A stretch of 64,000 bases of DNA, taken from contig NZ_JAKRFD010000012.1 of NCBI RefSeq assembly GCF_022348185.1, positions 62,001 to 126,000 on the forward strand. The letters run 5' to 3'. A program made the translations under genes and the position numbers. Of this stretch, positions 1-64,000 are shown one piece after another. The DNA comes from Epibacterium sp. Ofav1-8. GTDB taxonomy: Bacteria; Pseudomonadota; Alphaproteobacteria; Rhodobacterales; Rhodobacteraceae. Position 1 is the first letter of the stretch. The number at the start of each line of letters is the position of its first letter. Below the pieces are notes generated by a model. That model was not told the DNA's origin, searched no databases, and was given only the letters and a program-made list of their open reading frames with translations.

Positions 1-199
1 CGTTTGGCCTACCTGCGCGTGCCCTATGCGCATGGCCGGTGTTGCGTGTTCTGACATCTGTTGAGTGTGATGGCCAAACGCCGCGCGCCGGCCCCTCGAT
101 GGGGCGGGCGCGCGGGCTTGCCGGTGGCGCGCAAGCGGCCAGGGGCCCCTTGCGCGCGCCGCCCTTTCGGGCGGCAGGCGTCCAGATCAGAGCGGGGTG

Positions 200-838
200 T
201 CAGGGGGTCCAGGTGAGGAAGTTGCCGATCATCCTGAGCCCGACATGCTGGCTTTTTTCCGGGTGGAACTGCATGCCGAGCATGGTGTCGCGCCCGATCA
301 CCGCTGTCACATCCCCGGCGTAATCCACATGCGCCAGCCGTTCGGCCGGATTGGCGACACGGAAGTGATAGCTATGCACAAAATAGCAGTGATCGCCCGT
401 CGAGATGCCATCAAACACCGGGTGGGGGTTGTCGATCACCAGATCGTTCCAGCCCATATGCGGCACCTTGAGGCGTGTATCCGCAGGCGTGATCTTCACC
501 ACGTCTCCGCCCACCCAGCCAAGGCCCGGCGTCTCGGAATACTCGTGCCCCGTCGTGGCCATCAACTGCATGCCGACACAAATCCCGAGGAAGGGGCGGC
601 CCTTGACCTCCACGGCCTCGACCATCGCGTCATAAATGCCCTTGTGGCCGCGCAATTCTGCCGCGCAGGCAGGAAAGGCCCCGTCGCCCGGCAGCACCAG
701 CCGGTCGGCGCGGGCGACCACATCGGCGTCGGAGGTCACCACCACCTCGCCTGCGCCGACCTCAGCCGCCATGCGCTGAAACGCTTTTTCGGCGGAGTGC
801 AGGTTGCCGGATTCATAGTCGATGATGGCGGTCAGCAT
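200..838 (-). CDS. hisH: Imidazole glycerol phosphate synthase, glutamine amidotransferase subunit
   Basis: This 212-residue protein is the class I glutaminase that feeds ammonia to HisF for the fifth step of histidine synthesis, giving IGP and AICAR. The nucleophile elbow GICVGMQ places the catalytic cysteine at residue 87, and MQFHPEKSQ near the C terminus supplies His192 and Glu194, completing the triad. Length is normal for HisH. It lies downstream of hisB on the same strand, about 100 bp away, as in the usual his operon, and the cyclase partner would be expected beyond the left edge. Family assignment is secure. Confidence 0.96.
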   Translation of the reverse strand: MLTAIIDYESGNLHSAEKAFQRMAAEVGAGEVVVTSDADVVARADRLVLPGDGAFPACAAELRGHKGIYDAMVEAVEVKGRPFLGICVGMQLMATTGHEYSETPGLGWVGGDVVKITPADTRLKVPHMGWNDLVIDNPHPVFDGISTGDHCYFVHSYHFRVANPAERLAHVDYAGDVTAVIGRDTMLGMQFHPEKSQHVGLRMIGNFLTWTP

Positions 839-941
839 GGAAACGTCCTCGGGATGGTGTGAACCCCGAGGTGGCTTTGAGCCATCACAGGGTCAGGGGG
901 CACGGGATCAAGGGGCAGGGCAGCAGTGCGGCGCAAGCGCC

Positions 942-1529
942 TCAGAGCGCACCCTTGGTGGAGGGCACGGCGTCGGCCTTGCGCGGGTCGACCTCAACGG
1001 CGGTGCGCAGCGCGCGGGCCACGGCCTTGAATGCGGCCTCGGCGATGTGGTGGCTGTTCACCCCATGGATCTGATCGACGTGCAGGGTGATGCCGCCATG
1101 GGTCGCAAGCGCCTGAAAGAACTCGCGGACGAGTTCGGTGTCGAAAGTGCCGATTTTTTGCGTGGGCAGATCCACATTCCACACAAGGAAAGGTCGGGCC
1201 GAAAGATCCAGCGCGGCGCGCACCTGTGCGTCATCCATCGGCAAGTGACACTCGCCGTAGCGGTTGATACCTTTCTTGTCGCCAAGCGCCTGCACCAGCG
1301 CCTGACCCAGCGCGATACCGGTATCCTCGACGGTGTGGTGGTCGTCGATGTGATAATCCCCCTTGGCGCGGATGGTCATGTCGATCAGCGAGTGGCGCGA
1401 CAGCTGGTCCAGCATGTGGTCAAAAAAGCCAACGCCGGTCTGATTGTCATATGTGCCGCTGCCGTCGAGGTTGACGGAGACGGAGATCTCCGTCTCGGCG
1501 GTGGAGCGGGAAACCTGGGCTGTGCGCAT
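942..1529 (-). CDS. hisB: Imidazoleglycerol-phosphate dehydratase
   Basis: This 195-residue protein catalyses the sixth step of histidine synthesis, dehydrating IGP to imidazole-acetol phosphate. The manganese-binding His/Glu motifs are visible: FFDHMLDQ near the N terminus, [10 protein letters not shown] in the middle and HHIAEAAFK near the C terminus. It is a monofunctional HisB with no phosphatase domain. The frame stays open 19 codons further upstream, but the family normally begins near MRTAQVSR, so the start at 1529 is preferred. It precedes hisH on the minus strand and is probably co-transcribed with it. Confidence 0.95.
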
Positions 1530-1720
1530 GGTGAAATCCTCAATCTGTCGCCTAGGCTTATAGGGTGCGGGGCGGCGCAGGCTCAAGGGGGATCGCAGGA
1601 TTGCTGTGCCTCTGCAGTGCCTTTGTGGCGCATCAGGGGCGCTCAGGGGTGGGATTGCCCTTTTTCGCGCTGCATGCGAGGTTGCCGGGCAACCAGACCT
1701 GACAGAAGCTGAGGCGAGAT

Positions 1721-1960
1721 ATGTCCACCTGCGTCTTTATCCAGATCCGCTGCAAACCCGGCACCACCTATAAGGTGGCCGAGGACATTGCGCTGCATGA
1801 GATCCATTCGGAGCTTTATTCCACCAGCGGGGAATATGATCTGCTGATGAAGCTCTACATCCCCTCGGGCGAGGATGTGGGCAAATATATCAATGACCAC
1901 CTGTTGCAGATCCCCAATATCGAGCGGTCGCTGACGACGATGACGTTCAAGGTCTTCTGA
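1721..1960 (+). CDS. Stand-alone Lrp/AsnC ligand-binding domain protein
   Basis: This 79-residue protein is a single alpha/beta (RAM) domain of the Lrp/AsnC family without the N-terminal helix-turn-helix. The family pattern is seen in the [10 protein letters not shown] strand and the terminal strand LTTMTFKVF. Such stand-alone domains form oligomers and are thought to bind small ligands or to pair with full-length Lrp proteins, and no ligand can be predicted here. A Shine-Dalgarno sequence (GAGG) lies 6 nt before the ATG. It converges on the aminotransferase gene, and a bidirectional hairpin terminator lies between them. Confidence 0.85.
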
Positions 1961-2066
1961 GGGTTGCCAAATGGAGCGCCTTGCGGCGCGCAGGTTGTGC
2001 TTTTCCCTGTGGGAAAAGCCTGTTGCGAGGCGCTGCCTCGCGCTCCGGGATATTTATAAAAAGATG

Positions 2067-2098
2067 AAAAGGCGCCCGCTTTGGTCGGGGCGCCTTTT
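2067..2098. terminator. Bidirectional intrinsic terminator
   Basis: The sequence AAAAGGCGCCC, a 9-nt loop, then GGGCGCCTTTT forms an 11-bp stem flanked by A-runs on one side and T-runs on the other. It therefore works in both directions, between the convergent Lrp-domain gene (plus) and aminotransferase gene (minus). Confidence 0.85.
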
Positions 2099-2106
2099 GT
2101 TTTGGC

Positions 2107-3459
2107 TCAGCTGTTCAGGAGGCCTTCGGATTTTAAGGCCTCATAAGCGGTGTCGACGCCGGTCTTGGTGCGTTTGAGCATCTCGTCGACCTCTGCCTTG
2201 GTGATGATCAGCGGCGGGCAGAAGGCCAGCGCGTTTCCGGCGACGGCGCGCAGGATCAGGCCCGCGTCCTGGCAGGCTTTGACCGCCGCCGCGCCGCCTT
2301 TACCTCCGGGGATGGTGGCGCCGGTGGTCTTGTTGGAGACCAGTTCCAGCGCCGCGATCAGCCCCTTGCCGCGCACCTCACCCACCAGCGGGTGATCGGT
2401 GAAGATCTCGCGCAGCTGCGCTTGCATGTAAGCGCCCACCTCGGCGGCATGCTCAAAGATCTTGTCGCGCTCGTAGATTTCCAGCGTTTTCAGCGCGGCG
2501 GCACAGGCAGCGGGATGGCCGGAGTAGGTATAGCCGTGGCCAAAGACGCCGACCTCATTGGTCTGATCCACCATCGCCCTATACATCCAACCGGGAATGA
2601 CCGAGGCGGAGATCGGGAAATAGGCCGAGGACAGCTGTTTGGCGAAGGTCATCAGATCGGGTTTGATCTCCATGGTGGTGCAGCCGAAATCCGCGCCTGT
2701 GCGACCAAAGCCACAGATGACCTCATCCGCCCAGATCAGGATGTCATGTTTGCGCAGGAGAGCTTGCAGCCCCTCGTAGTAGCCTTCGGGGGGTACGATC
2801 ACGCCGGAGGCGCCGGTGATCGGCTCTACGATCATCGCGGCGATGGTCTCCGGGTCCTCGGCGAGGATCTGGTCTTCGAGGTTTTGCAGGATGCGTTCGA
2901 CAAATTGCGCCTCGGTCTCATTGCCCTGACGGCCGGTGTAGTAATGCGGCGCATCGGCGCGCAGGATCGACAGTGCCTCAAGGGGCGCGTCGAAATGGGC
3001 GAGGTTGGCGGGCAGGGAGGTCAGCGAGCCCGCCGCCACCGTCACGCCATGGTAGCCGCGCTCTCGGGTGATGATCTTGCGCTTTTGCGGCTTGCCGATC
3101 GCATTGAAGTAATAGCGCAGCATCTTGTAGTGGCTGTCATTGGCGTCGGAACCGGAGTTGCCAAAAAAGAAATAGGCATCCTCCACCGGCACCATCGCCT
3201 TGAGCTTATCGGCCAGCTGCATCACCGGCGCGTGGGTCTTGCCGCCGAAAGTGTGCTGGAAGGGCAGGCGGTTCAGCTGGTCGGTGATCGCCTCCACCAC
3301 CTCGGTGTTGGAATAGCCCAGCGAGGTACACCACAGGCCCGCGAGCCCTTCGATGTATTCCTTGCCGCTGTCGTCATAGACGTAGATCCCCTCACCATGG
3401 GTGATGCAGAGCTGCTCCGTCGCGGTGAAATTCGTCGTCGGGTAGATCACGGAGGACAT
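2107..3459 (-). CDS. Class III PLP-dependent aminotransferase (omega-amino acid or amine:pyruvate type)
   Basis: This 450-residue protein is a fold-type I, class III (ornithine/4-aminobutyrate-like) transaminase. The PLP lysine is Lys274 in FAKQLSS, the ring-nitrogen aspartate is Asp245 in WADEVICGFGRTG, and the phosphate-binding GNSGSDAND motif lies at residues 100-108. Proteins of this subgroup in roseobacters use pyruvate as acceptor with amines, beta-alanine or taurine-like donors, and the exact substrate cannot be read from sequence. The frame continues upstream through the tRNA-Gly region, which is spurious; the ATG at 3459 starts the family-like N terminus MSSVIYP. It ends right at the bidirectional terminator. 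Confidence 0.93.
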   Translation of the reverse strand: MSSVIYPTTNFTATEQLCITHGEGIYVYDDSGKEYIEGLAGLWCTSLGYSNTEVVEAITDQLNRLPFQHTFGGKTHAPVMQLADKLKAMVPVEDAYFFFGNSGSDANDSHYKMLRYYFNAIGKPQKRKIITRERGYHGVTVAAGSLTSLPANLAHFDAPLEALSILRADAPHYYTGRQGNETEAQFVERILQNLEDQILAEDPETIAAMIVEPITGASGVIVPPEGYYEGLQALLRKHDILIWADEVICGFGRTGADFGCTTMEIKPDLMTFAKQLSSAYFPISASVIPGWMYRAMVDQTNEVGVFGHGYTYSGHPAACAAALKTLEIYERDKIFEHAAEVGAYMQAQLREIFTDHPLVGEVRGKGLIAALELVSNKTTGATIPGGKGGAAAVKACQDAGLILRAVAGNALAFCPPLIITKAEVDEMLKRTKTGVDTAYEALKSEGLLNS

Positions 3460-3563
3460 CTGGCCATTCCTTTGCTGTCTCAGGTTGTCACAAGGATTGG
3501 CGCGGCGCTGCGCGGCAGTCAAAGACTTTTGATCAAAAAGTGCAAGTGCCTGTCCTGAAACGC

Positions 3564-3593
3564 GAAAAGCCGCCCCGGAGGAGCGGCCTTTTC
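3564..3593 (-). terminator. Terminator of tRNA-Gly copy 1
   Basis: On the minus strand, GAAAAGGCCGCTCC pairs with GGGGCGGCTTTTC, a GC-rich stem bounded by A- and T-rich ends. It lies 10 bp past the 3' end of the tRNA. The third tRNA copy has a very similar hairpin. Confidence 0.75.
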
Positions 3594-3602
3594 GGTTTCG
3601 AA

Positions 3603-3677
3603 TGGAGCGGGCGAGGCGATTCGAACGCCCGACCCTAACCTTGGCAAGGTTATGCTCTACCCCTGAGCTACGCCCGC
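3603..3677 (-). tRNA. tRNA-Gly (anticodon GCC), copy 1
   Basis: A 75-nt tRNA including an encoded CCA end. The acceptor stem GCGGGCG pairs with CGCCCGC, the discriminator base is T, the TTGCCAA anticodon loop gives anticodon GCC, and the T-arm has GTTCGAATC. The sequence is identical to copies 2 and 3. Its own promoter lies about 20 bp upstream and a terminator follows. Confidence 0.97.
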
Positions 3678-4023
3678 GCTGCCATTCGGTGAAGCGGGGT
3701 TTATGAAATCCCGCCGGGGGCTGCAAGCGGAAAATGAAATCCATTGAGACTTTTCTTGGGGTCGTTTTATCACCCAACGGCGCGCGAATGGATGGGCGCG
3801 GCGATTGCATCGTCTGATGAAGGTTGCGCCAAAGCTACATCGGAAAACGGTGATGTTATGCTCGACCCTGGGTTGGGCATAGGGAGTTGGTCTCAACTAT
3901 GTTAAGGACGTTTCTGACTGGGTGAGTTGGAATGACTTTTCAGCAAGGCAACGAATGGCCCCTAAGGTCTATTTGATATAAATGAAACTTCCCTTTCGGG
4001 GCGGTGGTTTAGGAGACTCTTCC
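3678..4023. other. Intergenic region between tRNA-Gly copy 1 and the RTX gene
   Basis: Apart from the tRNA promoter near its left end and the Shine-Dalgarno AGGAG at 4011-4015 for the RTX gene, nothing recognisable was seen. Base composition is clearly more A/T-rich than in the flanking housekeeping genes. A promoter for the RTX gene presumably lies here but no convincing -35/-10 pair was found. Confidence 0.5.
3698..3726 (-). promoter_or_regulatory. Promoter of tRNA-Gly copy 1
   Basis: On the minus strand TTGCAG (-35) is followed 16-17 nt later by CATAAA/TAAACC (-10), ending about 20 nt before the mature 5' end of the tRNA. The same block of about 50 bp is conserved in front of all three tRNA-Gly genes, which supports it as a functional promoter. 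Confidence 0.65.
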
Positions 4024-5640
4024 GTGAAGAAAACTGACTTTTTAAGTGCTTTTTCTAGCGACATTGGCGTGGTTCTACAGTCGGAATTGGCAGCTGACAC
4101 AGCGCAAAACATGGACCACGGTGAAACACTCACCGGCACTGCAGATGGCGAGCTTATAACGGGCACCAGTACCGATGATGAAATTGATGGCGGTGCCGGG
4201 AATGACACGCTGCTTGGCGGTTCGGGGTCGGATGTTCTGGACGGTGGTTCTGGCGACGACTTCATCTTTGGTACGGGCGAGGATGCCTCTGACACAGGTG
4301 TCGACACTTTGAACGGTGGTTCGGGGGACGATACGCTGCTTGGTGGCAGCGGTGCGAGCACGTTCTCTGGTGGTTCTGGCAACGATCAGATCACGTCGCT
4401 TTCGGGCGCGGACGACATTTCTGGTGGCATCGGGCATGACAGTATCTTTTCCGGTGAGGGGAATGATCGCGTCTTTGGGAATAGTGGCGACGATTTCATC
4501 AATGGTGGGGCTGGCAACGATTACCTAAGCGGACACACCGGTGCTGATACGATCTTTGGTGGTCTTGGGCGCGACAGCATCCGTGGTGGTTCAGGCAATG
4601 ACAGCCTGATCGGTCAGGGCGGCAATGACATCATCGATGCCCATGACGGCGACGATTTTGTTCAGGGCGACATCGGAGAAGACAGCCTCGATGGGGGCGC
4701 TGGGAATGACACATTGGACGGCGGGATCGGTCACGACAGCATTCTTGGCGGTGCCGGTGATGATGAAATTTCGGCCGGTCGCGGAAACGATACTGTTTTC
4801 GCCGGAGAGGGAAATGACACCATCTCGAGCTGGGGGTTCGGCTCGACCCCCATAGGTGCAAATTATATTGATGGTGGGGCAGGCGACGACGACATCGAGG
4901 GCGCTTCGGGCAATGACACACTGATCGGAGGTGCCGGCAATGATACCATTAATGCGCGCAGTGGCGTGAATGATGTTTCTGGTGGCGATGGAAACGATTA
5001 TGCTTACACTTCCGGCGACGGATCGACAATTCGCGGCGACGATGGTGATGATACAATCTCCGCCACATATGTAGATGATACGCGCCTCTATGGCGGCACA
5101 GGTGACGACGTCATTGTGTTCTCTGGGAACAATACGATCGCGTATGGCGGCGAAGGGAACGACCATATCACAATCGGCGGCTACTACTACGCCAATGAAA
5201 CTACCGGCGAAGCCCGGGGTGGTGCAGGGGATGATCTGATCGAAGGATCATGGTTGGACGATGTGATCTACGGTGGCACCGGAAACGATAGCGTCGACGC
5301 AGGTCAAGGCGATGACAGTATTTTCTCATTTGGAGGCAACAACGTGCTCGACGGTGGTGCGGGCGCAGACACATTCTATTTTGGTGGCGCTGCCGGGGTT
5401 TCGACGATTGTTGATTTCGATGCCGAAGAAGACAGCCTGGTGTTCGATGCTGACGGTTCGGACTCCGCCGACGACTATGAACAGTTGTCCGCATCTCTGG
5501 CGCAGCAGGTCGGTACAGATGTGTACATCTACGCCTCTGTACCCGTGAGCGAAGGTAGCAGTACGATGGTGCCTCATGTGATTATTCTGCAAGAGGTCAC
5601 TCTGGCTGATCTGACTGCCAATGACATCTTGTTGAGCTGA
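4024..5640 (+). CDS. RTX (hemolysin-type calcium-binding) repeat protein, probable type I secretion substrate
   Basis: This protein of about 538 residues consists almost entirely of calcium-binding nonapeptide repeats of the form GGxGxDxLx (for example GGAGNDTLL, GGSGDDFIF), which fold into a parallel beta-roll when Ca2+ binds outside the cell. There is no Sec signal peptide. The C-terminal part after the repeats is non-repetitive and ends in a hydrophobic ADLTANDILLS-like tail, as in type I secretion substrates. The GTG at 4024 is preferred because AGGAG lies 8 nt upstream; an in-frame ATG at 3982 would add 14 residues. No protease, lipase or adhesion domain and no secretion genes are nearby, so its role (surface or biofilm protein) is unknown. 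GC is lower than in neighbours, suggesting acquisition between tRNA copies. Confidence 0.88.
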   Translation: MKKTDFLSAFSSDIGVVLQSELAADTAQNMDHGETLTGTADGELITGTSTDDEIDGGAGNDTLLGGSGSDVLDGGSGDDFIFGTGEDASDTGVDTLNGGSGDDTLLGGSGASTFSGGSGNDQITSLSGADDISGGIGHDSIFSGEGNDRVFGNSGDDFINGGAGNDYLSGHTGADTIFGGLGRDSIRGGSGNDSLIGQGGNDIIDAHDGDDFVQGDIGEDSLDGGAGNDTLDGGIGHDSILGGAGDDEISAGRGNDTVFAGEGNDTISSWGFGSTPIGANYIDGGAGDDDIEGASGNDTLIGGAGNDTINARSGVNDVSGGDGNDYAYTSGDGSTIRGDDGDDTISATYVDDTRLYGGTGDDVIVFSGNNTIAYGGEGNDHITIGGYYYANETTGEARGGAGDDLIEGSWLDDVIYGGTGNDSVDAGQGDDSIFSFGGNNVLDGGAGADTFYFGGAAGVSTIVDFDAEEDSLVFDADGSDSADDYEQLSASLAQQVGTDVYIYASVPVSEGSSTMVPHVIILQEVTLADLTANDILLS

Positions 5641-5781
5641 TCCAAATTTGCGCTGGTGTGCCCTTAACTCGGCAACGCCAGCGCCGCAGCCTGAATTCTA
5701 TGGTATCGCACAGGCCCGTGAGGGCGCAGTGTCGCATTTGGTTGCGCTTGGTGGGGCGCTACCGTGAGTATGCTGGTGGCA

Positions 5782-5805
5782 TAAAAAAACCGCCCAGAGG
5801 GCGGT
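5782..5805 (-). terminator. Terminator of tRNA-Gly copy 2
   Basis: On the minus strand ACCGCCC-TCT-GGGCGGT is followed by a run of seven T. The hairpin lies 14 bp beyond the tRNA 3' end. Confidence 0.85.
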
Positions 5806-5818
5806 GCTTTTATTCGAA

Positions 5819-5893
5819 TGGAGCGGGCGAGGCGATTCGAACGCCCGACCCTAACCTTGGCAAGGTTATGCTCTACCCCTGAGCTACGCCCGC
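5819..5893 (-). tRNA. tRNA-Gly (anticodon GCC), copy 2
   Basis: A 75-nt gene with encoded CCA, identical to copy 1: acceptor stem GCGGGCG/CGCCCGC and anticodon loop TTGCCAA (GCC). It sits just beyond the end of the RTX gene in the opposite orientation. Confidence 0.97.
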
Positions 5894-5913
5894 GCTGCCA
5901 TTCGGTGAAGCGG

Positions 5914-5942
5914 GGTTTATGAAATCCCGCCAAAGGCTGCAA
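5914..5942 (-). promoter_or_regulatory. Promoter of tRNA-Gly copy 2
   Basis: TTGCAG followed 16-17 nt later by CATAAA/TAAACC, in the same position relative to the tRNA as in copy 1. The upstream block is almost the same as in copy 1, with small changes only in the spacer. Confidence 0.65.
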
Positions 5943-6032
5943 GAGGAAAAATGCGAATTGGCGGAAATTCTTGCGGCAGGACCCGCGTCGCGCCGGGGCA
6001 GGGCGTGCTGTTTCACGGAGGCGGGGGAATGC

Positions 6033-6065
6033 GAAAGGCCGCCCCGACGACGGAGCGGCCTTTTC
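6033..6065 (-). terminator. Terminator of tRNA-Gly copy 3
   Basis: On the minus strand GAAAAGGCCGC and GCGGCCTTTC form a 10-bp stem 10 bp past the tRNA end, closely related to the hairpin after copy 1. Confidence 0.75.
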
Positions 6066-6074
6066 GATGTCGAA

Positions 6075-6149
6075 TGGAGCGGGCGAGGCGATTCGAACGC
6101 CCGACCCTAACCTTGGCAAGGTTATGCTCTACCCCTGAGCTACGCCCGC
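6075..6149 (-). tRNA. tRNA-Gly (anticodon GCC), copy 3
   Basis: A 75-nt gene with encoded CCA, identical in its mature sequence to copies 1 and 2 (anticodon GCC). It is the first of the three in the direction of transcription, but each copy has its own promoter and terminator. Confidence 0.97.
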
Positions 6150-6169
6150 GCTGCCATTCGGTGAGACGG

Positions 6170-6198
6170 GATTTATAAAACCCCGCCGGGGGCTGCAA
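6170..6198 (-). promoter_or_regulatory. Promoter of tRNA-Gly copy 3
   Basis: TTGCAG followed by an A/T-rich TTTATAAATC block. This copy has a better -10 (TATAAA, 15 nt spacing, or TAAATC, 17 nt) than copies 1 and 2. Confidence 0.6.
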
Positions 6199-6315
6199 GG
6201 GCAAATCCCATCTGGGCGCGGATTTTTCTCATGTGCAGACGCCGGCGACGGATCTGGGCGCTACGACCGTATCACGGAACAGGAGATCACAGCAGGCACA
6301 GCCGGGAGAGATGAC

Positions 6316-6531
6316 ATGAGCGTTTGGGATACGGTGCGGACAGGGGCCCTGGCGGGCGCCCTGATGCTGGCGGGCGTGGCGCAGGAGGCGGGGCAGGGTG
6401 CGCCGCAGGCGCGTATCCCCGAGGCGCCGTCGGTGCAGCTCGACCCGCTCGCGCCGGTGCAGCCGGAGGCCACCACAACCGCCCCGGATCTGCGCCTGAG
6501 TGGCCGGGTCGGAGCCGATGTGCAGGGATAA
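6316..6531 (+). CDS. Small exported protein of unknown function
   Basis: A 71-residue open frame with a good Shine-Dalgarno sequence (GGGAGAG, 5 nt before the ATG). Residues 1-25 look like a Sec signal peptide: a short charged start, then a hydrophobic TGALAGALMLAGVAQ core. The rest is rich in Pro, Ala and Asp with no recognised domain and no lipobox cysteine. It lies between tRNA-Gly copy 3 and the convergent effector-like gene. No function can be given, and it might not be a gene. Confidence 0.45.
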   Translation: MSVWDTVRTGALAGALMLAGVAQEAGQGAPQARIPEAPSVQLDPLAPVQPEATTTAPDLRLSGRVGADVQG

Positions 6532-6610
6532 CCTGCGCGTCATCCTCAGCTTAGGACGGACACCGGACCCAAGGCGCGATGGCGTTTTGATGCTGTCCTC
6601 TGGGGCGGCG

Positions 6611-8185
6611 CTACTTGACCGGCACCTTGTGTTTCTTCAGGGCCTTGGTCAGTTCCTTGTCGACCAGCGACATCAGCGCCTTGTCCTTGGCGGCGGCCTT
6701 GGCGGCCATATCGGTCATCTGGGCCTCGCTTTCCTTGCCGGTGGCGCGCGAAATGATGGCGCCATAGCCGACCTTGAGGCTTTCGTCGCTGACCTTGTTC
6801 ATCACCTCCGCCCAGAGTTTCGCCTTCAACGTATTGGGGATGTCGTTTGTCTTGGCGATCTTGGCGAGACGATCCGGGAAGATCTTGCCTTGCAGGACCT
6901 CCTTGTTCTTGTAGGCCCATTTCTTCTGGAAACCGCCGAGGTTCTTCACCAGCCCGCCCAGCAGGGCGGAATAGAGGATCGAGGTCACGATCGCCTGGAA
7001 TTCCTTTTCGGTCGGGGCCTTGCCGCTCTTCATGATGCGGCCCAGTTCCTTGACCGCTTCGCCCAGCACGGTCTTGATCACCTCCTGACCCGAGCCGGCC
7101 AGGTAGTTGGCGATGAACTTCTGCATCTGCTTGGTGCTGAGGAAGGCCACCTTGCCGGCCAGTTTCGGCGCCACCCATTTGGCGGCGTCGTCGCAGAACC
7201 CCAGCGGGATCTTGCTGCCGATGCCACCGGTCAGCCCGCCGACGGTGCCGTCGATCACGATCGACTGGATCGAGCCCCAGACCGTCACCTTCTGGCCGCT
7301 GGCGTGTTTGCCCAGCTCCTGGCTGGCGCTTTGCAACACGCCGACCCCGGCGCCGGAGGCGATCGCCGCGCTGCCCGCGGACATGCCCGCCCCGGTGACC
7401 AGCACCGGCGCTGCCAGGGCGCCCACCACCGCAAAACAGGCCGCCGAGGACACCGTCAGCACCGTGGCCGTGGTCTGGGCGGAGCCGGTGAACTCCTTGA
7501 GGAACCGCAGCAAGTCGGCGTTGAAGGCGCCAATGGCTTTCTCCGCCTCCGGCAGCGCCTCGTTGATCAGTTTCAGATCCTTGGACACCATCGCCCGTTC
7601 CAGCTTGCCGCTGGCAGAGATCGACCGCAGGCAGAGCTTGTTCTTCGGCATTTCGACCGACCCGGCCTGCAGGATGATGGCCTGCGCCACCGCATCCAGG
7701 ACCCCGTCCTTCATCTGCGCCACATCGAGATAGTGCCGGTAGGTTTCCAGCGCGTTGTCGTGGTTGCGCAGCAGCGATTTCATATAGGGGGTCAGGCGCT
7801 TGATCACATCAGCCTTGACGCTTTCGAATTCCTTCGGCGTGCAGAGGATCTTCTTGCCGCGGAAGTTCACCTCCACCATCGGCTCCTTGGCGGCCTTGGC
7901 CTCTTCGGCGAGCTGCTTCTTGTAGCCCGGCAGCAGCATCTTGAAGGTGCGCCCGCCGGGATCGACCACCTTGTCGGGATGTTTGAACCCGGCCTTCTTC
8001 TGAAAGGCGGCGATCGCCTTCAACAGCCCCGCGTCCATTTTCTTGGAGGTGCCGAGCGGGCCGATCTTGTTGGCTTCGAGCATCTGGCGCACCAGCAGCA
8101 CATCGGCGGGCTTGTTCTTGACCTCATCGCCGGAACTATGACGGGGCGACAGGCCCACCGGAGCGGAAAGTTTTGCAGACGACAT
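6611..8185 (-). CDS. Putative effector with N-terminal peptidoglycan-binding-like region and glycine-rich hydrophobic core
   Basis: This 524-residue protein is not a recognised family by eye. Residues 20-86 (NKPADVLLVRQML through FQKKAGF to GGRTFKMLL) resemble the small peptidoglycan-binding fold, a type often found at the N terminus of cargo for type VI or extracellular contractile injection systems. Residues 100-235 are charged and helical. Residues 236-288 form a long Ala/Gly/Val hydrophobic stretch, with further Gly-rich segments at 305-325 and 395-418, like glycine-zipper pore-forming toxins. The last 100 residues are lysine-rich. There is no signal peptide. It is divergent from a GNAT gene, with a palindrome between them. 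No immunity protein or secretion gene lies next to it. The effector role is inferred from domain pattern only. Confidence 0.8.
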   Translation of the reverse strand: MSSAKLSAPVGLSPRHSSGDEVKNKPADVLLVRQMLEANKIGPLGTSKKMDAGLLKAIAAFQKKAGFKHPDKVVDPGGRTFKMLLPGYKKQLAEEAKAAKEPMVEVNFRGKKILCTPKEFESVKADVIKRLTPYMKSLLRNHDNALETYRHYLDVAQMKDGVLDAVAQAIILQAGSVEMPKNKLCLRSISASGKLERAMVSKDLKLINEALPEAEKAIGAFNADLLRFLKEFTGSAQTTATVLTVSSAACFAVVGALAAPVLVTGAGMSAGSAAIASGAGVGVLQSASQELGKHASGQKVTVWGSIQSIVIDGTVGGLTGGIGSKIPLGFCDDAAKWVAPKLAGKVAFLSTKQMQKFIANYLAGSGQEVIKTVLGEAVKELGRIMKSGKAPTEKEFQAIVTSILYSALLGGLVKNLGGFQKKWAYKNKEVLQGKIFPDRLAKIAKTNDIPNTLKAKLWAEVMNKVSDESLKVGYGAIISRATGKESEAQMTDMAAKAAAKDKALMSLVDKELTKALKKHKVPVK

Positions 8186-8304
8186 GAGCCAACCTCGGAA
8201 ACAGATAGATCAATAATGAATGGCGACAGTTTTGGGGCACGGATCAAAAGGTGCAAGCTTGACAGGCGGGAATTGACGCAGCCCCGGGCAATTTTCCCCG
8301 GAGT

Positions 8305-8325
8305 CGGGTCAGTAATGCTGACCCG
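8305..8325. repeat. Perfect palindrome between divergent genes
   Basis: CGGGTCAG, a 5-nt loop, then CTGACCCG. It lies between the divergent effector-like gene and the GNAT gene and has no T-tract, so an operator or an RNA hairpin in a leader is as likely as a terminator. Confidence 0.5.
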
Positions 8326-8482
8326 TTCGCCCGCGTCGCGATCGCCGGTCCGCCTGGGTCTTGCGGGCAGCGCTGAAATCTGTGGCGCAATCGCCGCACT
8401 CCTGGGGCTCGCGGGACCGTGATCCCGCGGCGCAGGCAAACTGCGCTACCGCGGTGACTTCAGCCGCCACAGGAGCCCCCGG

Positions 8483-8977
8483 ATGCCCGACCGTTCAGAG
8501 CAGATCGCGTTCCACCGCCTTTCCGACATCGCGCCGGAGGAGATCACCGCGCATATGTCCGACCCGCGTCTGCGGGACCATATGCCCCTGCTCGACGGGG
8601 TGCGCTGGGATGCCGCCACCACCGAGAAATTCGTCGCCGGCAAAGAGCGCTGTTGGGCGCAGGACGGGCTGGGGCATTGGGCCTTTGTGGTCGGAGGGCG
8701 CTATGTGGGCTGGGGTGGCTTCGAGAAAGAAGGCGACGACTGGGATTTTGGCCTCGTGCTGCGCCCGGATGCGTTTGGCCTCGGCCGGCGCATCGCCGAC
8801 AAGGCACTGCAGTTTGCCCGGAAAGACCCGCGCATTCCCTATGTGACCTTCCTGCTGCCCCCCAGCCGCCGCCACCTCGGCGCGCTGCGGCGCCTGGGCG
8901 CGCAGGAGATCGGGATGGTGCCGTATCAGGGGGCGGAGTTTCGCAAATTCAGGCTGCTGACCGGCGCGGATGCCTGA
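8483..8977 (+). CDS. GNAT family N-acetyltransferase
   Basis: This 164-residue protein has the layout of a GNAT acetyl-CoA transferase: beta strands around GHWAFVVGGRYVGWGGF, then the acetyl-CoA pyrophosphate loop region LRPDAFGLGRRIADKAL (G-x-G-R variant), and the late FLLPPSRRHLGALRRLGA segment typical of RimJ/L-like members. AGGAG lies 7 nt before the ATG. Substrate unknown. It is divergent from the effector-like gene; acetyltransferases can act as toxins or as modifiers, but nothing here supports a toxin role. Confidence 0.85.
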   Translation: MPDRSEQIAFHRLSDIAPEEITAHMSDPRLRDHMPLLDGVRWDAATTEKFVAGKERCWAQDGLGHWAFVVGGRYVGWGGFEKEGDDWDFGLVLRPDAFGLGRRIADKALQFARKDPRIPYVTFLLPPSRRHLGALRRLGAQEIGMVPYQGAEFRKFRLLTGADA

Positions 8978-9055
8978 CCGGCGCGGAAGCCTGAGCGGCC
9001 CCCTGACACGCGGCCTCCTGACACCCCAGCTATGATGACCTGAGACGCGCCCATG

Positions 9056-9088
9056 AAAAAGCCGCAGCCCCGGTGGGGAGCTGCGGCT
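9056..9088 (-). terminator. Terminator of pyc
   Basis: On the minus strand AGCCGCAGC pairs with GCTGCGGCT, followed by a T-run, 23 bp downstream of the pyc stop codon. Confidence 0.85.
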
Positions 9089-9110
9089 CAATCCTGGCAT
9101 GTGGCGTGGA

Positions 9111-12100
9111 TCACTCCAGCTCGACCAGCAGGTCCTTGGCGTCGATCTGACCGCCGGGCTGGACGTGCACGGCCTTCACCACCGCGTCGCGCTCGGCATG
9201 CAGGCCGGTTTCCATCTTCATCGCCTCGATGGTCAGCAACAGGTCGCCCTCGTGCACCTGCTGGCCCACCTGCACCCCGATCGAGGCCACGACACCGGGC
9301 ATCGGCGCGCCGACGTGGTTGGCATTGCCGACCTCGGCCTTGGGGCGCTGCGCGGTGGAGGATTTCACCAGACGGTTGGGCACCCGGATGACACGTGGCT
9401 GGCCGTTCAGTTCAAAGAACACCTTCACCTCGCCCTGTTCATCGGTCTCGCCGATGGCTTGCAGGCGGATTTCCAGCGTCTTGCCCGGATCGATCTCGGC
9501 GGTGATCTCGTCACCCGGCTCCATGCCGTAGAAGAACGTCCGTGTCGGCAGCGCGCGCACCGGACCGTACTGGCGGTGGCGCCCCATGTAATCCAGGAAC
9601 ACCTTGGGATACATCAGATAGCCGTTCAGATCCTCGTCATCGACCTTGAAGCCTTCGAGCTCCTTGGACAGCTCCGCGCGGGTGTGCTCAATGTCGACAG
9701 GCTCCAGATGCGCGCCGGGGCGTTCCAGATTGGGCGCCTCGCCCTTCAGCACCTTCTTGACGATGCCCTCGGGGAACCCGCCCGGAGGCTGGCCGAGGTT
9801 GCCGCGCATCATGTCCACCACCGAGTCGGGGAAGGAGACGTCGGTTTTGGGGTCTTCGACCTGCGCGCGGGTCAGGCCCTGAGAGACCATCATCAGCGCC
9901 ATGTCGCCCACCACCTTGGAGGAGGGGGTCACTTTGACGATGTCACCGAACATCTGGTTCACATCGGCATAGGTCTGGGCGACCTCGTGCCAGCGCTCCT
10001 CCAGGCCGAGGCTGCGCGCCTGTGCCTTGAGGTTGGTGAACTGGCCGCCGGGCATCTCGTGCAGATAGACCTCGGAAGAGGGCGCCTGCATGCCGGATTC
10101 AAAGGCCGCGTAATGGGCGCGCACATCGTCCCAATAGTCCGAGATCTCGCGCACCGCGCCGATGTCGAGACCGGTGTCGCGGTCGGTATGGCGCAGGGCC
10201 TCGACCACGGTGCCCAGCGTCGCCTGCGAGGTATTGCCGGAGAAGGCATCCATGGCGCAGTCAACCGCATCGACGCCGGCCTCGGCGGCGGCAAGGATGG
10301 TGGCCACGGCGACACCGGCGGTGTCATGGGTGTGGAAGTGGATCGGCAGGCCGACCTCTTCCTTCAGCGCCTTGATCAGCTGACGCGCGGCGACCGGCTT
10401 CAGCAGGCCGGCCATGTCCTTGAGGCCCAGCACATGCGCGCCCGCGGCCTCCAGTTCCTTGGCCATGCCGACGTAGTATTTCACGTCATACTTGGCCCGC
10501 GCCGGATCGTTGATGTCGCCGGTATAGCAGATGGTGCCTTCGCAGATCTTGCCGCTCTCAACCACCGCATCCATGGCGACGCGCATGTTCTCGACCCAGT
10601 TGAGGCTGTCAAACACGCGGAAGACGTCGATGCCCTTGGCGGCTTCCTTGACGAAGAACTGCACCACATTGTCGGGATAGTTGGTGTACCCCACCCCGTT
10701 GGAGCCGCGCAGCAGCATCTGCGTCATCAGGTTCGGCATCGCGTTGCGCAGGTCGCGCAGGCGCTGCCACGGGCATTCCTGCAAGAAGCGATAGGCCACA
10801 TCGAACGTCGCCCCGCCCCAGCACTCGACCGAGAACAGCTGGCTGAGGTTCTGCGCATAGGCCGGCGCCACCTTGATCATGTCATGGCTGCGCATGCGGG
10901 TGGCCAGCAGGGACTGGTGCCCATCGCGCATGGTGGTGTCGGTGAGCAGCAGCTGCCGCTGCGCCTTCATCCAGTCCGCGACCGCCTTGGCACCTTTTTG
11001 TTCCAACAGGTTACGGGTGCCATAGGGCAGGTTGCCCTTGTCGACCTTGGGCGCGCGTGGCTCCTTCAGGTCGGGATGCGGCGCGGCGCGGCCCTCGGTT
11101 TCCGGGTGACCGTTGACGGAGATATCCGCGATATAGGTCAGCACCTTGGTGCCCCGGTCGCGGCGCTTGGCGAACTGGAACAGCTCCGGCGTCTCGTCGA
11201 TGAACTTGGTGGTGTATTCATTCGACAGGAAGGTCGGATGCTTCAGCAGGTTCTCGACAAAGGCGATGTTGGTGCTGACACCGCGCACGCGGAATTCGCG
11301 CAGCGCGCGGTCCATACGGGCGATGGCCTTTTCCGGTGTCGGCGCCTTGGCCGTCACCTTGGTCAGCAGGCTGTCGTAATAGCGCGTGATCACCCCGCCC
11401 GCATAGGCAGTGCCGCCATCCAGACGGATGCCCATGCCGGTGGCCGAGCGATAAGCCGTGATGCGGCCATAGTCGGGGATGAAGTTGTTGAGCGGATCCT
11501 CGGTGGTCACCCGGGTTTGCAGCGCGTGGCCGTTGAGGGTGATATCGCCCTGGCTGGCCTTGCCGGTGGCCTCTGCCAGCGTCTTGCCCTCGGCGATCAG
11601 GATCTGCGCCTGCACGATGTCGATGCCGGTGACTTCTTCGGTGACGGTGTGTTCCACCTGCACCCGCGGGTTCACCTCGATGAAGTAGAAGTTGCCGGTC
11701 TCCATATCCATCAGGAATTCGACGGTGCCCGCACATTCATAGTTCACATGTTGGCAGATCTTGCGGCCCAGATCGCAGATCTCTTCCCGTTGCGCATCCG
11801 TCAGATAGGGCGCGGGCGCGCGTTCCACGACCTTTTGGTTGCGGCGCTGCACGGAGCAGTCGCGCTCAAACAGGTGGTAGATCTCGCCGTGTTTGTCGCC
11901 AAGGATCTGCACCTCCACGTGGCGAGCGCGGGTGATCATCTTTTCGAGATACCCTTCGCCATTGCCGAATGCGGCTTCGGCCTCGCGGCGACCTTCCAGA
12001 ACCTTTTCTTCCAGCTCGTCGTCCGAGTGGATCGGGCGCATGCCGCGTCCGCCGCCGCCCCAGCTCGCCTTGAGCATCAGGGGATAGCCGACCTCTGCCG

Positions 12101-12551
12101 CTTCCTTGCGGATCGCGTCCATGTCATCGCCGAGCACCTCGGTGGCGGGAATGACCGGCACGCCGGCCTCGATCGCCACGCGGCGGGCGCTGGCCTTGTC
12201 GCCCAGGGCGCGCATGGTCTCGGCCTTGGGGCCGATAAAAGTGATGCCGTTGCGCGCGCAGGCATCCACAAAATCGGGGTTTTCCGACAGCAGGCCATAG
12301 CCCGGGTGGATCGCATCGGCGCCGCATTCCTTGGCAACGCGAATGATCTCGTCGATCGACAGGTAGGCGGCAACCGGGCCGAGGCCCTCGCCGATGCGAT
12401 AGGCTTCGTCCGCCTTAAAGCGGTGCAGGCCCAGTTTGTCCTCCTCCGCATAGACGGCCACGGTGCGTTTGCCCATCTCGTTGGCGGCGCGCATCACACG
12501 GATGGCGATTTCGCCTCGGTTGGCAATCAGGATCTTGTTGAACTCAGTCAT
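9111..12551 (-). CDS. pyc: Pyruvate carboxylase
   Basis: This 1146-residue single-chain biotin enzyme converts pyruvate, bicarbonate and ATP to oxaloacetate, the main anaplerotic step in roseobacters. Domains in order: N-terminal biotin carboxylase (MTEFNKILIANRGEIAIRV, with the ATP-grasp glycine loop SWGGGGRGM), carboxyltransferase with the metal site beginning TDTTMRDGHQS, the tetramerisation region, and a C-terminal biotinyl domain with EAMKME whose Lys1112 carries biotin. The start at 12551 follows a strong GGGGGAGAG site; the frame is open 20 codons further upstream but lacks homology-like sequence. It is monocistronic, with its own terminator. Confidence 0.97.
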   Translation of the reverse strand: MTEFNKILIANRGEIAIRVMRAANEMGKRTVAVYAEEDKLGLHRFKADEAYRIGEGLGPVAAYLSIDEIIRVAKECGADAIHPGYGLLSENPDFVDACARNGITFIGPKAETMRALGDKASARRVAIEAGVPVIPATEVLGDDMDAIRKEAAEVGYPLMLKASWGGGGRGMRPIHSDDELEEKVLEGRREAEAAFGNGEGYLEKMITRARHVEVQILGDKHGEIYHLFERDCSVQRRNQKVVERAPAPYLTDAQREEICDLGRKICQHVNYECAGTVEFLMDMETGNFYFIEVNPRVQVEHTVTEEVTGIDIVQAQILIAEGKTLAEATGKASQGDITLNGHALQTRVTTEDPLNNFIPDYGRITAYRSATGMGIRLDGGTAYAGGVITRYYDSLLTKVTAKAPTPEKAIARMDRALREFRVRGVSTNIAFVENLLKHPTFLSNEYTTKFIDETPELFQFAKRRDRGTKVLTYIADISVNGHPETEGRAAPHPDLKEPRAPKVDKGNLPYGTRNLLEQKGAKAVADWMKAQRQLLLTDTTMRDGHQSLLATRMRSHDMIKVAPAYAQNLSQLFSVECWGGATFDVAYRFLQECPWQRLRDLRNAMPNLMTQMLLRGSNGVGYTNYPDNVVQFFVKEAAKGIDVFRVFDSLNWVENMRVAMDAVVESGKICEGTICYTGDINDPARAKYDVKYYVGMAKELEAAGAHVLGLKDMAGLLKPVAARQLIKALKEEVGLPIHFHTHDTAGVAVATILAAAEAGVDAVDCAMDAFSGNTSQATLGTVVEALRHTDRDTGLDIGAVREISDYWDDVRAHYAAFESGMQAPSSEVYLHEMPGGQFTNLKAQARSLGLEERWHEVAQTYADVNQMFGDIVKVTPSSKVVGDMALMMVSQGLTRAQVEDPKTDVSFPDSVVDMMRGNLGQPPGGFPEGIVKKVLKGEAPNLERPGAHLEPVDIEHTRAELSKELEGFKVDDEDLNGYLMYPKVFLDYMGRHRQYGPVRALPTRTFFYGMEPGDEITAEIDPGKTLEIRLQAIGETDEQGEVKVFFELNGQPRVIRVPNRLVKSSTAQRPKAEVGNANHVGAPMPGVVASIGVQVGQQVHEGDLLLTIEAMKMETGLHAERDAVVKAVHVQPGGQIDAKDLLVELE

Positions 12552-12976
12552 CTCTCCCCCGGGGTCTTGATGGATGGCGAAGTGGTAACGGCTGTATGAC
12601 ACGCAGAACATCCCGGCTTGTGGGTATCTGCGGCATGATCGCGTTCACTTGCGCCCCTTTTTCTTGAATTTCGGCGGATGGGAGTGCCGAAACGCGAAGG
12701 TTGCGCCGGAAATTCCGGCGTTCTGCCGCCACGGAAGGCCGTTTGGGAAGGCGGGCTGGCGTTGTTTTACCGATCCCGGGGCGCGGGTGCACGCACTTTT
12801 TTGCAGTGCAGCATTTCGCCCCTGTGCTTTGGAGGCGTTAACCACTCTTAAGGATAGTGCTTCTATTCGAGAGGATTTCGGATAAATTTTAATCAACAGC
12901 ACCGGATCTGCAAAACGCGATCCCCAAAGACCACCGCAAACCAAGGTCACAGCCACACGCACCAAGGAACACCGAG
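12552..12976. other. Divergent intergenic region between pyc and the first BLUF gene
   Basis: About 425 bp with no supported gene. The right half, from about 12835, is A/T-richer and presumably contains the promoter of the BLUF gene. The sequence TTAACCACTCTTAA at about 12838 resembles a CtrA site but has a 6-nt spacer instead of 7. Nothing else was recognised. Confidence 0.4.
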
Positions 12977-13411
12977 ATGCACCGCTTTGTCTATGTCAGC
13001 ACCGCCAGCCAGGATCTCACCGCGCATCAGATCGCGGATATCGCAGGCACCTGTCATCGCAACAACCGCAAGGCCGGGCTGACCGGCATGTTGCTGGCGC
13101 ATCAGGGGCGGTTCCTGCACATTCTCGAAGGCGACGAAGCTGCCATCCGCCGCCGCGCCCAGAAAATCCAGGATGATCCGCGCCACCGCGATTTCGAGGT
13201 GCTGCAAGCCCGCGAAATTCAGATGCGCGCCTTTACCGACTGGGTCTTTGTGCATGAAACACCCGAGGCGCTGCCGCTTCTGGGCGGCGAGAATATCGCG
13301 CCGCTGCGTGCTTTGCTGCCGATCAACAGCGCCCTGCGCGGTCGCGATCTGACGGTGCGCCATCTGGTGCGCGACTTCCTGGCCAGCTTCAGACAATTGC
13401 TGGCGGCCTAA
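12977..13411 (+). CDS. BLUF domain protein with a replaced flavin-contact glutamine
   Basis: This 144-residue protein consists of one BLUF (blue light using FAD) domain plus a short helical tail. The BLUF landmarks are present: Tyr6 in FVYVSTA, Asn30 in NNRKAGLTG, the FLHILEG strand and Trp89. However, the glutamine that contacts the flavin in the F-x-Q-x-L-E-G motif is His48 here. That glutamine is essential for the normal photocycle, so this protein may be light-insensitive or altered. Start supported by AAGGA 8 nt upstream. It lies 100 bp from a convergent FMN-dependent dehydrogenase gene, beyond which a second BLUF gene sits. Confidence 0.9.
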   Translation: MHRFVYVSTASQDLTAHQIADIAGTCHRNNRKAGLTGMLLAHQGRFLHILEGDEAAIRRRAQKIQDDPRHRDFEVLQAREIQMRAFTDWVFVHETPEALPLLGGENIAPLRALLPINSALRGRDLTVRHLVRDFLASFRQLLAA

Positions 13412-13517
13412 GGCCGGGCGCGTCAGCGCGACACCGATAACAACCAGTCTGACCCGGGGGGGATAGGCGGGGGAGGCGCGGTCCTTGGGCGAGGATCGCG
13501 CCTAAACTTTTGGGGGC

Positions 13518-14690
13518 TCAGTCCAGATGCAGGCGCCTGAGGTCGCGCAGCTCTGCCAGCGTGCCGATGCCCAGCTGTCCCATATTGGCGCTCAGATCCT
13601 TGCTCAGGATGTCATGCAGATGCGCCGGTCCTGCCGCACCCAATGCTGCAAGCGCATAGTGCCACGCCCGCCCCAGCATCACAAAATCCGCCCCCAGCGC
13701 CATGGCGCGCAGGATATCCAGCCCACCCTCAATGCCGCTATCCAGGATCAGCGGCAGGCGGGTGGCGGCGCACATCTCTTCCAGCACCTCGATCGGGGCA
13801 GGGGCCGCATCAAACTGACGGCCCGCGTGGTTGGAGATCCAGATCGCATCAACCCCTGCCGCCTCCAGCCGGGGCGCGTCGCGCGCATCCAGCACGCCCT
13901 TGACCACCAGCGGCCCCTCCCAATGATCGCGCAGCCACTGCAGGTAATCCCAATCCGGCGCAGTGCGCAGCAAATAGCCAATGTGCGCGGTCGACGACAG
14001 CGCCGAGGCCGCGCCCTCGATGTATTTGTCCAGCGTGCGCATATGCGGCATGCCGCCATCGCCCCGATGCTGCCGCGCCATCCCCAGCGCCCATGTGGGG
14101 CGCATCGCCACCTGTGCCAGCAGGCGCGGGGTCAGCCGGGGTGGCTGTGTCAGCCCCGACCGCACCTGCCGTTCCCGGCGCGAGGCCACCGGCACATCAA
14201 CCGTCAGCACCAAGACCTTGAACCCGGCCGCACGGGCGCGTGCCAGCATATCCTTGCGGATGCCTTCATCCTTGGGCGGATACATCTGAAACCAGCCCTG
14301 TTCCCCCAGATGCGGGGCCAGATCCTCGGGGCTTTGGCTCGCCACTGTCGAGAGCCCATAGGGGATCTGGGTTGCCGCCGCATGACGGGCCAGATGACCT
14401 TCGGCGTCGGGCCAGATCAGCCCCGACATCCCCACCGGCGCAATACCAAAGGGGCGCGGCAATCTGGTGCCAAACAGCGTGGTGCTCAGGTCCACCTCCT
14501 GCGGCCCACCCAGGATCGCAGGCATCAGCCCGATCCGGTCAAGGCAGCGGCGATTGCGTGCCTGCGTGGCTTCTCGCCCGGTGGCGCTGTCGAGATACTC
14601 CCAGACAAAGCGGGGCAGGCGTGCGCGGGCCTTGGCGCGCAGATCATCAAGGCCGGGGAAACGTTGATCCAAACTCATGCCCGCCATCAT
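13518..14690 (-). CDS. FMN-dependent alpha-hydroxy-acid dehydrogenase (L-lactate dehydrogenase-like)
   Basis: This 390-residue TIM-barrel flavoprotein belongs to the family of L-lactate dehydrogenase (LldD), glycolate oxidase and mandelate dehydrogenase. FMN and substrate motifs are visible: FGIAPVGMSGLIWP early, WFQMYPPKD, LTVDVPVASRRERQ in the middle, and ISNHAGRQFD with the catalytic histidine (usually NHGGRQ), followed by DSGIEGGLDILRA and LGRAW. It oxidises a 2-hydroxy acid to a 2-oxo acid; L-lactate is the likeliest substrate but this is not certain. The start may instead be the ATG at 14678 (MSLDQRF), as neither start has a strong ribosome site. It follows the second BLUF gene by about 55 bp on the same strand and may be co-transcribed with it. 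Confidence 0.92.
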   Translation of the reverse strand: MMAGMSLDQRFPGLDDLRAKARARLPRFVWEYLDSATGREATQARNRRCLDRIGLMPAILGGPQEVDLSTTLFGTRLPRPFGIAPVGMSGLIWPDAEGHLARHAAATQIPYGLSTVASQSPEDLAPHLGEQGWFQMYPPKDEGIRKDMLARARAAGFKVLVLTVDVPVASRRERQVRSGLTQPPRLTPRLLAQVAMRPTWALGMARQHRGDGGMPHMRTLDKYIEGAASALSSTAHIGYLLRTAPDWDYLQWLRDHWEGPLVVKGVLDARDAPRLEAAGVDAIWISNHAGRQFDAAPAPIEVLEEMCAATRLPLILDSGIEGGLDILRAMALGADFVMLGRAWHYALAALGAAGPAHLHDILSKDLSANMGQLGIGTLAELRDLRRLHLD

Positions 14691-14747
14691 TGGCGTTTCG
14701 GCGGCCCTGTCCAGCCCCCTCCCGCACCGGCGCGGAGCGGGCTGGCG

Positions 14748-15155
14748 TCAGGCGGCCAGTTGCGGCGTGAACCGCGGCAGCAGATCGCGCAACCCGCGCC
14801 GCTGTGGCTGGGGCCGCAGCGCATAGAGGGAGCCGAGCGCCTGCCGGGCATCCTCCGGCAGCTGATCCGGCAGCAGCAGGGCCATGGGCGTCTCCGGATA
14901 ACAGCGCAGGCCCGCGGTTGTATCACTGATCACGGTGATGTCGTGATGACGGGCATCCGTCCGGATCGCGGCAAAGCGGGCGGCGACGGCCGCCTCCGGA
15001 CCTTCGAGGATTTGCAGGAACGCACCATCGGAAAACACCAGCGCGCCGGTCAGCCCGCAGGCGGCATTCTTGCGCCGCGATTTCTCGACGATGGCGGCGG
15101 TCTTTGCCTCCGTCATCGAGGTCAGGGCGTGGCTCAGGTACATCAATCGGCGCAT
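14748..15155 (-). CDS. BLUF domain photoreceptor protein
   Basis: This 135-residue protein is a single BLUF domain with all three flavin-network residues: Tyr6 in LMYLSHA, Asn30 in KNAACGLTG and Gln48 in FLQILEG. It lacks the tryptophan found near residue 89-90 in many BLUF proteins. Such short BLUF proteins carry no output domain and signal through partner proteins. Its neighbour on the same strand is the 2-hydroxy-acid dehydrogenase, and the related BLUF gene with His48 lies on the other side of that enzyme, suggesting one light-sensing locus or a duplication that diverged. Confidence 0.93.
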   Translation of the reverse strand: MRRLMYLSHALTSMTEAKTAAIVEKSRRKNAACGLTGALVFSDGAFLQILEGPEAAVAARFAAIRTDARHHDITVISDTTAGLRCYPETPMALLLPDQLPEDARQALGSLYALRPQPQRRGLRDLLPRFTPQLAA

Positions 15156-15352
15156 GGTGGCTCTACTCTCTCCGCATCCGGCGCGGTGTCCCGAGTTCTA
15201 CAGACCGCGCTGCGCAGATGCGAGGTCCCATCGGCGCAGCACCGCCCGCATTCGACCAGCGCCCCTATCCCTTTGGCGCGCGCAGCCGCCACTTTATTCC
15301 CGTGGGCGTCGCTGCTATGCGGATTGCCAGGGCAAACGGAAGGCACCGGTGT

Positions 15353-15367
15353 GAACGGAGCGTGAAC
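15353..15367 (+). promoter_or_regulatory. SOS box (LexA operator) upstream of uvrD/pcrA
   Basis: The direct repeat GAAC-N7-GAAC (GAACGGAGCGTGAAC) equals GTTC-N7-GTTC on the other strand, the LexA operator of Rhodobacterales and other alphaproteobacteria. It ends 40 bp before the helicase ATG, a plausible place for repression, and uvrD-type helicases are common SOS members. A matching site occurs upstream of mraZ. Confidence 0.7.
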
Positions 15368-15407
15368 ACCTCTTTCCGATGTCGCCGAAACACGCTAGGA
15401 TCGCCGC

Positions 15408-17867
15408 ATGAGCACATTTGACGAAATGGACGCCTTTGAGGGCGCATCGCTGTCCGCCCGCGCCATGGCCGCGCGCCCCACACCCTATATGGATGGCCTC
15501 AACGCGGCCCAACGCGAGGCGGTGGAAACGCTGGACGGCCCGGTGCTGATGCTGGCGGGCGCGGGCACCGGCAAGACCAAGGCGCTGACCACCCGTATCG
15601 TGCATCTGTTGACCACCAACAGGGCGCGCACCAACGAGATCCTCGCGGTGACCTTCACCAACAAGGCCGCCCGCGAAATGAAGGAACGCGTGGGCCGCAT
15701 GCTTGGCCAGCCCGCCGAGGGCATGCCATGGCTCGGCACCTTCCACTCGATCTGCGTCAAGCTCTTGCGCCGTCACGCGGAGCTGGTGGGGTTGAAATCC
15801 AACTTCACCATTCTGGACACGGACGACCAGATCCGCCTGCTGAAACAGCTCATTCAGGCGGCGGGCATCGACGACAAGCGCTGGCCCGCACGGATGCTGG
15901 CCAACATCATCGACGACTGGAAGAACCGCGCGCTGACGCCCGCCAAAGTGCCCGCAGGGGATGCCAGCGCCTATAATCATCGTGGCACCGAGTTTTATGA
16001 CCAGTATCAGACCCGCCTCAAGGAGCTGAACGCGGTCGATTTTGGCGACCTGCTGCTGCACTGCGTTGAGATTTTTCAGAATAACCCGGACCTGCTGGCG
16101 CAATACCACCGCTGGTTCCGCTACATCCTCGTGGACGAATATCAGGATACCAACGTCGCCCAATACCTCTGGCTGCGGCTCTTGGCCTCGGGGCATAAAA
16201 ACATCTGCTGCGTCGGCGATGACGATCAGTCGATCTACGGCTGGCGGGGCGCCGAGGTGGGCAATATCCTGCGGTTTGAAAAGGATTTCTCCGGCGCCAA
16301 GGTGATCCGGCTGGAGCAGAACTACCGCTCCACCGCCCATATCCTCGCCGCCGCCTCCGGCGTCATTCGCGGCAATGAGGGCCGCCTGGGCAAGGAGCTG
16401 TGGACCGAAGCCGACGGCGGTGAAAAGGTCCGCCTGATCGGCCATTGGGACGGCGAGGAAGAGGCCCGCTGGATCGGCGAGGAAATCGAGGCGATGCAGC
16501 GCGGCACCCGGGGCATGCGCCAGTATGGCCTCAATGAAATGGCGATCCTCGTGCGCGCCTCGCATCAGATGCGCGCCTTTGAGGACCGGTTCTTGACCAT
16601 TGGTCTTCCCTACCGCGTCATCGGCGGTCCGCGCTTTTACGAGCGGTTGGAAATCCGCGATGCCATGGCCTATTTCCGCGTGGTGATCTCGCCCGAGGAT
16701 GATCTGGCGTTTGAGCGCATCGTCAACACGCCCAAACGCGGCCTTGGCGACAAGGCACAGCAGACCATCCGGATGGTGGCGCGCGAAAACGGCGTCTCGC
16801 TCGTTGAGGGTGCGCGTCTCGCGGTCGAGGACGGGCTGATCAAGGGCAAGGGCGGGGCCGCCCTGCGTCGCCTCGTTGAAAACATCGCCCGCTGGGGGCA
16901 GATGACTCGCGCCGTGATCCCGAACGACGGTGACGAGGATGCGGTTCTTGAGGGCGTGCAGAGCTTTGAGGAATTCCAGGCCCGCACGGAGCTCTCGCAT
17001 GTTGAGCTGGCCGAGATCATCTTGGATGAGAGCGGCTATACCGCCATGTGGCAGGCGGACAAGAACCCCGACAGCCCCGGACGGCTCGAAAACCTCAAGG
17101 AGCTGGTCAAGGCGCTGGAAAACTTCGACAATCTGCAAGGGTTCCTCGAACACGTCAGCCTTGTGATGGACAATGACAAGCAGGATGCCGAGCAAAAAGT
17201 GTCGATCATGACGCTGCATGCCGCCAAGGGGCTGGAGTTTCCCGCGGTGTTCCTGCCGGGCTGGGAGGATGGGCTGTTCCCCTCGCAACGCTCGATGGAT
17301 GAAAGCGGCCTCAAGGGCCTCGAAGAGGAACGCCGCCTGGCCTATGTGGGCATCACCCGCGCCGAGGAGGTCTGCACGATCTCCTTTGCGGGCAACCGGC
17401 GGGTGTTTGGCCAGTGGCAGTCGCAATTGCCCTCGCGCTTTGTCGATGAGCTGCCCGAAGAGCATGTGGAGGTGCTGACGCCGCCCGGCCTTTATGGCGG
17501 GGGCTATGGCGCGGCAGCGCCCGGCGCAGGGGGCGGGTTTGCCGAGGCGAGCGCCAACCCCTACGGTCGTTCCACCATCGAGGCGCGCATGGCCGAGGCG
17601 GACGGGTACAACTCGCCCGGCTGGAAGCGGATGCAGGCGCGCGCCGGTGAGCGCGGGCTGAGCAAGCCGCGCGAGAGCCGGAACCAGGTGATCGATCTGA
17701 CCGCGACATCCGCCTTCACCATCGGCGAACGCGTGTTTCACCAGAAGTTCGGCTATGGCGCCGTGATCGGAATGGAAGGCGACAAGCTGGAGGTGGCGTT
17801 TGAAAAGGCCGGCACCAAGAAGGTTGTGGCGCGGTTTGTGTCGGCCAGCGACGACGTGCCCTTCTGA
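15408..17867 (+). CDS. uvrD: UvrD/PcrA-type ATP-dependent DNA helicase
   Basis: This 819-residue SF1A 3'-5' helicase acts in nucleotide excision repair, mismatch repair and removal of stalled RNA polymerase or recombinase. Motifs: Q-motif LNAAQREAV, Walker A GAGTGKT at 51-57, motif II VDEYQDTN, motif III GDDDQSIYGWRG, and late motifs TLHAAKGLEF and VGITRAE. A basic linker leads to a C-terminal Tudor-like domain (GERVFHQKFGYGAVIGMEG) as in PcrA, where it binds RNA polymerase. It is longer than E. coli UvrD (720 residues). The start has AGGA 7 nt upstream. An SOS box lies upstream and strong hairpins lie downstream. Confidence 0.96.
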   Translation: MSTFDEMDAFEGASLSARAMAARPTPYMDGLNAAQREAVETLDGPVLMLAGAGTGKTKALTTRIVHLLTTNRARTNEILAVTFTNKAAREMKERVGRMLGQPAEGMPWLGTFHSICVKLLRRHAELVGLKSNFTILDTDDQIRLLKQLIQAAGIDDKRWPARMLANIIDDWKNRALTPAKVPAGDASAYNHRGTEFYDQYQTRLKELNAVDFGDLLLHCVEIFQNNPDLLAQYHRWFRYILVDEYQDTNVAQYLWLRLLASGHKNICCVGDDDQSIYGWRGAEVGNILRFEKDFSGAKVIRLEQNYRSTAHILAAASGVIRGNEGRLGKELWTEADGGEKVRLIGHWDGEEEARWIGEEIEAMQRGTRGMRQYGLNEMAILVRASHQMRAFEDRFLTIGLPYRVIGGPRFYERLEIRDAMAYFRVVISPEDDLAFERIVNTPKRGLGDKAQQTIRMVARENGVSLVEGARLAVEDGLIKGKGGAALRRLVENIARWGQMTRAVIPNDGDEDAVLEGVQSFEEFQARTELSHVELAEIILDESGYTAMWQADKNPDSPGRLENLKELVKALENFDNLQGFLEHVSLVMDNDKQDAEQKVSIMTLHAAKGLEFPAVFLPGWEDGLFPSQRSMDESGLKGLEEERRLAYVGITRAEEVCTISFAGNRRVFGQWQSQLPSRFVDELPEEHVEVLTPPGLYGGGYGAAAPGAGGGFAEASANPYGRSTIEARMAEADGYNSPGWKRMQARAGERGLSKPRESRNQVIDLTATSAFTIGERVFHQKFGYGAVIGMEGDKLEVAFEKAGTKKVVARFVSASDDVPF

Positions 17868-17886
17868 CTGAGGGTACCAAACGGAC

Positions 17887-17989
17887 GGATCGCTGACGCG
17901 ATCCGGCTGGATTTTGCGGGATCGGATCGCAACGCGATCCGACCCGGGCGGGGCAGGCGCAGAGGCCCTGGCCTCTGCCCCTGCCCCGC
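17887..17989. repeat. Three tandem hairpins downstream of uvrD
   Basis: Three perfect or nearly perfect inverted repeats follow one another: GGATCGC/GCGATCC at 17887-17904, TCGGATCGC/GCGATCCGA at 17922-17942, and a 19-bp GC stem (GCGGGGCAGG...CCTGCCCCGC, one mismatch) at 17948-17989. A run of ten C follows at 17991-18000. They may stop transcription or protect the uvrD mRNA 3' end, although there is no T-tract. Confidence 0.6.
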
Positions 17990-18019
17990 ACCCCCCCCCC
18001 GAAACACAAATCAAAACAC

Positions 18020-18056
18020 AAAGCCCCCGCCGCGGATGGACCGCTGCGGGGGCTTT
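18020..18056 (-). terminator. Terminator of the DUF1127-CcsR transcript
   Basis: On the minus strand, GC-rich arms (AAAGCCCCCGCAGCGG and CCGCGGCGGGGGCTTT) enclose a short loop and are followed by a T-rich GTGTTTTG tract. It lies just past the fourth CCTCCTCCC hairpin, so it closes the transcript that begins at the DUF1127 gene. Confidence 0.75.
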
Positions 18057-18093
18057 TGTCGTTTCAGCGTTGCGGGATAGGGCTGAACAGGAA

Positions 18094-18130
18094 ACGGCGG
18101 CGCCCAGGGAGGAGGAGAGGGCACCGCCGT
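18094..18130 (-). ncRNA. ccsR4: CcsR-like small RNA hairpin 4
   Basis: A 12-bp stem (18094-18105 with 18119-18130) holds CCTCCTCCC in its loop on the minus strand. The only plus-strand mismatch (C101/A123 in local numbering) becomes a G-U pair in minus-strand RNA, which supports transcription from that strand. Last of four tandem units of the CcsR (CCUCCUCCC motif stress-induced RNA) type. Confidence 0.8.
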
Positions 18131-18139
18131 TCTGTCAAA

Positions 18140-18170
18140 CACCAGGTTAAAGGGAGGAGGAAACCCGGTG
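18140..18170 (-). ncRNA. ccsR3: CcsR-like small RNA hairpin 3
   Basis: A 9-bp stem (18140-18148 with 18162-18170) with loop CCTCCTCCC on the minus strand. Its single mismatch (A at 18144, C at 18166) is a U-G pair only in minus-strand RNA. Confidence 0.8.
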
Positions 18171-18202
18171 CATCTGGGTCCGGCTCTGGGCCGGTGTAGG
18201 GT

Positions 18203-18236
18203 GCGGTGGCATCAGGGAGGAGGAAGATGCCACCGC
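18203..18236 (-). ncRNA. ccsR2: CcsR-like small RNA hairpin 2
   Basis: A perfect 11-bp stem (GCGGTGGCATC at 18203-18213 with its complement at 18226-18236) displays CCTCCTCCC in the loop on the minus strand. Stem sequences differ between the four units while the loop is constant, showing selection on the loop motif. Confidence 0.82.
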
Positions 18237-18242
18237 CTAGGA

Positions 18243-18274
18243 CAGGTCCTTAAGGGAGGAGGAGAAAGGACCTG
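18243..18274 (-). ncRNA. ccsR1: CcsR-like small RNA hairpin 1
   Basis: A perfect 9-bp stem (CAGGTCCTT at 18243-18251 with AAGGACCTG at 18266-18274) and loop CCTCCTCCC on the minus strand, 14 bp after the DUF1127 stop codon. The loop is an anti-Shine-Dalgarno-like sequence that can pair with GGAGG. In Rhodobacter sphaeroides the four CcsR RNAs are processed from the transcript of a DUF1127 gene induced by stress sigma factors. Confidence 0.82.
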
Positions 18275-18287
18275 ATCTCTTGTGTTC

Positions 18288-18506
18288 TCAGATATTTCCG
18301 TAGGCCGCTTCGAGGGCGACCCGCTTCAGCATGGAGCGGTTGAGGCCGAGATCCGCCAATTCGCGACCGCTCAGGGCGTTGAGCTCGGTCAGGGTCTGGC
18401 GATAGACGCGGTACTGCGCGACCTTCTCCCGCAGCGCCTGCACCATCTGCGCGACGCCTGCAGGGGCGAAGGATTTCTGGGTGTGGATCTGGTTCAGAAG
18501 GGCCAT
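18288..18506 (-). CDS. DUF1127 small RNA-binding protein, CcaF1-like, co-transcribed with CcsR RNAs
   Basis: This 72-residue arginine-rich protein ends in the DUF1127 (YjiS-like) signature: TELNALSGRELADLGLNRSMLKR followed by a short tail. In Rhodobacter sphaeroides the corresponding gene upstream of CcsR1-4 encodes CcaF1, an RNA-binding protein that influences sRNA maturation and turnover; the same gene order is seen here. The start at 18506 (MALLNQIHTQK) is chosen because the family begins here. It is divergent from mrp. Expression is probably stress-induced (RpoH-type sigma factors) by analogy; no clear promoter was identified. Confidence 0.88.
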   Translation of the reverse strand: MALLNQIHTQKSFAPAGVAQMVQALREKVAQYRVYRQTLTELNALSGRELADLGLNRSMLKRVALEAAYGNI

Positions 18507-18825
18507 CGTTTCGTCTCGCTCTGGATCGTCGGGGCCGTATGCCCGTTCGCTTGTGTCCGTGTTGTTGATCCTTAAGATAAGCGAATGCTGCAAATGCACA
18601 ATCCGGGAATTGGTCATTTCTGCTATGCAGCAAGTGCATGGGTAAAACGGATATTTTTCGGAAGCTGCCCAAAGCTTGCGCGATTTTATGTCCAGGCGCC
18701 ACGGATCTGGGCAACAATTGATCGCGCGCGGCGTTACCGCTGCCATTTTGCCGCTTGGGCTGTGGGCGCAGAGCGCATATATGCCGAGACAGCCGCCCGC
18801 GGCGCCCACAGAAGGAGTACAGCCG
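18507..18825. other. Divergent intergenic region between the DUF1127 gene and mrp
   Basis: About 320 bp with promoters expected for both directions. On the minus strand TTGTGC and TTATCT are about 15 nt apart roughly 60 bp before the DUF1127 start; this could be a stress promoter but the match is weak. A Shine-Dalgarno GAAGGAG lies before mrp. No gene is seen. Confidence 0.4.
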
Positions 18826-19896
18826 ATGTCCGTCACACAGGAAGAGATTCGCAACGCGCTGGAGCGCCTGGCTCTGCCGGACGGGGGGACGCTGGTGTCG
18901 CGGGACATGCTGCGCGCCCTCAGCATCGAGGGCGGCACGGTGCGGTTCGTGATCGAGGCCCCGTCGCCGCAGATCGCCGAGCAGATGGAGCCCCTGCGCC
19001 GCGCGGCAGAAGCAACAGTCCGCGAGCTGCCCGGTGTGGAGGAGGTGTCGGTGGTCCTGACCGCCCATGGGCCGGCCGCGCAGAAACCCGCCCCAAGTCT
19101 CAAGCTGGGGGGGCATCCCAAACCCCAGGCGGCCCCGATGAAACCGGCCGGCGTAAAGCGCATTCTCGCGGTCGCTTCCGGCAAGGGCGGCGTCGGCAAG
19201 TCGACCGTCAGCGCCAACCTCGCGGTGGCGCTTGCGCGGCAGGGGCGCAAGGTGGGTCTGCTGGATGCGGACATCTACGGTCCCTCGCAGCCGCGCATGA
19301 TGGGGGTCTCCGGCCGTCCGGCCAGCCCCGACGGCACCACCATCGAACCGCTGCACGCGCATGGGGTCACCGTGATGTCGATCGGCTTCATGGTCGAGGA
19401 GCGCAAGGCGGTGGTTTGGCGTGGCCCGATGCTGATGGGGGCATTGCAGCAGATGCTGGGGCAGGTGAACTGGGGCGAGCTGGATGTGCTGATCGTGGAT
19501 CTGCCGCCGGGCACAGGCGACGTGCAATTGACCCTGTGCACAAAGGCTGAGCTGTCCGGGGCCATCGTGGTCTCGACACCGCAGGACGTGGCGCTTCTGG
19601 ATGCCCGCAAGGCGCTCGACATGTTCGAGACGTTGAAGACCCCGGTGCTGGGTCTGATCGAGAACATGTCCTTCTTTACCTGCCCGGATTGCGGCGGCAC
19701 GCATGAGATCTTCGGTTCCGGCGGTGTCGCGGCCGAAGCGGAGGCGCTTGGTTTGCCGCTCCTCGGCGCTTTGCCCATCGATCTGGAGACCCGCCTTGCA
19801 GGGGATCGCGGCACCCCGGTCGCCGCAGGGGCGGGCGTCATGTCCGATGCCTATGCGCGTATTGCAACCGGGCTGGTACAGGGTGGGATGGCCTGA
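18826..19896 (+). CDS. mrp: Mrp/NBP35 family iron-sulfur cluster carrier ATPase
   Basis: This 356-residue cytoplasmic P-loop ATPase (ApbC/Mrp) carries and delivers iron-sulfur clusters to apo-enzymes. The N-terminal 80 residues form a MIP18/DUF59 domain, followed by a Pro-rich linker and the ATPase with the deviant Walker [10 protein letters not shown] at 119-127. The conserved CPDCGG motif near residue 285 holds the bridging cluster. Start chosen at 18826 after GAAGGAG; the frame is open further upstream without homology. It is monocistronic and divergent from the stress-RNA locus. Confidence 0.95.
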
Positions 19897-20139
19897 CACC
19901 GGCCCCAGGTGTTGCATCTGCATCCGGGGCGGGCGCCGGGGGCAAATGCGCCACCCGGCCGCTGCCCGCGCGCACGGGATGCAGACCTCGGACCCGTTGC
20001 ACAGTGGAGCACGAAAGAAGGTTGGGCTGAAAACAGGGGCAGGGCGGGGCGTCTGCGCGCCTTGCAGATGAGGGCGCGACCTCGAACAATGCCGCGCGTC
20101 CCCCGGATCGCTCCCCCCCCAAAAAAAAACAGAGTGCGG

Positions 20140-21057
20140 TTAAGCCAAGCCAGCCTCAGGCAAGGCTTCATCGATGCTGAGCTGCTGAGAAACCCATGCG
20201 GCGAACAGCTTGATCACCTCTAAATCCATTTCGCTAAACGGGCGACGTGCTTGGGGGGAGGTAAAGTTCAAGGTTCCAAATATTCGCCCCCCGACGATGA
20301 GAGGCACCCCGATGTATGTTTCCAGCAAGAACATATTGTAGCAGGGATGTGTCGCCAATTCTGATTGCGATGCACAATGATAGGCCACCGGGCCATCCGA
20401 CAGCAGCGTCTTTGAGCAATAGGTATCGCCAAGGTCAAAGGTCGTGCCCGGCTCGACGGGCGCTTCCTCCGAGTGACAATAGGTGACGGTGTAGGTCTGA
20501 TCTCGCACGCAACTCACGATCGCCGACATCGTCTCAAATCGTTCACAGCCCAGCTTCAGGATTTCAAGAATTTTCTCTTTGGGTGAGAGCGACTGGCTGG
20601 TCGCGATGTCAAACAGCACGCGAAGGAGCGTCTCGAACATTCGGGTATCCGAAATATCCTTGATGACGGCAAAGTAGCCGATCGGCTGATCGTCATCACC
20701 GCGAATGGGGCCGCCGGTGGTTTGACTCAGAAACGCCTCGCCGTTTTTCTTGAGATAGCTGACCTCATAGCTGTGCTCTTGCGCGGAGGGAGCGGAGCTG
20801 AAGTGCTGGGACCCCTTTTCAAGGTAACTGTTGTGAGATGCGTACAAGAACTCCGTCGTGCGCCCCAGGACGTCCTTGCACTGATGACCGAACAGGCGTT
20901 CAAACGCGGGATTTACCCATGTGATCTCGCGCGCGCTGTTTGCGACAACGACAGCATCCGGAAGATCGCTGAACAGCTGCGGCACGCGCAGGGCGTTTGG
21001 GCCGTCGTCATCCAGTCCAGCGGAGCGCGCTGTCAGTACGGTTCTGGTTTCGGTCAT
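20140..21057 (-). CDS. PAS-GAF sensor protein without output domain
   Basis: This 305-residue cytoplasmic protein has an N-terminal PAS domain (about 27-140; DAVVVANSAREITWVNPAF, then the PAC-like YLKKNGEAFLSQTTGGPI and IGYFAVIKDISD) and a C-terminal GAF domain (about 150-295; FETLLRVLFDIATSQSLSPKEKILEIL, GDTYCSKTL, YIGVPLIVGGRIFGTLNF). No kinase, GGDEF or DNA-binding domain follows, so it must act on a partner. The FGHQCKDVLG segment has a cysteine, but not the LOV motif GRNCRFLQ. GC is lower than in neighbouring genes. It is divergent from mraZ across an 890-bp gap. Ligand unknown. Confidence 0.88.
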   Translation of the reverse strand: MTETRTVLTARSAGLDDDGPNALRVPQLFSDLPDAVVVANSAREITWVNPAFERLFGHQCKDVLGRTTEFLYASHNSYLEKGSQHFSSAPSAQEHSYEVSYLKKNGEAFLSQTTGGPIRGDDDQPIGYFAVIKDISDTRMFETLLRVLFDIATSQSLSPKEKILEILKLGCERFETMSAIVSCVRDQTYTVTYCHSEEAPVEPGTTFDLGDTYCSKTLLSDGPVAYHCASQSELATHPCYNMFLLETYIGVPLIVGGRIFGTLNFTSPQARRPFSEMDLEVIKLFAAWVSQQLSIDEALPEAGLA

Positions 21058-21300
21058 CCTGTCCTCCGGTCGTCGCCTTTCATTACAGTTCCGGGGCAGC
21101 GTCGAAAGCAGGCCGTGAGATGCTGCAACCTGAGCCGGGCACCCATCTCTCCACCACCATCAAAGCTGTTGTTTCAGGGGATCCCCTTGCCCTTTGAACC
21201 TGCTGCGACTTAAGCGTTCCTTCAGTTCCGCCTCAACCCAAAACCGCGGTGCTGCAAAAAAGTCCGTCACGCTACAGCGGGGCAGGCGGCTTGGGGTGGC

Positions 21301-21347
21301 TGGGCGGGGCGGTTGGGAAATCATGGGATCTGTGGGAAACCGTGGGC
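21301..21347 (+). promoter_or_regulatory. Candidate MraZ operator (phased TGGGA repeats)
   Basis: TGGG occurs at 21301, 21314, 21324, 21333 and 21343; three of these are TGGGA. The last four are spaced 10, 9 and 10 bp. MraZ of E. coli autoregulates the dcw operon by binding direct repeats of TGGGA spaced 10 bp on the coding strand. The same strand and periodicity occur here. A further TGGGA lies at 21478. The distance to mraZ (about 600 bp) is unusually long. Confidence 0.6.
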
Positions 21348-21428
21348 GCTTCACGGCACCAGCTCAAAACGAATCACGCATTGGCCTCTGGAGGAGGGGC
21401 AAGACCTGCGATTTGGGGTGTTGCGTGA

Positions 21429-21443
21429 GAACGTTGTGAGAAC
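21429..21443 (+). promoter_or_regulatory. Candidate SOS box (LexA operator) upstream of mraZ
   Basis: GAACGTTGTGAGAAC is a perfect GAAC-N7-GAAC direct repeat, and its flanks (TGAGAACG, GAGAACAC) resemble the uvrD site (TGTGAACG, GTGAACAC). This agreement outside the core makes a chance match less likely. Confidence 0.5.
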
Positions 21444-21495
21444 ACGCCAAGGCGCTCGATCCGTTCCAGAAGAATCGTGGGAAACTAGGGGAAGT

Positions 21496-21524
21496 TTTTC
21501 TCGGCTGCAAGTCGTGCGTATATA
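21496..21524 (+). promoter_or_regulatory. Possible promoter of the mraZ operon
   Basis: TTTTCT, a 17-bp spacer and TATATA form a sigma-70-like pair just downstream of a TGGGA repeat at 21478. It would give a leader of about 420 nt before mraZ. The -35 element is poor. Confidence 0.3.
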
Positions 21525-21947
21525 TGGTGGTCCCTTGTGGTTTTGCACCAATATACGGCAGAAAACTCCTAATTTTCTCTTGAGATCACGCGCAAAATGC
21601 GACTCGCACTGCCGATTCTGGGCGTGTCGTGGCAAAAATCCCTTGCGGGGCCATGCATTCCCATAGTATCCCTAATTCATCCGATGAGGACGAAGAGCAC
21701 GGGGCACCAAACGACCCCAACCTTACAAAACGGCAGGTTTCATACAGGCCTTCGCTTTCATCAACAAAGAGATCCGGCGCGCGGGCGAGCAGACATCCCC
21801 CCAGGTGGCGCGCGCAGTCGGACACCCCGCAAAGCGGGTCAAGGCGGCGGGTTGATCAGTGGCAGCGGATCAACTCGCCCCTTTTAGTTTCGGGCCCCTG
21901 AATTGGGGCGACACGGCAACGCGAGGGACGCGGAAAGGGTCGGCACA

Positions 21948-22451
21948 TTGGGCCGCAGGTTCAGAGGCGAAAGCCAGCACAAGGTCGATACGAAGGGGCG
22001 GGTGTCTATCCCGGCCTCTTTTCGGCGTGTGCTGGAGGCTTCCGATCCCAACTGGCAGCCCGGTGACAACCCGGAGCTGGTGATTGTCTACGGCGACCAG
22101 CGCCGCCAGTACCTGGAATGCTATACCATGGAAGCGATCGAGGAGGTCGACGCCAAGATCGCCGCCTTGCCGCGCGGCTCCAAAGGGCGCAAGATCCTCG
22201 AACGCATGTTCAACGGTCAGTCCCTGCCCACCACCGTCGATGAGACCGGTCGCCTGGTGCTGCCCGCGAAGCTGCGCCAGAAGATCGACCTCGATGGTGA
22301 GGCCTTCTTTATCGCCTCCGGTGACACCTTCCAGATCTGGAAGCCCGAGACCTACGAAGAGGTCGAAATGGCCGAAGCCGAGAAGATGATGGAAGAGCTG
22401 CCCGAAGACTTCGATCCCCTTGAGTTCCTAGACGGCGCCGGAGGCGCGTAA
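21948..22451 (+). CDS. mraZ: MraZ, transcriptional regulator of the dcw cluster
   Basis: This 167-residue protein has two SpoVT/AbrB-like domains with the repeated D-x-K/T-G-R motif: HKVDTKGRVSIPASFRR near residue 15 and VDETGRLVLPAKLR in the second half. It is an octameric-ring DNA-binding protein that represses its own operon by binding TGGGA repeats. The start is taken as TTG at 21948, because AAGGG lies 8 nt upstream and the encoded (M)GRRFRGE matches the usual MraZ N terminus. The acidic C-terminal tail (residues about 140-165) is longer than in E. coli MraZ (152 residues), as in other alphaproteobacteria. First gene of the cluster. Confidence 0.94.
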   Translation: MGRRFRGESQHKVDTKGRVSIPASFRRVLEASDPNWQPGDNPELVIVYGDQRRQYLECYTMEAIEEVDAKIAALPRGSKGRKILERMFNGQSLPTTVDETGRLVLPAKLRQKIDLDGEAFFIASGDTFQIWKPETYEEVEMAEAEKMMEELPEDFDPLEFLDGAGGA

Positions 22452-22454
22452 CCG

Positions 22455-23444
22455 ATGACGGACCGCCCCGCTGCCCCTTCCGGTCCCCATGTTCCCGTCC
22501 TGCTGAAGCCGCTGCTGGAGGCGGTGGCGCCGGTCACGGGCCGCTGGCTTGATGGCACATTCGGCGCCGGAGGCTATACCAAGGGCCTTCTGACCGCGGG
22601 CGCCGATCAGGTCATTGGCGTCGACCGTGACCCGCTGGCCTTTGAGATGGCGCAAGATTGGGCGGCTGAGTACGGTGATCGCCTGGTGCTGCAACAGGGC
22701 GTGTTCTCGCGCATGGATGAATACGCCTCTGATCTGGATGGCGTGGTGCTGGACCTTGGTGTGTCCTCGATGCAGCTGGATCTGGCGGAGCGTGGCTTTT
22801 CCTTTATGAAGGACGGCCCGCTGGACATGCGCATGTCGCAGGATGGGCCGTCGGCCGCGGATCTGGTGGCAGAGCTCACCGAGGTGCAACTGGCTGATAT
22901 TATTTACAGTTTTGGCGAAGAGCGCGCCTCGCGCCGGATTGCCAAGGCGATCGTGCGGGAACGCGCGCTGGAGCCGATCACCACCACCCTGCGTCTGGCC
23001 GAGATCATCGAGGGCTGCCTGCCGCGTCCCAAACCCGGCCAGTCGCACCCGGCGACCCGCAGCTTTCAGGCGCTGCGCATCGCGGTGAATGGCGAATATG
23101 AGGAGCTGATGGGCGGGCTCTTGGCCGCAGAGCGCGCGCTCAAACCCGGTGGCCTCTTGGCGGTTGTGACCTTCCATTCGGTCGAGGACCGCATGGTCAA
23201 ACGCTTCTTCCAGCACCGCGCCAACAAGACCGGCAATGCCAACCGCTTTGCGCCGGCAATGGAAGAACAGCCCAGCCAGTTTGAGCTGGTCACCCGCAAG
23301 GCCGTTGGCCCCGACAAGGACGAGCTGGCGCAGAACCCGCGTTCGCGCTCGGCGCTGTTGCGCGTGGGCCGCCGCACCGATGCCGCCCCGGTGGAGATCA
23401 CCGCCAAGGAGCTGAGCATGCCGCAGCTGAAAGAGACGCGCTGA
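22455..23444 (+). CDS. rsmH: 16S rRNA (cytosine(1402)-N(4))-methyltransferase
   Basis: This 329-residue SAM-dependent enzyme (MraW) methylates N4 of C1402 in the decoding centre of 16S rRNA. The SAM-binding motif [11 protein letters not shown] lies at residues 32-42, and the family motifs [41 protein letters not shown] and [13 protein letters not shown] follow in order. It starts 4 bp after mraZ and overlaps ftsL by one base, so it is translated in an operon. Confidence 0.97.
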
Positions 23445-23791
23445 TGAGAACCCTTGCCTATATCATGACGATCCTCGCGGTCTTTGGTCTGGCATTCTGG
23501 GCCTACCGCGAGAATTATGCCACCCAGCAGGTGCTGAAGGAAACCCGCGCGCTGCGCAGCGAAATCGCCGCGGCGCAGGTCCGGCTCAGCGTGCTGCGCG
23601 CCGAATGGGCCTATCTGAACCGTCCCGACCGTCTGCGCGAGCTGGCGGAGCTGAACTTTGAGCGCCTCGGCCTGCTGCCGCTGCGCCCGGATCAGTTTGG
23701 CCGCGTCGATGAGGTCTCCTATCCGCCGTCGGGTCTGGTGATCGAGGAGGGCGTCGAGGTCTCCGCCTATGGCCGGGAGGGCGACCAATGA
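23444..23791 (+). CDS. ftsL: Cell division protein FtsL
   Basis: This 115-residue bitopic membrane protein has a short N-terminus, one transmembrane helix at about residues 4-22, and a periplasmic coiled coil (TQQVLKETRALRSEIAAAQVRLSVLRAEWAY, in parts) with the L-N-x-P-x-R motif (YLNRPDRLRELAEL). It forms the FtsQLB-type complex that activates FtsWI. Its place between rsmH and ftsI, with one-base and four-base overlaps, makes the assignment safe despite low conservation. Confidence 0.92.
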   Translation: MRTLAYIMTILAVFGLAFWAYRENYATQQVLKETRALRSEIAAAQVRLSVLRAEWAYLNRPDRLRELAELNFERLGLLPLRPDQFGRVDEVSYPPSGLVIEEGVEVSAYGREGDQ

Positions 23792-25572
23792 TCCGCACCC
23801 CCCTGCGTCCGCTGGCCCGTGTTCTGCCCGCCCGTGCGCGCGGCGAGAACCCGGATCTGATCGAACGCGAGAACCTCGCGCAGCGCCACCGCGACATGGA
23901 AGTCCGCGCCCGCACCCGGGCCGAGGGGCGCCTGTTGGTGCTGGCGGCCTTTTTTGTCTGCGCCTATCTGGCGATCGGTGGACGCATGGCGATCATGGCC
24001 ACCTCGGAACCTTCCGAACCCGTGGCCTCGATCGGCGGCAGCGCCATTGCCAACCAGCGCGCCGATATCGTGGACCGGGCCGGGCGCATTCTGGCGACCA
24101 ATTTCGAGACCCATTCGCTCTATGCCCAGCCGCCGCAGATGATCGACCCGATCGCTGCCGCCGACAAACTGGTGGCGATCTTCCCGGATCTGGAGCGCGA
24201 ACGCCTGGTCAAGGATTTCACCGGCAAGCGCAAGTTCCTGTGGATCAAGAAGAAAATCAGCCCCGAGCAGATGCAGGCGGTGCATGACATCGGCGATCCC
24301 GGCCTGTTGTTCGGCCCGCGCGAAATGCGGCTCTATCCCAATGGCAAGCTGGCCGCCCATGTGCTGGGTGGGGCCTCTTTCGGCAAGGAGGGCGTCAGCG
24401 CGGCCGAGGTGATCGGGGTGGCCGGGGTCGAAAAGACCTTTGATGACTATCTGCGCGATCCGGCCAATGCGGGCAAACCGCTGGAGCTCAGCCTCGATCT
24501 TTCGGTGCAGGACGCCACCGAAGAGGTGCTCTATGGCGGCATGAAGCTGATGAACGCCAAGGGCGCAACCTCGATCCTGATGGATGTGAACACCGGCGAG
24601 GTGATCTCTGTCGCGTCGCTGCCGGATTTTGATCCCAACGACCGTCCGCGCCCGCCGACCTCGGGCTTTGATCCCTCGCAGAGCCCGCTGTTCAACCGCT
24701 CGGTGCAGGGAGTCTATGAGCTGGGCTCCACCTTCAAGATCTTTGCCACCGCACAGGCGATGGAGCTGGGGCTGGTGAACCCCTCGACCGTGATCGACAT
24801 TCGCGGCCCGCTGCGCTGGGGCAAGTTCACGATCCGGGATTTCCACAACTACGGCAAGGAGTTGACGGTCTCCAAGATCATCGAGAAGTCCTCCAACATC
24901 GGCACCGCGCGACTGGCGCAGCAGATCGGCGCGGAGCGTCAGCGCAGCTTCCTGGAGGATCTGGGCATGCTGAAGCCGACGCCGTTCGAAATCGTCGAGG
25001 CCTCCGGCGGCCAGCCGCTGTTGCCGAAGAACTGGTCGGAGCTGTCGGCGATGACGATCTCTTATGGTCACGGCATTTCCACCACGCCGATGCATCTGGC
25101 GGCGGGCTATGCGGCGATCGCCAATGGCGGCCATTACGTGGCGCCGACGATCCTGAAACAGAAGACGCCGCAGCTGGGCCCCCGGGTGATGCGCGAGGAG
25201 GTGGCGAACGCCTCGCTCGACATGCTGCGCCGGGTGGTCAGCGAGGGCACCGCCTCCTTTGCCGAGGTCAAGGGCTACGAGGTGGGCGGCAAGACCGGCA
25301 CCGCCGACAAGCCCAAGCCCCGCGGCGGCTATTACGAGAACAAGGTGATCGCCACCTTTGCCGCCGTTTTCCCGGTCAGCGAGCCCAAGTATGTGCTGGT
25401 GGTGACGCTGGATGAACCGGAGGTCGTGGCCCATGGCGAGCCGCGTCGCACCGCCGGTTGGACCGCAGCGCCGGTGGCGGCGGAGATGATCGCACGTCTG
25501 GCGCCGCTGCTGGGGCTCAGACCGCAGATTGAACCTGCCCGTATCTCTGGTGTAACCCTCACCTCAAACTAA
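23788..25572 (+). CDS. ftsI: Septal peptidoglycan transpeptidase FtsI (PBP3)
   Basis: This 594-residue class B penicillin-binding protein crosslinks septal peptidoglycan. A cytoplasmic N-terminus of about 45 residues, one transmembrane helix (about 48-70) and a pedestal (IANQRADIVDRAGRILA motif) precede the transpeptidase domain. Catalytic motifs: Ser314 in STFK, Ser368-Ser369-Asn370, and Lys502-Thr503-Gly504. It overlaps ftsL by 4 bp and works with FtsW, encoded 9 kb downstream in the same cluster. Confidence 0.97.
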   Translation: MIRTPLRPLARVLPARARGENPDLIERENLAQRHRDMEVRARTRAEGRLLVLAAFFVCAYLAIGGRMAIMATSEPSEPVASIGGSAIANQRADIVDRAGRILATNFETHSLYAQPPQMIDPIAAADKLVAIFPDLERERLVKDFTGKRKFLWIKKKISPEQMQAVHDIGDPGLLFGPREMRLYPNGKLAAHVLGGASFGKEGVSAAEVIGVAGVEKTFDDYLRDPANAGKPLELSLDLSVQDATEEVLYGGMKLMNAKGATSILMDVNTGEVISVASLPDFDPNDRPRPPTSGFDPSQSPLFNRSVQGVYELGSTFKIFATAQAMELGLVNPSTVIDIRGPLRWGKFTIRDFHNYGKELTVSKIIEKSSNIGTARLAQQIGAERQRSFLEDLGMLKPTPFEIVEASGGQPLLPKNWSELSAMTISYGHGISTTPMHLAAGYAAIANGGHYVAPTILKQKTPQLGPRVMREEVANASLDMLRRVVSEGTASFAEVKGYEVGGKTGTADKPKPRGGYYENKVIATFAAVFPVSEPKYVLVVTLDEPEVVAHGEPRRTAGWTAAPVAAEMIARLAPLLGLRPQIEPARISGVTLTSN

Positions 25573-25587
25573 AGAGGTGGGGACGCC

Positions 25588-27072
25588 ATGACAGACAAAC
25601 CAGCGCTCAAGCTCAGCCAGTTGGGGCTGACCGCCCGTGGCGGCATGGATCCGGAGATCACCGGGCTGGCGGTGGACAGCCGTGAGGTGCAAAAGGGCTT
25701 TGTCTTTGCGGCCTTGCCCGGGGTTCGCGTGCATGGTGCGGAATTTGTCGCACAGGTGCTGGAGCAGGGTGCTGTGGCGGTGCTGACCGATGCCAGGGGC
25801 GCCGAGATCGCGGGCGACGCGGTCAGTGCGGCGGGTGCGGCGCTGGTGGTGACAGAAGACCCCCGGCAGGCGCTTTCGGGTGCGGCGGCGCTGTGGTTCG
25901 GCGGACAACCGCCGGTTTCGGTGGCGGTCACCGGCACCAATGGCAAGACCTCGGTCGCCACCTTCCTGCGCATGATCTGGACCGAGTTGGGCCACCAGGC
26001 GGTGAACCTCGGCACCACCGGGATCGAGGGCGCCTGGTCGCATCCGCTGGCCCATACCACGCCGGAGCCGATCACCCTGCATCGCGCCCTCGCGGCGGCG
26101 GCAGAGGCGGGGGTGACCCATGTCGCGATGGAGGCCTCCTCGCACGGGCTGGATCAGCGGCGGCTCGACGGGGTGCAGCTGATGGCGGGTGGCTTTACCA
26201 ATTTCACCCAGGATCATCTGGATTATCACGAGACCTTCGAGGCCTATTTTGCCGCCAAGGCCGGGCTGTTCCGCCGGGTGCTGTCCGAGGACGGTGTTGC
26301 CGTCATCAACATGTCCGATCCGCGTGGTGCCGAAATGCGCGCCATTGCCGCCGCGCGCGGGCAGGAGATCATCTCGGTCGGCCGCGGTCTGGGCGATATT
26401 GCGCTGATGGGGGTGCGGGTGGATGCCACCGGGCAGGACATCCGCTTCAGCTGGCATGACCGGCCCTTTACCGCGCGGCTCAATCTGATCGGGGGCTTTC
26501 AGGCGGAAAACGTGCTGGTGGCCGCCGGTCTGGCGATCGCCAGCGGCGAGGTGCCGGAGCAGGTGTTTGAAACCCTGCCGCATCTGAGCACCGTGCGGGG
26601 TCGGATGGAGCTGGCCGCGACCCGCGACAATGGCGCCACGGTCTTTGTCGATTACGCCCATACGCCCGATGCGGTCGCCACCGCGATCAAGGCGCTGCGC
26701 CCGCATGTGCTGGGCCGCCTCGTGGCCATCGTCGGGGCCGGTGGGGATCGCGACGCGACCAAACGCCCCCTGATGGGGCAGGCGGCGCATGAAAACGCCG
26801 ATGCGGTGATCGTCACCGATGACAACCCGCGCTCCGAAGACCCCGCGGCCATCCGCGCTGCCGTGATGGGCGGGGCGCCCGATGCGCTCAACGTCGGCGA
26901 CCGGGCCGAAGCGATCCTGCGCGGTGTCGACATGCTGGAGCCGGGCGACGCGCTGCTGATCTGCGGCAAGGGCCACGAGAGCGGCCAGATCATCGGCACA
27001 GATGTGCTGCCTTTTGACGACGTCGAACAGGCCAGCATGGCCGTCGCCGCGCTGGACGGGAGAATGGTATGA
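25588..27072 (+). CDS. murE: UDP-MurNAc-tripeptide synthetase (meso-diaminopimelate adding)
   Basis: This 494-residue ATP-dependent ligase adds the third amino acid of the peptidoglycan stem peptide. The P-loop GTNGKT is at residues 116-121, and the DNPR motif at 412-415 marks use of meso-diaminopimelate rather than lysine. Other Mur signatures (EASSHGLDQRRL, NFTQDHLDYH, YAHTPDA) are present. It starts 15 bp after ftsI and overlaps murF by 4 bp. Confidence 0.97.
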   Translation: MTDKPALKLSQLGLTARGGMDPEITGLAVDSREVQKGFVFAALPGVRVHGAEFVAQVLEQGAVAVLTDARGAEIAGDAVSAAGAALVVTEDPRQALSGAAALWFGGQPPVSVAVTGTNGKTSVATFLRMIWTELGHQAVNLGTTGIEGAWSHPLAHTTPEPITLHRALAAAAEAGVTHVAMEASSHGLDQRRLDGVQLMAGGFTNFTQDHLDYHETFEAYFAAKAGLFRRVLSEDGVAVINMSDPRGAEMRAIAAARGQEIISVGRGLGDIALMGVRVDATGQDIRFSWHDRPFTARLNLIGGFQAENVLVAAGLAIASGEVPEQVFETLPHLSTVRGRMELAATRDNGATVFVDYAHTPDAVATAIKALRPHVLGRLVAIVGAGGDRDATKRPLMGQAAHENADAVIVTDDNPRSEDPAAIRAAVMGGAPDALNVGDRAEAILRGVDMLEPGDALLICGKGHESGQIIGTDVLPFDDVEQASMAVAALDGRMV

Positions 27073-28460
27073 GCCTCTGGACCTCTGTAGATGCCGCTGC
27101 CGCCACCGGTGGGCGGGCCACCACCGACTGGGTGGTGGAGGGGATCTCCATCGACACCCGCAGCATCGCGCCCGGTGATCTCTTTGTGGCGCTGACGGCG
27201 GCGCGGGACGGTCATGACTTTGTGGCGCAGGCGCTGGAGAAGGGCGCGGGCGCGGCGCTGGTCTCGCGCATTCCCGACGGCGTTGCCGAGGACGCGCCGC
27301 TGTTGCTGGTCGATGACGTGCAGACCGCGCTGGAGGCTCTGGGCCGCGCCGGTCGGGCGCGCACGGCGGCAAAGGTCGTTGCCGTGACCGGATCTGTCGG
27401 CAAGACCTCGACCAAGGAAATGCTGGCGGCGATGCTGGCGCCACAGGGGCGCACCCATGCCGCCGTGGCCAGTTTCAACAACCATTGGGGCGTGCCGCTG
27501 ACGCTGGCCCGGATGCCCGCCGACACCGAATATGCGGTGATCGAGATCGGCATGAACCACCCCGGCGAGATTGCCCCGCTGGCCCGTCAGGCGCGTCCGC
27601 ATGTGGCCATGGTCACCACCGTCGCCGCCGTGCATCTTGAGGCGTTCGAGGATGTCGCCGGCATCGCCCGCGAAAAGGCCGCCATTCTTGACGGGCTGGA
27701 ACCCGGCGGGATTGCGGTGCTGAACGCCGACCTGGTTGAGAGCCCGGTGCTGGCCGCTATGGCTGACGCCAAGGGCTGCGCCACCCGATGGTTTGGCCGC
27801 AGCGCATCGGACTATACGCTCCGTGCCGCGGAGCTGGACGGCGATGTAACCCGCGCCAGCTTCGGGGTCGAGGGGCGCGAAGTCACCGCCGAGATCCAGT
27901 CGCCGGGTGCCCATTTCGCCATGAACGCCATCGGCGCGTTGGCGGCGGTGACGGCGCTGGGCGCGGATCTGGATCTGGCGCTGGCCGGGCTTGCGGGCTG
28001 GTCGCCGGTCAAGGGGCGCGGCGCGCGGTTCACGGTGGATCTGCCCGACGGGCCGGTGACGGTGCTGGATGATGCCTATAATGCCAACCCAACCTCGGTC
28101 GCCGCCGCATTGACCGTGCTGGCGGCAACGGCCGGGCAAGGGCGCCGAATCGCGGTGCTGGGCGACATGGGCGAGCTGGGACCGCAGGCCGAGGCGCTGC
28201 ATGCCGGGCTGGCCGCGTTGCCGGCGATGGAGAAGATCGACACCGTGCATTGCGTCGGCCCGCTGATGGGGGCGCTGCATGCGGCGCTGCCCGAGGCCAA
28301 GCGCGGCCTGCGGGTTGAGACCAGCCAGCAGGCGGTCGCGGCCCTGACGGGGCAGATCCGCGGCGGCGATATGGTGCTGGCCAAGGGCTCTCTCTACATG
28401 CAGATGGCGCGCGTGGTTGACGCGATCCGGGAAATCGGTCAAGGCAACGCACCTTCATGA
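27069..28460 (+). CDS. murF: UDP-MurNAc-pentapeptide synthetase
   Basis: This 463-residue ligase joins D-Ala-D-Ala to UDP-MurNAc-tripeptide, the last soluble step before the membrane. The P-loop GSVGKT is at residues 108-113, followed by [12 protein letters not shown] and [10 protein letters not shown], both specific for MurF, and DDAYNANP in the C-terminal part. The start overlaps murE (ATGA). The next gene, mraY, starts 40 bp later. Confidence 0.96.
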
Positions 28461-28500
28461 CTCATCAACTTGCACCACACAGAACAGGAACCGCTCTGGT

Positions 28501-29583
28501 ATGCTTTACTGGCTGACTGCCCTGTCGGACGGGGGGGACTTTTTCAACCTCTTCCGCTACATCACCTTCCGCGCGGGCGGAGCCTTTCTCACGGCGCTTG
28601 TCTTTGGCTTCATGTTCGGCAAGCCGCTGATCAACGTCCTGCGCCGCACCCAGGGCAAGGGCCAGCCGATCCGCGATGACGGGCCGGAGGCGCATCTGGC
28701 CAAGGCGGGCACCCCGACCATGGGCGGCCTGCTGATCGTGGGCGCGCTGCTGACCTCGACGCTGATGTGGGCGCGCTGGGACAATCCGTTTGTCTGGCTG
28801 GTGCTGTTTGTGACCATGGCCTTTGGCCTCATCGGGTTTGCCGACGACTATGCCAAGGTCTCCAAGCAGAACACCAAGGGCGTGCCGGGCAAGCTGCGGC
28901 TGCTGCTGGGGTTTGCCATTGCGGTGATCGCGGCGCTCTGGGCCAGCTGGAACCACCCCGGCGACCTGCAGAACCAGCTGGCGCTGCCGGTGTTCAAGGA
29001 CACGCTGGTGAACCTCGGCTTCCTTTATGTGCCGTTCTGCATCTGCGTCATTGTCGGTTCGGCCAATGCGGTGAACCTGACCGACGGGCTTGACGGGCTG
29101 GCGATCATGCCGGTGATGATTGCCGCCGGCACGCTGGGGATCATTGCCTATGCGGTAGGCCGGGTCGACTTTACCGAATATCTGGACGTGCACTATGTGC
29201 CGGGCACCGGCGAGATCCTGATTTTCACCGCCGCATTGTTCGGCGGCGGGCTCGGGTTCCTGTGGTACAACGCGCCCCCGGCGGCGGTGTTCATGGGCGA
29301 TACCGGATCCTTGGCGCTGGGCGGCGCGCTTGGGGCGATCGCCGTGGCCACCAAACACGAGCTGGTGCTGGCGATCGTCGGCGGCCTGTTCGTGGTGGAG
29401 GCGCTGTCGGTCATCGTGCAGGTGCTCTATTTCAAACGCACCGGCAAGCGGGTGTTCCTGATGGCGCCGATCCATCACCACTATGAGAAGAAAGGCTGGG
29501 CGGAGCCGACCATCGTGATCCGTTTCTGGATTATCTCGCTGATCCTGGCGATGATCGGGCTGGCAACGCTGAAGGTCCGCTGA
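28501..29583 (+). CDS. mraY: Phospho-MurNAc-pentapeptide translocase
   Basis: This 360-residue integral membrane enzyme transfers phospho-MurNAc-pentapeptide to undecaprenyl phosphate, making lipid I. About ten transmembrane helices are visible. Signature motifs are [15 protein letters not shown] with the paired aspartates, [21 protein letters not shown] and [13 protein letters not shown]. The start at 28501 gives the usual MLYWL N terminus; the frame is open further upstream into murF. Downstream is a 763-bp gap before murD, which breaks the operon. Confidence 0.97.
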
Positions 29584-30346
29584 AGCCAATAGCAAGGGCA
29601 GCGCCCGACCCTGGGTGGGTGCGGAGCGCCCTCCCGTGGGGAGGGTCGGGCGCTGTCCGACCTATCGGTCGAACGGGTGATGAGGCATTTCTCCCAGCTT
29701 TGGCCACCTGCCGGTTGGAGGGACGGCTGCATTATGTCTGGCCGATAGGCCGGACAGGCCCCGACCTCCCCCATGGGAGGGGGCTTTCATCCCCACCCGA
29801 GGTCGACAGCTGTCGTTGCTCTTCTGTCGTGGGGGTCGTCATCGCAGGACCTTTGGCGCCCGGCCTGCTGGCGGGGCGCGTGTTGGGGGCACTGGTCTAT
29901 ATAGCGCCGCGTGGGAGAGATCTCGCGCGGCGTTTTTGTCAAAAGAAGGCGGCGCCGCCGGGAGGGCGGAGCATCGGCTGGCCTTTTTTAAGGGCCAGAT
30001 CCGCTGAGGTCTCGGGTGGACCCGCCCTGCACCCAATGAGGGGGGGGTCTCGGGGCGGGCCGAACTCCTGTGGTCTTTTGATGTCGCGACAGGGGGACTG
30101 TAGCGCGTCGGCATGAAGGCGGCGTGTGCAGGGCGTGCGCGGGGGCGGCAACGCGAAAGGGCAGCGCCCGACCGAGGTGGGGGCAAAGCCCCCGCCTGGG
30201 GGGCGGGCGGGGGCTGCCCGGCCTATCGTCCGGGCGAAGAGAGCACGACCTCCCCAAGGCGGGACGTGTGGGCCTCAGCCCGCTTGCATTCCCGCCGCGC
30301 TCCGGTGCAGTGTCGCGCCGAACTGAGATGTCAAAAGAGGTAAGGC
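29584..30346. repeat. 763-bp gap with three related REP-like palindromic units
   Basis: No gene is supported between mraY and murD. Three imperfect copies of a palindromic element of about 70-85 bp are present: about 29594-29675 (14-bp stem, 29599-29612 with 29642-29655), about 29737-29805 in inverted orientation, and about 30155-30228 (GGGCAGC at 30159-30165 with GCTGCCC at 30213-30219). All share a CGACC core and a (G)CCTATCG motif just outside the palindrome. The Shine-Dalgarno and promoter for murD must be near the right end. Confidence 0.6.
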
Positions 30347-31750
30347 ATGATCCCGGTACGAGGCGTTCAAGGTCAGAAGGTAGCGGTTCTGGGATTGGGC
30401 CGGTCCGGCCTCGCCACCGCGCGGGCGCTGCGCGAAGGCGGTGCGGAGGCGATCTGCTGGGACGACAACCCTGCGGCGCGCGACACCGCCGAAGGTGAGG
30501 GCTTTGCCTGTCGTGAGTTGACCAGGCAGGGGGCCTTTGACGACATCGCGGCGCTGATCGTGTCGCCGGGCATTCCGCATCTCTACCCGAAGCCAAACCC
30601 GGTGGTGCGCGCCGCGCTGATCGCCGGCGTGCCGGTGGACAATGACATCGGGCTGTTCTTCCGCTCGGTCGCCTCGGGCGAGTGGGACGAGTTCGACACC
30701 CCGCCCAAGGTGGTCGCGATCACCGGGTCGAACGGCAAATCGACCACGGTGGCGCTGTTGCATCATATCCTCGAACATGTGGGCCGCGACAGCCAGATGG
30801 CGGGCAATATCGGCCGCGGGGTGCTGGACATCGACCCGCCGCGCGATGGCGGCGTGGTGGTGCTGGAGCTGTCGTCCTACCAGACCGATCTGGCCCGGGC
30901 GCTGACGCCGGATGTGGCGGTGTTCACCAATCTGACGCCGGATCATCTGGACCGCCACGCCGGCATGGGCGGCTATTTTGCGGCCAAGCGGCGGCTGTTT
31001 GCCGAAGGCGGGCCGGATCGCGCGGTGATCGGCGTCGACGAGGACGAGGGCCTGTTCCTGGCCGGCCAGCTGAGCGAGGGCAATGGTGACGACCGGGTCA
31101 TTCGCGTATCCTCGGGGCAGAAGCTGACGGGCGGCGCGGGCTGGACGGTCTTTGCCCGCAAGGGGTTCCTGTCGGAGTATCGCAAGGGGCGCCAGGCGGG
31201 GTCGATCGACCTGCGCGACATTCCCGGTCTGCCCGGCGCCCACAACCATCAGAACGCCTGCGCGGCCTATGCGGCGGCGCGCACCCTGGGCCTGGCGCCG
31301 CGGGTGATCGAGGCGGCGATGCGGACCTATCCCGGATTGCCACACCGCAGTCAGCGCGTGGCCGAGGTGGATGGCGTGTCCTACGTGAACGACAGCAAGG
31401 CCACCAATGTCGACAGCGCGGTCAAGGCGCTGAGCGCCTTCAGAAAGATCCGCTGGATCTGCGGCGGGCTGGAAAAGGAAGGCGGGCTGGAGGGCCTCAA
31501 AGGTGCGACCGGCGAGGTGGTCAAAGCCTATGTGATCGGCCGCGAGGCGGCGCAGTTCGCCATGCAACTGGATGTGGAGGCCGAGGTCTGCACCACCATG
31601 GCACAGGCGGTGGCGCAGGCGAGTGCGGAGGCCGAGGCGGGCGAAACCGTGCTGCTGGCCCCGGCGGCGGCGAGTTTCGACCAATACGACAGTTTCGAGA
31701 AACGCGGCGAGGATTTCATCGCCGAAGTCACGGCCCGATTGCAGCTCTGA
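30347..31750 (+). CDS. murD: UDP-MurNAc-L-alanine:D-glutamate ligase
   Basis: This 467-residue cytoplasmic ligase adds D-glutamate to UDP-MurNAc-L-Ala. The N-terminal Rossmann-like domain ([15 protein letters not shown]) is followed by the P-loop GSNGKST at 127-133, then ELSSYQTD and [10 protein letters not shown], both typical of MurD, and [11 protein letters not shown] in the third domain. AGAGG precedes the ATG. It is followed by three minus or divergent genes unrelated to cell-wall synthesis, so it seems to be transcribed alone. Confidence 0.96.
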
Positions 31751-31787
31751 GGTCTGAGGCTGCCCGGACCTTCTGTCGCGGCCTTGG

Positions 31788-31949
31788 TTATAGCCCGAGG
31801 TCGCGCAGCATGTGGTCGGACATATGCGACAGCTCACGGCGGGCCTGGCTGTGCAGGGCGTGCTGACCCGGGCCGCGTTTCTGCGTGGGGCGGGTAAAAA
31901 CCCTGCTGATGGCGGGCCAAAGGCTCAGCTGTGCGATCATGGTGGTCAT
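31788..31949 (-). CDS. DUF1127-type small protein
   Basis: A 53-residue basic protein ending in RRELSHMSDHMLRDLGL, the core of the DUF1127 (YjiS) motif, with no tail after the final GL. AAGGAAG lies 6 nt before the ATG. DUF1127 proteins are small RNA-binding or stress-related proteins. Unlike the copy at 18288-18506, no CCTCCTCCC hairpins follow. It is divergent from the LysR-type gene (93 bp) and may be controlled by it. Confidence 0.75.
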   Translation of the reverse strand: MTTMIAQLSLWPAISRVFTRPTQKRGPGQHALHSQARRELSHMSDHMLRDLGL

Positions 31950-32041
31950 GGCAGTCTTCCTTGCGTGATGTCGTGTAGATGTGCGCTTTGCAGCGGCAAA
32001 TGACCAATTGAAACTCAAGGGGCGTGGTATAAGCTGGCTTT

Positions 32042-32938
32042 ATGGATAAGGCGAAATCCCCCCTGCCACCCCTGCCTGCGGTGCGCGCCTTTGAGGCGGC
32101 GGCCCGGTTGGGCAGTTTCAGCCGCGCCGCGGAAGAGCTTGCGATGACGCAGGCGGCGGTCAGCTATCAGATCAAGCTGCTTGAGGATCGCGCCGGTCAG
32201 CCCCTGTTTCGGCGCCTGCCGCGCGGGGTGGTGCCGACAGCGGCGGGCAAGGCGCTGCAGCTGCAGGTTGGTGAGGCGCTGGACATGGTGCGTCGCGGCT
32301 GGGCCGAGGTGCGCGGCGGTGGGCAGGAGCTGGTGATCAGCGCCATTGCCAGTTTCGCGGCCTTCATTCTGGGTCCGCGACTGGGGCTGTTTCAGGTCGC
32401 CCATCCCGGCATCACCACGCGGGTCGAGGTCAATCACCGCTACGTCGATCTGGAGGCAGGCGAGGCCAGCGTGGCCATTCGTGTCGGACATGGCAGCTGG
32501 CCCGGGTTGGCGGCGGACCTGCTGTTTCGCTCCAGCTATACGCCGCTCCTGACCCCGGCCCTGATGGAGGCCCATGGCCCGATCACGCAGCCCGAAGATC
32601 TGCTGCGGGTGCCCTTGGTGGATGCGGGAGATCCGGCCTGGGAAATGTGGTTCCGGGCGGCCGGTGTTGACTATGTTCCACAGGCAGACCTGCACAGCCT
32701 GGGCACTCAGGTGCTGGAGGTGCAGGCGGCCTTGGCAGGGCATGGCGCCTGTCTGCTGACCCCGGCCTATGCCAGCGGCATGATCGCCAGCGGCGCGTTG
32801 GTGCAGCCGTTTGATCAGGTGACGGAGGATGACATCTCGGTGTGGCTGGTCTACCCGGAAGCGCGTCGCGCGGACCCTGCGGTTGCCGCCTTTCGCAACT
32901 GGCTGCTGGCCGAGGTTGCGGATTTCGACAGCACCTGA
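32042..32938 (+). CDS. LysR-type transcriptional regulator (GcvA-like)
   Basis: This 298-residue protein has an N-terminal winged helix-turn-helix (LPPLPAVRAFEAAARLGSF, then AAEELAMTQAAVSYQIKLLE, in parts) and a C-terminal periplasmic-binding-protein-like effector domain with the GcvA-type pattern VNHRYVDLEAGEASVAIRVGHG. The effector is unknown. It is divergent from a DUF1127 gene, its most likely target after itself, and convergent with the flavoprotein gene. It sits inside the dcw cluster without an obvious link to cell division. Confidence 0.92.
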   Translation: MDKAKSPLPPLPAVRAFEAAARLGSFSRAAEELAMTQAAVSYQIKLLEDRAGQPLFRRLPRGVVPTAAGKALQLQVGEALDMVRRGWAEVRGGGQELVISAIASFAAFILGPRLGLFQVAHPGITTRVEVNHRYVDLEAGEASVAIRVGHGSWPGLAADLLFRSSYTPLLTPALMEAHGPITQPEDLLRVPLVDAGDPAWEMWFRAAGVDYVPQADLHSLGTQVLEVQAALAGHGACLLTPAYASGMIASGALVQPFDQVTEDDISVWLVYPEARRADPAVAAFRNWLLAEVADFDST

Positions 32939-32975
32939 GGCGGGCTGGATCGCAGTGCCGGTGTCAGGGCGCGTA

Positions 32976-34166
32976 TCACGCGCTGGTGGCGATGGCCTGT
33001 CCGGCGGCATGGCCTGAGGCCCAGGCCCATTGGAAGTTGTAGCCGCCAAGCCAGCCGGTGACATCCACCGCCTCGCCGATCGCATAGAGGCCGGGCTGGG
33101 CCTTGGCTTCCATCGTGCGCGAGGAGAGCGCGTCGGTGTCGATGCCGCCAAGAGTCACTTCGGCGGTGCGGTAGCCCTCGGTGCCGGTGGGCTTCAGCTG
33201 CCAGTTGTGCAGCCGGTCGCACAGCGCCTGCAAGGCGGCGTCGGATTGGTCCGCAAGGCGTCCCTTGAGGCTGCCATCGGCGGCGAGGTCCTCGACCAGC
33301 CGGGCGGGCAGGTGGCGCGCAAGCTCGGTGGTCAGATCCTTGCGCCCGCTTTGCTGGCGCTGGTCGCGCAGGGCACTGAACAGATCGACGTCCGGCAGCA
33401 GATGCGCGGTGACCTCCTCGCCCTCATGCCAGTAGCTGGAGATTTGCAGCACCGCCGGACCGGAAAGGCCGCGATGAGTGAACAGCAGCGCCTCGTCAAA
33501 GCTGGCGCGCGCGTTCGACAGCCGCGCGGGCAGGGCGACGCCGGCCAGCGGCTTGAACCGCTCCGCGCCAAAGGTGAAGGGCACGAGGCCGGGCCGGGTG
33601 TCCAGCACCGGCAGGCCGAACTGCTGTGCGATGTCATAGGCCAGCCCAGTGGCGCCCATCTTGGGGATCGACTTGCCGCCCGTGGCCAGCACCAGGTTCT
33701 GCGCGGTGACGGTGACGGGCGTGCCCTCGCGCTCCAGCCGGACCGTGTATCCGTCGGTGCTGTGGCGCACGTCCACCACCGAGGTTTGCAACCACAGATC
33801 CGCGCCCGCATCGCGCAGCTCCTGCACCAGCATGGCAACGATTTGGCGGGCCGAGTCGTCGCAGAACAGCTGCCCGAGGGTCTTTTCGTGCCAGGCGATG
33901 CCGTGGCGGGTGACCAGGTCGATGAAATCCCACTGGGTATAACGGGCCATGGCCGATTTGCAGAAATGCGGGTTCTGCGAGATGTAGTTTTCGGGCGCGG
34001 CATACATATTGGTGAAGTTGCAGCGCCCGCCGCCGGAAATGCGGATCTTCTCGCCCGGGTTCCTGGCATGATCCACCACCAGACAGTCGCCGCCCGCATG
34101 GGCCGCACACATCATGCCAGCCGCGCCGGCGCCGAGAATCAGGGTCTTTATCCGCATGGGGCGCAT
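32976..34166 (-). CDS. HI0933/BaiN-family FAD-dependent oxidoreductase
   Basis: This 396-residue flavoprotein has the N-terminal dinucleotide fold (TLILGAGAAGMMCA) and the family marker GEKIRISGGGRCNFTN, with a second motif VLATGGKSIPKMGATG. The C-terminal IDTDALSSRTMEAKAQPGLYAIGEAVDVTGWLGGYN pattern (in parts) matches the same family. Members are called aminoacetone oxidase-like or NAD(P)/FAD-dependent oxidoreductases, and substrates are mostly unknown. The start could be the ATG at 34157 (MRIKTLILG). It is transcribed against the dcw cluster and is divergent from ftsW. Confidence 0.92.
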   Translation of the reverse strand: MRPMRIKTLILGAGAAGMMCAAHAGGDCLVVDHARNPGEKIRISGGGRCNFTNMYAAPENYISQNPHFCKSAMARYTQWDFIDLVTRHGIAWHEKTLGQLFCDDSARQIVAMLVQELRDAGADLWLQTSVVDVRHSTDGYTVRLEREGTPVTVTAQNLVLATGGKSIPKMGATGLAYDIAQQFGLPVLDTRPGLVPFTFGAERFKPLAGVALPARLSNARASFDEALLFTHRGLSGPAVLQISSYWHEGEEVTAHLLPDVDLFSALRDQRQQSGRKDLTTELARHLPARLVEDLAADGSLKGRLADQSDAALQALCDRLHNWQLKPTGTEGYRTAEVTLGGIDTDALSSRTMEAKAQPGLYAIGEAVDVTGWLGGYNFQWAWASGHAAGQAIATSA

Positions 34167-34420
34167 CGACCACGAAAGCCGCAGCCGCGCAAGCGGCCAC
34201 CTCCGGGCCGGCGCGGGCCTGCGGCAATTGATGCGAATGTGACGGATCTGCGGCGGTGCAGCGGAATTTTCCCGGCACGAAGGGCAGGAAGAGGCTGGCC
34301 TGTACGCCGCAATCGGGGTACAGTTTCCTCAATAAATCCCGAAAAAGGGATATTTTTGAGGCAAAACGCGCCCTTGCATCTGTATTTGCACCTGCGGGGC
34401 CGAACCAAGGCAGTGAACCC

Positions 34421-35590
34421 ATGACTGAGATGGTCTATGGCGCGCTTCCCGCGCAAGAGGGGGAGCCGATCCTCCCGAAATGGTGGCGGACGCTGGACAA
34501 GTGGACGATGACCTTTGTCATCACCCTGTTCATCATCGGGTTGCTGCTGGGGCTGGCTGCCTCGGTGCCGCTGGCGGCGCGCAACGGGTTCGACAATTTC
34601 CACTATGTGCAACGGCAGGCCTTTTTTGGCTGCACCGCGCTGGTGGCGATGGTGCTGACCTCGATGATGTCGCCGACGCTGGTGCGACGGCTGGCGGTGA
34701 TCGGCTTTGCCTGCGCGTTTGTGGCGCTGGCGCTGCTGCCGATCTTTGGCACCGACTTTGGCAAGGGGGCGGTGCGCTGGTACAGCCTCGGATTTGCCTC
34801 GCTGCAACCGTCGGAATTCCTGAAGCCCGGTTTCATCGTGCTGGCGGCCTGGATGATCGCGGCCAGCCAGCAGATCTATGGCCCGCCGGGGACGCTGTTG
34901 TCCTTTGGCCTCTGCCTGTCGGTGGTGATGCTGCTGGTGATGCAGCCGGACTTCGGGCAGGCCTGTCTGATCCTGTTTGGCTGGGGCGTGATGTATTTCG
35001 TCGCCGGCGCGCCGATGCTGCTCTTGGTGGGCATGGCGGGCGTGGTGATCTTTGGCGGTGTGGTTGCCTATTCCAACTCGGAACATTTTGCCCGCCGCAT
35101 CGATGGCTTCCTGAGCCCGGACCTCGACCCGACCACGCAGCTTGGCTATGCCACCAATGCGATCCGTGAGGGTGGCCTGTTTGGTGTCGGCGTCGGCGAA
35201 GGGCAGGTGAAATGGTCGCTGCCGGATGCGCATACCGATTTCATCATTGCCGTCGCGGCCGAGGAATACGGGCTGGTGCTCGTCTCCATCATCATCTTCC
35301 TCTATGCGATGATCGTCGTGCGCTCCCTGTTCCGCCTGATGCGCGAGCGGGACACATTCATCCGCCTCGCCGGGGCGGGTCTGGCCTGCACATTCGGCGT
35401 TCAGGCGATGATCAACATGGGGGTTGCGGTGCGTCTTCTGCCCGCGAAAGGCATGACTTTGCCGTTCGTGAGCTATGGCGGCTCCTCCCTGATTGCAGGC
35501 GGCATCGCAATGGGTATGCTTCTGGCCTTCACCCGGTCCCGACCTCAGGGCGAAATCGCGGACGCCTTGCGCGGCCGTGGGCGCGGATAA
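34421..35590 (+). CDS. ftsW: Septal peptidoglycan glycosyltransferase FtsW
   Basis: This 389-residue SEDS-family membrane protein polymerises lipid II at the septum with FtsI. About ten transmembrane helices are visible, with the family motifs LQPSEFLKPGFIV, the large periplasmic loop with DLDPTTQLGYATNAI and GVGEGQVKWSLPDAHTDF, and the final LPFVSYGGSSLI. The start at 34421 gives the usual N-terminal length; upstream in-frame codons overlap the promoter region. The murG start is 46 bp downstream. Confidence 0.96.
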   Translation: MTEMVYGALPAQEGEPILPKWWRTLDKWTMTFVITLFIIGLLLGLAASVPLAARNGFDNFHYVQRQAFFGCTALVAMVLTSMMSPTLVRRLAVIGFACAFVALALLPIFGTDFGKGAVRWYSLGFASLQPSEFLKPGFIVLAAWMIAASQQIYGPPGTLLSFGLCLSVVMLLVMQPDFGQACLILFGWGVMYFVAGAPMLLLVGMAGVVIFGGVVAYSNSEHFARRIDGFLSPDLDPTTQLGYATNAIREGGLFGVGVGEGQVKWSLPDAHTDFIIAVAAEEYGLVLVSIIIFLYAMIVVRSLFRLMRERDTFIRLAGAGLACTFGVQAMINMGVAVRLLPAKGMTLPFVSYGGSSLIAGGIAMGMLLAFTRSRPQGEIADALRGRGRG

Positions 35591-35636
35591 GAGAGGTGGG
35601 CCGGTCAACGGATAAGAACGCGAAGGCAGGCACGAG

Positions 35637-36734
35637 ATGACACAGAAACTGCTCCTGATGGCGGCGGGCGGCACCGGGGGGCATATGTTCCCCGCACAGG
35701 CGCTGGCAGAAGCGATGCTGCGCAAGGGCTGGCGGGTGAAGCTTTCTACCGATGCGCGTGGTGCGCGCTATACCGGCGGCTTTCCCCATTCGACCGAGAT
35801 CACCGAGGTGTCCTCGGCCACATTTGCGCGTGGCGGGCTGCTGGCAAAGGCCATGGTCGCGCCCCGCATCGCGGCGGGCGTGGCGGCGATGGCGCTGGAG
35901 ATGCGGCGTGAGCGGCCTGATGCGGTGATCGGCTTTGGCGGCTATCCGTCGATCCCGGCGCTGGGGGCGGCGACGCTGTTGGGGCTGCCGCGCATGATCC
36001 ACGAACAAAACGGCGTGCTGGGCAAGGTGAACCAGAAATTCGCCACCCGCGTGGCGCAGGTCGCGTGCGGCGTCTGGCCGACCGATCTGCCGGAGGGCGC
36101 GCAGGGCGTGCATGTGGGCAATCCGGTGCGCGGTGCGGTTCTGGAACGTCAGGGCGCACCCTATATTCCGCCCGGCGATTATCCGATGTCGCTATTGGTG
36201 ATCGGCGGCAGCCAGGGCGCGCGCATCCTGTCGGATGTGGTGCCCGGCGTGATCGCCGCGCTGCCGGATGAGGTGCGCCGCCATTTGCGTGTCAGTCATC
36301 AGGCCCGCGACGAAGATCAGGCGCGTGTTGCGCAGTTTTACGCCGATGCCGGGATTGATGCCGAGGTGCAGCCGTTCTTTACCGATGTGCCTGCGCGGAT
36401 TTCCGAGGCGCAGCTGGTGATATCGCGCTCCGGTGCGTCCTCCATCGCCGATATTTCCGTCATTGGACGGCCCTCGATCCTGATCCCGCTGGCCAAGGCC
36501 GCAGGGGATCACCAGACCGCCAATGCTCGCGGGCTGGTCGAGGCCGGGGCGGCGATCCGCATCCCGGAGAGCGCCCTTGACACCGCATCACTGTCAGAGC
36601 AAATCGCCGCAGTCCTGACCAATGCCCAAGGCGCCACCCAGATGGCGAATGCCGCATTGAGCACAGGTATCCCCGATGCCACGGATCGTCTGGTGGCGTG
36701 TGTTGAACAATTGTCCGAGGAAGCTGCCCCATGA
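35637..36734 (+). CDS. murG: UDP-GlcNAc:lipid I GlcNAc transferase
   Basis: This 365-residue peripheral membrane GT-B enzyme adds GlcNAc to lipid I, giving lipid II. The N-terminal glycine loop [12 protein letters not shown], the [12 protein letters not shown] motif, the second G-loop GGSQGARI, and the nucleotide-sugar site [12 protein letters not shown] with [14 protein letters not shown] are all present. It overlaps murC by 4 bp. Confidence 0.97.
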
Positions 36735-38140
36735 CCCCTGCCACCAAACTGCCCGGCGACGTTGGCCCGATCCATTTTGTCGGCATCGGTGGCATCGGCA
36801 TGTCCGGCATCGCCGAAGTGCTGCTGAACCTTGGCTATGTGGTGCAGGGGTCCGACTTGAAGTCCTCCAAGATCACCCAGCGGCTGGAGACCCTCGGGGC
36901 CACCGTGTTTGAGGGCCAGCGCGCCGAGAACCTGGAAAACGCCGAGGTGGTGGTGATCTCCTCCGCCATCAAACCCGGCAATGCCGAGCTGGACGAAGCC
37001 CGCGCGCGCGGCCTGCCGGTGGTGCGCCGGGCCGAGATGCTGGCCGAGCTGATGCGGCTCAAGTCCAACATCGCCATCGGCGGCACCCACGGCAAGACCA
37101 CCACCACGACCATGATGGCCGAGCTGATGGTCGCGGGCGGCTTTGATCCCACCGTGGTCAACGGCGGCATCATCCACGCCTATGGATCGAACGCGCGGAT
37201 GGGGCAGGGCGAATGGATGGTGGTCGAGGCCGACGAGAGCGACGGCACCTTCAACCGGCTGCCCGCCACCATCGCCGTGGTGACCAATATCGACCCCGAG
37301 CATATGGAACACTGGGGCGATTTTGACCGGCTGCGCGACGGGTTTTACGAGTTTGTCTCCAACATCCCCTTTTACGGTCTTGCGGTCTGCTGCACTGACC
37401 ACGCCGAGGTGCAGGCACTGGTGGGGCGGATTTCCGACCGCCGCGTGGTGACCTATGGCTTTAACGCGCAGGCGGACGTGCGGGCGGTGAACCTGACGTA
37501 CAAGGGCGGCGTGGCGCATTTCGACATCCTGCTTCAGGCCGAAGGGCAGAAGATCGAAGGTTGCACGCTGCCGATGCCGGGCGACCACAACGTCTCTAAC
37601 GCGCTGTCGGCGGTGGCGGTGTGCCGTCACCTCGGCATGAAGCTGGATGAGATCCGCACGGCACTTGCGGCCTTTGGCGGCGTGAACCGGCGCTTTACCA
37701 AGGTCGGCGAAGTCGACGGCGTCACCATCATCGACGATTACGGCCACCACCCGGTGGAGATTGCCGCGGTGCTGAAGGCCGCGCGTCAGGCGATCGGATC
37801 TGAGGGCGACGGTCGGGTCATCGCGGTGCATCAGCCCCACCGGTATTCGCGCCTGTCGAGCCTGTTCGACGATTTCTGCGCCTGTTTCAACGACGCCGAT
37901 GTGGTCGCCATCGCCGAGGTCTTTGCCGCCGGTGAAGACCCCATTGAGGGCGCCAGCCGCGATGATCTGGTGGCGGGACTGATCCGCCATGGTCACCGCC
38001 ATGCCCGCGCGATCCTCAACGAGGACGACCTGCTGCGCCTGGTGCGCGAACAGACCCGCCCCGGCGACATGGTGGTCTGCCTCGGGGCCGGTACCATTTC
38101 CGCCTGGGCCAACGGCCTGCCCGAAAGGCTGCAGGGGTGA
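36731..38140 (+). CDS. murC: UDP-MurNAc:L-alanine ligase
   Basis: This 469-residue cytoplasmic ligase adds the first L-alanine to UDP-MurNAc. The N-terminal [16 protein letters not shown] binding site and the P-loop GTHGKT at 118-123 are present, along with EADESDGTF and YGHHPVEI, which are specific for MurC. The start overlaps murG (ATGA). DUF2484 and murB follow. Confidence 0.97.
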
Positions 38141-38294
38141 GGGCGCGCGCACTCCGGCCCGCGATGGCAGAGGAGGGGACAGGGATGCTGTCCGCCTTGT
38201 GCCTTGCCGATGGGGGCCGGGGGGCTGGCGATTGCGCCGCAGGAGGCGCTCCGGGTGGCATCCGCGACATCTCGATGGCGGGAGGGGCGCGCCC

Positions 38295-38543
38295 ATGAAC
38301 ACCTCCCTGATCCTCGCGTGCCTCTGGGTGGTGCTGGCGAATGTGCTGGCAATGCTGCCGTCAAAGGACAACCACTGGTCCCGGGCCTATGTGCTGATTG
38401 CCCTCGGCATCCCGATCCTCGGCTATGTGACCCTGGAAAACGGCCCCTGGTGGGGGCTGGCGATGCTGGTTGCGGGCATGTCGATCCTGCGCTGGCCGGT
38501 GATCCATCTGGTGCGCTGGCTGCGGAGCGTGCGGCGCGGCTAG
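38295..38543 (+). CDS. DUF2484 membrane protein
   Basis: This 82-residue protein has three predicted transmembrane segments (about 3-20, 28-45 and 50-66) and a basic C-terminus. It belongs to DUF2484, a family found in Rhodobacterales mostly between murC and murB, as here. The constant place suggests a role in envelope synthesis or division, but none is established. A GGAGGGG site lies about 8 nt before the ATG. It is useful as a lineage marker. Confidence 0.85.
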   Translation: MNTSLILACLWVVLANVLAMLPSKDNHWSRAYVLIALGIPILGYVTLENGPWWGLAMLVAGMSILRWPVIHLVRWLRSVRRG

Positions 38544-38662
38544 GCGCCACGCCACAGCGGGCGCTCGGCAAGAAATGCGTGATCGACGGGTGGCGCGGGC
38601 GCGGGGGTTTTCCTTGGCACGCGCATGGCCTAAACCCGCCTTGAAACCAGAGACGAGCCACC

Positions 38663-39589
38663 ATGACCGATCTTCCTGCCGTGCGCGGGCGGCTGACGCC
38701 GAACCGTGACCTTTCAGACCTGACCTGGCTGCGCGTGGGCGGGCCGGCGGATTACCTGTTTCAGCCTGCGGATCTGGAGGATTTGCAAAGCTTCCTGCGG
38801 GATCTGCCCGCCGAGGTAACGGTGTTCCCGATGGGCGTGGGGTCGAACCTGATCGTGCGCGATGGCGGTTTGCGGGCGGTGGTGATCCGGCTTGGACGGG
38901 GCTTTAACGGGATTGACGTGGACGGCGATACCGTCACCGCGGGGGCCGCGGCGCTGGACAGCCATGTGGCGCGCAAATCGGCGGAGGCGGGCGTCGATCT
39001 GACCTTCTTGCGGACCATCCCCGGCAGCATCGGCGGCGCGGTGCGGATGAACGCGGGCTGCTATGGCGCCTATGTGGCGGATGTCTTTGTCTCGGCGCAG
39101 GTGGTGCTGCGCGATGGCAGCCTGACCACGCTGACCGCCGAGGACCTGCAATTCCGGTATCGCCAGACCGAGCTGCCTGCGGGCGCCGTTCTGGTCTCTG
39201 CCACCCTGCGCGGCCCTGCAAGCGACCCCGCGGCGCTGGCCGACCGGATGCAGGCGCAGCTGCAAAAGCGCGATGAAAGCCAGCCCACCAAAGAGCGTTC
39301 GGCAGGCTCGACCTTCCGCAACCCGGCCGGGTTTTCCTCTACCGGCAGGGCCGATGACGTGATGGATCTGAAGGCCTGGAAGGTGATCGACAACGCCGGA
39401 ATGCGCGGGGCGACCCTTGGCGGGGCGCAGATGAGCGAGAAACATTCCAATTTCATGATTAACGCGGGTGGCGCAACCGCCGCAGATCTTGAAGGTCTTG
39501 GCGAAAATGTGCGAAAAAAGGTTTACGCGGACTCCGGCATTTGGCTAGAGTGGGAAATCATGCGTGTTGGCGATCCTGAGCGGTCGTGA
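38663..39589 (+). CDS. murB: UDP-N-acetylenolpyruvoylglucosamine reductase
   Basis: This 308-residue FAD enzyme reduces UDP-GlcNAc-enolpyruvate with NADPH to UDP-MurNAc. Seen motifs: [13 protein letters not shown], the FAD-binding [30 protein letters not shown], and [11 protein letters not shown] containing the catalytic serine. The late [15 protein letters not shown] motif is also typical. It lies between DUF2484 and ddl. Confidence 0.97.
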
Positions 39590-39898
39590 TCCTAGAAAAC
39601 CCAGTGAATTCATGCAATTGCCCCAGTCTGGCGACATGCTGGTCGAGGGCGGGTGGTTCAGGTGTCACGGCGGGCGTCGGCTCCGGTTGGCAATCTTGGT
39701 TAATCAAGCCGTAAGGTTTTGGTCATATCCTGATTGCCGCGGGCATCGTCCTGGACCACAGGCATGCGTGACATGCTGGCGATGGGGAACAGGCCCCCGC
39801 TGCCGGAATGCGGATTTGCTATGCGGGAGCCGGAAAACCGGCCCTGCGAGAATGATAAAAGTGGGCGCAAACGCCCGGGTATAATTGAGGCAGTGATC
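39590..39898. other. Gap between murB and ddl
   Basis: About 310 bp with no convincing gene. Open frames cover it but lack a good ribosome site and have a Cys/Trp/Arg-rich composition unlike real proteins. A small palindrome (GGGCG-CAAA-CGCCC, about 39863-39876) lies before the ddl ribosome site. A separate promoter for ddl-ftsQ-ftsA is possible. Confidence 0.4.
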
Positions 39899-40819
39899 GT
39901 GGGTGGAGCGAGCGGAACACTCCCGAAGGTTGCGATGTTGATGGGTGGCCCCTCTGCCGAGCGCGAGGTGTCACTGTCGACGGGGCGTGAATGCGCCCGC
40001 GCGCTGAGGGGCGAAGGCTATGAGGTGGTCGAGGTCGATGCGGGCCCGGACCTTGTGGCGCAACTCAAGGACATCAAGCCGGATGTGGTATTCAACGCGC
40101 TGCATGGCCGTTGGGGCGAGGATGGCTGCGTGCAGGGCATCCTGGAATGGCTGCGCATCCCCTATACGCACTCCGGCGTGCTGGCCTCGGCACTGGCGAT
40201 GGACAAGGAACGCTCCAAAGCGGCCTATCGCACCGCGGGCCTGCCGGTGGTGGACAGCGTGATTGCCGCCAAGGCCGATGTCATGGCCGCGCATGTGATG
40301 GCGCCGCCCTATGTGGTCAAACCCAACAACGAAGGCTCCTCGGTCGGGATCTATATCGTCTGGGAGGCGGCCAACAGCCCGCCGCAACTGTCGCAGGACA
40401 TGCCCGCCGAAGTGATGGTGGAGACCTATGCGCCGGGCCGGGAGCTGACCGTGACGGTGATGGGAGAGCGGGCGCTGTGCGTGACCGACATCCTCACCGA
40501 TGGCTGGTATGACTACGAGGCGAAATATGCCGATGGTGGCTCGCGCCATGTGCTGCCAGCGGAGCTGCCCGAGGAGATCACGCAGCTCTGTCTAGACTAT
40601 GCGGTGCGCGCCCATCAGGTGCTGGGCTGCCGGGGCGTGTCGCGCACGGATTTCCGCTGGGATGAGGCGCGCGGCGCGGCGGGGCTGGTGCTGCTGGAGA
40701 CCAACACCCAGCCCGGCATGACGCCGACCTCCCTGACGCCGGAACAGGCGGAGCATTGCGGCCTGTCCTTTGGTGCCTTCTGCGCCTGGCTGGTGGAGGA
40801 TGCCTCATGCGAGCGCTGA
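39899..40819 (+). CDS. ddl: D-alanine:D-alanine ligase
   Basis: This 306-residue ATP-grasp ligase makes the D-Ala-D-Ala used by MurF. Motifs: [16 protein letters not shown] at the N terminus, [28 protein letters not shown] in the ATP-grasp domain, and [15 protein letters not shown] near the C terminus. The start is assigned to GTG at 39899, since TTGAGG lies 8 nt before it and the length then matches the family. The frame is open 55 codons further up. It overlaps ftsQ by 13 bp. Confidence 0.96.
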
Positions 40820-41706
40820 CCGGGGCGAAACGCAGAAAGCAAGCCGCCGAGGGCAAGGCCGATCCGGCGCCCTCGCGCCTGAAGTATCGCATTCAGCGCT
40901 GGATGCTGACCCCCGGCATTCGCACGGGGCTGCGGCTGGGCGTGCCGACCTGCCTGCTGGCGGCGGCGATCGGCGGCTACCTGGCGGATGAGGCGCGGCG
41001 GGACCATCTCATGGGGCTTTATGCCGAGGCGCGGGCGTCCTTCGAGACCCGGCCGGAATTCATGGTCAACGTGATGGCGATCGACGGGGCGGGGGACAGT
41101 GTCGCCACCGACATTCGCGAGGTGACGGCGCTGGATCTGCCGCTCAGTTCCTTTGATCTCGATCTGGCGGCGATCCGCGAGTTGATCGTGGGGCTTGATC
41201 CGGTGAAAACGGCGGCGGTGCGCATTCGCCCCGGCGGCATTCTGCAGGTCGATGTGGTGGAGCGTCAGCCCGCCATTGTCTGGCGCAGCCGCGACGGGCT
41301 GGCTTTGCTGGATGACACCGGCGCCTTTGTTGCGGAACTGGGTCAGCGCAGCCTGCATCCGGACCTGCCGCTGATCGCCGGGCGGGGCGCGGACAAACGC
41401 GCTGCCGAGGCGTTGCGGCTGTTTGCGGCGGCGCGTCCGTTGGGCGAACGGCTGCGCGGCCTTGTGCGCATCGGCGAGCGGCGCTGGGACGTGGTGCTGG
41501 ATCGCGGTCAGCGCATCCAGTTGCCGGTCGAGCGCCCGGTGGCGGCGCTGGAGCGGGTGATCGCCGTCAGCGAAGTCAAAGACCTGTTGGAACGGGACGT
41601 GGCGGTGGTCGATCTGCGCCTGCCGACCCGCCTGACCGTGCGGATGAATGCACCGGCCGTCGAGGACTGGTGGCGCATCCGCCAATTGAACGAGAGCTCC
41701 TATTGA
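40807..41706 (+). CDS. ftsQ: Cell division protein FtsQ
   Basis: This 299-residue bitopic membrane protein has a basic cytoplasmic segment of about 35 residues, one transmembrane helix (about 42-60, [18 protein letters not shown]), a periplasmic POTRA domain and a beta domain ([22 protein letters not shown]). It links the early and late divisome. The start at 40807 has GGAGG 7 nt upstream and lies inside the end of ddl. One base separates it from ftsA. Confidence 0.94.
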
Positions 41707-41707
41707 T

Positions 41708-43042
41708 ATGACAGACCTGTATCAATCCCAACGTGCGATGCGGCAGATGCGCCGCCAGGCCATGCAACGCGGTGTGGTGGCCATTCTGGATGTGGGCAGT
41801 TCCAAGATCTCCTGTCTGGTGCTGCGGTTTGACGGCATCGGGCGGCTGAGCGAGGACAACTCCATCGGCTCGCTCGCGGGGCAGTCGGGGTTTCGCGTCA
41901 TCGGCGCGGCGACCACCCGCTCGCGCGGGGTGCAGTTCGGCGAGATTTCCGCCATGCAGGAAACCGAGCGCGCCATCCGCACCGCCGTTCAGGCGGCGCA
42001 GAAGATGGCCGAGGTCCGCGTTGACCATGTGATTGCCTGTTTCTCCGGCGCGCTGCCGCGCTCTTATGGGCTGGACGCCACGGTCGAACTGGAGGGCCAA
42101 GAGGTCACTGAGAATGAAATCGCCCGTGTGCTGGCCGCCTGCGAGGTGCCGGAGTACGGCGCGGGGCGCGAGGTGCTGCACGCGCAGCCGGTGAATTTCG
42201 CACTCGACAATCGTTCCGGTCTTGAGGATCCGCGCGGCCAGATGGGGCAGGCGCTGTCGGTGGATATGCATATGCTGACGGTCGAGGCGGCGGCGATCCA
42301 GAACCTGGTGCGCTGCGTGCAGCGCTGTGATCTGGAGCTGGCGGGGATTGCCTCTTCGGCTTATGTGTCGGGCATTTCCGCCCTTGTTGAGGACGAGCAG
42401 GAGCTGGGCGCGGCCTGTATCGACATGGGGGGCGGAACCACCTCGGTGTCGATCTTCATGAAGAAACACATGATCTATGCCGATGCGGTGCGCATGGGCG
42501 GCGATCACATCACCAGCGACATTTCCATGGGGCTTGGGGTGCCGACCGCCACCGCCGAGCGGATCAAGACCATGTCCGGCGGCGTGCATGCCACCGGGGC
42601 GGATGACCGGGACATGATCGACATCGGCGGCGAGACCGGCGACTGGGAGCGCGACCGCCGCACGGTCAGCCGGGCGGAACTCATCGGGATCATGCGTCCC
42701 CGGGTCGAGGAGATCCTGGAGGAGGTGCGCGTCCGGCTGGATGCGGCCGGGTTCGACCATCTGCCGAGCCAGCAAATCGTTCTGACCGGTGGCTCCAGCC
42801 AGATCCTCGGGCTGGATGGGCTGGCGAGCCGCATCCTGGGCCAGCAGGTGCGTCTGGGCCGCCCGATGCGGGTGCACGGGCTGCCGCAGGCGGTGACCGG
42901 GCCGGGCTTTGCCTCGGCGGTGGGGATGTGTCTCTTTGCCGCCCATCCGCAGGATGAATGGTGGGATTTCGACGCGCCGGTGGACCGGATGGCGGGCGGG
43001 TCGATGCGCCGCGTCGTGCGTTGGTTCAAGGACAACTGGTAG
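41708..43042 (+). CDS. ftsA: Cell division protein FtsA
   Basis: This 444-residue actin-family ATPase tethers FtsZ filaments to the membrane. Phosphate-1 motif VAILDVGSSKISCLVL, the 1C domain (SRGVQFGEI to SFSGALPRSYG region), phosphate-2 CIDMGGGTTSVSIF and the adenosine motif VLTGGSSQILGL are seen. The C terminus RRVVRWFKDNW is an amphipathic membrane-targeting helix. It starts one base after ftsQ and ends 420 bp before ftsZ, which has its own control region. Confidence 0.96.
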   Translation: MTDLYQSQRAMRQMRRQAMQRGVVAILDVGSSKISCLVLRFDGIGRLSEDNSIGSLAGQSGFRVIGAATTRSRGVQFGEISAMQETERAIRTAVQAAQKMAEVRVDHVIACFSGALPRSYGLDATVELEGQEVTENEIARVLAACEVPEYGAGREVLHAQPVNFALDNRSGLEDPRGQMGQALSVDMHMLTVEAAAIQNLVRCVQRCDLELAGIASSAYVSGISALVEDEQELGAACIDMGGGTTSVSIFMKKHMIYADAVRMGGDHITSDISMGLGVPTATAERIKTMSGGVHATGADDRDMIDIGGETGDWERDRRTVSRAELIGIMRPRVEEILEEVRVRLDAAGFDHLPSQQIVLTGGSSQILGLDGLASRILGQQVRLGRPMRVHGLPQAVTGPGFASAVGMCLFAAHPQDEWWDFDAPVDRMAGGSMRRVVRWFKDNW

Positions 43043-43462
43043 GGGGCGCGGCGCTCGGCAGAGGTTTGCCGATGGCCGCCACCGCCGGCGGGGTTATCCA
43101 CAAGTTTCCCACAGCTTCTCCACATTGCGGGTGACAGCGGCGTCGGGATGCGATAAACAGGCCCCAATACGCTGAAATCAGCGATGCGCGAGGCCGAGCA
43201 GGGGTTCGCCAGCACAATTTGACCGATCTGCGCGACATGGCTTGCCATGTGCGGTCTCTGTCCTGTTGTGTGTCAGTGGCTCCTGACCCTCAATATTTCG
43301 CCTGAATGGCGAAATCCGGCAAGAATCCCCTCAGTTTGGTCCATATTTTGTGGGGCAATGCGCTTTTGGGGATGACGAGACTCATGCATCGCGATAGGAT
43401 TGAGGCAGAATAGTGACAATCGACGCCCTTGCGGGAGGGCTAAAACCACAGGCGGAAAGAGC
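43043..43462. promoter_or_regulatory. ftsA-ftsZ intergenic control region
   Basis: This gene-free stretch of 420 bp separates ftsA from ftsZ and must contain ftsZ promoters. Its left part carries three DnaA-box-like 9-mers. The right half is A/T-richer, with TTGAGG around 43399. A Shine-Dalgarno GGCGGAAAGAG precedes the ftsZ ATG. Confidence 0.6.
43094..43124 (+). promoter_or_regulatory. Three phased DnaA-box-like 9-mers upstream of ftsZ
   Basis: TTATCCACA at 43094-43102 is a perfect DnaA box. TTTCCCACA (43105-43113, two mismatches) and TTCTCCACA (43116-43124, one mismatch) follow in the same direction, each 11 bp apart. The constant spacing, one helical turn, suggests cooperative binding. 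Confidence 0.6.
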
Positions 43463-45229
43463 ATGACCCTGAACCTTTCGATGCCCGGAGAAGAAGACCT
43501 GAAGCCAAAGATCACCGTGTTCGGTGTGGGCGGTGCTGGCGGCAATGCCGTGAACAACATGATCGCCAAGCAGCTTGAAGGTGTGGACTTCGTCGTGGCC
43601 AATACCGACGCGCAGGCGTTGCAGCAGAACGCGGCACAGAACCGCGTGCAGCTGGGCGTCAAAGTGACCGAAGGCCTGGGCGCTGGCGCGCGCCCCTCGG
43701 TCGGATCGGCTGCGGCGGAAGAAAGCATCGAACAGATCGTGGATCATCTGGCGGGCGCGCATATGTGCTTTATCACCGCCGGCATGGGCGGCGGCACCGG
43801 CACCGGCGCGGCGCCGATCATCGCGCAGGCCGCGCGTGAGCTGGGCGTGCTGACCGTGGGTGTCGTGACCAAGCCGTTCCAGTTCGAAGGCGCCAAGCGC
43901 ATGCGTCAGGCCGAGGAGGGTGTCGAAAGCCTCCAGAAGGTCGTCGACACGCTGATCATCATTCCGAACCAGAACCTGTTCCGTCTGGCCAATGAGAAGA
44001 CCACCTTTACCGAGGCGTTCTCTCTGGCTGATGACGTTCTCTATCAGGGCGTCAAGGGCGTCACCGACCTGATGGTGCGTCCGGGTCTCATCAACCTCGA
44101 CTTTGCCGACGTGCGTGCGGTGATGGACGAGATGGGCAAGGCGATGATGGGCACCGGCGAGGCCGAGGGCGAAGATCGCGCCATCCAGGCCGCCGAGAAG
44201 GCCATCGCCAACCCGCTGCTCGACGAAATCAGCCTCAAGGGCGCCAAGGGCGTGCTCATCAACATCACCGGTGCGCATGACCTCACCCTGTTCGAGCTGG
44301 ACGAGGCCGCCAACCGGATCCGCGAAGAAGTCGACCCGGACGCCAATATCATCGTGGGTTCCACCCTCGACACCGATATGGAAGGCAAGATGCGCGTCTC
44401 CGTCGTCGCCACCGGCATCGATGCGAGCGACATGGTGCATGACGTTCCGGTGCCGCGTCGTCCGATGTCCGCGCCGCTGACCAAGACCGTCAGCGTGGAA
44501 GAAAGCCGCCGCGCGCCGCTGGAACTGACCGAGCCGGTTGAGACCGCCCCCGCTGCGACGCCAGCGGCGACTCCGGCTGCACAGCCCGCAGCCGCAGAAG
44601 CGCCCGCCGGACAGGAGCCCTCGCTGTTTTCCGAGTTCGACCGCGAGCAGGCAAACACGGCACAGGCCTCCGACGAGCTGTTTGAAGACGTGAGCGAAAG
44701 CGCCGACGCCAACGACGGCCTGCCGCCGCCGGCCTACCAGCCGCAACCGCAACCGGCGCAGCCCGCACCGCAGGCGCAGGCACAACAGCCCGCGCCGCAA
44801 CCGCAGCCTCAGCCGCAACAGCGTCCTGCTGCCGCGCCGGAAGAAGCCTTTGTCGCGCCGCGTGCACCGGCGCCCGGAACACCGTCGCAGGATGCCATCG
44901 TGCGCCTGCGCGAGGCCGCGCAGCGTCACCAGGGCGCGCAGAAAGCACCGCAGCAGCATGGCGCGCAACCGGCGGCAGCACCGCAGGCGCAGCAGCAACA
45001 GCCGCAGCGCCGCACCGCCGATGCGCAGGAGCAGCGCCGCTTTGGTCTCAACTCGCTGATCAACCGCATGACGGGCCATCCGCAGGAAACCACGCAGAAC
45101 CGCCCGCAGGCCGCGCAGCGGGTGCAGCCGAGTGTCCAGAACACCCAGCCGCAGCAGGCGGAGCAGCCCTATGACGAGGATCAGGAGCGCATCGAAATCC
45201 CCGCGTTCCTGCGTCGCCAGGCCAACTAA
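43463..45229 (+). CDS. ftsZ: Cell division protein FtsZ
   Basis: This 588-residue tubulin-like GTPase forms the Z ring. The GTP-binding motif GGGTGTG is at residues 109-115, the T7 synergy loop [15 protein letters not shown] supplies catalytic aspartates, and the core ends near residue 320. A linker of about 230 residues, rich in Gln, Pro and Ala, separates the core from the C-terminal peptide ([14 protein letters not shown]) that binds FtsA; long linkers are typical of alphaproteobacteria. The start at 43463 has GGAAAGAG upstream. A strong terminator follows directly, so ftsZ ends the division part of the cluster. Confidence 0.97.
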
Positions 45230-45247
45230 TTGCTCACAATACACCTT

Positions 45248-45276
45248 AAAAGAGCCGCCGTTTGGCGGCTCTTTTT
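45248..45276 (+). terminator. Terminator of ftsZ
   Basis: AAGAGCCGCC, a 4-nt loop, GGCGGCTCTT, then TTTCGTTTT, starting 18 bp after the ftsZ stop codon. It separates ftsZ from lpxC. Confidence 0.92.
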
Positions 45277-45438
45277 CGTTTTGAAACAGCGTATTAGCCT
45301 GTCCTGAGCGACCTTCTGCCGAGTTGTTTTTTCGATGTTACATTCGGTTACAAAGATTGAATTGTGAGGCAGCGGCGGAGCCCTTAGGTGTACCCTCGAC
45401 GCGGTCCTTGAGGCCGCAGGCAACCCAAGAGGCACGTT

Positions 45439-46374
45439 GTGCAAAACACGCTCAAAGCAGCAGTCACCTTTGATGGGATTGGTTTGCATTCCGGCAAACC
45501 GGCCAGGATGATCGTGCATCCTGCCGGGGCAGGGCATGGCATCACCTTCAAACGGACCGACATCGCATTGGGCGACACCACCATCCCGGCGCGCTGGGAC
45601 ATGGTGGAGCGTACTGCGCTGTGCACCCGGCTGGTGAACCGCGCCGGCGTGTCCGTCTCTACCGTGGAGCACATCATGGCGGCGCTGGCTGGCTGTGGCG
45701 TCCACAACGCCCGGGTTGAGCTGGATGGGCCGGAAGTGCCGATCATGGACGGGTCCTCGGCGCAGTTCGTGCGCGAGATCATGGCCACCGGTATCCATCG
45801 CCTTGGCGTTGCGGTGCAGGCCTGGGAAGTGCTGAAACCGGTGATGGTGGAAACTCGCGAGGCGCGGGCGACCCTGCTGCCATGCGACCGGCTGAAAATC
45901 TCCTTTGACATCGAGTTCGCCGAAGAGGGCATCGGCCATCAGAGCCGCGAGCTGGATCTGCGCAACGGCACCTTTGCCCGCGAACTCTGCGACAGCCGCA
46001 CCTTCTGCCGCCGCGCCGATGTGGAGGCGATGCAGGCCAACGGCTTGGCTCTGGGCGGTCTGCCGGGCGAAAACGCGGTGGTGTTTGATGGCCCTGTCGT
46101 GCATGCGGGCTCCGGCCTGCGGCACTCGGACGAGCCGGTGCGCCACAAGATGCTGGACGCGCTGGGGGATCTGGCGCTGGCTGGATTGCCGATCTTTGGC
46201 CACTATGTGGGCGAGAAGGCGGGCCATTCGCTGACCAACACGCTGCTGCGGGCGCTGTTTGCAGAGCCGGGTGCGGTGCGTCTGGTCACCTGTGACCCGA
46301 TCATGACCGCCCGCCTGCCGGGGCAGGGGCTGGTGTGGTCCGAAATTCCCGCCCAGGTGCGCCGCGTCGCCTGA
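45439..46374 (+). CDS. lpxC: UDP-3-O-acyl-N-acetylglucosamine deacetylase
   Basis: This 311-residue zinc amidase carries out the committed step of lipid A synthesis. Zinc ligands are His78 in STVEHIMAAL, and His236 and Asp240 in RHKMLDALGDL. The early TFDGIGLHSGKPARM and MDGSSAQFV motifs match LpxC. GTG at 45439 is the likely start, with AAGAGG 6 nt upstream. It follows the ftsZ terminator and has its own terminator. Confidence 0.96.
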   Translation: MQNTLKAAVTFDGIGLHSGKPARMIVHPAGAGHGITFKRTDIALGDTTIPARWDMVERTALCTRLVNRAGVSVSTVEHIMAALAGCGVHNARVELDGPEVPIMDGSSAQFVREIMATGIHRLGVAVQAWEVLKPVMVETREARATLLPCDRLKISFDIEFAEEGIGHQSRELDLRNGTFARELCDSRTFCRRADVEAMQANGLALGGLPGENAVVFDGPVVHAGSGLRHSDEPVRHKMLDALGDLALAGLPIFGHYVGEKAGHSLTNTLLRALFAEPGAVRLVTCDPIMTARLPGQGLVWSEIPAQVRRVA

Positions 46375-46701
46375 GACGGGGCAGGGCCCCGCAGACGTGA
46401 GACATGTAATATCGGCTGGCGCTGTGCCAGCCGTTTTTCGTTTCGGCCGCCGGCATTTCCTGTCCCGGGGCGCCGGGGCCCGGAATTCCCCGGTGGCGGA
46501 TCGCATCGGCACGGCTTGCAGCCTTGACCCTCACCGGCTTTCTCTGCCAATTGAACGGGAGCAGTGTGAAAGGCGTTTTGCACATCATATGAATGTGCTA
46601 GACCGTGGCGGTGCCGGGGCCGAATGTTCCGCAATCCGCCTCCGCACAGACAAAGAGGACACCCCGCGCGGGGGTCAACGAGACGGTGAAGTGAGGCAGG
46701 A
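46375..46701. other. Intergenic region between lpxC and bamD
   Basis: Contains the lpxC terminator near the left end. The remainder should hold the bamD promoter; a Shine-Dalgarno-like GAGGCAGGA precedes the bamD ATG. No other feature was seen. Confidence 0.45.
46413..46439 (+). terminator. Terminator of lpxC
   Basis: CGGCTGGC, a 5-nt loop, GCCAGCCG, then TTTTTCG, 38 bp after the lpxC stop codon. Confidence 0.9.
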
Positions 46702-47553
46702 ATGATCGGCATCAGGGCAGCAGCCAAAGGGATCGGAGCGGTCGCACTGATGGCGACTCTCGCCGCATGTGGTGGCGCGGATGGCGACGCACGGCAGGCC
46801 TCGCAGAACCTGGAGGTTTTCTCTCCGGCCCAGATCTACGAGCGCGGCGAATTCGAGCTCGCGCGCGACCGGGAAGAGGACGCGGCCTATTTCTTTTCCG
46901 AGGTGGAGCGGCTTTACCCCTATTCGGAATGGGCCAAGCAGGCGCTGATCATGCAGGCCTTTACCTATCACCAGGCCCAGGATTACGAGAACAGCCGGTC
47001 GGCGGCGCAGCGCTATATCGACTTCTACCCGACGGACGAGGACGCGGCCTATGCGCAGTATCTGCTGGCGCTGAGCTATTATGACCAGATCGACGAGGTG
47101 GGCCGCGATCAGGGGCTGACCTTCCAGGCGCTTCAGGCGCTGCGCACGGTGATCGAGGTCTATCCCGACAGCGAATATGCCACATCGGCGATTCTGAAAT
47201 TCGACCTCGCCTTTGACCATCTGGCGGGCAAGGAAATGGAGATCGGCCGCTATTACCTGAAGGGGCAGCACTACAGCGCGGCGATCAACCGGTTCCGCGT
47301 GGTGGTGGAGGATTTCCAGACCACATCGCACACGCCCGAAGCGCTGCACCGTCTGGTGGAGGCCTATCTGTCGCTGGGTCTGACCGAAGAGGCGCAGTCC
47401 GCCGGCGCGATTCTCGGCCACAATTTCCGCTCGACGGAGTGGTACGAAGACAGTTTCCGGCTGCTGACCTCTCAGGGGCTGAAGCCAAAGGATCGCGGCA
47501 ACAACTGGTTGGCCAAAATCTATCGTCAGTCGATCAAGGGCGAATGGCTCTGA
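46702..47553 (+). CDS. bamD: Outer membrane protein assembly factor BamD
   Basis: This 283-residue outer-membrane lipoprotein is the essential TPR partner of BamA. The signal peptide ends in the lipobox LAAC with lipidated Cys23. TPR-like repeats follow (PAQIYERGEFELARD, AAYFFSEVERLYPYSEWAKQA in parts, ENSRSAAQRYIDFYP, AAYAQYLLALSYY). It lies 77 bp before recN, and the order ftsZ-lpxC-bamD-recN is common in alphaproteobacteria. Confidence 0.95.
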   Translation: MIGIRAAAKGIGAVALMATLAACGGADGDARQASQNLEVFSPAQIYERGEFELARDREEDAAYFFSEVERLYPYSEWAKQALIMQAFTYHQAQDYENSRSAAQRYIDFYPTDEDAAYAQYLLALSYYDQIDEVGRDQGLTFQALQALRTVIEVYPDSEYATSAILKFDLAFDHLAGKEMEIGRYYLKGQHYSAAINRFRVVVEDFQTTSHTPEALHRLVEAYLSLGLTEEAQSAGAILGHNFRSTEWYEDSFRLLTSQGLKPKDRGNNWLAKIYRQSIKGEWL

Positions 47554-47629
47554 TCGGTATCGGTTTCGCGCACTCGGGTCCCCAGGGCGGGTCCGCCGGA
47601 TCGGGGTGCGCTTTTTACGGGGCATCTTG

Positions 47630-49279
47630 ATGCTGCGCGCGCTTGATATTCGCGACCTTCTGATCATCGACCATCTGGAACTGACCTTCCAGCCGGGTCT
47701 GAACGTGCTGACCGGGGAAACCGGGGCGGGCAAGTCGATCCTGCTGGATTCGCTCGGCTTTGTGCTGGGCTGGCGGGGCCGTGCCGCGCTGGTGCGGCAG
47801 GGGGCCGCGCAGGGCGAGGTGGTGGCGGAATTCGATCTGCCCGAGGGCCATGCGGCGCGTGCGGTGCTGGAAGAGGCGGGATTGCCGGTCTCCGACAGCC
47901 TGCTGCTGCGCCGAGTCAACACCGCCGATGGCCGCAAGACCGCCTGGGTCAACGACCGGCGCTGCTCGGGCGAGGTGCTGCGGGCGCTGTCGGACACGCT
48001 GCTGGAGCTGCACGGCCAGCATGACGACCGGGGGCTTTTGAACCCGCGCGGCCACCGCGCGATGCTGGATGAGTTTGCTGGTGTGGCGGCGCAGGTCGGC
48101 GAGGTGCGCAGCGCCTGGGCCACCGTGGCGCAGGCCCGCAAACAGGTCGAGGACACGCGGGAAGCCCTGGACGCGGTGCGCGCCGAGGAGGAATTCCTGC
48201 GCCATGCGGTGGCGGAGCTGGACCAACTCAGCCCCGAACCCGGCGAGGACGAGAGCCTGGACGAACAGCGCCGCCGGATGCAGGCCGCCGAACGCATTCG
48301 CGGCGACATTGCCCGCGCCCACAGCCTGCTGTCCGAAGGGGCAGAGGGGGCCATGGGCGAGGCGCAGCGCTGGCTGGAGGCGGTCGCCGGGGATGCGGGC
48401 GAGGCGCTGGAGCCGCCGCTGGCCGCCCTGAGCCGGGCGATGATCGAACTGGGCGAGGCGCAGGACGGGGTCGAGCGCTTCCTTGAGGGGCTGGAGTTCA
48501 ACCCCGGCGATCTGGAGGATTGCGAGGAGCGCCTGTTTGCGATCCGGGCCATGGCGCGCAAGCACAACGTGCAGCCGGACGAGCTGGCCGCCCATGCGGA
48601 TGTTCTGCGCGAGAAGTTGCAGGCGCTGGATGCCGGCGATCAGAACCTGGCCGATCAGGAACAGGCGCTGAAGACGGCGGAGCAGGCCTATCAGACGGCG
48701 GCGGACCGGCTGTCGGCAAAACGCCGCGACAGCGCCGCCACCCTGGATGCGGCGGTGATGGCAGAGCTGGCGCCGCTCAAGATGGAGCGGGCGGTGTTCG
48801 AGACCTGCATCACACCGGCCGATCCTGGCCCCGAGGGCGTCGATGCCGTGGCCTTTACCGTGGCGACCAATCCCGGCGCCCCGGCGGGGCCGTTGAACAA
48901 GATTGCCTCCGGCGGCGAACTCAGCCGGTTCCTGCTGGCGCTGAAGGTCTGTCTGCGCGGCGAGGACGCTGAAAAGACGCTGATCTTTGACGAGATCGAC
49001 CGGGGCGTGGGCGGCGCGACGGCGGATGCGGTGGGCCGTCGCCTGAAGGCGCTGGCCGATGGCAGCCAGGTGCTGGTGGTGACCCATTCGCCGCAGGTGG
49101 CCGCCCAGGGCGCGCATCACTGGCGGGTGCAGAAATCGGTCGCGGAGGGCGTGACCCTGTCCGAGGTGGTGCCGCTGGATGCGGCCGAGCGGGTCGACGA
49201 GATCGCCCGCATGGTCTCCGGGGATCGGATCACGCCGGAGGCGCGCGCCGCCGCACAGGCGCTCTTGACGGTCGAATGA
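47630..49279 (+). CDS. recN: DNA repair protein RecN
   Basis: This 549-residue SMC-like ATPase acts in double-strand break repair. The Walker A GETGAGKS is at residues 29-36, a coiled-coil region spans about 150-350, and the C-terminal ABC signature SGGELSRFLLALK, Walker B TLIFDEIDRGVGG and VVTHSPQVAA follow. The start at 47630 matches the usual MLRALDIRDLLI N terminus. No SOS box was found in the 76 bp upstream, in contrast to many recN genes. Confidence 0.96.
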   Translation: MLRALDIRDLLIIDHLELTFQPGLNVLTGETGAGKSILLDSLGFVLGWRGRAALVRQGAAQGEVVAEFDLPEGHAARAVLEEAGLPVSDSLLLRRVNTADGRKTAWVNDRRCSGEVLRALSDTLLELHGQHDDRGLLNPRGHRAMLDEFAGVAAQVGEVRSAWATVAQARKQVEDTREALDAVRAEEEFLRHAVAELDQLSPEPGEDESLDEQRRRMQAAERIRGDIARAHSLLSEGAEGAMGEAQRWLEAVAGDAGEALEPPLAALSRAMIELGEAQDGVERFLEGLEFNPGDLEDCEERLFAIRAMARKHNVQPDELAAHADVLREKLQALDAGDQNLADQEQALKTAEQAYQTAADRLSAKRRDSAATLDAAVMAELAPLKMERAVFETCITPADPGPEGVDAVAFTVATNPGAPAGPLNKIASGGELSRFLLALKVCLRGEDAEKTLIFDEIDRGVGGATADAVGRRLKALADGSQVLVVTHSPQVAAQGAHHWRVQKSVAEGVTLSEVVPLDAAERVDEIARMVSGDRITPEARAAAQALLTVE

Positions 49280-49366
49280 CGGTTTACCCCACGGAAAGAT
49301 CTCTTCGATATCCCTCTTGGGCACCGCGCGCGTCTGATTTATTACTCAATTGATCGGAGATCCCTG

Positions 49367-51061
49367 ATGGCGCCCAAGCACCGTTCCGCCCTGTCCGCCT
49401 ATTTCGCCCAGACCCGGGCGAAACTTGCGGATGCGCGGCGGGTGCTGGTGCATCGGGGGCCGAGCCAGATCCAGTTCTGGCTGATCGCGCTGGTGATCGG
49501 GGTGCTTGCGGGCTTTGCGGCGCTGTTCTTTCGCAAGGGGATCACGGCGCTTCAGGGCGCGGTCTATGGCGCCGAGGACGTGGATTACCTGCACAGTTTT
49601 GCCGCGACGCTGCCCTGGTATCTGCTGCTGGCCGTGCCGGTGGCGGGCGGGCTGGTGGTTGGTCTCATCCTGCATCGTTTCACGCCGGACGGGCGGGTGC
49701 GCTCGGTCGCCGATGTGATCGAGGGCGCGGCCCTGCGCGACGGGCGGGTGGAAATCCGCGAGGGGCTGGCCTCGGCCTGTGCGTCCTTCCTGACCCTGTC
49801 CACCGGCGGCTCCTCCGGGCGGGAGGGGCCGGTGGTGCATATGGCGGGGATGATCTCCACCTGGGTCAGCGAGCGCATCCGCGCCGATGGTGTCACCGGG
49901 CGCGACCTGCTGGGCTGCGCGGTGGCAGCGGCGGTGTCGGCGAGCTTCAACGCGCCGATTGCCGGGGCGCTGTTTGCGATGGAGGTGGTGCTGCGGCATT
50001 TCTCGGTCAATGCCTTCGCGCCGATCGTGGTGGCCTCGGTGGCGGGCACGGTCATCAACCGGCTGGAATACGGCGATGTGACCGAGTTTGTGCTGACCAC
50101 CCCCGGGGCGTTGCAATTCTATGTGGAGTTGCCCGCCTTTCTGATGCTGGGGCTGATCTGCGGCGTGGTGGCGGTGGTGCTGATGCACTCCATCTTCATG
50201 GCGGACCGGATGGGCACCATGCTGCAATCGGCGCTGCACGTGCCGCGCTGGCTGCGCCCGGCGGGGGCGGGGCTGCTGCTGGGGCTGATCGCGATCTGGT
50301 TTCCCCATATCATCGGGGTCGGCTATGAGACCACGGTGCTGGCGCTTTCCGGTCAACTGGTGCTGATGCAGGCGATCCTGTTTGCCATCGTGAAGGTGGC
50401 TGCGGTGTCGATCACCATGGGCGGGCGCATGGGCGGCGGCGTGTTCTCGCCCTCGCTGATGGTGGGGGCGCTGACCGGGCTCGCGTTTGGCCTGATTGCC
50501 ACCGCGGTGCTGCCGGATGTGTCCGGGACCCATACGCTCTATGCCTTTGCGGGCATGGGGGCGGTGGCGGCGGCGGTGCTGGGCGCGCCGATTTCCACAA
50601 CCCTGATCGTGTTCGAGCTGACCGGCGACTGGCAGATCGGCCTGGCGGTGATGGTGTCGATTTCCATGTCCACGGCGCTGGCCTCGCGGCTGGTGGACCG
50701 GTCGTTCTTTCTCACCCAGCTGGAGAAACGCAACCTGCGCTGCGCCGCCGGGCCGCAGTCCTACCTGCTGGCCACCTTGCAGGTGGGCAAGGTGATGCGG
50801 CCGCTGTCGGCCTCCGACCCGGAGGGGGCAGAGGCGCTGATGGCGGAAGGGATCGCGATCAGCCCGACCGCGACGCTGGAGGCGGCCTTGCCAATCTTTG
50901 ACCGGGCGGATGTGGAGTTCCTGCCCGTGGTCGAAGAGGAGGCCCGCGCCGCGGAGACCGGAGAGCCGGCGCTGAGGCTGATCGGGGTGATCCACCACCT
51001 GGATGCGCTCAAGGCCTATAACCGCGCGCTGGTGGCGGTGTCGGCCGAAGAACACCGATGA
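49367..51061 (+). CDS. CLC-family chloride channel or transporter with C-terminal CBS-like region
   Basis: This 564-residue integral membrane protein has about ten or more transmembrane helices and the CLC anion-pathway motifs: STGGSSGREGP at 145-155 (gating Glu153; the GSGIP form is degenerate), FNAPIAGALFAMEV around 194-207, and GGGVFSPSL. The proton-pathway glutamate position after Glu206 is Val207, so it may be a channel rather than a 2Cl-/H+ exchanger. The last 100 residues (GKVMRPLSASD to LIGVIHHLDALKAY) look like a CBS region. GGAG lies 7 nt before the ATG. Confidence 0.92.
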   Translation: MAPKHRSALSAYFAQTRAKLADARRVLVHRGPSQIQFWLIALVIGVLAGFAALFFRKGITALQGAVYGAEDVDYLHSFAATLPWYLLLAVPVAGGLVVGLILHRFTPDGRVRSVADVIEGAALRDGRVEIREGLASACASFLTLSTGGSSGREGPVVHMAGMISTWVSERIRADGVTGRDLLGCAVAAAVSASFNAPIAGALFAMEVVLRHFSVNAFAPIVVASVAGTVINRLEYGDVTEFVLTTPGALQFYVELPAFLMLGLICGVVAVVLMHSIFMADRMGTMLQSALHVPRWLRPAGAGLLLGLIAIWFPHIIGVGYETTVLALSGQLVLMQAILFAIVKVAAVSITMGGRMGGGVFSPSLMVGALTGLAFGLIATAVLPDVSGTHTLYAFAGMGAVAAAVLGAPISTTLIVFELTGDWQIGLAVMVSISMSTALASRLVDRSFFLTQLEKRNLRCAAGPQSYLLATLQVGKVMRPLSASDPEGAEALMAEGIAISPTATLEAALPIFDRADVEFLPVVEEEARAAETGEPALRLIGVIHHLDALKAYNRALVAVSAEEHR

Positions 51062-51090
51062 CACGGTAACGGCGCTGCGGGGCCGCGCGC

Positions 51091-52050
51091 TCAGCGGCTC
51101 AGGGCGCTGCGCAGGGCCTGTTGCGTCGCATCGTGCAGCAGATCGGAGCGTTCGCTCAGCGCCGTCTTGATCGCCATCAGCAGCCATTCGAGCCGCGCGG
51201 AGTTTGCATAGCGCCGGTGCCAGACCATGTCGAACTGCATCGGCGCGAGATCGATGGGGAAGGGCGAGGACGCCAGCACATCCCCCGCGGTGCGGGCAAC
51301 GCGGGCGGGCAGGCTGGCGATCATGTCGGTGCCGCGCATCAGCTGGATCAGGGCCCACAGGTTGGGTGCGCCAAGCACGATCCGGCGATGGATCGACAGT
51401 GCGTCCAGTTCACCTTGCAGCAGGCTCTTGCGGCCCTGGCCGATGGCCACGGTGGCATGCGCGGCGGCGCAGTAGTCCTCGACGCTGGAGACAGGGCCGC
51501 GGGCGTTCGGATCGTAGAACACCCGCATGTGGTCCTGAAACAGCGGCAGCCGGCTGAGCGTATTGGGGTAGCTGCGCGGTCGCAGGGTCAGCACCACGTC
51601 CACATGACGGGAGTCCAGCAGCGGCTCGATCACCCCGCTGGTGCCAAGGTCGCGAAAGATCACGTGTTTCTGCGGCAGGCTCGCGCGCAGCGCCTTGGCA
51701 ATCGTCTCCATCTCGGTGTCGAGAATGCTGGTGCTGAGCGCGATCACAAAAGGATCGGGATCGGTCACCGGATCATAGATCCCCTGATCGGCGAGCGCTT
51801 CGAGATCGACCAGGATGCGGCGCACCTTTGGGGCCAGGGCATCGGCGCGGGCACTGGGCACGATCCCGCGACCGGATTGCACAAACAGAGTATCGCCCAG
51901 TAATCCGCGCAGTTTCTCCAGATTATGGCTCACCGTGGATTGGCTGCTGTTGAGCACTTCGGCGGCGCGGCTGACGGATTTCTCATCATAAACTGTGAGG
52001 AAAACACGCAATACCCGCCCGCTGATTTGGGAAATATCAATTCGCTGCAT
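51091..52050 (-). CDS. LysR-type transcriptional regulator
   Basis: This 319-residue protein has an N-terminal winged helix-turn-helix (LRVFLTVYDEKSVSRAAEVLN, then SSQSTVSHNLEKLR, in parts) and a LysR effector-binding domain similar to the NodD/LinR group. ATG at 52050 is preferred over GTG at 52062. Target and effector are unknown. It is divergent from the small protein gene at 52145 across a short A/T-rich region with TTAAC sequences. Confidence 0.92.
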   Translation of the reverse strand: MQRIDISQISGRVLRVFLTVYDEKSVSRAAEVLNSSQSTVSHNLEKLRGLLGDTLFVQSGRGIVPSARADALAPKVRRILVDLEALADQGIYDPVTDPDPFVIALSTSILDTEMETIAKALRASLPQKHVIFRDLGTSGVIEPLLDSRHVDVVLTLRPRSYPNTLSRLPLFQDHMRVFYDPNARGPVSSVEDYCAAAHATVAIGQGRKSLLQGELDALSIHRRIVLGAPNLWALIQLMRGTDMIASLPARVARTAGDVLASSPFPIDLAPMQFDMVWHRRYANSARLEWLLMAIKTALSERSDLLHDATQQALRSALSR

Positions 52051-52144
52051 AACGCGCCCCACATTTTACTTGATAACAAAGGTTAACCCGGGCAGTTTTA
52101 TTACCAAAAGATTAACAATAGCAGGCATCGGGTGGAAGATAATA

Positions 52145-52339
52145 ATGCGTGCTTGGGCAGGCGGTCCGCAAGAGATCGCGTCCGCGAGGACAAAGACAGA
52201 GCAGGAAAATGAGCGGGCGGCACTGACGGCCCTCATTGACTATGTTGTTGAAACAACATGCAATTCCCAAGAGTCTCAGGACCGGGATGGGGCCGATTTC
52301 ATGCGACGAAGTCTGTGTGAATCGCTGCTGGCCGGCTGA
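52145..52339 (+). CDS. Small protein of unknown function
   Basis: A 64-residue open frame with GGAAG 6 nt before the ATG. It encodes a hydrophilic, helical-looking protein with EQENERAALTALIDYVVETTC in the middle (in parts) and RRSLCESLLAG at the end. No family is recognised. It is divergent from the LysR-type gene, a layout typical of a regulator and its target. Coding is plausible but not proven. Confidence 0.45.
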   Translation: MRAWAGGPQEIASARTKTEQENERAALTALIDYVVETTCNSQESQDRDGADFMRRSLCESLLAG

Positions 52340-52510
52340 ATTAAACGACGGTAAAAATCCCCTACAATTGTAGGGAGTGTCGGCTGCGCTCACGCGCGCC
52401 GCAGAAACGCGTCATCCTTTTTCACGACATTTCGGGGACGCAAACAGGCGGAAACTTCGGGAATTTGAAATTTCCGGCGGCCTGTCCGAGAAAAAACCGG
52501 AAACTGTTGC

Positions 52511-52539
52511 AAAAAAGCCGGGCAGTCCTGCCCGGCTTT
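52511..52539 (-). terminator. Terminator of the DUF427 gene
   Basis: AAAGCCGGGCAG and CTGCCCGGCTTT form a 12-bp stem with a 2-nt loop. On the minus strand it is followed by TTT GCAAC, and the run of six A on the plus strand gives the T-tract. Confidence 0.85.
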
Positions 52540-52584
52540 GCATTTGAGATCTTGGTGTCGGAACACCGCAGCGGCGGGACCGGC

Positions 52585-52926
52585 TCAGACCTGTTCCACC
52601 TTGACGGAGTCCAGCGGCAGAAAGGCCAGATGGCCCTTGATCTGCGCAACCGCGTCCAGCGGGGTTTCATAGCTCCAGACCGCATCGGCGGTGACCGAGG
52701 ATTTGTTGACGATGGAATAATAGGTGGCATCGCCCTTGTGTGGGCAATGGGTGGTCTTCTCGGTTTTGTCGAGGAAGGCCATGGCGACGTCTTCCCGGGG
52801 GAAGTAGATCACCGGGGCCAGATCGCCCTCGCTCAGTTCCAGCGCATTGGACGTCTCGCCCAGAACGGCGCCGCCCGAACGGACAACCCATCTGCCTGTC
52901 GCTTTGCGGATCGTGATCTTGCTCAT
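52585..52926 (-). CDS. DUF427 domain protein
   Basis: This 113-residue protein is one DUF427 domain: [15 protein letters not shown] at the start, [32 protein letters not shown] in the middle (in parts) and [21 protein letters not shown] near the end. The family forms a small beta barrel of unknown biochemical role. A strong GGAGGGGG ribosome site precedes the ATG. It lies 60 bp downstream of pepP on the same strand and could be co-transcribed with it. Confidence 0.9.
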
Positions 52927-52987
52927 CGGGTTCCCCCTCCTTCTAGCTTTGGTAAGGCTTCTGCCCGGTCAATGTAACAGTCGAGTA

Positions 52988-54772
52988 TCAGAGCGGCGCA
53001 CAGGCCGCGTCCAACCACTTGGCCGCCGACGCGCTCAGGCGCGGTGCGATCTTGTGATATACCTCTGCGTGATAGCTGTTGAGCCAGTCGCGCTCGCCCG
53101 GGGACAGCATCTCGGGCACCACCAGACGGCGGTCGATGGGCGCAAACGTCAGCGTGCGCCACGACAGCATCTTGCGGTCTGCGTCGCCGGTGTCAAGGGC
53201 TGGCGCTGTCTCGACCACCAGGAGATTCTCGATCCGGATGCCAAAGGCGCCCTCGCGGTAGTAGCCGGGTTCGTTGGACAGGATCATGCCCGGCTCCAGC
53301 GGCACGGTGTTGAGCCGCGACAGCCCCTGCGGCCCCTCGTGCACGCTGAGGAACGCGCCGACCCCATGGCCCAGCCCGTGATTGAAATCCTGCCCCGCCA
53401 TCCAGAGGGGCAGGCGGCCGATCGCCTCCAGTTCGCGTCCCGTGCGGCCCTCGGGCCAGCGCAGGCGGGACATGGCGATCATGCCTTGCAGCACGCGGGT
53501 GAAGGCCTCGGCCTCGGCGCGGCCCGGGGTGCCGATGGCGATTGTGCGGGTGATGTCGGTGGTGCCGTCGAGATACTGCCCACCGCTGTCGAGCACCAGC
53601 AGGTGGCCGTCCTGGAGCGTTGCGTTGGTGTCCTCGGTAACCCGGTAGTGGATCACGGCGCCATGGGGGCCGGTGCCGGAGATGGTCTCAAAACTGATAT
53701 CGCGCAGGCTGGGATCGGCGGCGCGAAACCCTTCCAGCGCCTTGACCACGTCGATTTCGGTCACGGTGCCCGGCGCCTGGGCATCGAGCCAGGCAAGGGT
53801 TTCCGCCACCGCCGCACCGTCGCGTTCATGGGCGGCGGCGCTGCCGGCGATTTCGGCGGCGTTCTTGCGGGCCTTGGGCAGGGCGCAGGGATCACCGGCC
53901 GCGACCAGTTGCGGCCCCAGCACCTTGGCCACCGCCTGCGGCAGGCTGCGGATGTCTGCGGCGATTTGGCCGTCGAGGCGTGCAACCGCATCGAGGAAGG
54001 TCTCAGGGTCGTGGCGGGTGACGCTCGGGTCGAGGGGCAGATCGGTGAGTTTTGCGGTGGCCATGAAGAGATCCACGCGCCCGTCCGCGTGCAGGATGGC
54101 AAACCCATGGGCGACCGGATTGCGGGGAATGTCGCTGCCGCGCAGGTTCAGAAGCCACATGATGCTGTCGGGCAGGGTGATGACGGCGGCGGCCTGGCCG
54201 GCCCTGCGCAGGTCGGCTGCGAGGCGGTTGATCTTGTCGGCTGCGCTTTCGCCCGCGATCTCGTCGGGGTGCGGGACCGCGGGCTGCATCGGCGGGGCGG
54301 GTTGATCCTGCCAGATCCGGTCGACCAGGTTGTCCGTCTCCACCAGCGTGATGCCGCTACCGTCGAGACGGGTGGTCAGGTCGCGGATCTCCTGGGCGGC
54401 GTGCAGCCAGGGGTCATAGGCGATGGTGCCGCCCTCGGGCAGGTGGTCCAGCAGCCAGTCTCCCAGCGTGATCTCGGGCCAGGGCACGGGGGTGTAGACA
54501 TCGGCGACCTGCTCTTTCACCTGGGTGCGGTAGCGCCCGTCGATGAAGACCCCGGCGACCTGGCGCAGGGCGGCGCAGAACCCCGCCGATCCGGTGAAGC
54601 CGGTCAGCCAGGACAGGCGTTCGTCGTGCGCGGCGACATATTCGCCCTGATGGGCATCGGCGCGGGGGATCAGGAAGCCGTCGTAGCCTTCGGTTTCCAG
54701 CTGCGCCCGCAGCGCGGCAAGGCGTTCCGGGCCCTGTTCCGGGCGTGCGGTGACATCGAAGGTCTGAAACAT
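52988..54772 (-). CDS. pepP: Aminopeptidase P (Xaa-Pro aminopeptidase, long three-domain type)
   Basis: This 594-residue M24B metallopeptidase removes the N-terminal residue before proline. It has two creatinase-like N-terminal domains and a C-terminal pita-bread domain. Metal ligands are seen in LDSGGQYLDGTTDITRT (two Asp), HGLGHGVGAFLSVHEGP (His), LSNEPGYY (Glu) and FGIRIENL (Glu). The length matches the eukaryote-like APP1 form found in alphaproteobacteria rather than E. coli PepP (440 residues). AGGAGAG precedes the ATG. Confidence 0.95.
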   Translation of the reverse strand: MFQTFDVTARPEQGPERLAALRAQLETEGYDGFLIPRADAHQGEYVAAHDERLSWLTGFTGSAGFCAALRQVAGVFIDGRYRTQVKEQVADVYTPVPWPEITLGDWLLDHLPEGGTIAYDPWLHAAQEIRDLTTRLDGSGITLVETDNLVDRIWQDQPAPPMQPAVPHPDEIAGESAADKINRLAADLRRAGQAAAVITLPDSIMWLLNLRGSDIPRNPVAHGFAILHADGRVDLFMATAKLTDLPLDPSVTRHDPETFLDAVARLDGQIAADIRSLPQAVAKVLGPQLVAAGDPCALPKARKNAAEIAGSAAAHERDGAAVAETLAWLDAQAPGTVTEIDVVKALEGFRAADPSLRDISFETISGTGPHGAVIHYRVTEDTNATLQDGHLLVLDSGGQYLDGTTDITRTIAIGTPGRAEAEAFTRVLQGMIAMSRLRWPEGRTGRELEAIGRLPLWMAGQDFNHGLGHGVGAFLSVHEGPQGLSRLNTVPLEPGMILSNEPGYYREGAFGIRIENLLVVETAPALDTGDADRKMLSWRTLTFAPIDRRLVVPEMLSPGERDWLNSYHAEVYHKIAPRLSASAAKWLDAACAPL

Positions 54773-55206
54773 CTCTCTCTCCTGATGGCGAGGCCCGGAC
54801 CCCGGAGGGGCAGAAGGCAGGTGGGTGGGACGTCATCGGTGCTGTCGCGACAGGCGCCGGGTTACGGCGTGCGGTGACCGGGAGTTGTTTTGTTACAGAT
54901 CACGCCTGCGCAGACAAGCCCATGTGGCGGGATGCCCTGGGAGAGGGGGCGGAGGGGGAAGCTCCCGCCCGTTGCCCAGCCTCCCTTGCGGGACCCCGGG
55001 CGCCCGTTGGGCCGAGCGCCGCGCCTCCCGGGGGGAGGCGCGGCGCGGGTGCGCTACGCCGTTATCGGTGCGTGACGTCTGCAGGGGGGCGCTGGAGCCG
55101 CGCGCCGTCAGGCGCGCGGCCGGGCCCAAGGCTTTGTCTTGCATCTGTGATGCGGGGCAAAGGGGCGGGAGCCCTGCGCCCGCCGCAGGCGCAAACGGAC
55201 GGGAGG
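54773..55206. other. Intergenic region between pepP and cobT with a long GC palindrome
   Basis: 434 bp without a supported gene. It holds CTGTCGCGACAG (54842-54853) and a perfect 14-bp stem GCGCCGCGCCTCCC / GGGAGGCGCGGCGC (55016-55029 with 55033-55046), possibly a transcription stop after cobT. Neither side has a T-tract. The pepP promoter should lie near its left end. Confidence 0.5.
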
Positions 55207-57084
55207 TCAGCTGACCTTGCGCATTCCCATTACGCGGGCACGGGCGCGTGGATCGCTGTCAAACAGTGCCGCCAGCTGTTCGGTCATGGCGCCGGCCAGT
55301 TGTTCCACATCGGTGATGGTCACCGCGCGATCATAATAGCGGGTCACGTCATGGCCGATGCCGATCGCCAGCAGCTCCACCTGTTTTTTCTTCTCCACCA
55401 TCGCGATCACGTCGCGCAGGTGTTTTTCGAGATAATTGGCCGGGTTCACCGAAAGTGTGGAATCATCCACCGGCGCGCCATCGGAGATCACCATCAGGAT
55501 CTTGCGCGCTTCGGGGCGTCCCACCATGCGCCGGTGCGCCCATTCCAGCGCCTCGCCGTCGATGTTTTCCTTCAGCAGCCCCTCTTTCATCATCAAGCCA
55601 AGGTTCGGGCGCACCCGGCGCCAGGGCGCGTCGGCCCCCTTGTAGATGATGTGGCGCAGGTCGTTCAGGCGGCCCGGCAATTGCGGGCGCCCGTCGTTCA
55701 GCCAGGCCTCGCGCGAGAGCCCGCCCTTCCACGCGCGGGTGGTAAAGCCGAGGATCTCGACCTTGACGTTGCAGCGCTCCAGCGTGCGGGCCAGAACATC
55801 GGCGCAGATCGCGGCGATGGAAATCGGCCGCCCCCGCATGGAGCCGGAGTTATCGAGCAGCAGCGTCACCACAGTGTCGCGGAATTCCATGTCCTTTTCG
55901 ACCTTGAAGGACAGCGGTGTGGTCGGATTGGCCACGACGCGGGCCAGACGGCCCGCATCCAGCACGCCTTCTTCCTTGTCGAACTCCCAGGAGCGGTTCT
56001 GCTGCGCTTGCAGCCGGCGTTGCAGCTTGTTGGCCAGCCGCGAGACCGCGCCCTTGAGCGGCTCCAGCTGCTGGTCGAGATAGGCGCGCAGGCGCTCCAG
56101 CTCCGCCGGTTCGGCCAGATCCTCGGCGGCGATTTCCTCGTCATGGGCATCAAGGAACACACGATAGTCCGGATCGGCGTCCGAGACCGGCGGCGGCGCG
56201 GGGGGCTCCTGCGGGGCCTCTCCATCGGGCATTTCGGTCTCGTCGGTGATCTCTTCCTCGGCCATGTCGTCGGCAGAGACCTGGGCCTGGCTTTCGTCCT
56301 GCTGCTGCTCCTGGGCCTGTTCGGGAGAGGCGTCGGCCTCTTCCTCTTCGCTGTCGTCCTGGCCGGAGCTGTCGGGCTGTTCCTCTTCCTCGGCGGTTTC
56401 TTCGGACTCGTCGTTCATCTCGTCATCGAGGTCGTCCGGATCGTCGCCCAACTGATCGCCGTAGCCGAGATCGGAAATCACCCGGCGGGCGAATTTGGCG
56501 AAGGTGGCCTGGTCGGCGATGGTTTCGTCGAGGTTTTCCAGCGTCTCACCGGCTTGCGCCTCGATAAAGCCGCGCCACAGTTCCATCACATTGGCGGCGG
56601 CCTCCGGCAGTGGGCGGCCGGTGGCGAGGTGGCGGATGAGATAGCCGGCAGAGACCGCGAGTGGCGCTTCGGAGGAGGAGGTGACCTGATCGTAGCCGCG
56701 CCGCAGCGCCTCATTCTGGATCTTGACGTCGATATTGGAGGCGGTGCCGGGCATGTCGCGGGCGCCCATCGCCTCGCACCGCGCACTTTCCATCGCGTCA
56801 TAAAGCTCGCGCGCCATATCACCCGAAGGCGCATAGCGGCTGGCCACGCCTTCGTCGTGGTACTTGCGACGTAGGGCAAGTGCGTCGGCGGTGCCGCGGG
56901 CGAGCAGCACCTCCTCGCGGGTCATCCGGCGCGAGACCTGCGGCAGGCGCATGGTGTCGCCGCTCATGCCCGAGGGGTCGACCGAGTAGTTCACCGTCAG
57001 TTCGGTATCGTCGGCCATGACCTTGGTGGCCTCGGCCAGCGCCTTTTTGAACGGATCTGCGGGGTTATCTGAGGGTTTGGTCAT
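55207..57084 (-). CDS. cobT: Cobaltochelatase subunit CobT
   Basis: This 625-residue protein is the VWA-containing partner of CobS in the aerobic ATP-dependent cobaltochelatase (CobNST), which inserts cobalt into hydrogenobyrinic acid diamide. Helical N-terminal half, then a strongly acidic stretch at about 215-270 (runs of Glu and Asp), a basic region, and a C-terminal von Willebrand A domain with the MIDAS motif [13 protein letters not shown] lies before the ATG. It lies downstream of cobS on the same strand, with four hairpins in the 156-bp gap. CobN is not in the window. Confidence 0.95.
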
Positions 57085-57130
57085 GAACCGGTGCTCCTAG
57101 GGCAAGCATTCGTCCTTTGCGCGGCGCTGT

Positions 57131-57232
57131 CCAGTCATTTGAACAATGACTGGTCCCGCCCCGCCGGGGCGGGGTGCCGAGGCCCCCGTCGAGGGGGCCT
57201 CGGCACCGGTCGGACGGCGCAGCCGTCCGACC
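57131..57232. repeat. Four tandem hairpins between cobS and cobT
   Basis: Perfect inverted repeats follow one another: CCAGTCATT / AATGACTGG (57131-57153, 9 bp), CCCCGCCGGGGCGGGG at about 57158-57174, TGCCGAGGCCCCC / GGGGGCCTCGGCA (57175-57205, 13 bp), and GGTCGGACGGC / GCCGTCCGACC (57208-57232, 11 bp, loop of 3). Confidence 0.7.
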
Positions 57233-57240
57233 CCCGCTCC

Positions 57241-58227
57241 TTAGCCGAGGCTTACGTTTGCAGCACTTTCCGGCAGTTCCTCGTCAAAGCAGCGCTGGTA
57301 GAACTCTGCCACCGTCTGGCGCTCCAGCTCGTCGCATTTGTTGAGGAAGGACAGGCGGAAGGCATAGCCGATGTCGCGGAAGATCTCGGCGTTTTGCGCC
57401 CAGTTGATCACCGTCCGCGGGCTCATCACGGTCGACAGGTCGCCGTTCATGAAGGCGGTGCGGGTCAGATCCGCCACGGTCACCATCTGGGCGATCTGCT
57501 TGCGGCCTTTCTCGGTGTTGTAATGCGGCGCCTTGGACAGGACGATGGCGGTTTCCGCATCGTGACGCAGGTAGTTCAGCGTTGCCACCAGCGACCAGCG
57601 GTCCATCTGGGCCTGGTTGATCTGCTGGGTGCCGTGATAAAGCCCGGTGGTGTCGCCGAGACCCACGGTATTGGCGGTGGCAAACAGGCGGAAGAACGGG
57701 TTTGGGGTGATGATCTCATTCTGGTCCAGGAGCGTCAGCTTGCCGTCATGTTCCAGCACGCGCTGGATCACGAACATCACGTCGGCGCGGCCCGCGTCAT
57801 ATTCGTCGAACACGATCGCCACCGGGTTGCGCAGCGCCCAGGGCAGGATGCCTTCATGAAACTCGGTGACCTGCTTGCCATCGCGCAGTTTGATCGCGTC
57901 CTTGCCGATCAGGTCGATCCGGGAGATGTGGCTGTCGAGGTTCACCCGCACCGAGGGCCAGTTCAGGCGCGCGGCGACCTGTTCGATATGGGTCGATTTG
58001 CCGGTGCCGTGATAGCCCTGGATCATCACGCGGCGGTTGTGGCTGAAACCGGCAAGGATCGCCATCGTGGTGTCGGGATCGAACTTGTAGGTGGGGTCCA
58101 GCGCCGGCACGCGTTCGGTGCCGTCGGCGAACCCTTTCACCGTCATGTCGGTGTCGATGCCAAAGACCTCACGCACCGAGATCGTCTCGGTCGGTTTTGC
58201 GTTCATATCCAGCAGGCCGTCGGTCAT
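57241..58227 (-). CDS. cobS: Cobaltochelatase subunit CobS
   Basis: This 328-residue AAA+ ATPase forms the hexameric motor of cobaltochelatase with CobT. Walker A is GYHGTGKST at 71-79, Walker [12 protein letters not shown], and sensor-type motif [15 protein letters not shown] follows. The start at 58227 follows AAGGAC and gives the usual MTDGLLDM N terminus; the frame is open far upstream without homology. DnaJ-domain and bolA genes upstream are frequent neighbours in Rhodobacterales. No cobalamin riboswitch was recognised upstream. Confidence 0.95.
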
Positions 58228-58522
58228 GGGGTCAGTCCTTGTCTTGTCAGTCTCGGGCGCGGGCGATTGGCGTCTGTCAGGTGGCCCGTCGGTCTCTATC
58301 GGGATGCGTCTTGCGCGTAATCGCAGGATTGGTGCCTGAAGATGCCCGGGAGGGCAAGGGAAACCGTTGTGTTGATACGCCAAAGCCGCAGTGCGGTGCA
58401 GGTAGCGGCAAAACCCGCCAATACAAGGGCCGCGCACACATCGGCCCAAACGCAGGACGGCCCCCGGGACAGGAGGCCGTCTGTGGCGGAGGGTGCGCGG
58501 CGGGTTTTGCCGTTGGTCAGGG

Positions 58523-59125
58523 TCAGAGCGCGGCGCGCAGGCGTTCGAGGCTGCGTTCGTCCACAAAGCGCGGTGTCGAGCGCATGTAGTCGGCAAAGGC
58601 CTGGCCATAGCCCTTCAGCAGCCAGCGTTCCTCGTTCAGCACAAATAGGAAATAGAGCGCAAACAACACCACCGCCAACACCACGGTGATCCAGGACCCG
58701 GTGGTGATACCGAGGCCGACGGTGGCCAGCACGGAGGTCACATATTGCGGGTTGCGGGAGTATTCGTACATGCCGCCGGTCACCAGCCCGCCGTTGTCGC
58801 AGTAGGTGTTGTCGATCCCGAGGAACCGATAGCCCCAGAGCGTGATGCCAAAGGCCATCACCATGATCGGCAGGCCGACCACGTAGCGCGCCCAGTGGCC
58901 CCAGCCGTTCACTCCGATTTCGGTCAGGGCAAACACCACGGTTGCGCCGCAGAACATCCGGAACAGGCCAAAGGCCAGATGGTGACGCCAGCCTTCGGCG
59001 GCGGGCCAGAGCCCGAGGTCGGGGCGCTTCAGGCTGTAGCCGAGATGGGCGGCCAGGGCCACGGCCGCACCGCAGGCCACGAGGAGAGCAATGTCATGCA
59101 AGGTCAGGACGAGGTCGTACAACAT
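58523..59125 (-). CDS. Membrane methyltransferase of the isoprenylcysteine/phospholipid methyltransferase type
   Basis: This 200-residue membrane protein has about five transmembrane helices and the family motif [17 protein letters not shown] followed by the late [24 protein letters not shown] (in parts), where ICMT/PEMT enzymes bind SAM. The substrate is unknown; bacterial members are often labelled isoprenylcysteine O-methyltransferase without evidence. The start at 59125 is chosen since the family N terminus is a membrane helix. Confidence 0.85.
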
Positions 59126-59448
59126 GGCGTCTTCGAATCCCTTTCTGAAGATCTGGACTGACACTCCGGGGCGCGCGGCCCCTCGGATCTGGTTGTGCGC
59201 CGGGGCGTGCCCGGGTTGACGCATCGCGTAACAACTCAATGTAACAGAAAATCCTGCATTCCCGCATCTGCCTGTGCTCAAGCCGTTTCACGCCTGTGAG
59301 AGCTGCCCAAAAAGAAGGCGCCCGGCGCCATGACGGCCCGGGCGGGAAAACATCGGCGGCCAGAGCCGTTTCGGGAAGAGCCGTGTCGGGAAGGGCCGAA
59401 CAGCGACCCGAGACAGCGCCCCGGGCGCGGGGGCTGCCGGCGGTCGCC
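59126..59448. other. Intergenic region between the methyltransferase and DnaJ-domain genes
   Basis: About 320 bp without a gene. A palindrome GGCGCCCGGCGCC at 59317-59329, followed on the minus strand by TTCTTTTT, may terminate the DnaJ-gene transcript about 120 bp downstream. The promoter of the methyltransferase gene should be here as well. Confidence 0.45.
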
Positions 59449-60075
59449 TTATTTGAAGCTGCGGCTGTCCTTGACCTGATCCCAGGCCCACATGACCTCT
59501 TGCAACTGCTCTTCCTGGCTGCGGTCGCCGCCGTTCATATCCGGGTGCAGCACCTTGATGAGCTTCTTGTAGGCCTTGCGGATCTCGGCCTTGGACCAGT
59601 CGTCCTTGGCTTCGAGGATCTCCAGCGCGCGGCGTTCGGTGGGGGGCAGGCGGCGACCGGCGGACTGGCCGTTCTTGCCCGGGTTCTTGGTCGCATTCTG
59701 ACCCAGCACCTGATGCGGGTCCTCGATGCCCAGACGCGCCCAGGCGCGGGCTTCGGGGTCGCCCAGCGGCTTGGTGGTGCGTTCCCAGACCTTGTCCTTG
59801 GAGGCCTGGGCATTCATCTCCGCCTCGGTGGTGCCTTCGAAGAAGTTCCATTTCTGGTTGTACTCGCGCACATGCTGCTGGCAGAACCAGTAGAAGTCGT
59901 CGAGCACATCGGGGGCCTTGGGGGCGCGGAACTTTCCGGGCTCTTCGCAGCCGGGGTGATCGCAGACCCGCACGGAGGTTTCCGAGGCGCCGGACATGCT
60001 CCGCCGCCCGCGCGGATTTTTCTTTTTCGCGGAGCGAATGGACATATCGAAGCCAAAGGGATCGGATTTGGTCAT
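59449..60075 (-). CDS. J-domain molecular chaperone (DnaJ-like)
   Basis: This 208-residue protein carries its J domain at the C terminus (about residues 145-205), with the essential HPD at 177-179 (LHPDMNGG). The N-terminal part has CDHPGCEEPGKF and FCQQHVREYN, a possible small zinc site, and is conserved in roseobacters. It should stimulate DnaK on a specific client. It is divergent from bolA and next to the cobST genes; a link to cobaltochelatase assembly is only a guess. Confidence 0.9.
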   Translation of the reverse strand: MTKSDPFGFDMSIRSAKKKNPRGRRSMSGASETSVRVCDHPGCEEPGKFRAPKAPDVLDDFYWFCQQHVREYNQKWNFFEGTTEAEMNAQASKDKVWERTTKPLGDPEARAWARLGIEDPHQVLGQNATKNPGKNGQSAGRRLPPTERRALEILEAKDDWSKAEIRKAYKKLIKVLHPDMNGGDRSQEEQLQEVMWAWDQVKDSRSFK

Positions 60076-60192
60076 GCGGGAGCACCTTCTAGACGCATCT
60101 GTTCGACTCGGAGGCAGCAGTTTAGTCTAACGGTCGAGAGATAAAAGGGGGGCGGGCACAGTTTTATGAACAACAGGCGGAGTGACGCTGCA

Positions 60193-60447
60193 ATGAGCGT
60201 AAGAGACGAAATCGAAGAAACCCTGGAGAAGACCTTTGCGCCCAGTCGCTTGGAGGTTGTGGACGACAGCGACAGCCATATCGGGCATGCCGGGCACGAC
60301 GGCAAAGGCGAAAGCCATTTTAACGTGCTGATCCGGGCGGAGGCCTTTGAGGGCATGACCCGGGTGGCGCAGCATCGCGCCGTTCACAAGGCGCTGGGCG
60401 ACATCGTGCCGCGAATCCACGCCCTGGCACTGGACATCGGCGCTTAA
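60193..60447 (+). CDS. bolA: BolA family protein
   Basis: This 84-residue protein has the BolA class II KH fold: LEKTFAPSRLEVVDDSDSH, then SHFNVLIRAEAFEGMTRVAQHRAVHKAL (in parts). The histidines in HIGHAGHDGKGESHF and in QHRAVHKAL are the usual glutaredoxin-dependent iron-sulfur ligands. ATG at 60193 gives the typical length; an earlier ATG at 60166 would add nine residues. It is divergent from the DnaJ-domain gene, in line with a shared role in iron-sulfur or protein homeostasis. Confidence 0.93.
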   Translation: MSVRDEIEETLEKTFAPSRLEVVDDSDSHIGHAGHDGKGESHFNVLIRAEAFEGMTRVAQHRAVHKALGDIVPRIHALALDIGA

Positions 60448-60454
60448 GGCACGG

Positions 60455-60483
60455 GGACCGGCCGCCCGCGCGGTGGCCGGTCC
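60455..60483. terminator. Hairpin between convergent bolA and DUF4177 genes
   Basis: GGACCGGCC / GGCCGGTCC, a perfect 9-bp stem with an 11-nt loop, 7 bp after bolA and 14 bp before the end of the DUF4177 gene. There is no T-tract, so termination is only likely. Confidence 0.45.
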
Positions 60484-60497
60484 GTCATCATCGGGGC

Positions 60498-61073
60498 TCA
60501 GTCCTGCGGTTTGCCGCGGCTGGCGCGGGCCTTGAGCGCCGCCGTGAGGCCCGACACCGGGCTCAGTTCCTCGACCCCGTCGTCGGCAACCATGCGGCGC
60601 GCGCCGGGACCGGGCACAGGGACCGCTTCGGGCGGGGCCTCGGGGTCGCCGGCGATCGCCGTCAGCGGCGCCGGTTCCGGGGCGTGCTGGGCATCGGGCA
60701 GGGAGACCCGCGGCGTCTCGGCAATCCGCTGCGCGTCCGGTTCTGACGTGGCTGCGGGGGCCGCGGCCTCGGCTGTTGCGTCGGCGGCAGGTGTGGGATC
60801 CGCCGCGGCGACGGGCGTGGGCTCTGCCACGCCGGGGGCGGCAAGGGCGCGGCGAAACACCAGGATATTGCGCCAGGTGGTCTTGGTCCCGGTGAGGCCC
60901 GACCGCTCTTCGCTGGGCAGCATCTCGGCGCGCTGAAACTCCCAGCCCTGTGCGGCCATCTCGTTCAGCATGCCCTCAATTCCGTTGGCAAAGCGGGCCT
61001 CCGGTGTTTTGACACCGCGGGCCTTCTTGCCGCGATTGGGGGCGGGGACGACCTTATACTCGTAGTTCTGCAT
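60498..61073 (-). CDS. DUF4177-like domain protein with Ala/Pro-rich tail
   Basis: This 191-residue protein begins with a DUF4177-like domain (MQNYEYKVVPAP, then MLNEMAAQGWEFQRAEMLPSEE and NILVFRR, in parts). Residues about 85-190 are low complexity, rich in Ala, Pro and Glu, and end in a short basic tail. AGGA lies 7 nt before the ATG at 61073. Function unknown. It converges on bolA, and pepT lies upstream on the same strand. Confidence 0.82.
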   Translation of the reverse strand: MQNYEYKVVPAPNRGKKARGVKTPEARFANGIEGMLNEMAAQGWEFQRAEMLPSEERSGLTGTKTTWRNILVFRRALAAPGVAEPTPVAAADPTPAADATAEAAAPAATSEPDAQRIAETPRVSLPDAQHAPEPAPLTAIAGDPEAPPEAVPVPGPGARRMVADDGVEELSPVSGLTAALKARASRGKPQD

Positions 61074-61149
61074 CACATGTTCCTATGCGGCCCACGACAC
61101 CAGCCTAGCAGCTGTGCGGGGCGGAGAGAAAGAAGATCAGAGGCATCTG

Positions 61150-62394
61150 TCACTTTGGCACGGCAGCGGCGCGCGCTGCCAGCTTCAGGCACATCTGCGT
61201 CGCCAGCGACATATCCTGAACCGAGATCCACTCCAAGGGGCCATGGATGCATTGCATGCCGGTAAAGAGATTCGGCGTCGGCGTGCCGAACTCTGTCAGC
61301 CGGGAGCCGTCGGTGCCACCGCGGATCGGCACCGAGACCGGCTCCAGCCCGATATCGCGGCAGGCGGCATGGGCAAGTTCGACCGGGGTCATGTCCTGTT
61401 CCAGCCAGTAGCGCATGTTGCGGTATTGCGGCGTGATCTCGCAGGTGATCTCCGCCCGCGGCTCGGTCGCGGCGATCGCATCGCAGACGCGGCGCAGCAG
61501 CGCGCCCTTGGCCTCCAGCCCGTCCAGTTCGAAATCGCGCAGGATGAAGCGGAGCTCCATCTCGGAGGAGCCGCCCAGCATGTCGGTGGCGTGGATGAAC
61601 CCCTCGCGATCGTCGGTGGTTTCCGGCGTCATCGTGGCCTGCGGCAGGGTCTGGATGATCTTGGAGGCGAGGTGGATGGCGTTGACCATCTTTTCCTTGG
61701 CAAAGCCGGGGTGGATCGACACGCCGGTGATTTTCACCACGGCGCGGTCGGCAGAAAAGCTTTCATATTCGACCTCGCCCACTCTGCCACCATCGAGCGT
61801 ATAGGCAAAATCTGCCCCCAGGTCCTGTTCCAGCTGTGGCTGCACGCCACGGCCGATTTCCTCGTCGGGCGTGAAGGCGATGCGGATCGGCGGGCGGGGG
61901 GCACCGGGGTTTTGCAGCAGGTGTTCGGCCATGGTCATGATGATGGCGACGCCGGCCTTGTCATCGGCACCCAGCAGCGTGGTGCCGGAGGCGGTGATCA
62001 GGTCGTGGCCGATCTTCGTCGCCAGATAAGGGTGTTCGGCGGGGGAGAGCACCAGGTCGGGGTCGTCGGGAAAGCTGATGTCGCCGCCGTTGTAGCCCTT
62101 GATGACGCGCGGTTTGACGCCGGTCGCATTGAACTGCGGCGCGGTGTCCACATGGGCGAGGAAGCCCACCGTGGGGCCCTGCGTGGTGCCGGGGATGGTG
62201 GCGAGCACGGTGCCATACTCCGTGAGGGTGACATCCTGCGCCCCCATCGCGGTCAGCTCGTCCCGCAACAGGTGCAGCATGTCGAACTGGAGTGCGGTGC
62301 TGGGGGTGCTGTCGGAGGTTTCATCGCTCTGGCTGTCGATGGCGGCATAGCGGGTAAGACGGGCTTCGAGCGCGTCCGTGAAAGGCGTGGTCAT
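61150..62394 (-). CDS. pepT: Peptidase T (tripeptide aminopeptidase)
   Basis: This 414-residue M20B zinc dipeptidase family enzyme cuts N-terminal residues from tripeptides. Metal and catalytic residues are visible: His81 and Asp83 in AHVDTAP, LLGADDKAGVA (bridging Asp), TPDEEIGRG (catalytic and ligand Glu), LDGGRVGEVEYE, and the late His in MQCIHGPLEWIS. AGGAG lies 7 nt before the ATG. Length is normal for PepT. Confidence 0.96.
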   Translation of the reverse strand: MTTPFTDALEARLTRYAAIDSQSDETSDSTPSTALQFDMLHLLRDELTAMGAQDVTLTEYGTVLATIPGTTQGPTVGFLAHVDTAPQFNATGVKPRVIKGYNGGDISFPDDPDLVLSPAEHPYLATKIGHDLITASGTTLLGADDKAGVAIIMTMAEHLLQNPGAPRPPIRIAFTPDEEIGRGVQPQLEQDLGADFAYTLDGGRVGEVEYESFSADRAVVKITGVSIHPGFAKEKMVNAIHLASKIIQTLPQATMTPETTDDREGFIHATDMLGGSSEMELRFILRDFELDGLEAKGALLRRVCDAIAATEPRAEITCEITPQYRNMRYWLEQDMTPVELAHAACRDIGLEPVSVPIRGGTDGSRLTEFGTPTPNLFTGMQCIHGPLEWISVQDMSLATQMCLKLAARAAAVPK

Positions 62395-62516
62395 CCATAA
62401 GCTCCTGCTGATGGCGGCAAGATTGCCGAGGGGCGCGGAGAGGTCAAGCGCCCTTGCTGGGGACGCAGGACTGGGGCAGGGTAGCGGGATTGGATGCGGA
62501 CGGTTTTGTGCGGGCG

Positions 62517-64000
62517 ATGGTTCACGTTGAAGAGATTGTAGATCGCGAGAGTTTTAAGGCGTGGCTGGAGGCGCTGCCAGAGGATCGGCGCCATGAGGTT
62601 GCGGTCACTTTGGCGACACGCTGCGCGCTGCGGGTGTTTCCGATCTGGGCTGCGGCGATGCGGCAGGACTGGGCGCGCACAGGTGATGTGACACCCTTAC
62701 CGTCATTGCGCAGCATGTTGATATCCGGGGTTGCGGGCAGAATGCCAACCCCGGATATCAGAAACGCCGCCGCCGACGCCGGCGATTACGCCGCCGCCTC
62801 CGCCGCCTACGCCTACGCCGCCGCCGACGAGGCCGACGCCGCCCCCGCCGCCTACGCCGCCGCCGACGCCGCCACCGACGCCGCCTCCGCCGCCGACGCC
62901 GCCTACGCCGCCTCCGCCTACGCCGCCTCCGCCGAAATTATGAGTCTTCTCCGTCAAGATATTCAGGGAATTGATCTCGGGGGCGACCTGCTGACGCTGC
63001 CCCTGTGGCCGGAAGAGATCCCCGACAAGATTGCAACCTCTTGGACCAGCGGTCGGACCTGGATGCAGGCCAATCCCGGCTACAGCTTTTGGATCCGCTG
63101 GTATGAGGCCGTGCTTGCGGGCCGCCCGCTGACGGGTGACTGGCGGAGCCATTGGCAGTTGATGCAGGACATCGCCTTGATTGCCCCCGGGGATTGGGAC
63201 AAGGGCGCGGAGCATGTAGCGGGGGTGATTGAAAAGCTTGAGGAAAAGCACAGCTATCGTATTTCAACTGAGACGCAGGGCGAGGCAACCACATTGCTGC
63301 GTGCTGCGCTGGGGCAATTCGGTTTCAACGACATCCGTCACTTGATGGAGCTGCTGCCCTTCGCAGAGGACCTGAAGCATCTCAAAGATCCCGACGCGGT
63401 TTCGGATTTCGTGGCTGGCATGGACCAACAAAGGCATGAAATCGAGACATTTATGCGCGCAGTTGACCGGGAGGGACGCTCCCTTCAAGGAGCAGGCGGC
63501 ATCCTGACCTACTTTGAAGAGGTGCTGACGGAGACCTCCAAGGCACGGCAGCTCACCCAACTCAATGTGGGCTGGATTATTGATTGTGGGGAAATTTTAC
63601 AGGGCTACGCGCAGAATTCGGAAACTGTAGCGGAGCTTGGCCCGCTGAACATCCCGTTTCAGCGGACGGTGCAAAATCTGCTGGACCTGATCCACAGTCA
63701 TTTCTCGGCCACTTTGCTGCGCTTTGGTGCTCTGCGTGATATTCGATCATCGGACGAGACACGGCTTGCGGATCTGATGGAAGATCTCCGGCGCGGATTG
63801 GCGCAGATCAAGGAGGACACGGCGGATAGTCGTGTTCCCATGGCGCCGGAAGCGATTGCTGTTTTTGAAAAACTGTTGGATGACCTCGACGGTATGATCC
63901 AGCGGGAGTTTATTGCAGGAAACTCCGCGATCAAGAGCCAGATTCGCAGAGATATCGACTACCGGATGGCTCAGGTTGCTGTGTCACTTCGACTGTATTG
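62517..64000 (+). CDS. Conserved hypothetical protein with long Ala-rich tract (runs off the right edge)
   Basis: A frame of at least 494 codons, open to the window end. Residues 1-82 (MVHVEEIVDRESFKAWLEAL, then ATRCALRVFPIW and LRSMLISGVAG) are ordinary globular sequence. Residues 83-139 are almost only Ala with Asp, Tyr and Ser (units such as AADAAYAASAYAAS) encoded by a GCC/GAC/TAC repeat. After this come LPLWPEEIPDKI, NPGYSFWIRWYEAVLAGRPL, WQLMQDIALIAPGDWDKG and HVAGVIEKLEEKH, then a long helical region to the edge. This architecture occurs in hypothetical alphaproteobacterial proteins of unknown role. ATG is used as start; a TTG at 62490 with AGGG 8 nt upstream would add nine residues. 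Confidence 0.8.
   Translation, partial: MVHVEEIVDRESFKAWLEALPEDRRHEVAVTLATRCALRVFPIWAAAMRQDWARTGDVTPLPSLRSMLISGVAGRMPTPDIRNAAADAGDYAAASAAYAYAAADEADAAPAAYAAADAATDAASAADAAYAASAYAASAEIMSLLRQDIQGIDLGGDLLTLPLWPEEIPDKIATSWTSGRTWMQANPGYSFWIRWYEAVLAGRPLTGDWRSHWQLMQDIALIAPGDWDKGAEHVAGVIEKLEEKHSYRISTETQGEATTLLRAALGQFGFNDIRHLMELLPFAEDLKHLKDPDAVSDFVAGMDQQRHEIETFMRAVDREGRSLQGAGGILTYFEEVLTETSKARQLTQLNVGWIIDCGEILQGYAQNSETVAELGPLNIPFQRTVQNLLDLIHSHFSATLLRFGALRDIRSSDETRLADLMEDLRRGLAQIKEDTADSRVPMAPEAIAVFEKLLDDLDGMIQREFIAGNSAIKSQIRRDIDYRMAQVAVSLRLY

Follow-up and report, generated by a model that had tools for sequence, protein, structure and literature searches.

In Rhodobacter sphaeroides, the CcsR1-4/CcaF1 locus is described as a DUF1127 gene and a set of anti-Shine-Dalgarno hairpin RNAs on one strand, with a terminator behind (PMC10253847, PMC8625941, PMC8307010). 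RS0680a, an RNA of this organism, is reported to have two stem-loops (PMC3927594), and a figure legend gives the operon promoter as RpoHI/RpoHII (PMC10253847). The cuckoo RNAs of Sinorhizobium, NfeR1/alpha-r14 and SmelA075, are described as sets of three or four hairpins that share CCUCCUCCC loops and vary in their stems (PMC3927594, PMC10746234, PMC7143759). NfeR1, with three such loops, reportedly represses transport-protein mRNAs through redundant anti-Shine-Dalgarno loops (PMC7143759, PMC8844928), and the function of its loop motif is reported as genetically confirmed (PMC7143759). The same RNA is stated to need LsrB, whose motif TGCA-N6-GCAT was mapped at -72 to -60 (PMC10746234). In Brucella and Agrobacterium, the LysR regulator VtlR is described as controlling DUF1127 genes and AbcR-type sRNAs (PMC12595884, PMC7486931), and CAATGCAGCCATGCA is the VtlR motif reported for Brucella (PMC12595884). 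For the Rhizobiales, published accounts place both DUF1127 genes and anti-Shine-Dalgarno sRNAs under VtlR/LsrB (PMC12595884, PMC7486931, PMC10746234). A search of the open-licence literature found no link between CcaF1/CcsR and LsrB/VtlR; PMC12501420, which reports that DUF1127 proteins of Agrobacterium and Salmonella act via protein contacts, names both CcaF1 and LsrB, the latter once, in its reference list.

The window, by which we mean the whole 64-kb stretch of DNA that was analysed, contains a locus that, judged by its sequence, is of an already known kind, the CcaF1-CcsR type (CIN1, cuckoo RNA). A short DUF1127 gene on the minus strand (18288-18506) encodes a CcaF1-like protein of 72 amino acids, compared with the 71 given for R. 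sphaeroides CcaF1. The Pfam DUF1127 model (PF06568) recognises it at 47.3 bits against a cut-off of 23.3, and an NCBIfam search of the protein returned no match. Directly downstream on the same strand are four hairpins whose stems differ and whose loops conform to CCUCCUCCC, as in cuckoo RNA/alpha-r14 and CIN1: H1 (18243-18274, loop CCTCCTCCC at 18254-18262, -14.2 kcal/mol), H2 (18203-18236, loop motif at 18215-18223, -22.5 kcal/mol), H3 (18139-18171, loop motif at 18152-18160, -14.1 kcal/mol) and H4 (18086-18136, loop motif at 18107-18115, -31.2 kcal/mol). A small G+C hairpin without the loop motif (18180-18194, minus strand) lies in the linker between the two hairpin pairs and, as alignment columns 98-113, is retained in most of 11 aligned loci. 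The locus is flanked by a divergent mrp-like and a convergent uvrD-like ORF, the names being taken from the preliminary description and assigned by eye.

That description had claimed the DUF1127 identity of the upstream ORF, four minus-strand hairpins with a common loop nonamer 3' of its stop codon, and the mrp/uvrD neighbourhood, and these claims hold, the third as far as names given by eye go. It had also noted two stem mismatches on the plus strand that become G-U pairs only in minus-strand RNA, and the folds agree: the mismatches lie in H3 (around 18152) and H4 (around 18107), which reach -8.3 and -26.4 kcal/mol on the plus strand versus the values given above for the minus strand. All four CCTCCTCCC copies lie wholly inside predicted loops of the minus-strand folds. 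They are the only copies in the 64 kb, all on the minus strand between 18107 and 18262; in 100 dinucleotide shuffles of the whole window the mean was 0.94 and four was never reached. Across the whole genome, close tandem pairs of loop motifs numbered one with a narrow pattern and two with a wider one, and these matches are accounted for by the pairs H1-H2 and H3-H4. An Rfam scan of the window found three tRNAs only, with no family at threshold for the hairpin array. The tRNA genes (3606-3677, 5822-5893 and 6078-6149, minus strand) have the same score of 65.4 bits and are perhaps identical copies. Of the terminator proposed behind the array, the structure stood up: the last inverted repeat folds into a strong hairpin (18020-18057, read here on the minus strand), a probable terminator common to the convergent uvrD. 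A consensus scan called only part of it a terminator, on the plus strand only.

We collected 59 further loci from named genomes with the DUF1127 protein alone as query, the RNA motif playing no part; their record titles are mostly of roseobacter-type genera or Rhodobacteraceae. With the window they make 60 loci, and because the loci are related, counts over them are not independent. CCTCCTCCC was present in sense orientation within 1,500 nt 3' of the DUF1127 stop in 51 of the 59 (two stretches being shorter). It was found in none of the 59 in antisense orientation within 1,500 nt downstream, and in none on either strand in up to 1,500 nt upstream. The core TCCTCCC occurred within 450 nt downstream in 58 loci, L086 being the exception, and never in antisense. 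Most of the eight loci without CCTCCTCCC retain hairpins with a shortened loop. The metagenome-derived loci L080-L084 have loops cut to TCCTCCC or similar, and no TGCA-N6-GCAT in the 320 nt upstream. Persistence of stems after loss of the loop, which the preliminary description had named as an outcome that would speak against its assignment, was seen at most in L086; L087 is altered. An mrp match was present in the fetched stretch at 41 of 59 loci and a uvrD match at 46 (some contigs are short). A search in the reverse direction, by loop pattern alone, gave a tandem loop pair in 216 of 295 evenly drawn family genomes; among 30 loci fetched from these 216 genomes, 27 had a DUF1127 match in the stretch, which in 26 cases lay upstream in the same orientation.

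Across the 59 relatives and the window, with none dropped, 216 of 234 motif copies fell wholly within a hairpin loop, compared with 38 of 234 when the flanks were shuffled; of the 18 remaining copies, several seem to form clear hairpins in which the fold uses a motif base. Eleven of the 13 four-loop loci were aligned, and in them 10 of 48 consensus pairs, distributed across all four hairpins, showed compensatory changes on both sides. Loops that stay constant on stems that drift suggest selection on the RNA structure. The earlier assignment to CcsR/CcaF1 is supported by covariation and wide conservation as well as by gene order, strand and loop motif.

The identification of the four hairpins with CcsR1-4 is not supported in that form. 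Distances from loop to loop alternate between a short step (below 55 nt, in most cases 35-49) and a long one (usually 60-74), the alternation holding in 117 of 133 neighbouring distance pairs, which makes two hairpins the unit of the array. Since RS0680a is likewise described with two stem-loops (PMC3927594), the four hairpins of the window correspond to about two CcsR RNAs, whereas R. sphaeroides is reported to have four CcsR RNAs of two stem-loops each. The eight hairpins (and one loose motif copy) counted by eye in Pseudogemmobacter humi would fit CcsR1-4, R. sphaeroides being known here from published descriptions only. Among the 60 loci, 0-11 loop motifs were present within 1,000 nt, and because the number varies in relatives it does not define the wider family. 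One locus (L011, genome G165) has 26 CCTCCTCCC motifs 3' of its DUF1127 match and in the same orientation, and its match list shows three loop spacers in repeating order. The last hairpin is followed by at least six T in eight positions in 35 of the 52 loci with a loop, compared with 4 of 182 inner copies, and in those 35 loci it looks like the terminator itself. In the window, the last motif hairpin has a poorer T tail (5 of 8), with another hairpin behind it. In Shinella sp. PSBB067 (L112), about 200 nt separate the DUF1127 gene from a four-loop array, with a terminator-like hairpin seen by eye between them, and gene and array may form two transcripts.

We sampled 309 genes, called by a simple ORF method, from about 464 kb of the 4.76-Mb genome (20 stretches plus the window); 303 starts, which are not curated, were used and six at stretch ends were dropped. 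The full 9-nt loop complement GGGAGGAGG was found before none of the 303 sampled starts. The shorter GGGAGGA stood before 5 of 303, small numbers, versus 0.07% of 20,000 random windows. Twelve starts flagged for GGGAGG or GGAGGAG include, by eye, those of some transport proteins, an acetyl-CoA synthetase and a formaldehyde-dehydrogenase-like protein. These sites fit a short pairing of the loops with strong ribosome sites but do not single out targets. The anti-Shine-Dalgarno role suggested earlier agrees with the published NfeR1 work, but in the form of shorter pairings only.

On the promoter side of the DUF1127 gene, an alignment of 15 of the 60 upstream regions revealed one block far better conserved than its surroundings, which includes TGCA-N6-GCAT. 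In the window this is box 1 (18625-18638, minus strand), a candidate LysR-type (LsrB/VtlR-like) site at about -71 to -58 from a start predicted from the -10, close to the position mapped for the LsrB motif of NfeR1 (PMC10746234). A second candidate, box 2 (18585-18598, minus strand), has the same form, lies exactly 40 nt from box 1 and falls between the -35 and -10 of the candidate core promoter TTGTGC-N16-TATCTT (18574-18601, minus strand), which was read by eye from the same alignment and has a weak -35. A sigma-70 consensus scan found no promoter. Of the 60 loci, 48 have at least one TGCA-N6-GCAT box in the 320 nt upstream, against 0.05 expected per locus; some of the 48 match at the second box only, and 12 loci are without a box. 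The longer form of box 1 occurs in 39 of 60 loci, two boxes 39-40 nt apart in 23, and two longer conserved elements 29-30 nt apart in 42. An older box, GCAT-N3-TG-N3-T, is absent from the conserved place and was found upstream in 5 of 60 loci only.

The 15-nt VtlR motif matched at 12 or more letters (12-14) in 34 of 60 loci versus 4 of 1,100 control windows taken from the same loci; 19 of the 60 reached at least 13 letters, versus none of the controls. The window's own match has 11 letters, a level that 94 of the 1,100 controls reach. TGCA-N6-GCAT occurs quite often singly (8 copies in the window versus 4.16 expected). A pooled motif at up to three mismatches gave 9 sites in the window versus 8.32 expected, a number at chance level, and stands out there by its place only. 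Sites of the VtlR type with 13 of 15 letters lie upstream of a DUF1127 gene with array in Paracoccus jeotgali and upstream of SmelA075 on pSymA. Shinella has a TGCA-N6-GCAT box before the DUF1127 gene and four CCTCCTCCC loops behind it, and its 15-nt motif scores 11. Genome-wide, the conserved dyad, which might mark a large regulon, had 36 sites at up to three mismatches (one exact, four with two mismatches and 31 with three), compared with 3 for a reversed control. Of four dyad regions inspected, two have the site inside a long ORF (L109, L110) and two near a short ORF (L108, L111); in L111, overlapping dyad-like sites with three mismatches each lie at about 900-940 on the minus strand upstream of the short ORF, possibly a further target of the same regulator.

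From the strong conservation of the double LsrB/VtlR-like box we predict a switch shared across two orders, and for this operon LsrB/VtlR-type control, which would either replace or supplement the RpoH control known from R. sphaeroides. The stress sigma factors named in the preliminary description are not what the conserved signal indicates: it is a double box over a weak -35, as opposed to the RpoHI/RpoHII promoter described for R. sphaeroides (PMC10253847).

A gene for an LsrB-like regulator is present. As query we used a Shinella protein encoded next to trxB, which we take to be LsrB from this neighbourhood and from the gene order and protein of rhizobia. In the window's genome it found one outstanding LysR protein (42% identity, 255 bits; next 129), and the reciprocal search returned Shinella LsrB at 254 bits (next 151). 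Over the first 66 residues, the DNA-binding part, 47 are identical to LsrB. The gene is not beside trxB as in Shinella: by eye the neighbour there is Lrp-like, and 9 kb contained no LysR gene. The gene was found in 283 of 290 sampled family genomes (E 1e-60); across the class, 106 of 190 sampled genomes had LsrB-like proteins (E 1e-55). In three small trees with long paralogue branches, the family clade sits on the path to one paralogue group and not cleanly inside LsrB, and we therefore call the protein LsrB-like. The Rhodobacterales clade may be the true LsrB orthologue or a close sister, the trees being compatible with either. LsrB has been stated to be unique to Rhizobiales (PMC11975290), whereas the abstract of PMC7486931 describes a regulator conserved in the class.

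Taken together, the locus is very probably a CcaF1-CcsR-type operon whose anti-Shine-Dalgarno RNAs, cut by RNase E, lower translation, and which is activated by an LsrB/VtlR-type regulator at the two boxes. We infer transcription, processing, target repression and regulator binding along the following lines. A single transcript would run leftwards from about 18567, encoding the small DUF1127 protein and continuing through two two-hairpin units in its 3' UTR to H4 or to the terminator that follows. On the model of R. sphaeroides, RNase E, aided by the DUF1127 protein, would cut the 3' UTR into small RNAs. Their C/U-rich loop letters would pair with GGAGG-type ribosome sites, mainly on mRNAs for transport and carbon metabolism, and lower their translation, several hairpin copies giving a higher dose. 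Transcription would be switched on by the LsrB/VtlR-type LysR regulator at the two boxes 40 nt apart.

The same operon and RNAs could instead be driven by RpoHI/RpoHII, with the dyads serving another LysR or dimeric regulator or the divergent mrp, an alternative that we regard as possible but unlikely. The published promoter of R. sphaeroides (PMC10253847) favours it, as do an intergenic region common to DUF1127 and mrp, a -10 that may contain RpoH letters, and trees that do not settle the regulator's orthology to LsrB. Against it, the fetched stretch has no mrp match in 18 of 59 relatives, 13 of which still have a box. The elements are also spaced 29-30 nt apart in 42 of 60 loci, with one of the two over the -35/-10 of the DUF1127 side, and their letters match motifs tested for LsrB at NfeR1 and reported for VtlR.

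Rather than pairing with mRNAs, the loops could be landing sites for a protein (Hfq, a ribosomal protein or the CcaF1-type DUF1127 protein), with the array acting as a sponge. In favour of this, PMC10253847 describes the CcaF1 of R. sphaeroides as RNA-binding, gene and array lie together whichever side the search starts from (51 of 59 and 26 of 30 loci), and the array varies widely in size, up to 26 loop motifs, as a dose-dependent sponge might. We nevertheless hold the idea to be improbable. The conserved loop letters are the complement of Shine-Dalgarno sites, genetic confirmation of the same loop motif's function has been reported for NfeR1 (PMC7143759), and in Shinella a terminator-like hairpin, seen by eye, stands between gene and array about 200 nt apart. 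That the hairpins are mere 3'-end protectors or tandem terminators with a relic loop motif is more doubtful by far, and we give it hardly any weight: the T-rich stretch behind the last hairpin would suit such roles, but it is nearly confined to that hairpin, and these roles need stems and no fixed 9-nt loop, whereas here stems diverge and compensate and loops stay.

Beyond what is known of the RNA family, the analysis adds that hairpins form units of two, that the last of them often looks like the terminator, that arrays range widely in size and that a double LsrB/VtlR-like box is well conserved. The resemblance of the switch to that of rhizobia may be a new link. The arrangement differs from the rhizobial ones, in which DUF1127 genes and sRNAs are described as separate VtlR targets in Brucella and Agrobacterium (PMC12595884, PMC7486931), and NfeR1 and SmelA075 of Sinorhizobium as separate sRNA genes, with no co-transcribed DUF1127 gene mentioned in the accounts drawn on here; the window has the DUF1127 gene and the hairpins on one putative transcript. 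A joint reading, to which we give an even chance, is that an LsrB/VtlR-type regulator controlling DUF1127 and anti-Shine-Dalgarno hairpin RNA predates the split of Rhizobiales and Rhodobacterales, and that Rhodobacterales joined the two outputs in a single operon. Tandem duplication of two-hairpin units, up to the 26 loop motifs of the largest array, would then tune the dose of a general translation brake, and RpoH control, as in R. sphaeroides, would be either an addition or a change that came later. If the LsrB/VtlR link is true, the literatures on rhizobial LsrB-NfeR1/AbcR and DUF1127 and on Rhodobacter CcaF1-CcsR deal with a single old circuit, and the restriction of LsrB to Rhizobiales stated in PMC11975290 needs a closer look.

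The surroundings of the array offer a further parallel. The sRNA names RS0680a (CcsR-type) and RSs0682 (UpsM, the dcw leader) suggest, as far as names go, a neighbourhood in R. sphaeroides like the mrp-uvrD-mraZ order here. A long gap (21058-21902), some 3 kb away from the array, precedes the mraZ-like ORF that opens the dcw cluster. In R. sphaeroides this is the place of UpsM, an abundant sRNA, and the gap may contain an UpsM-like leader.
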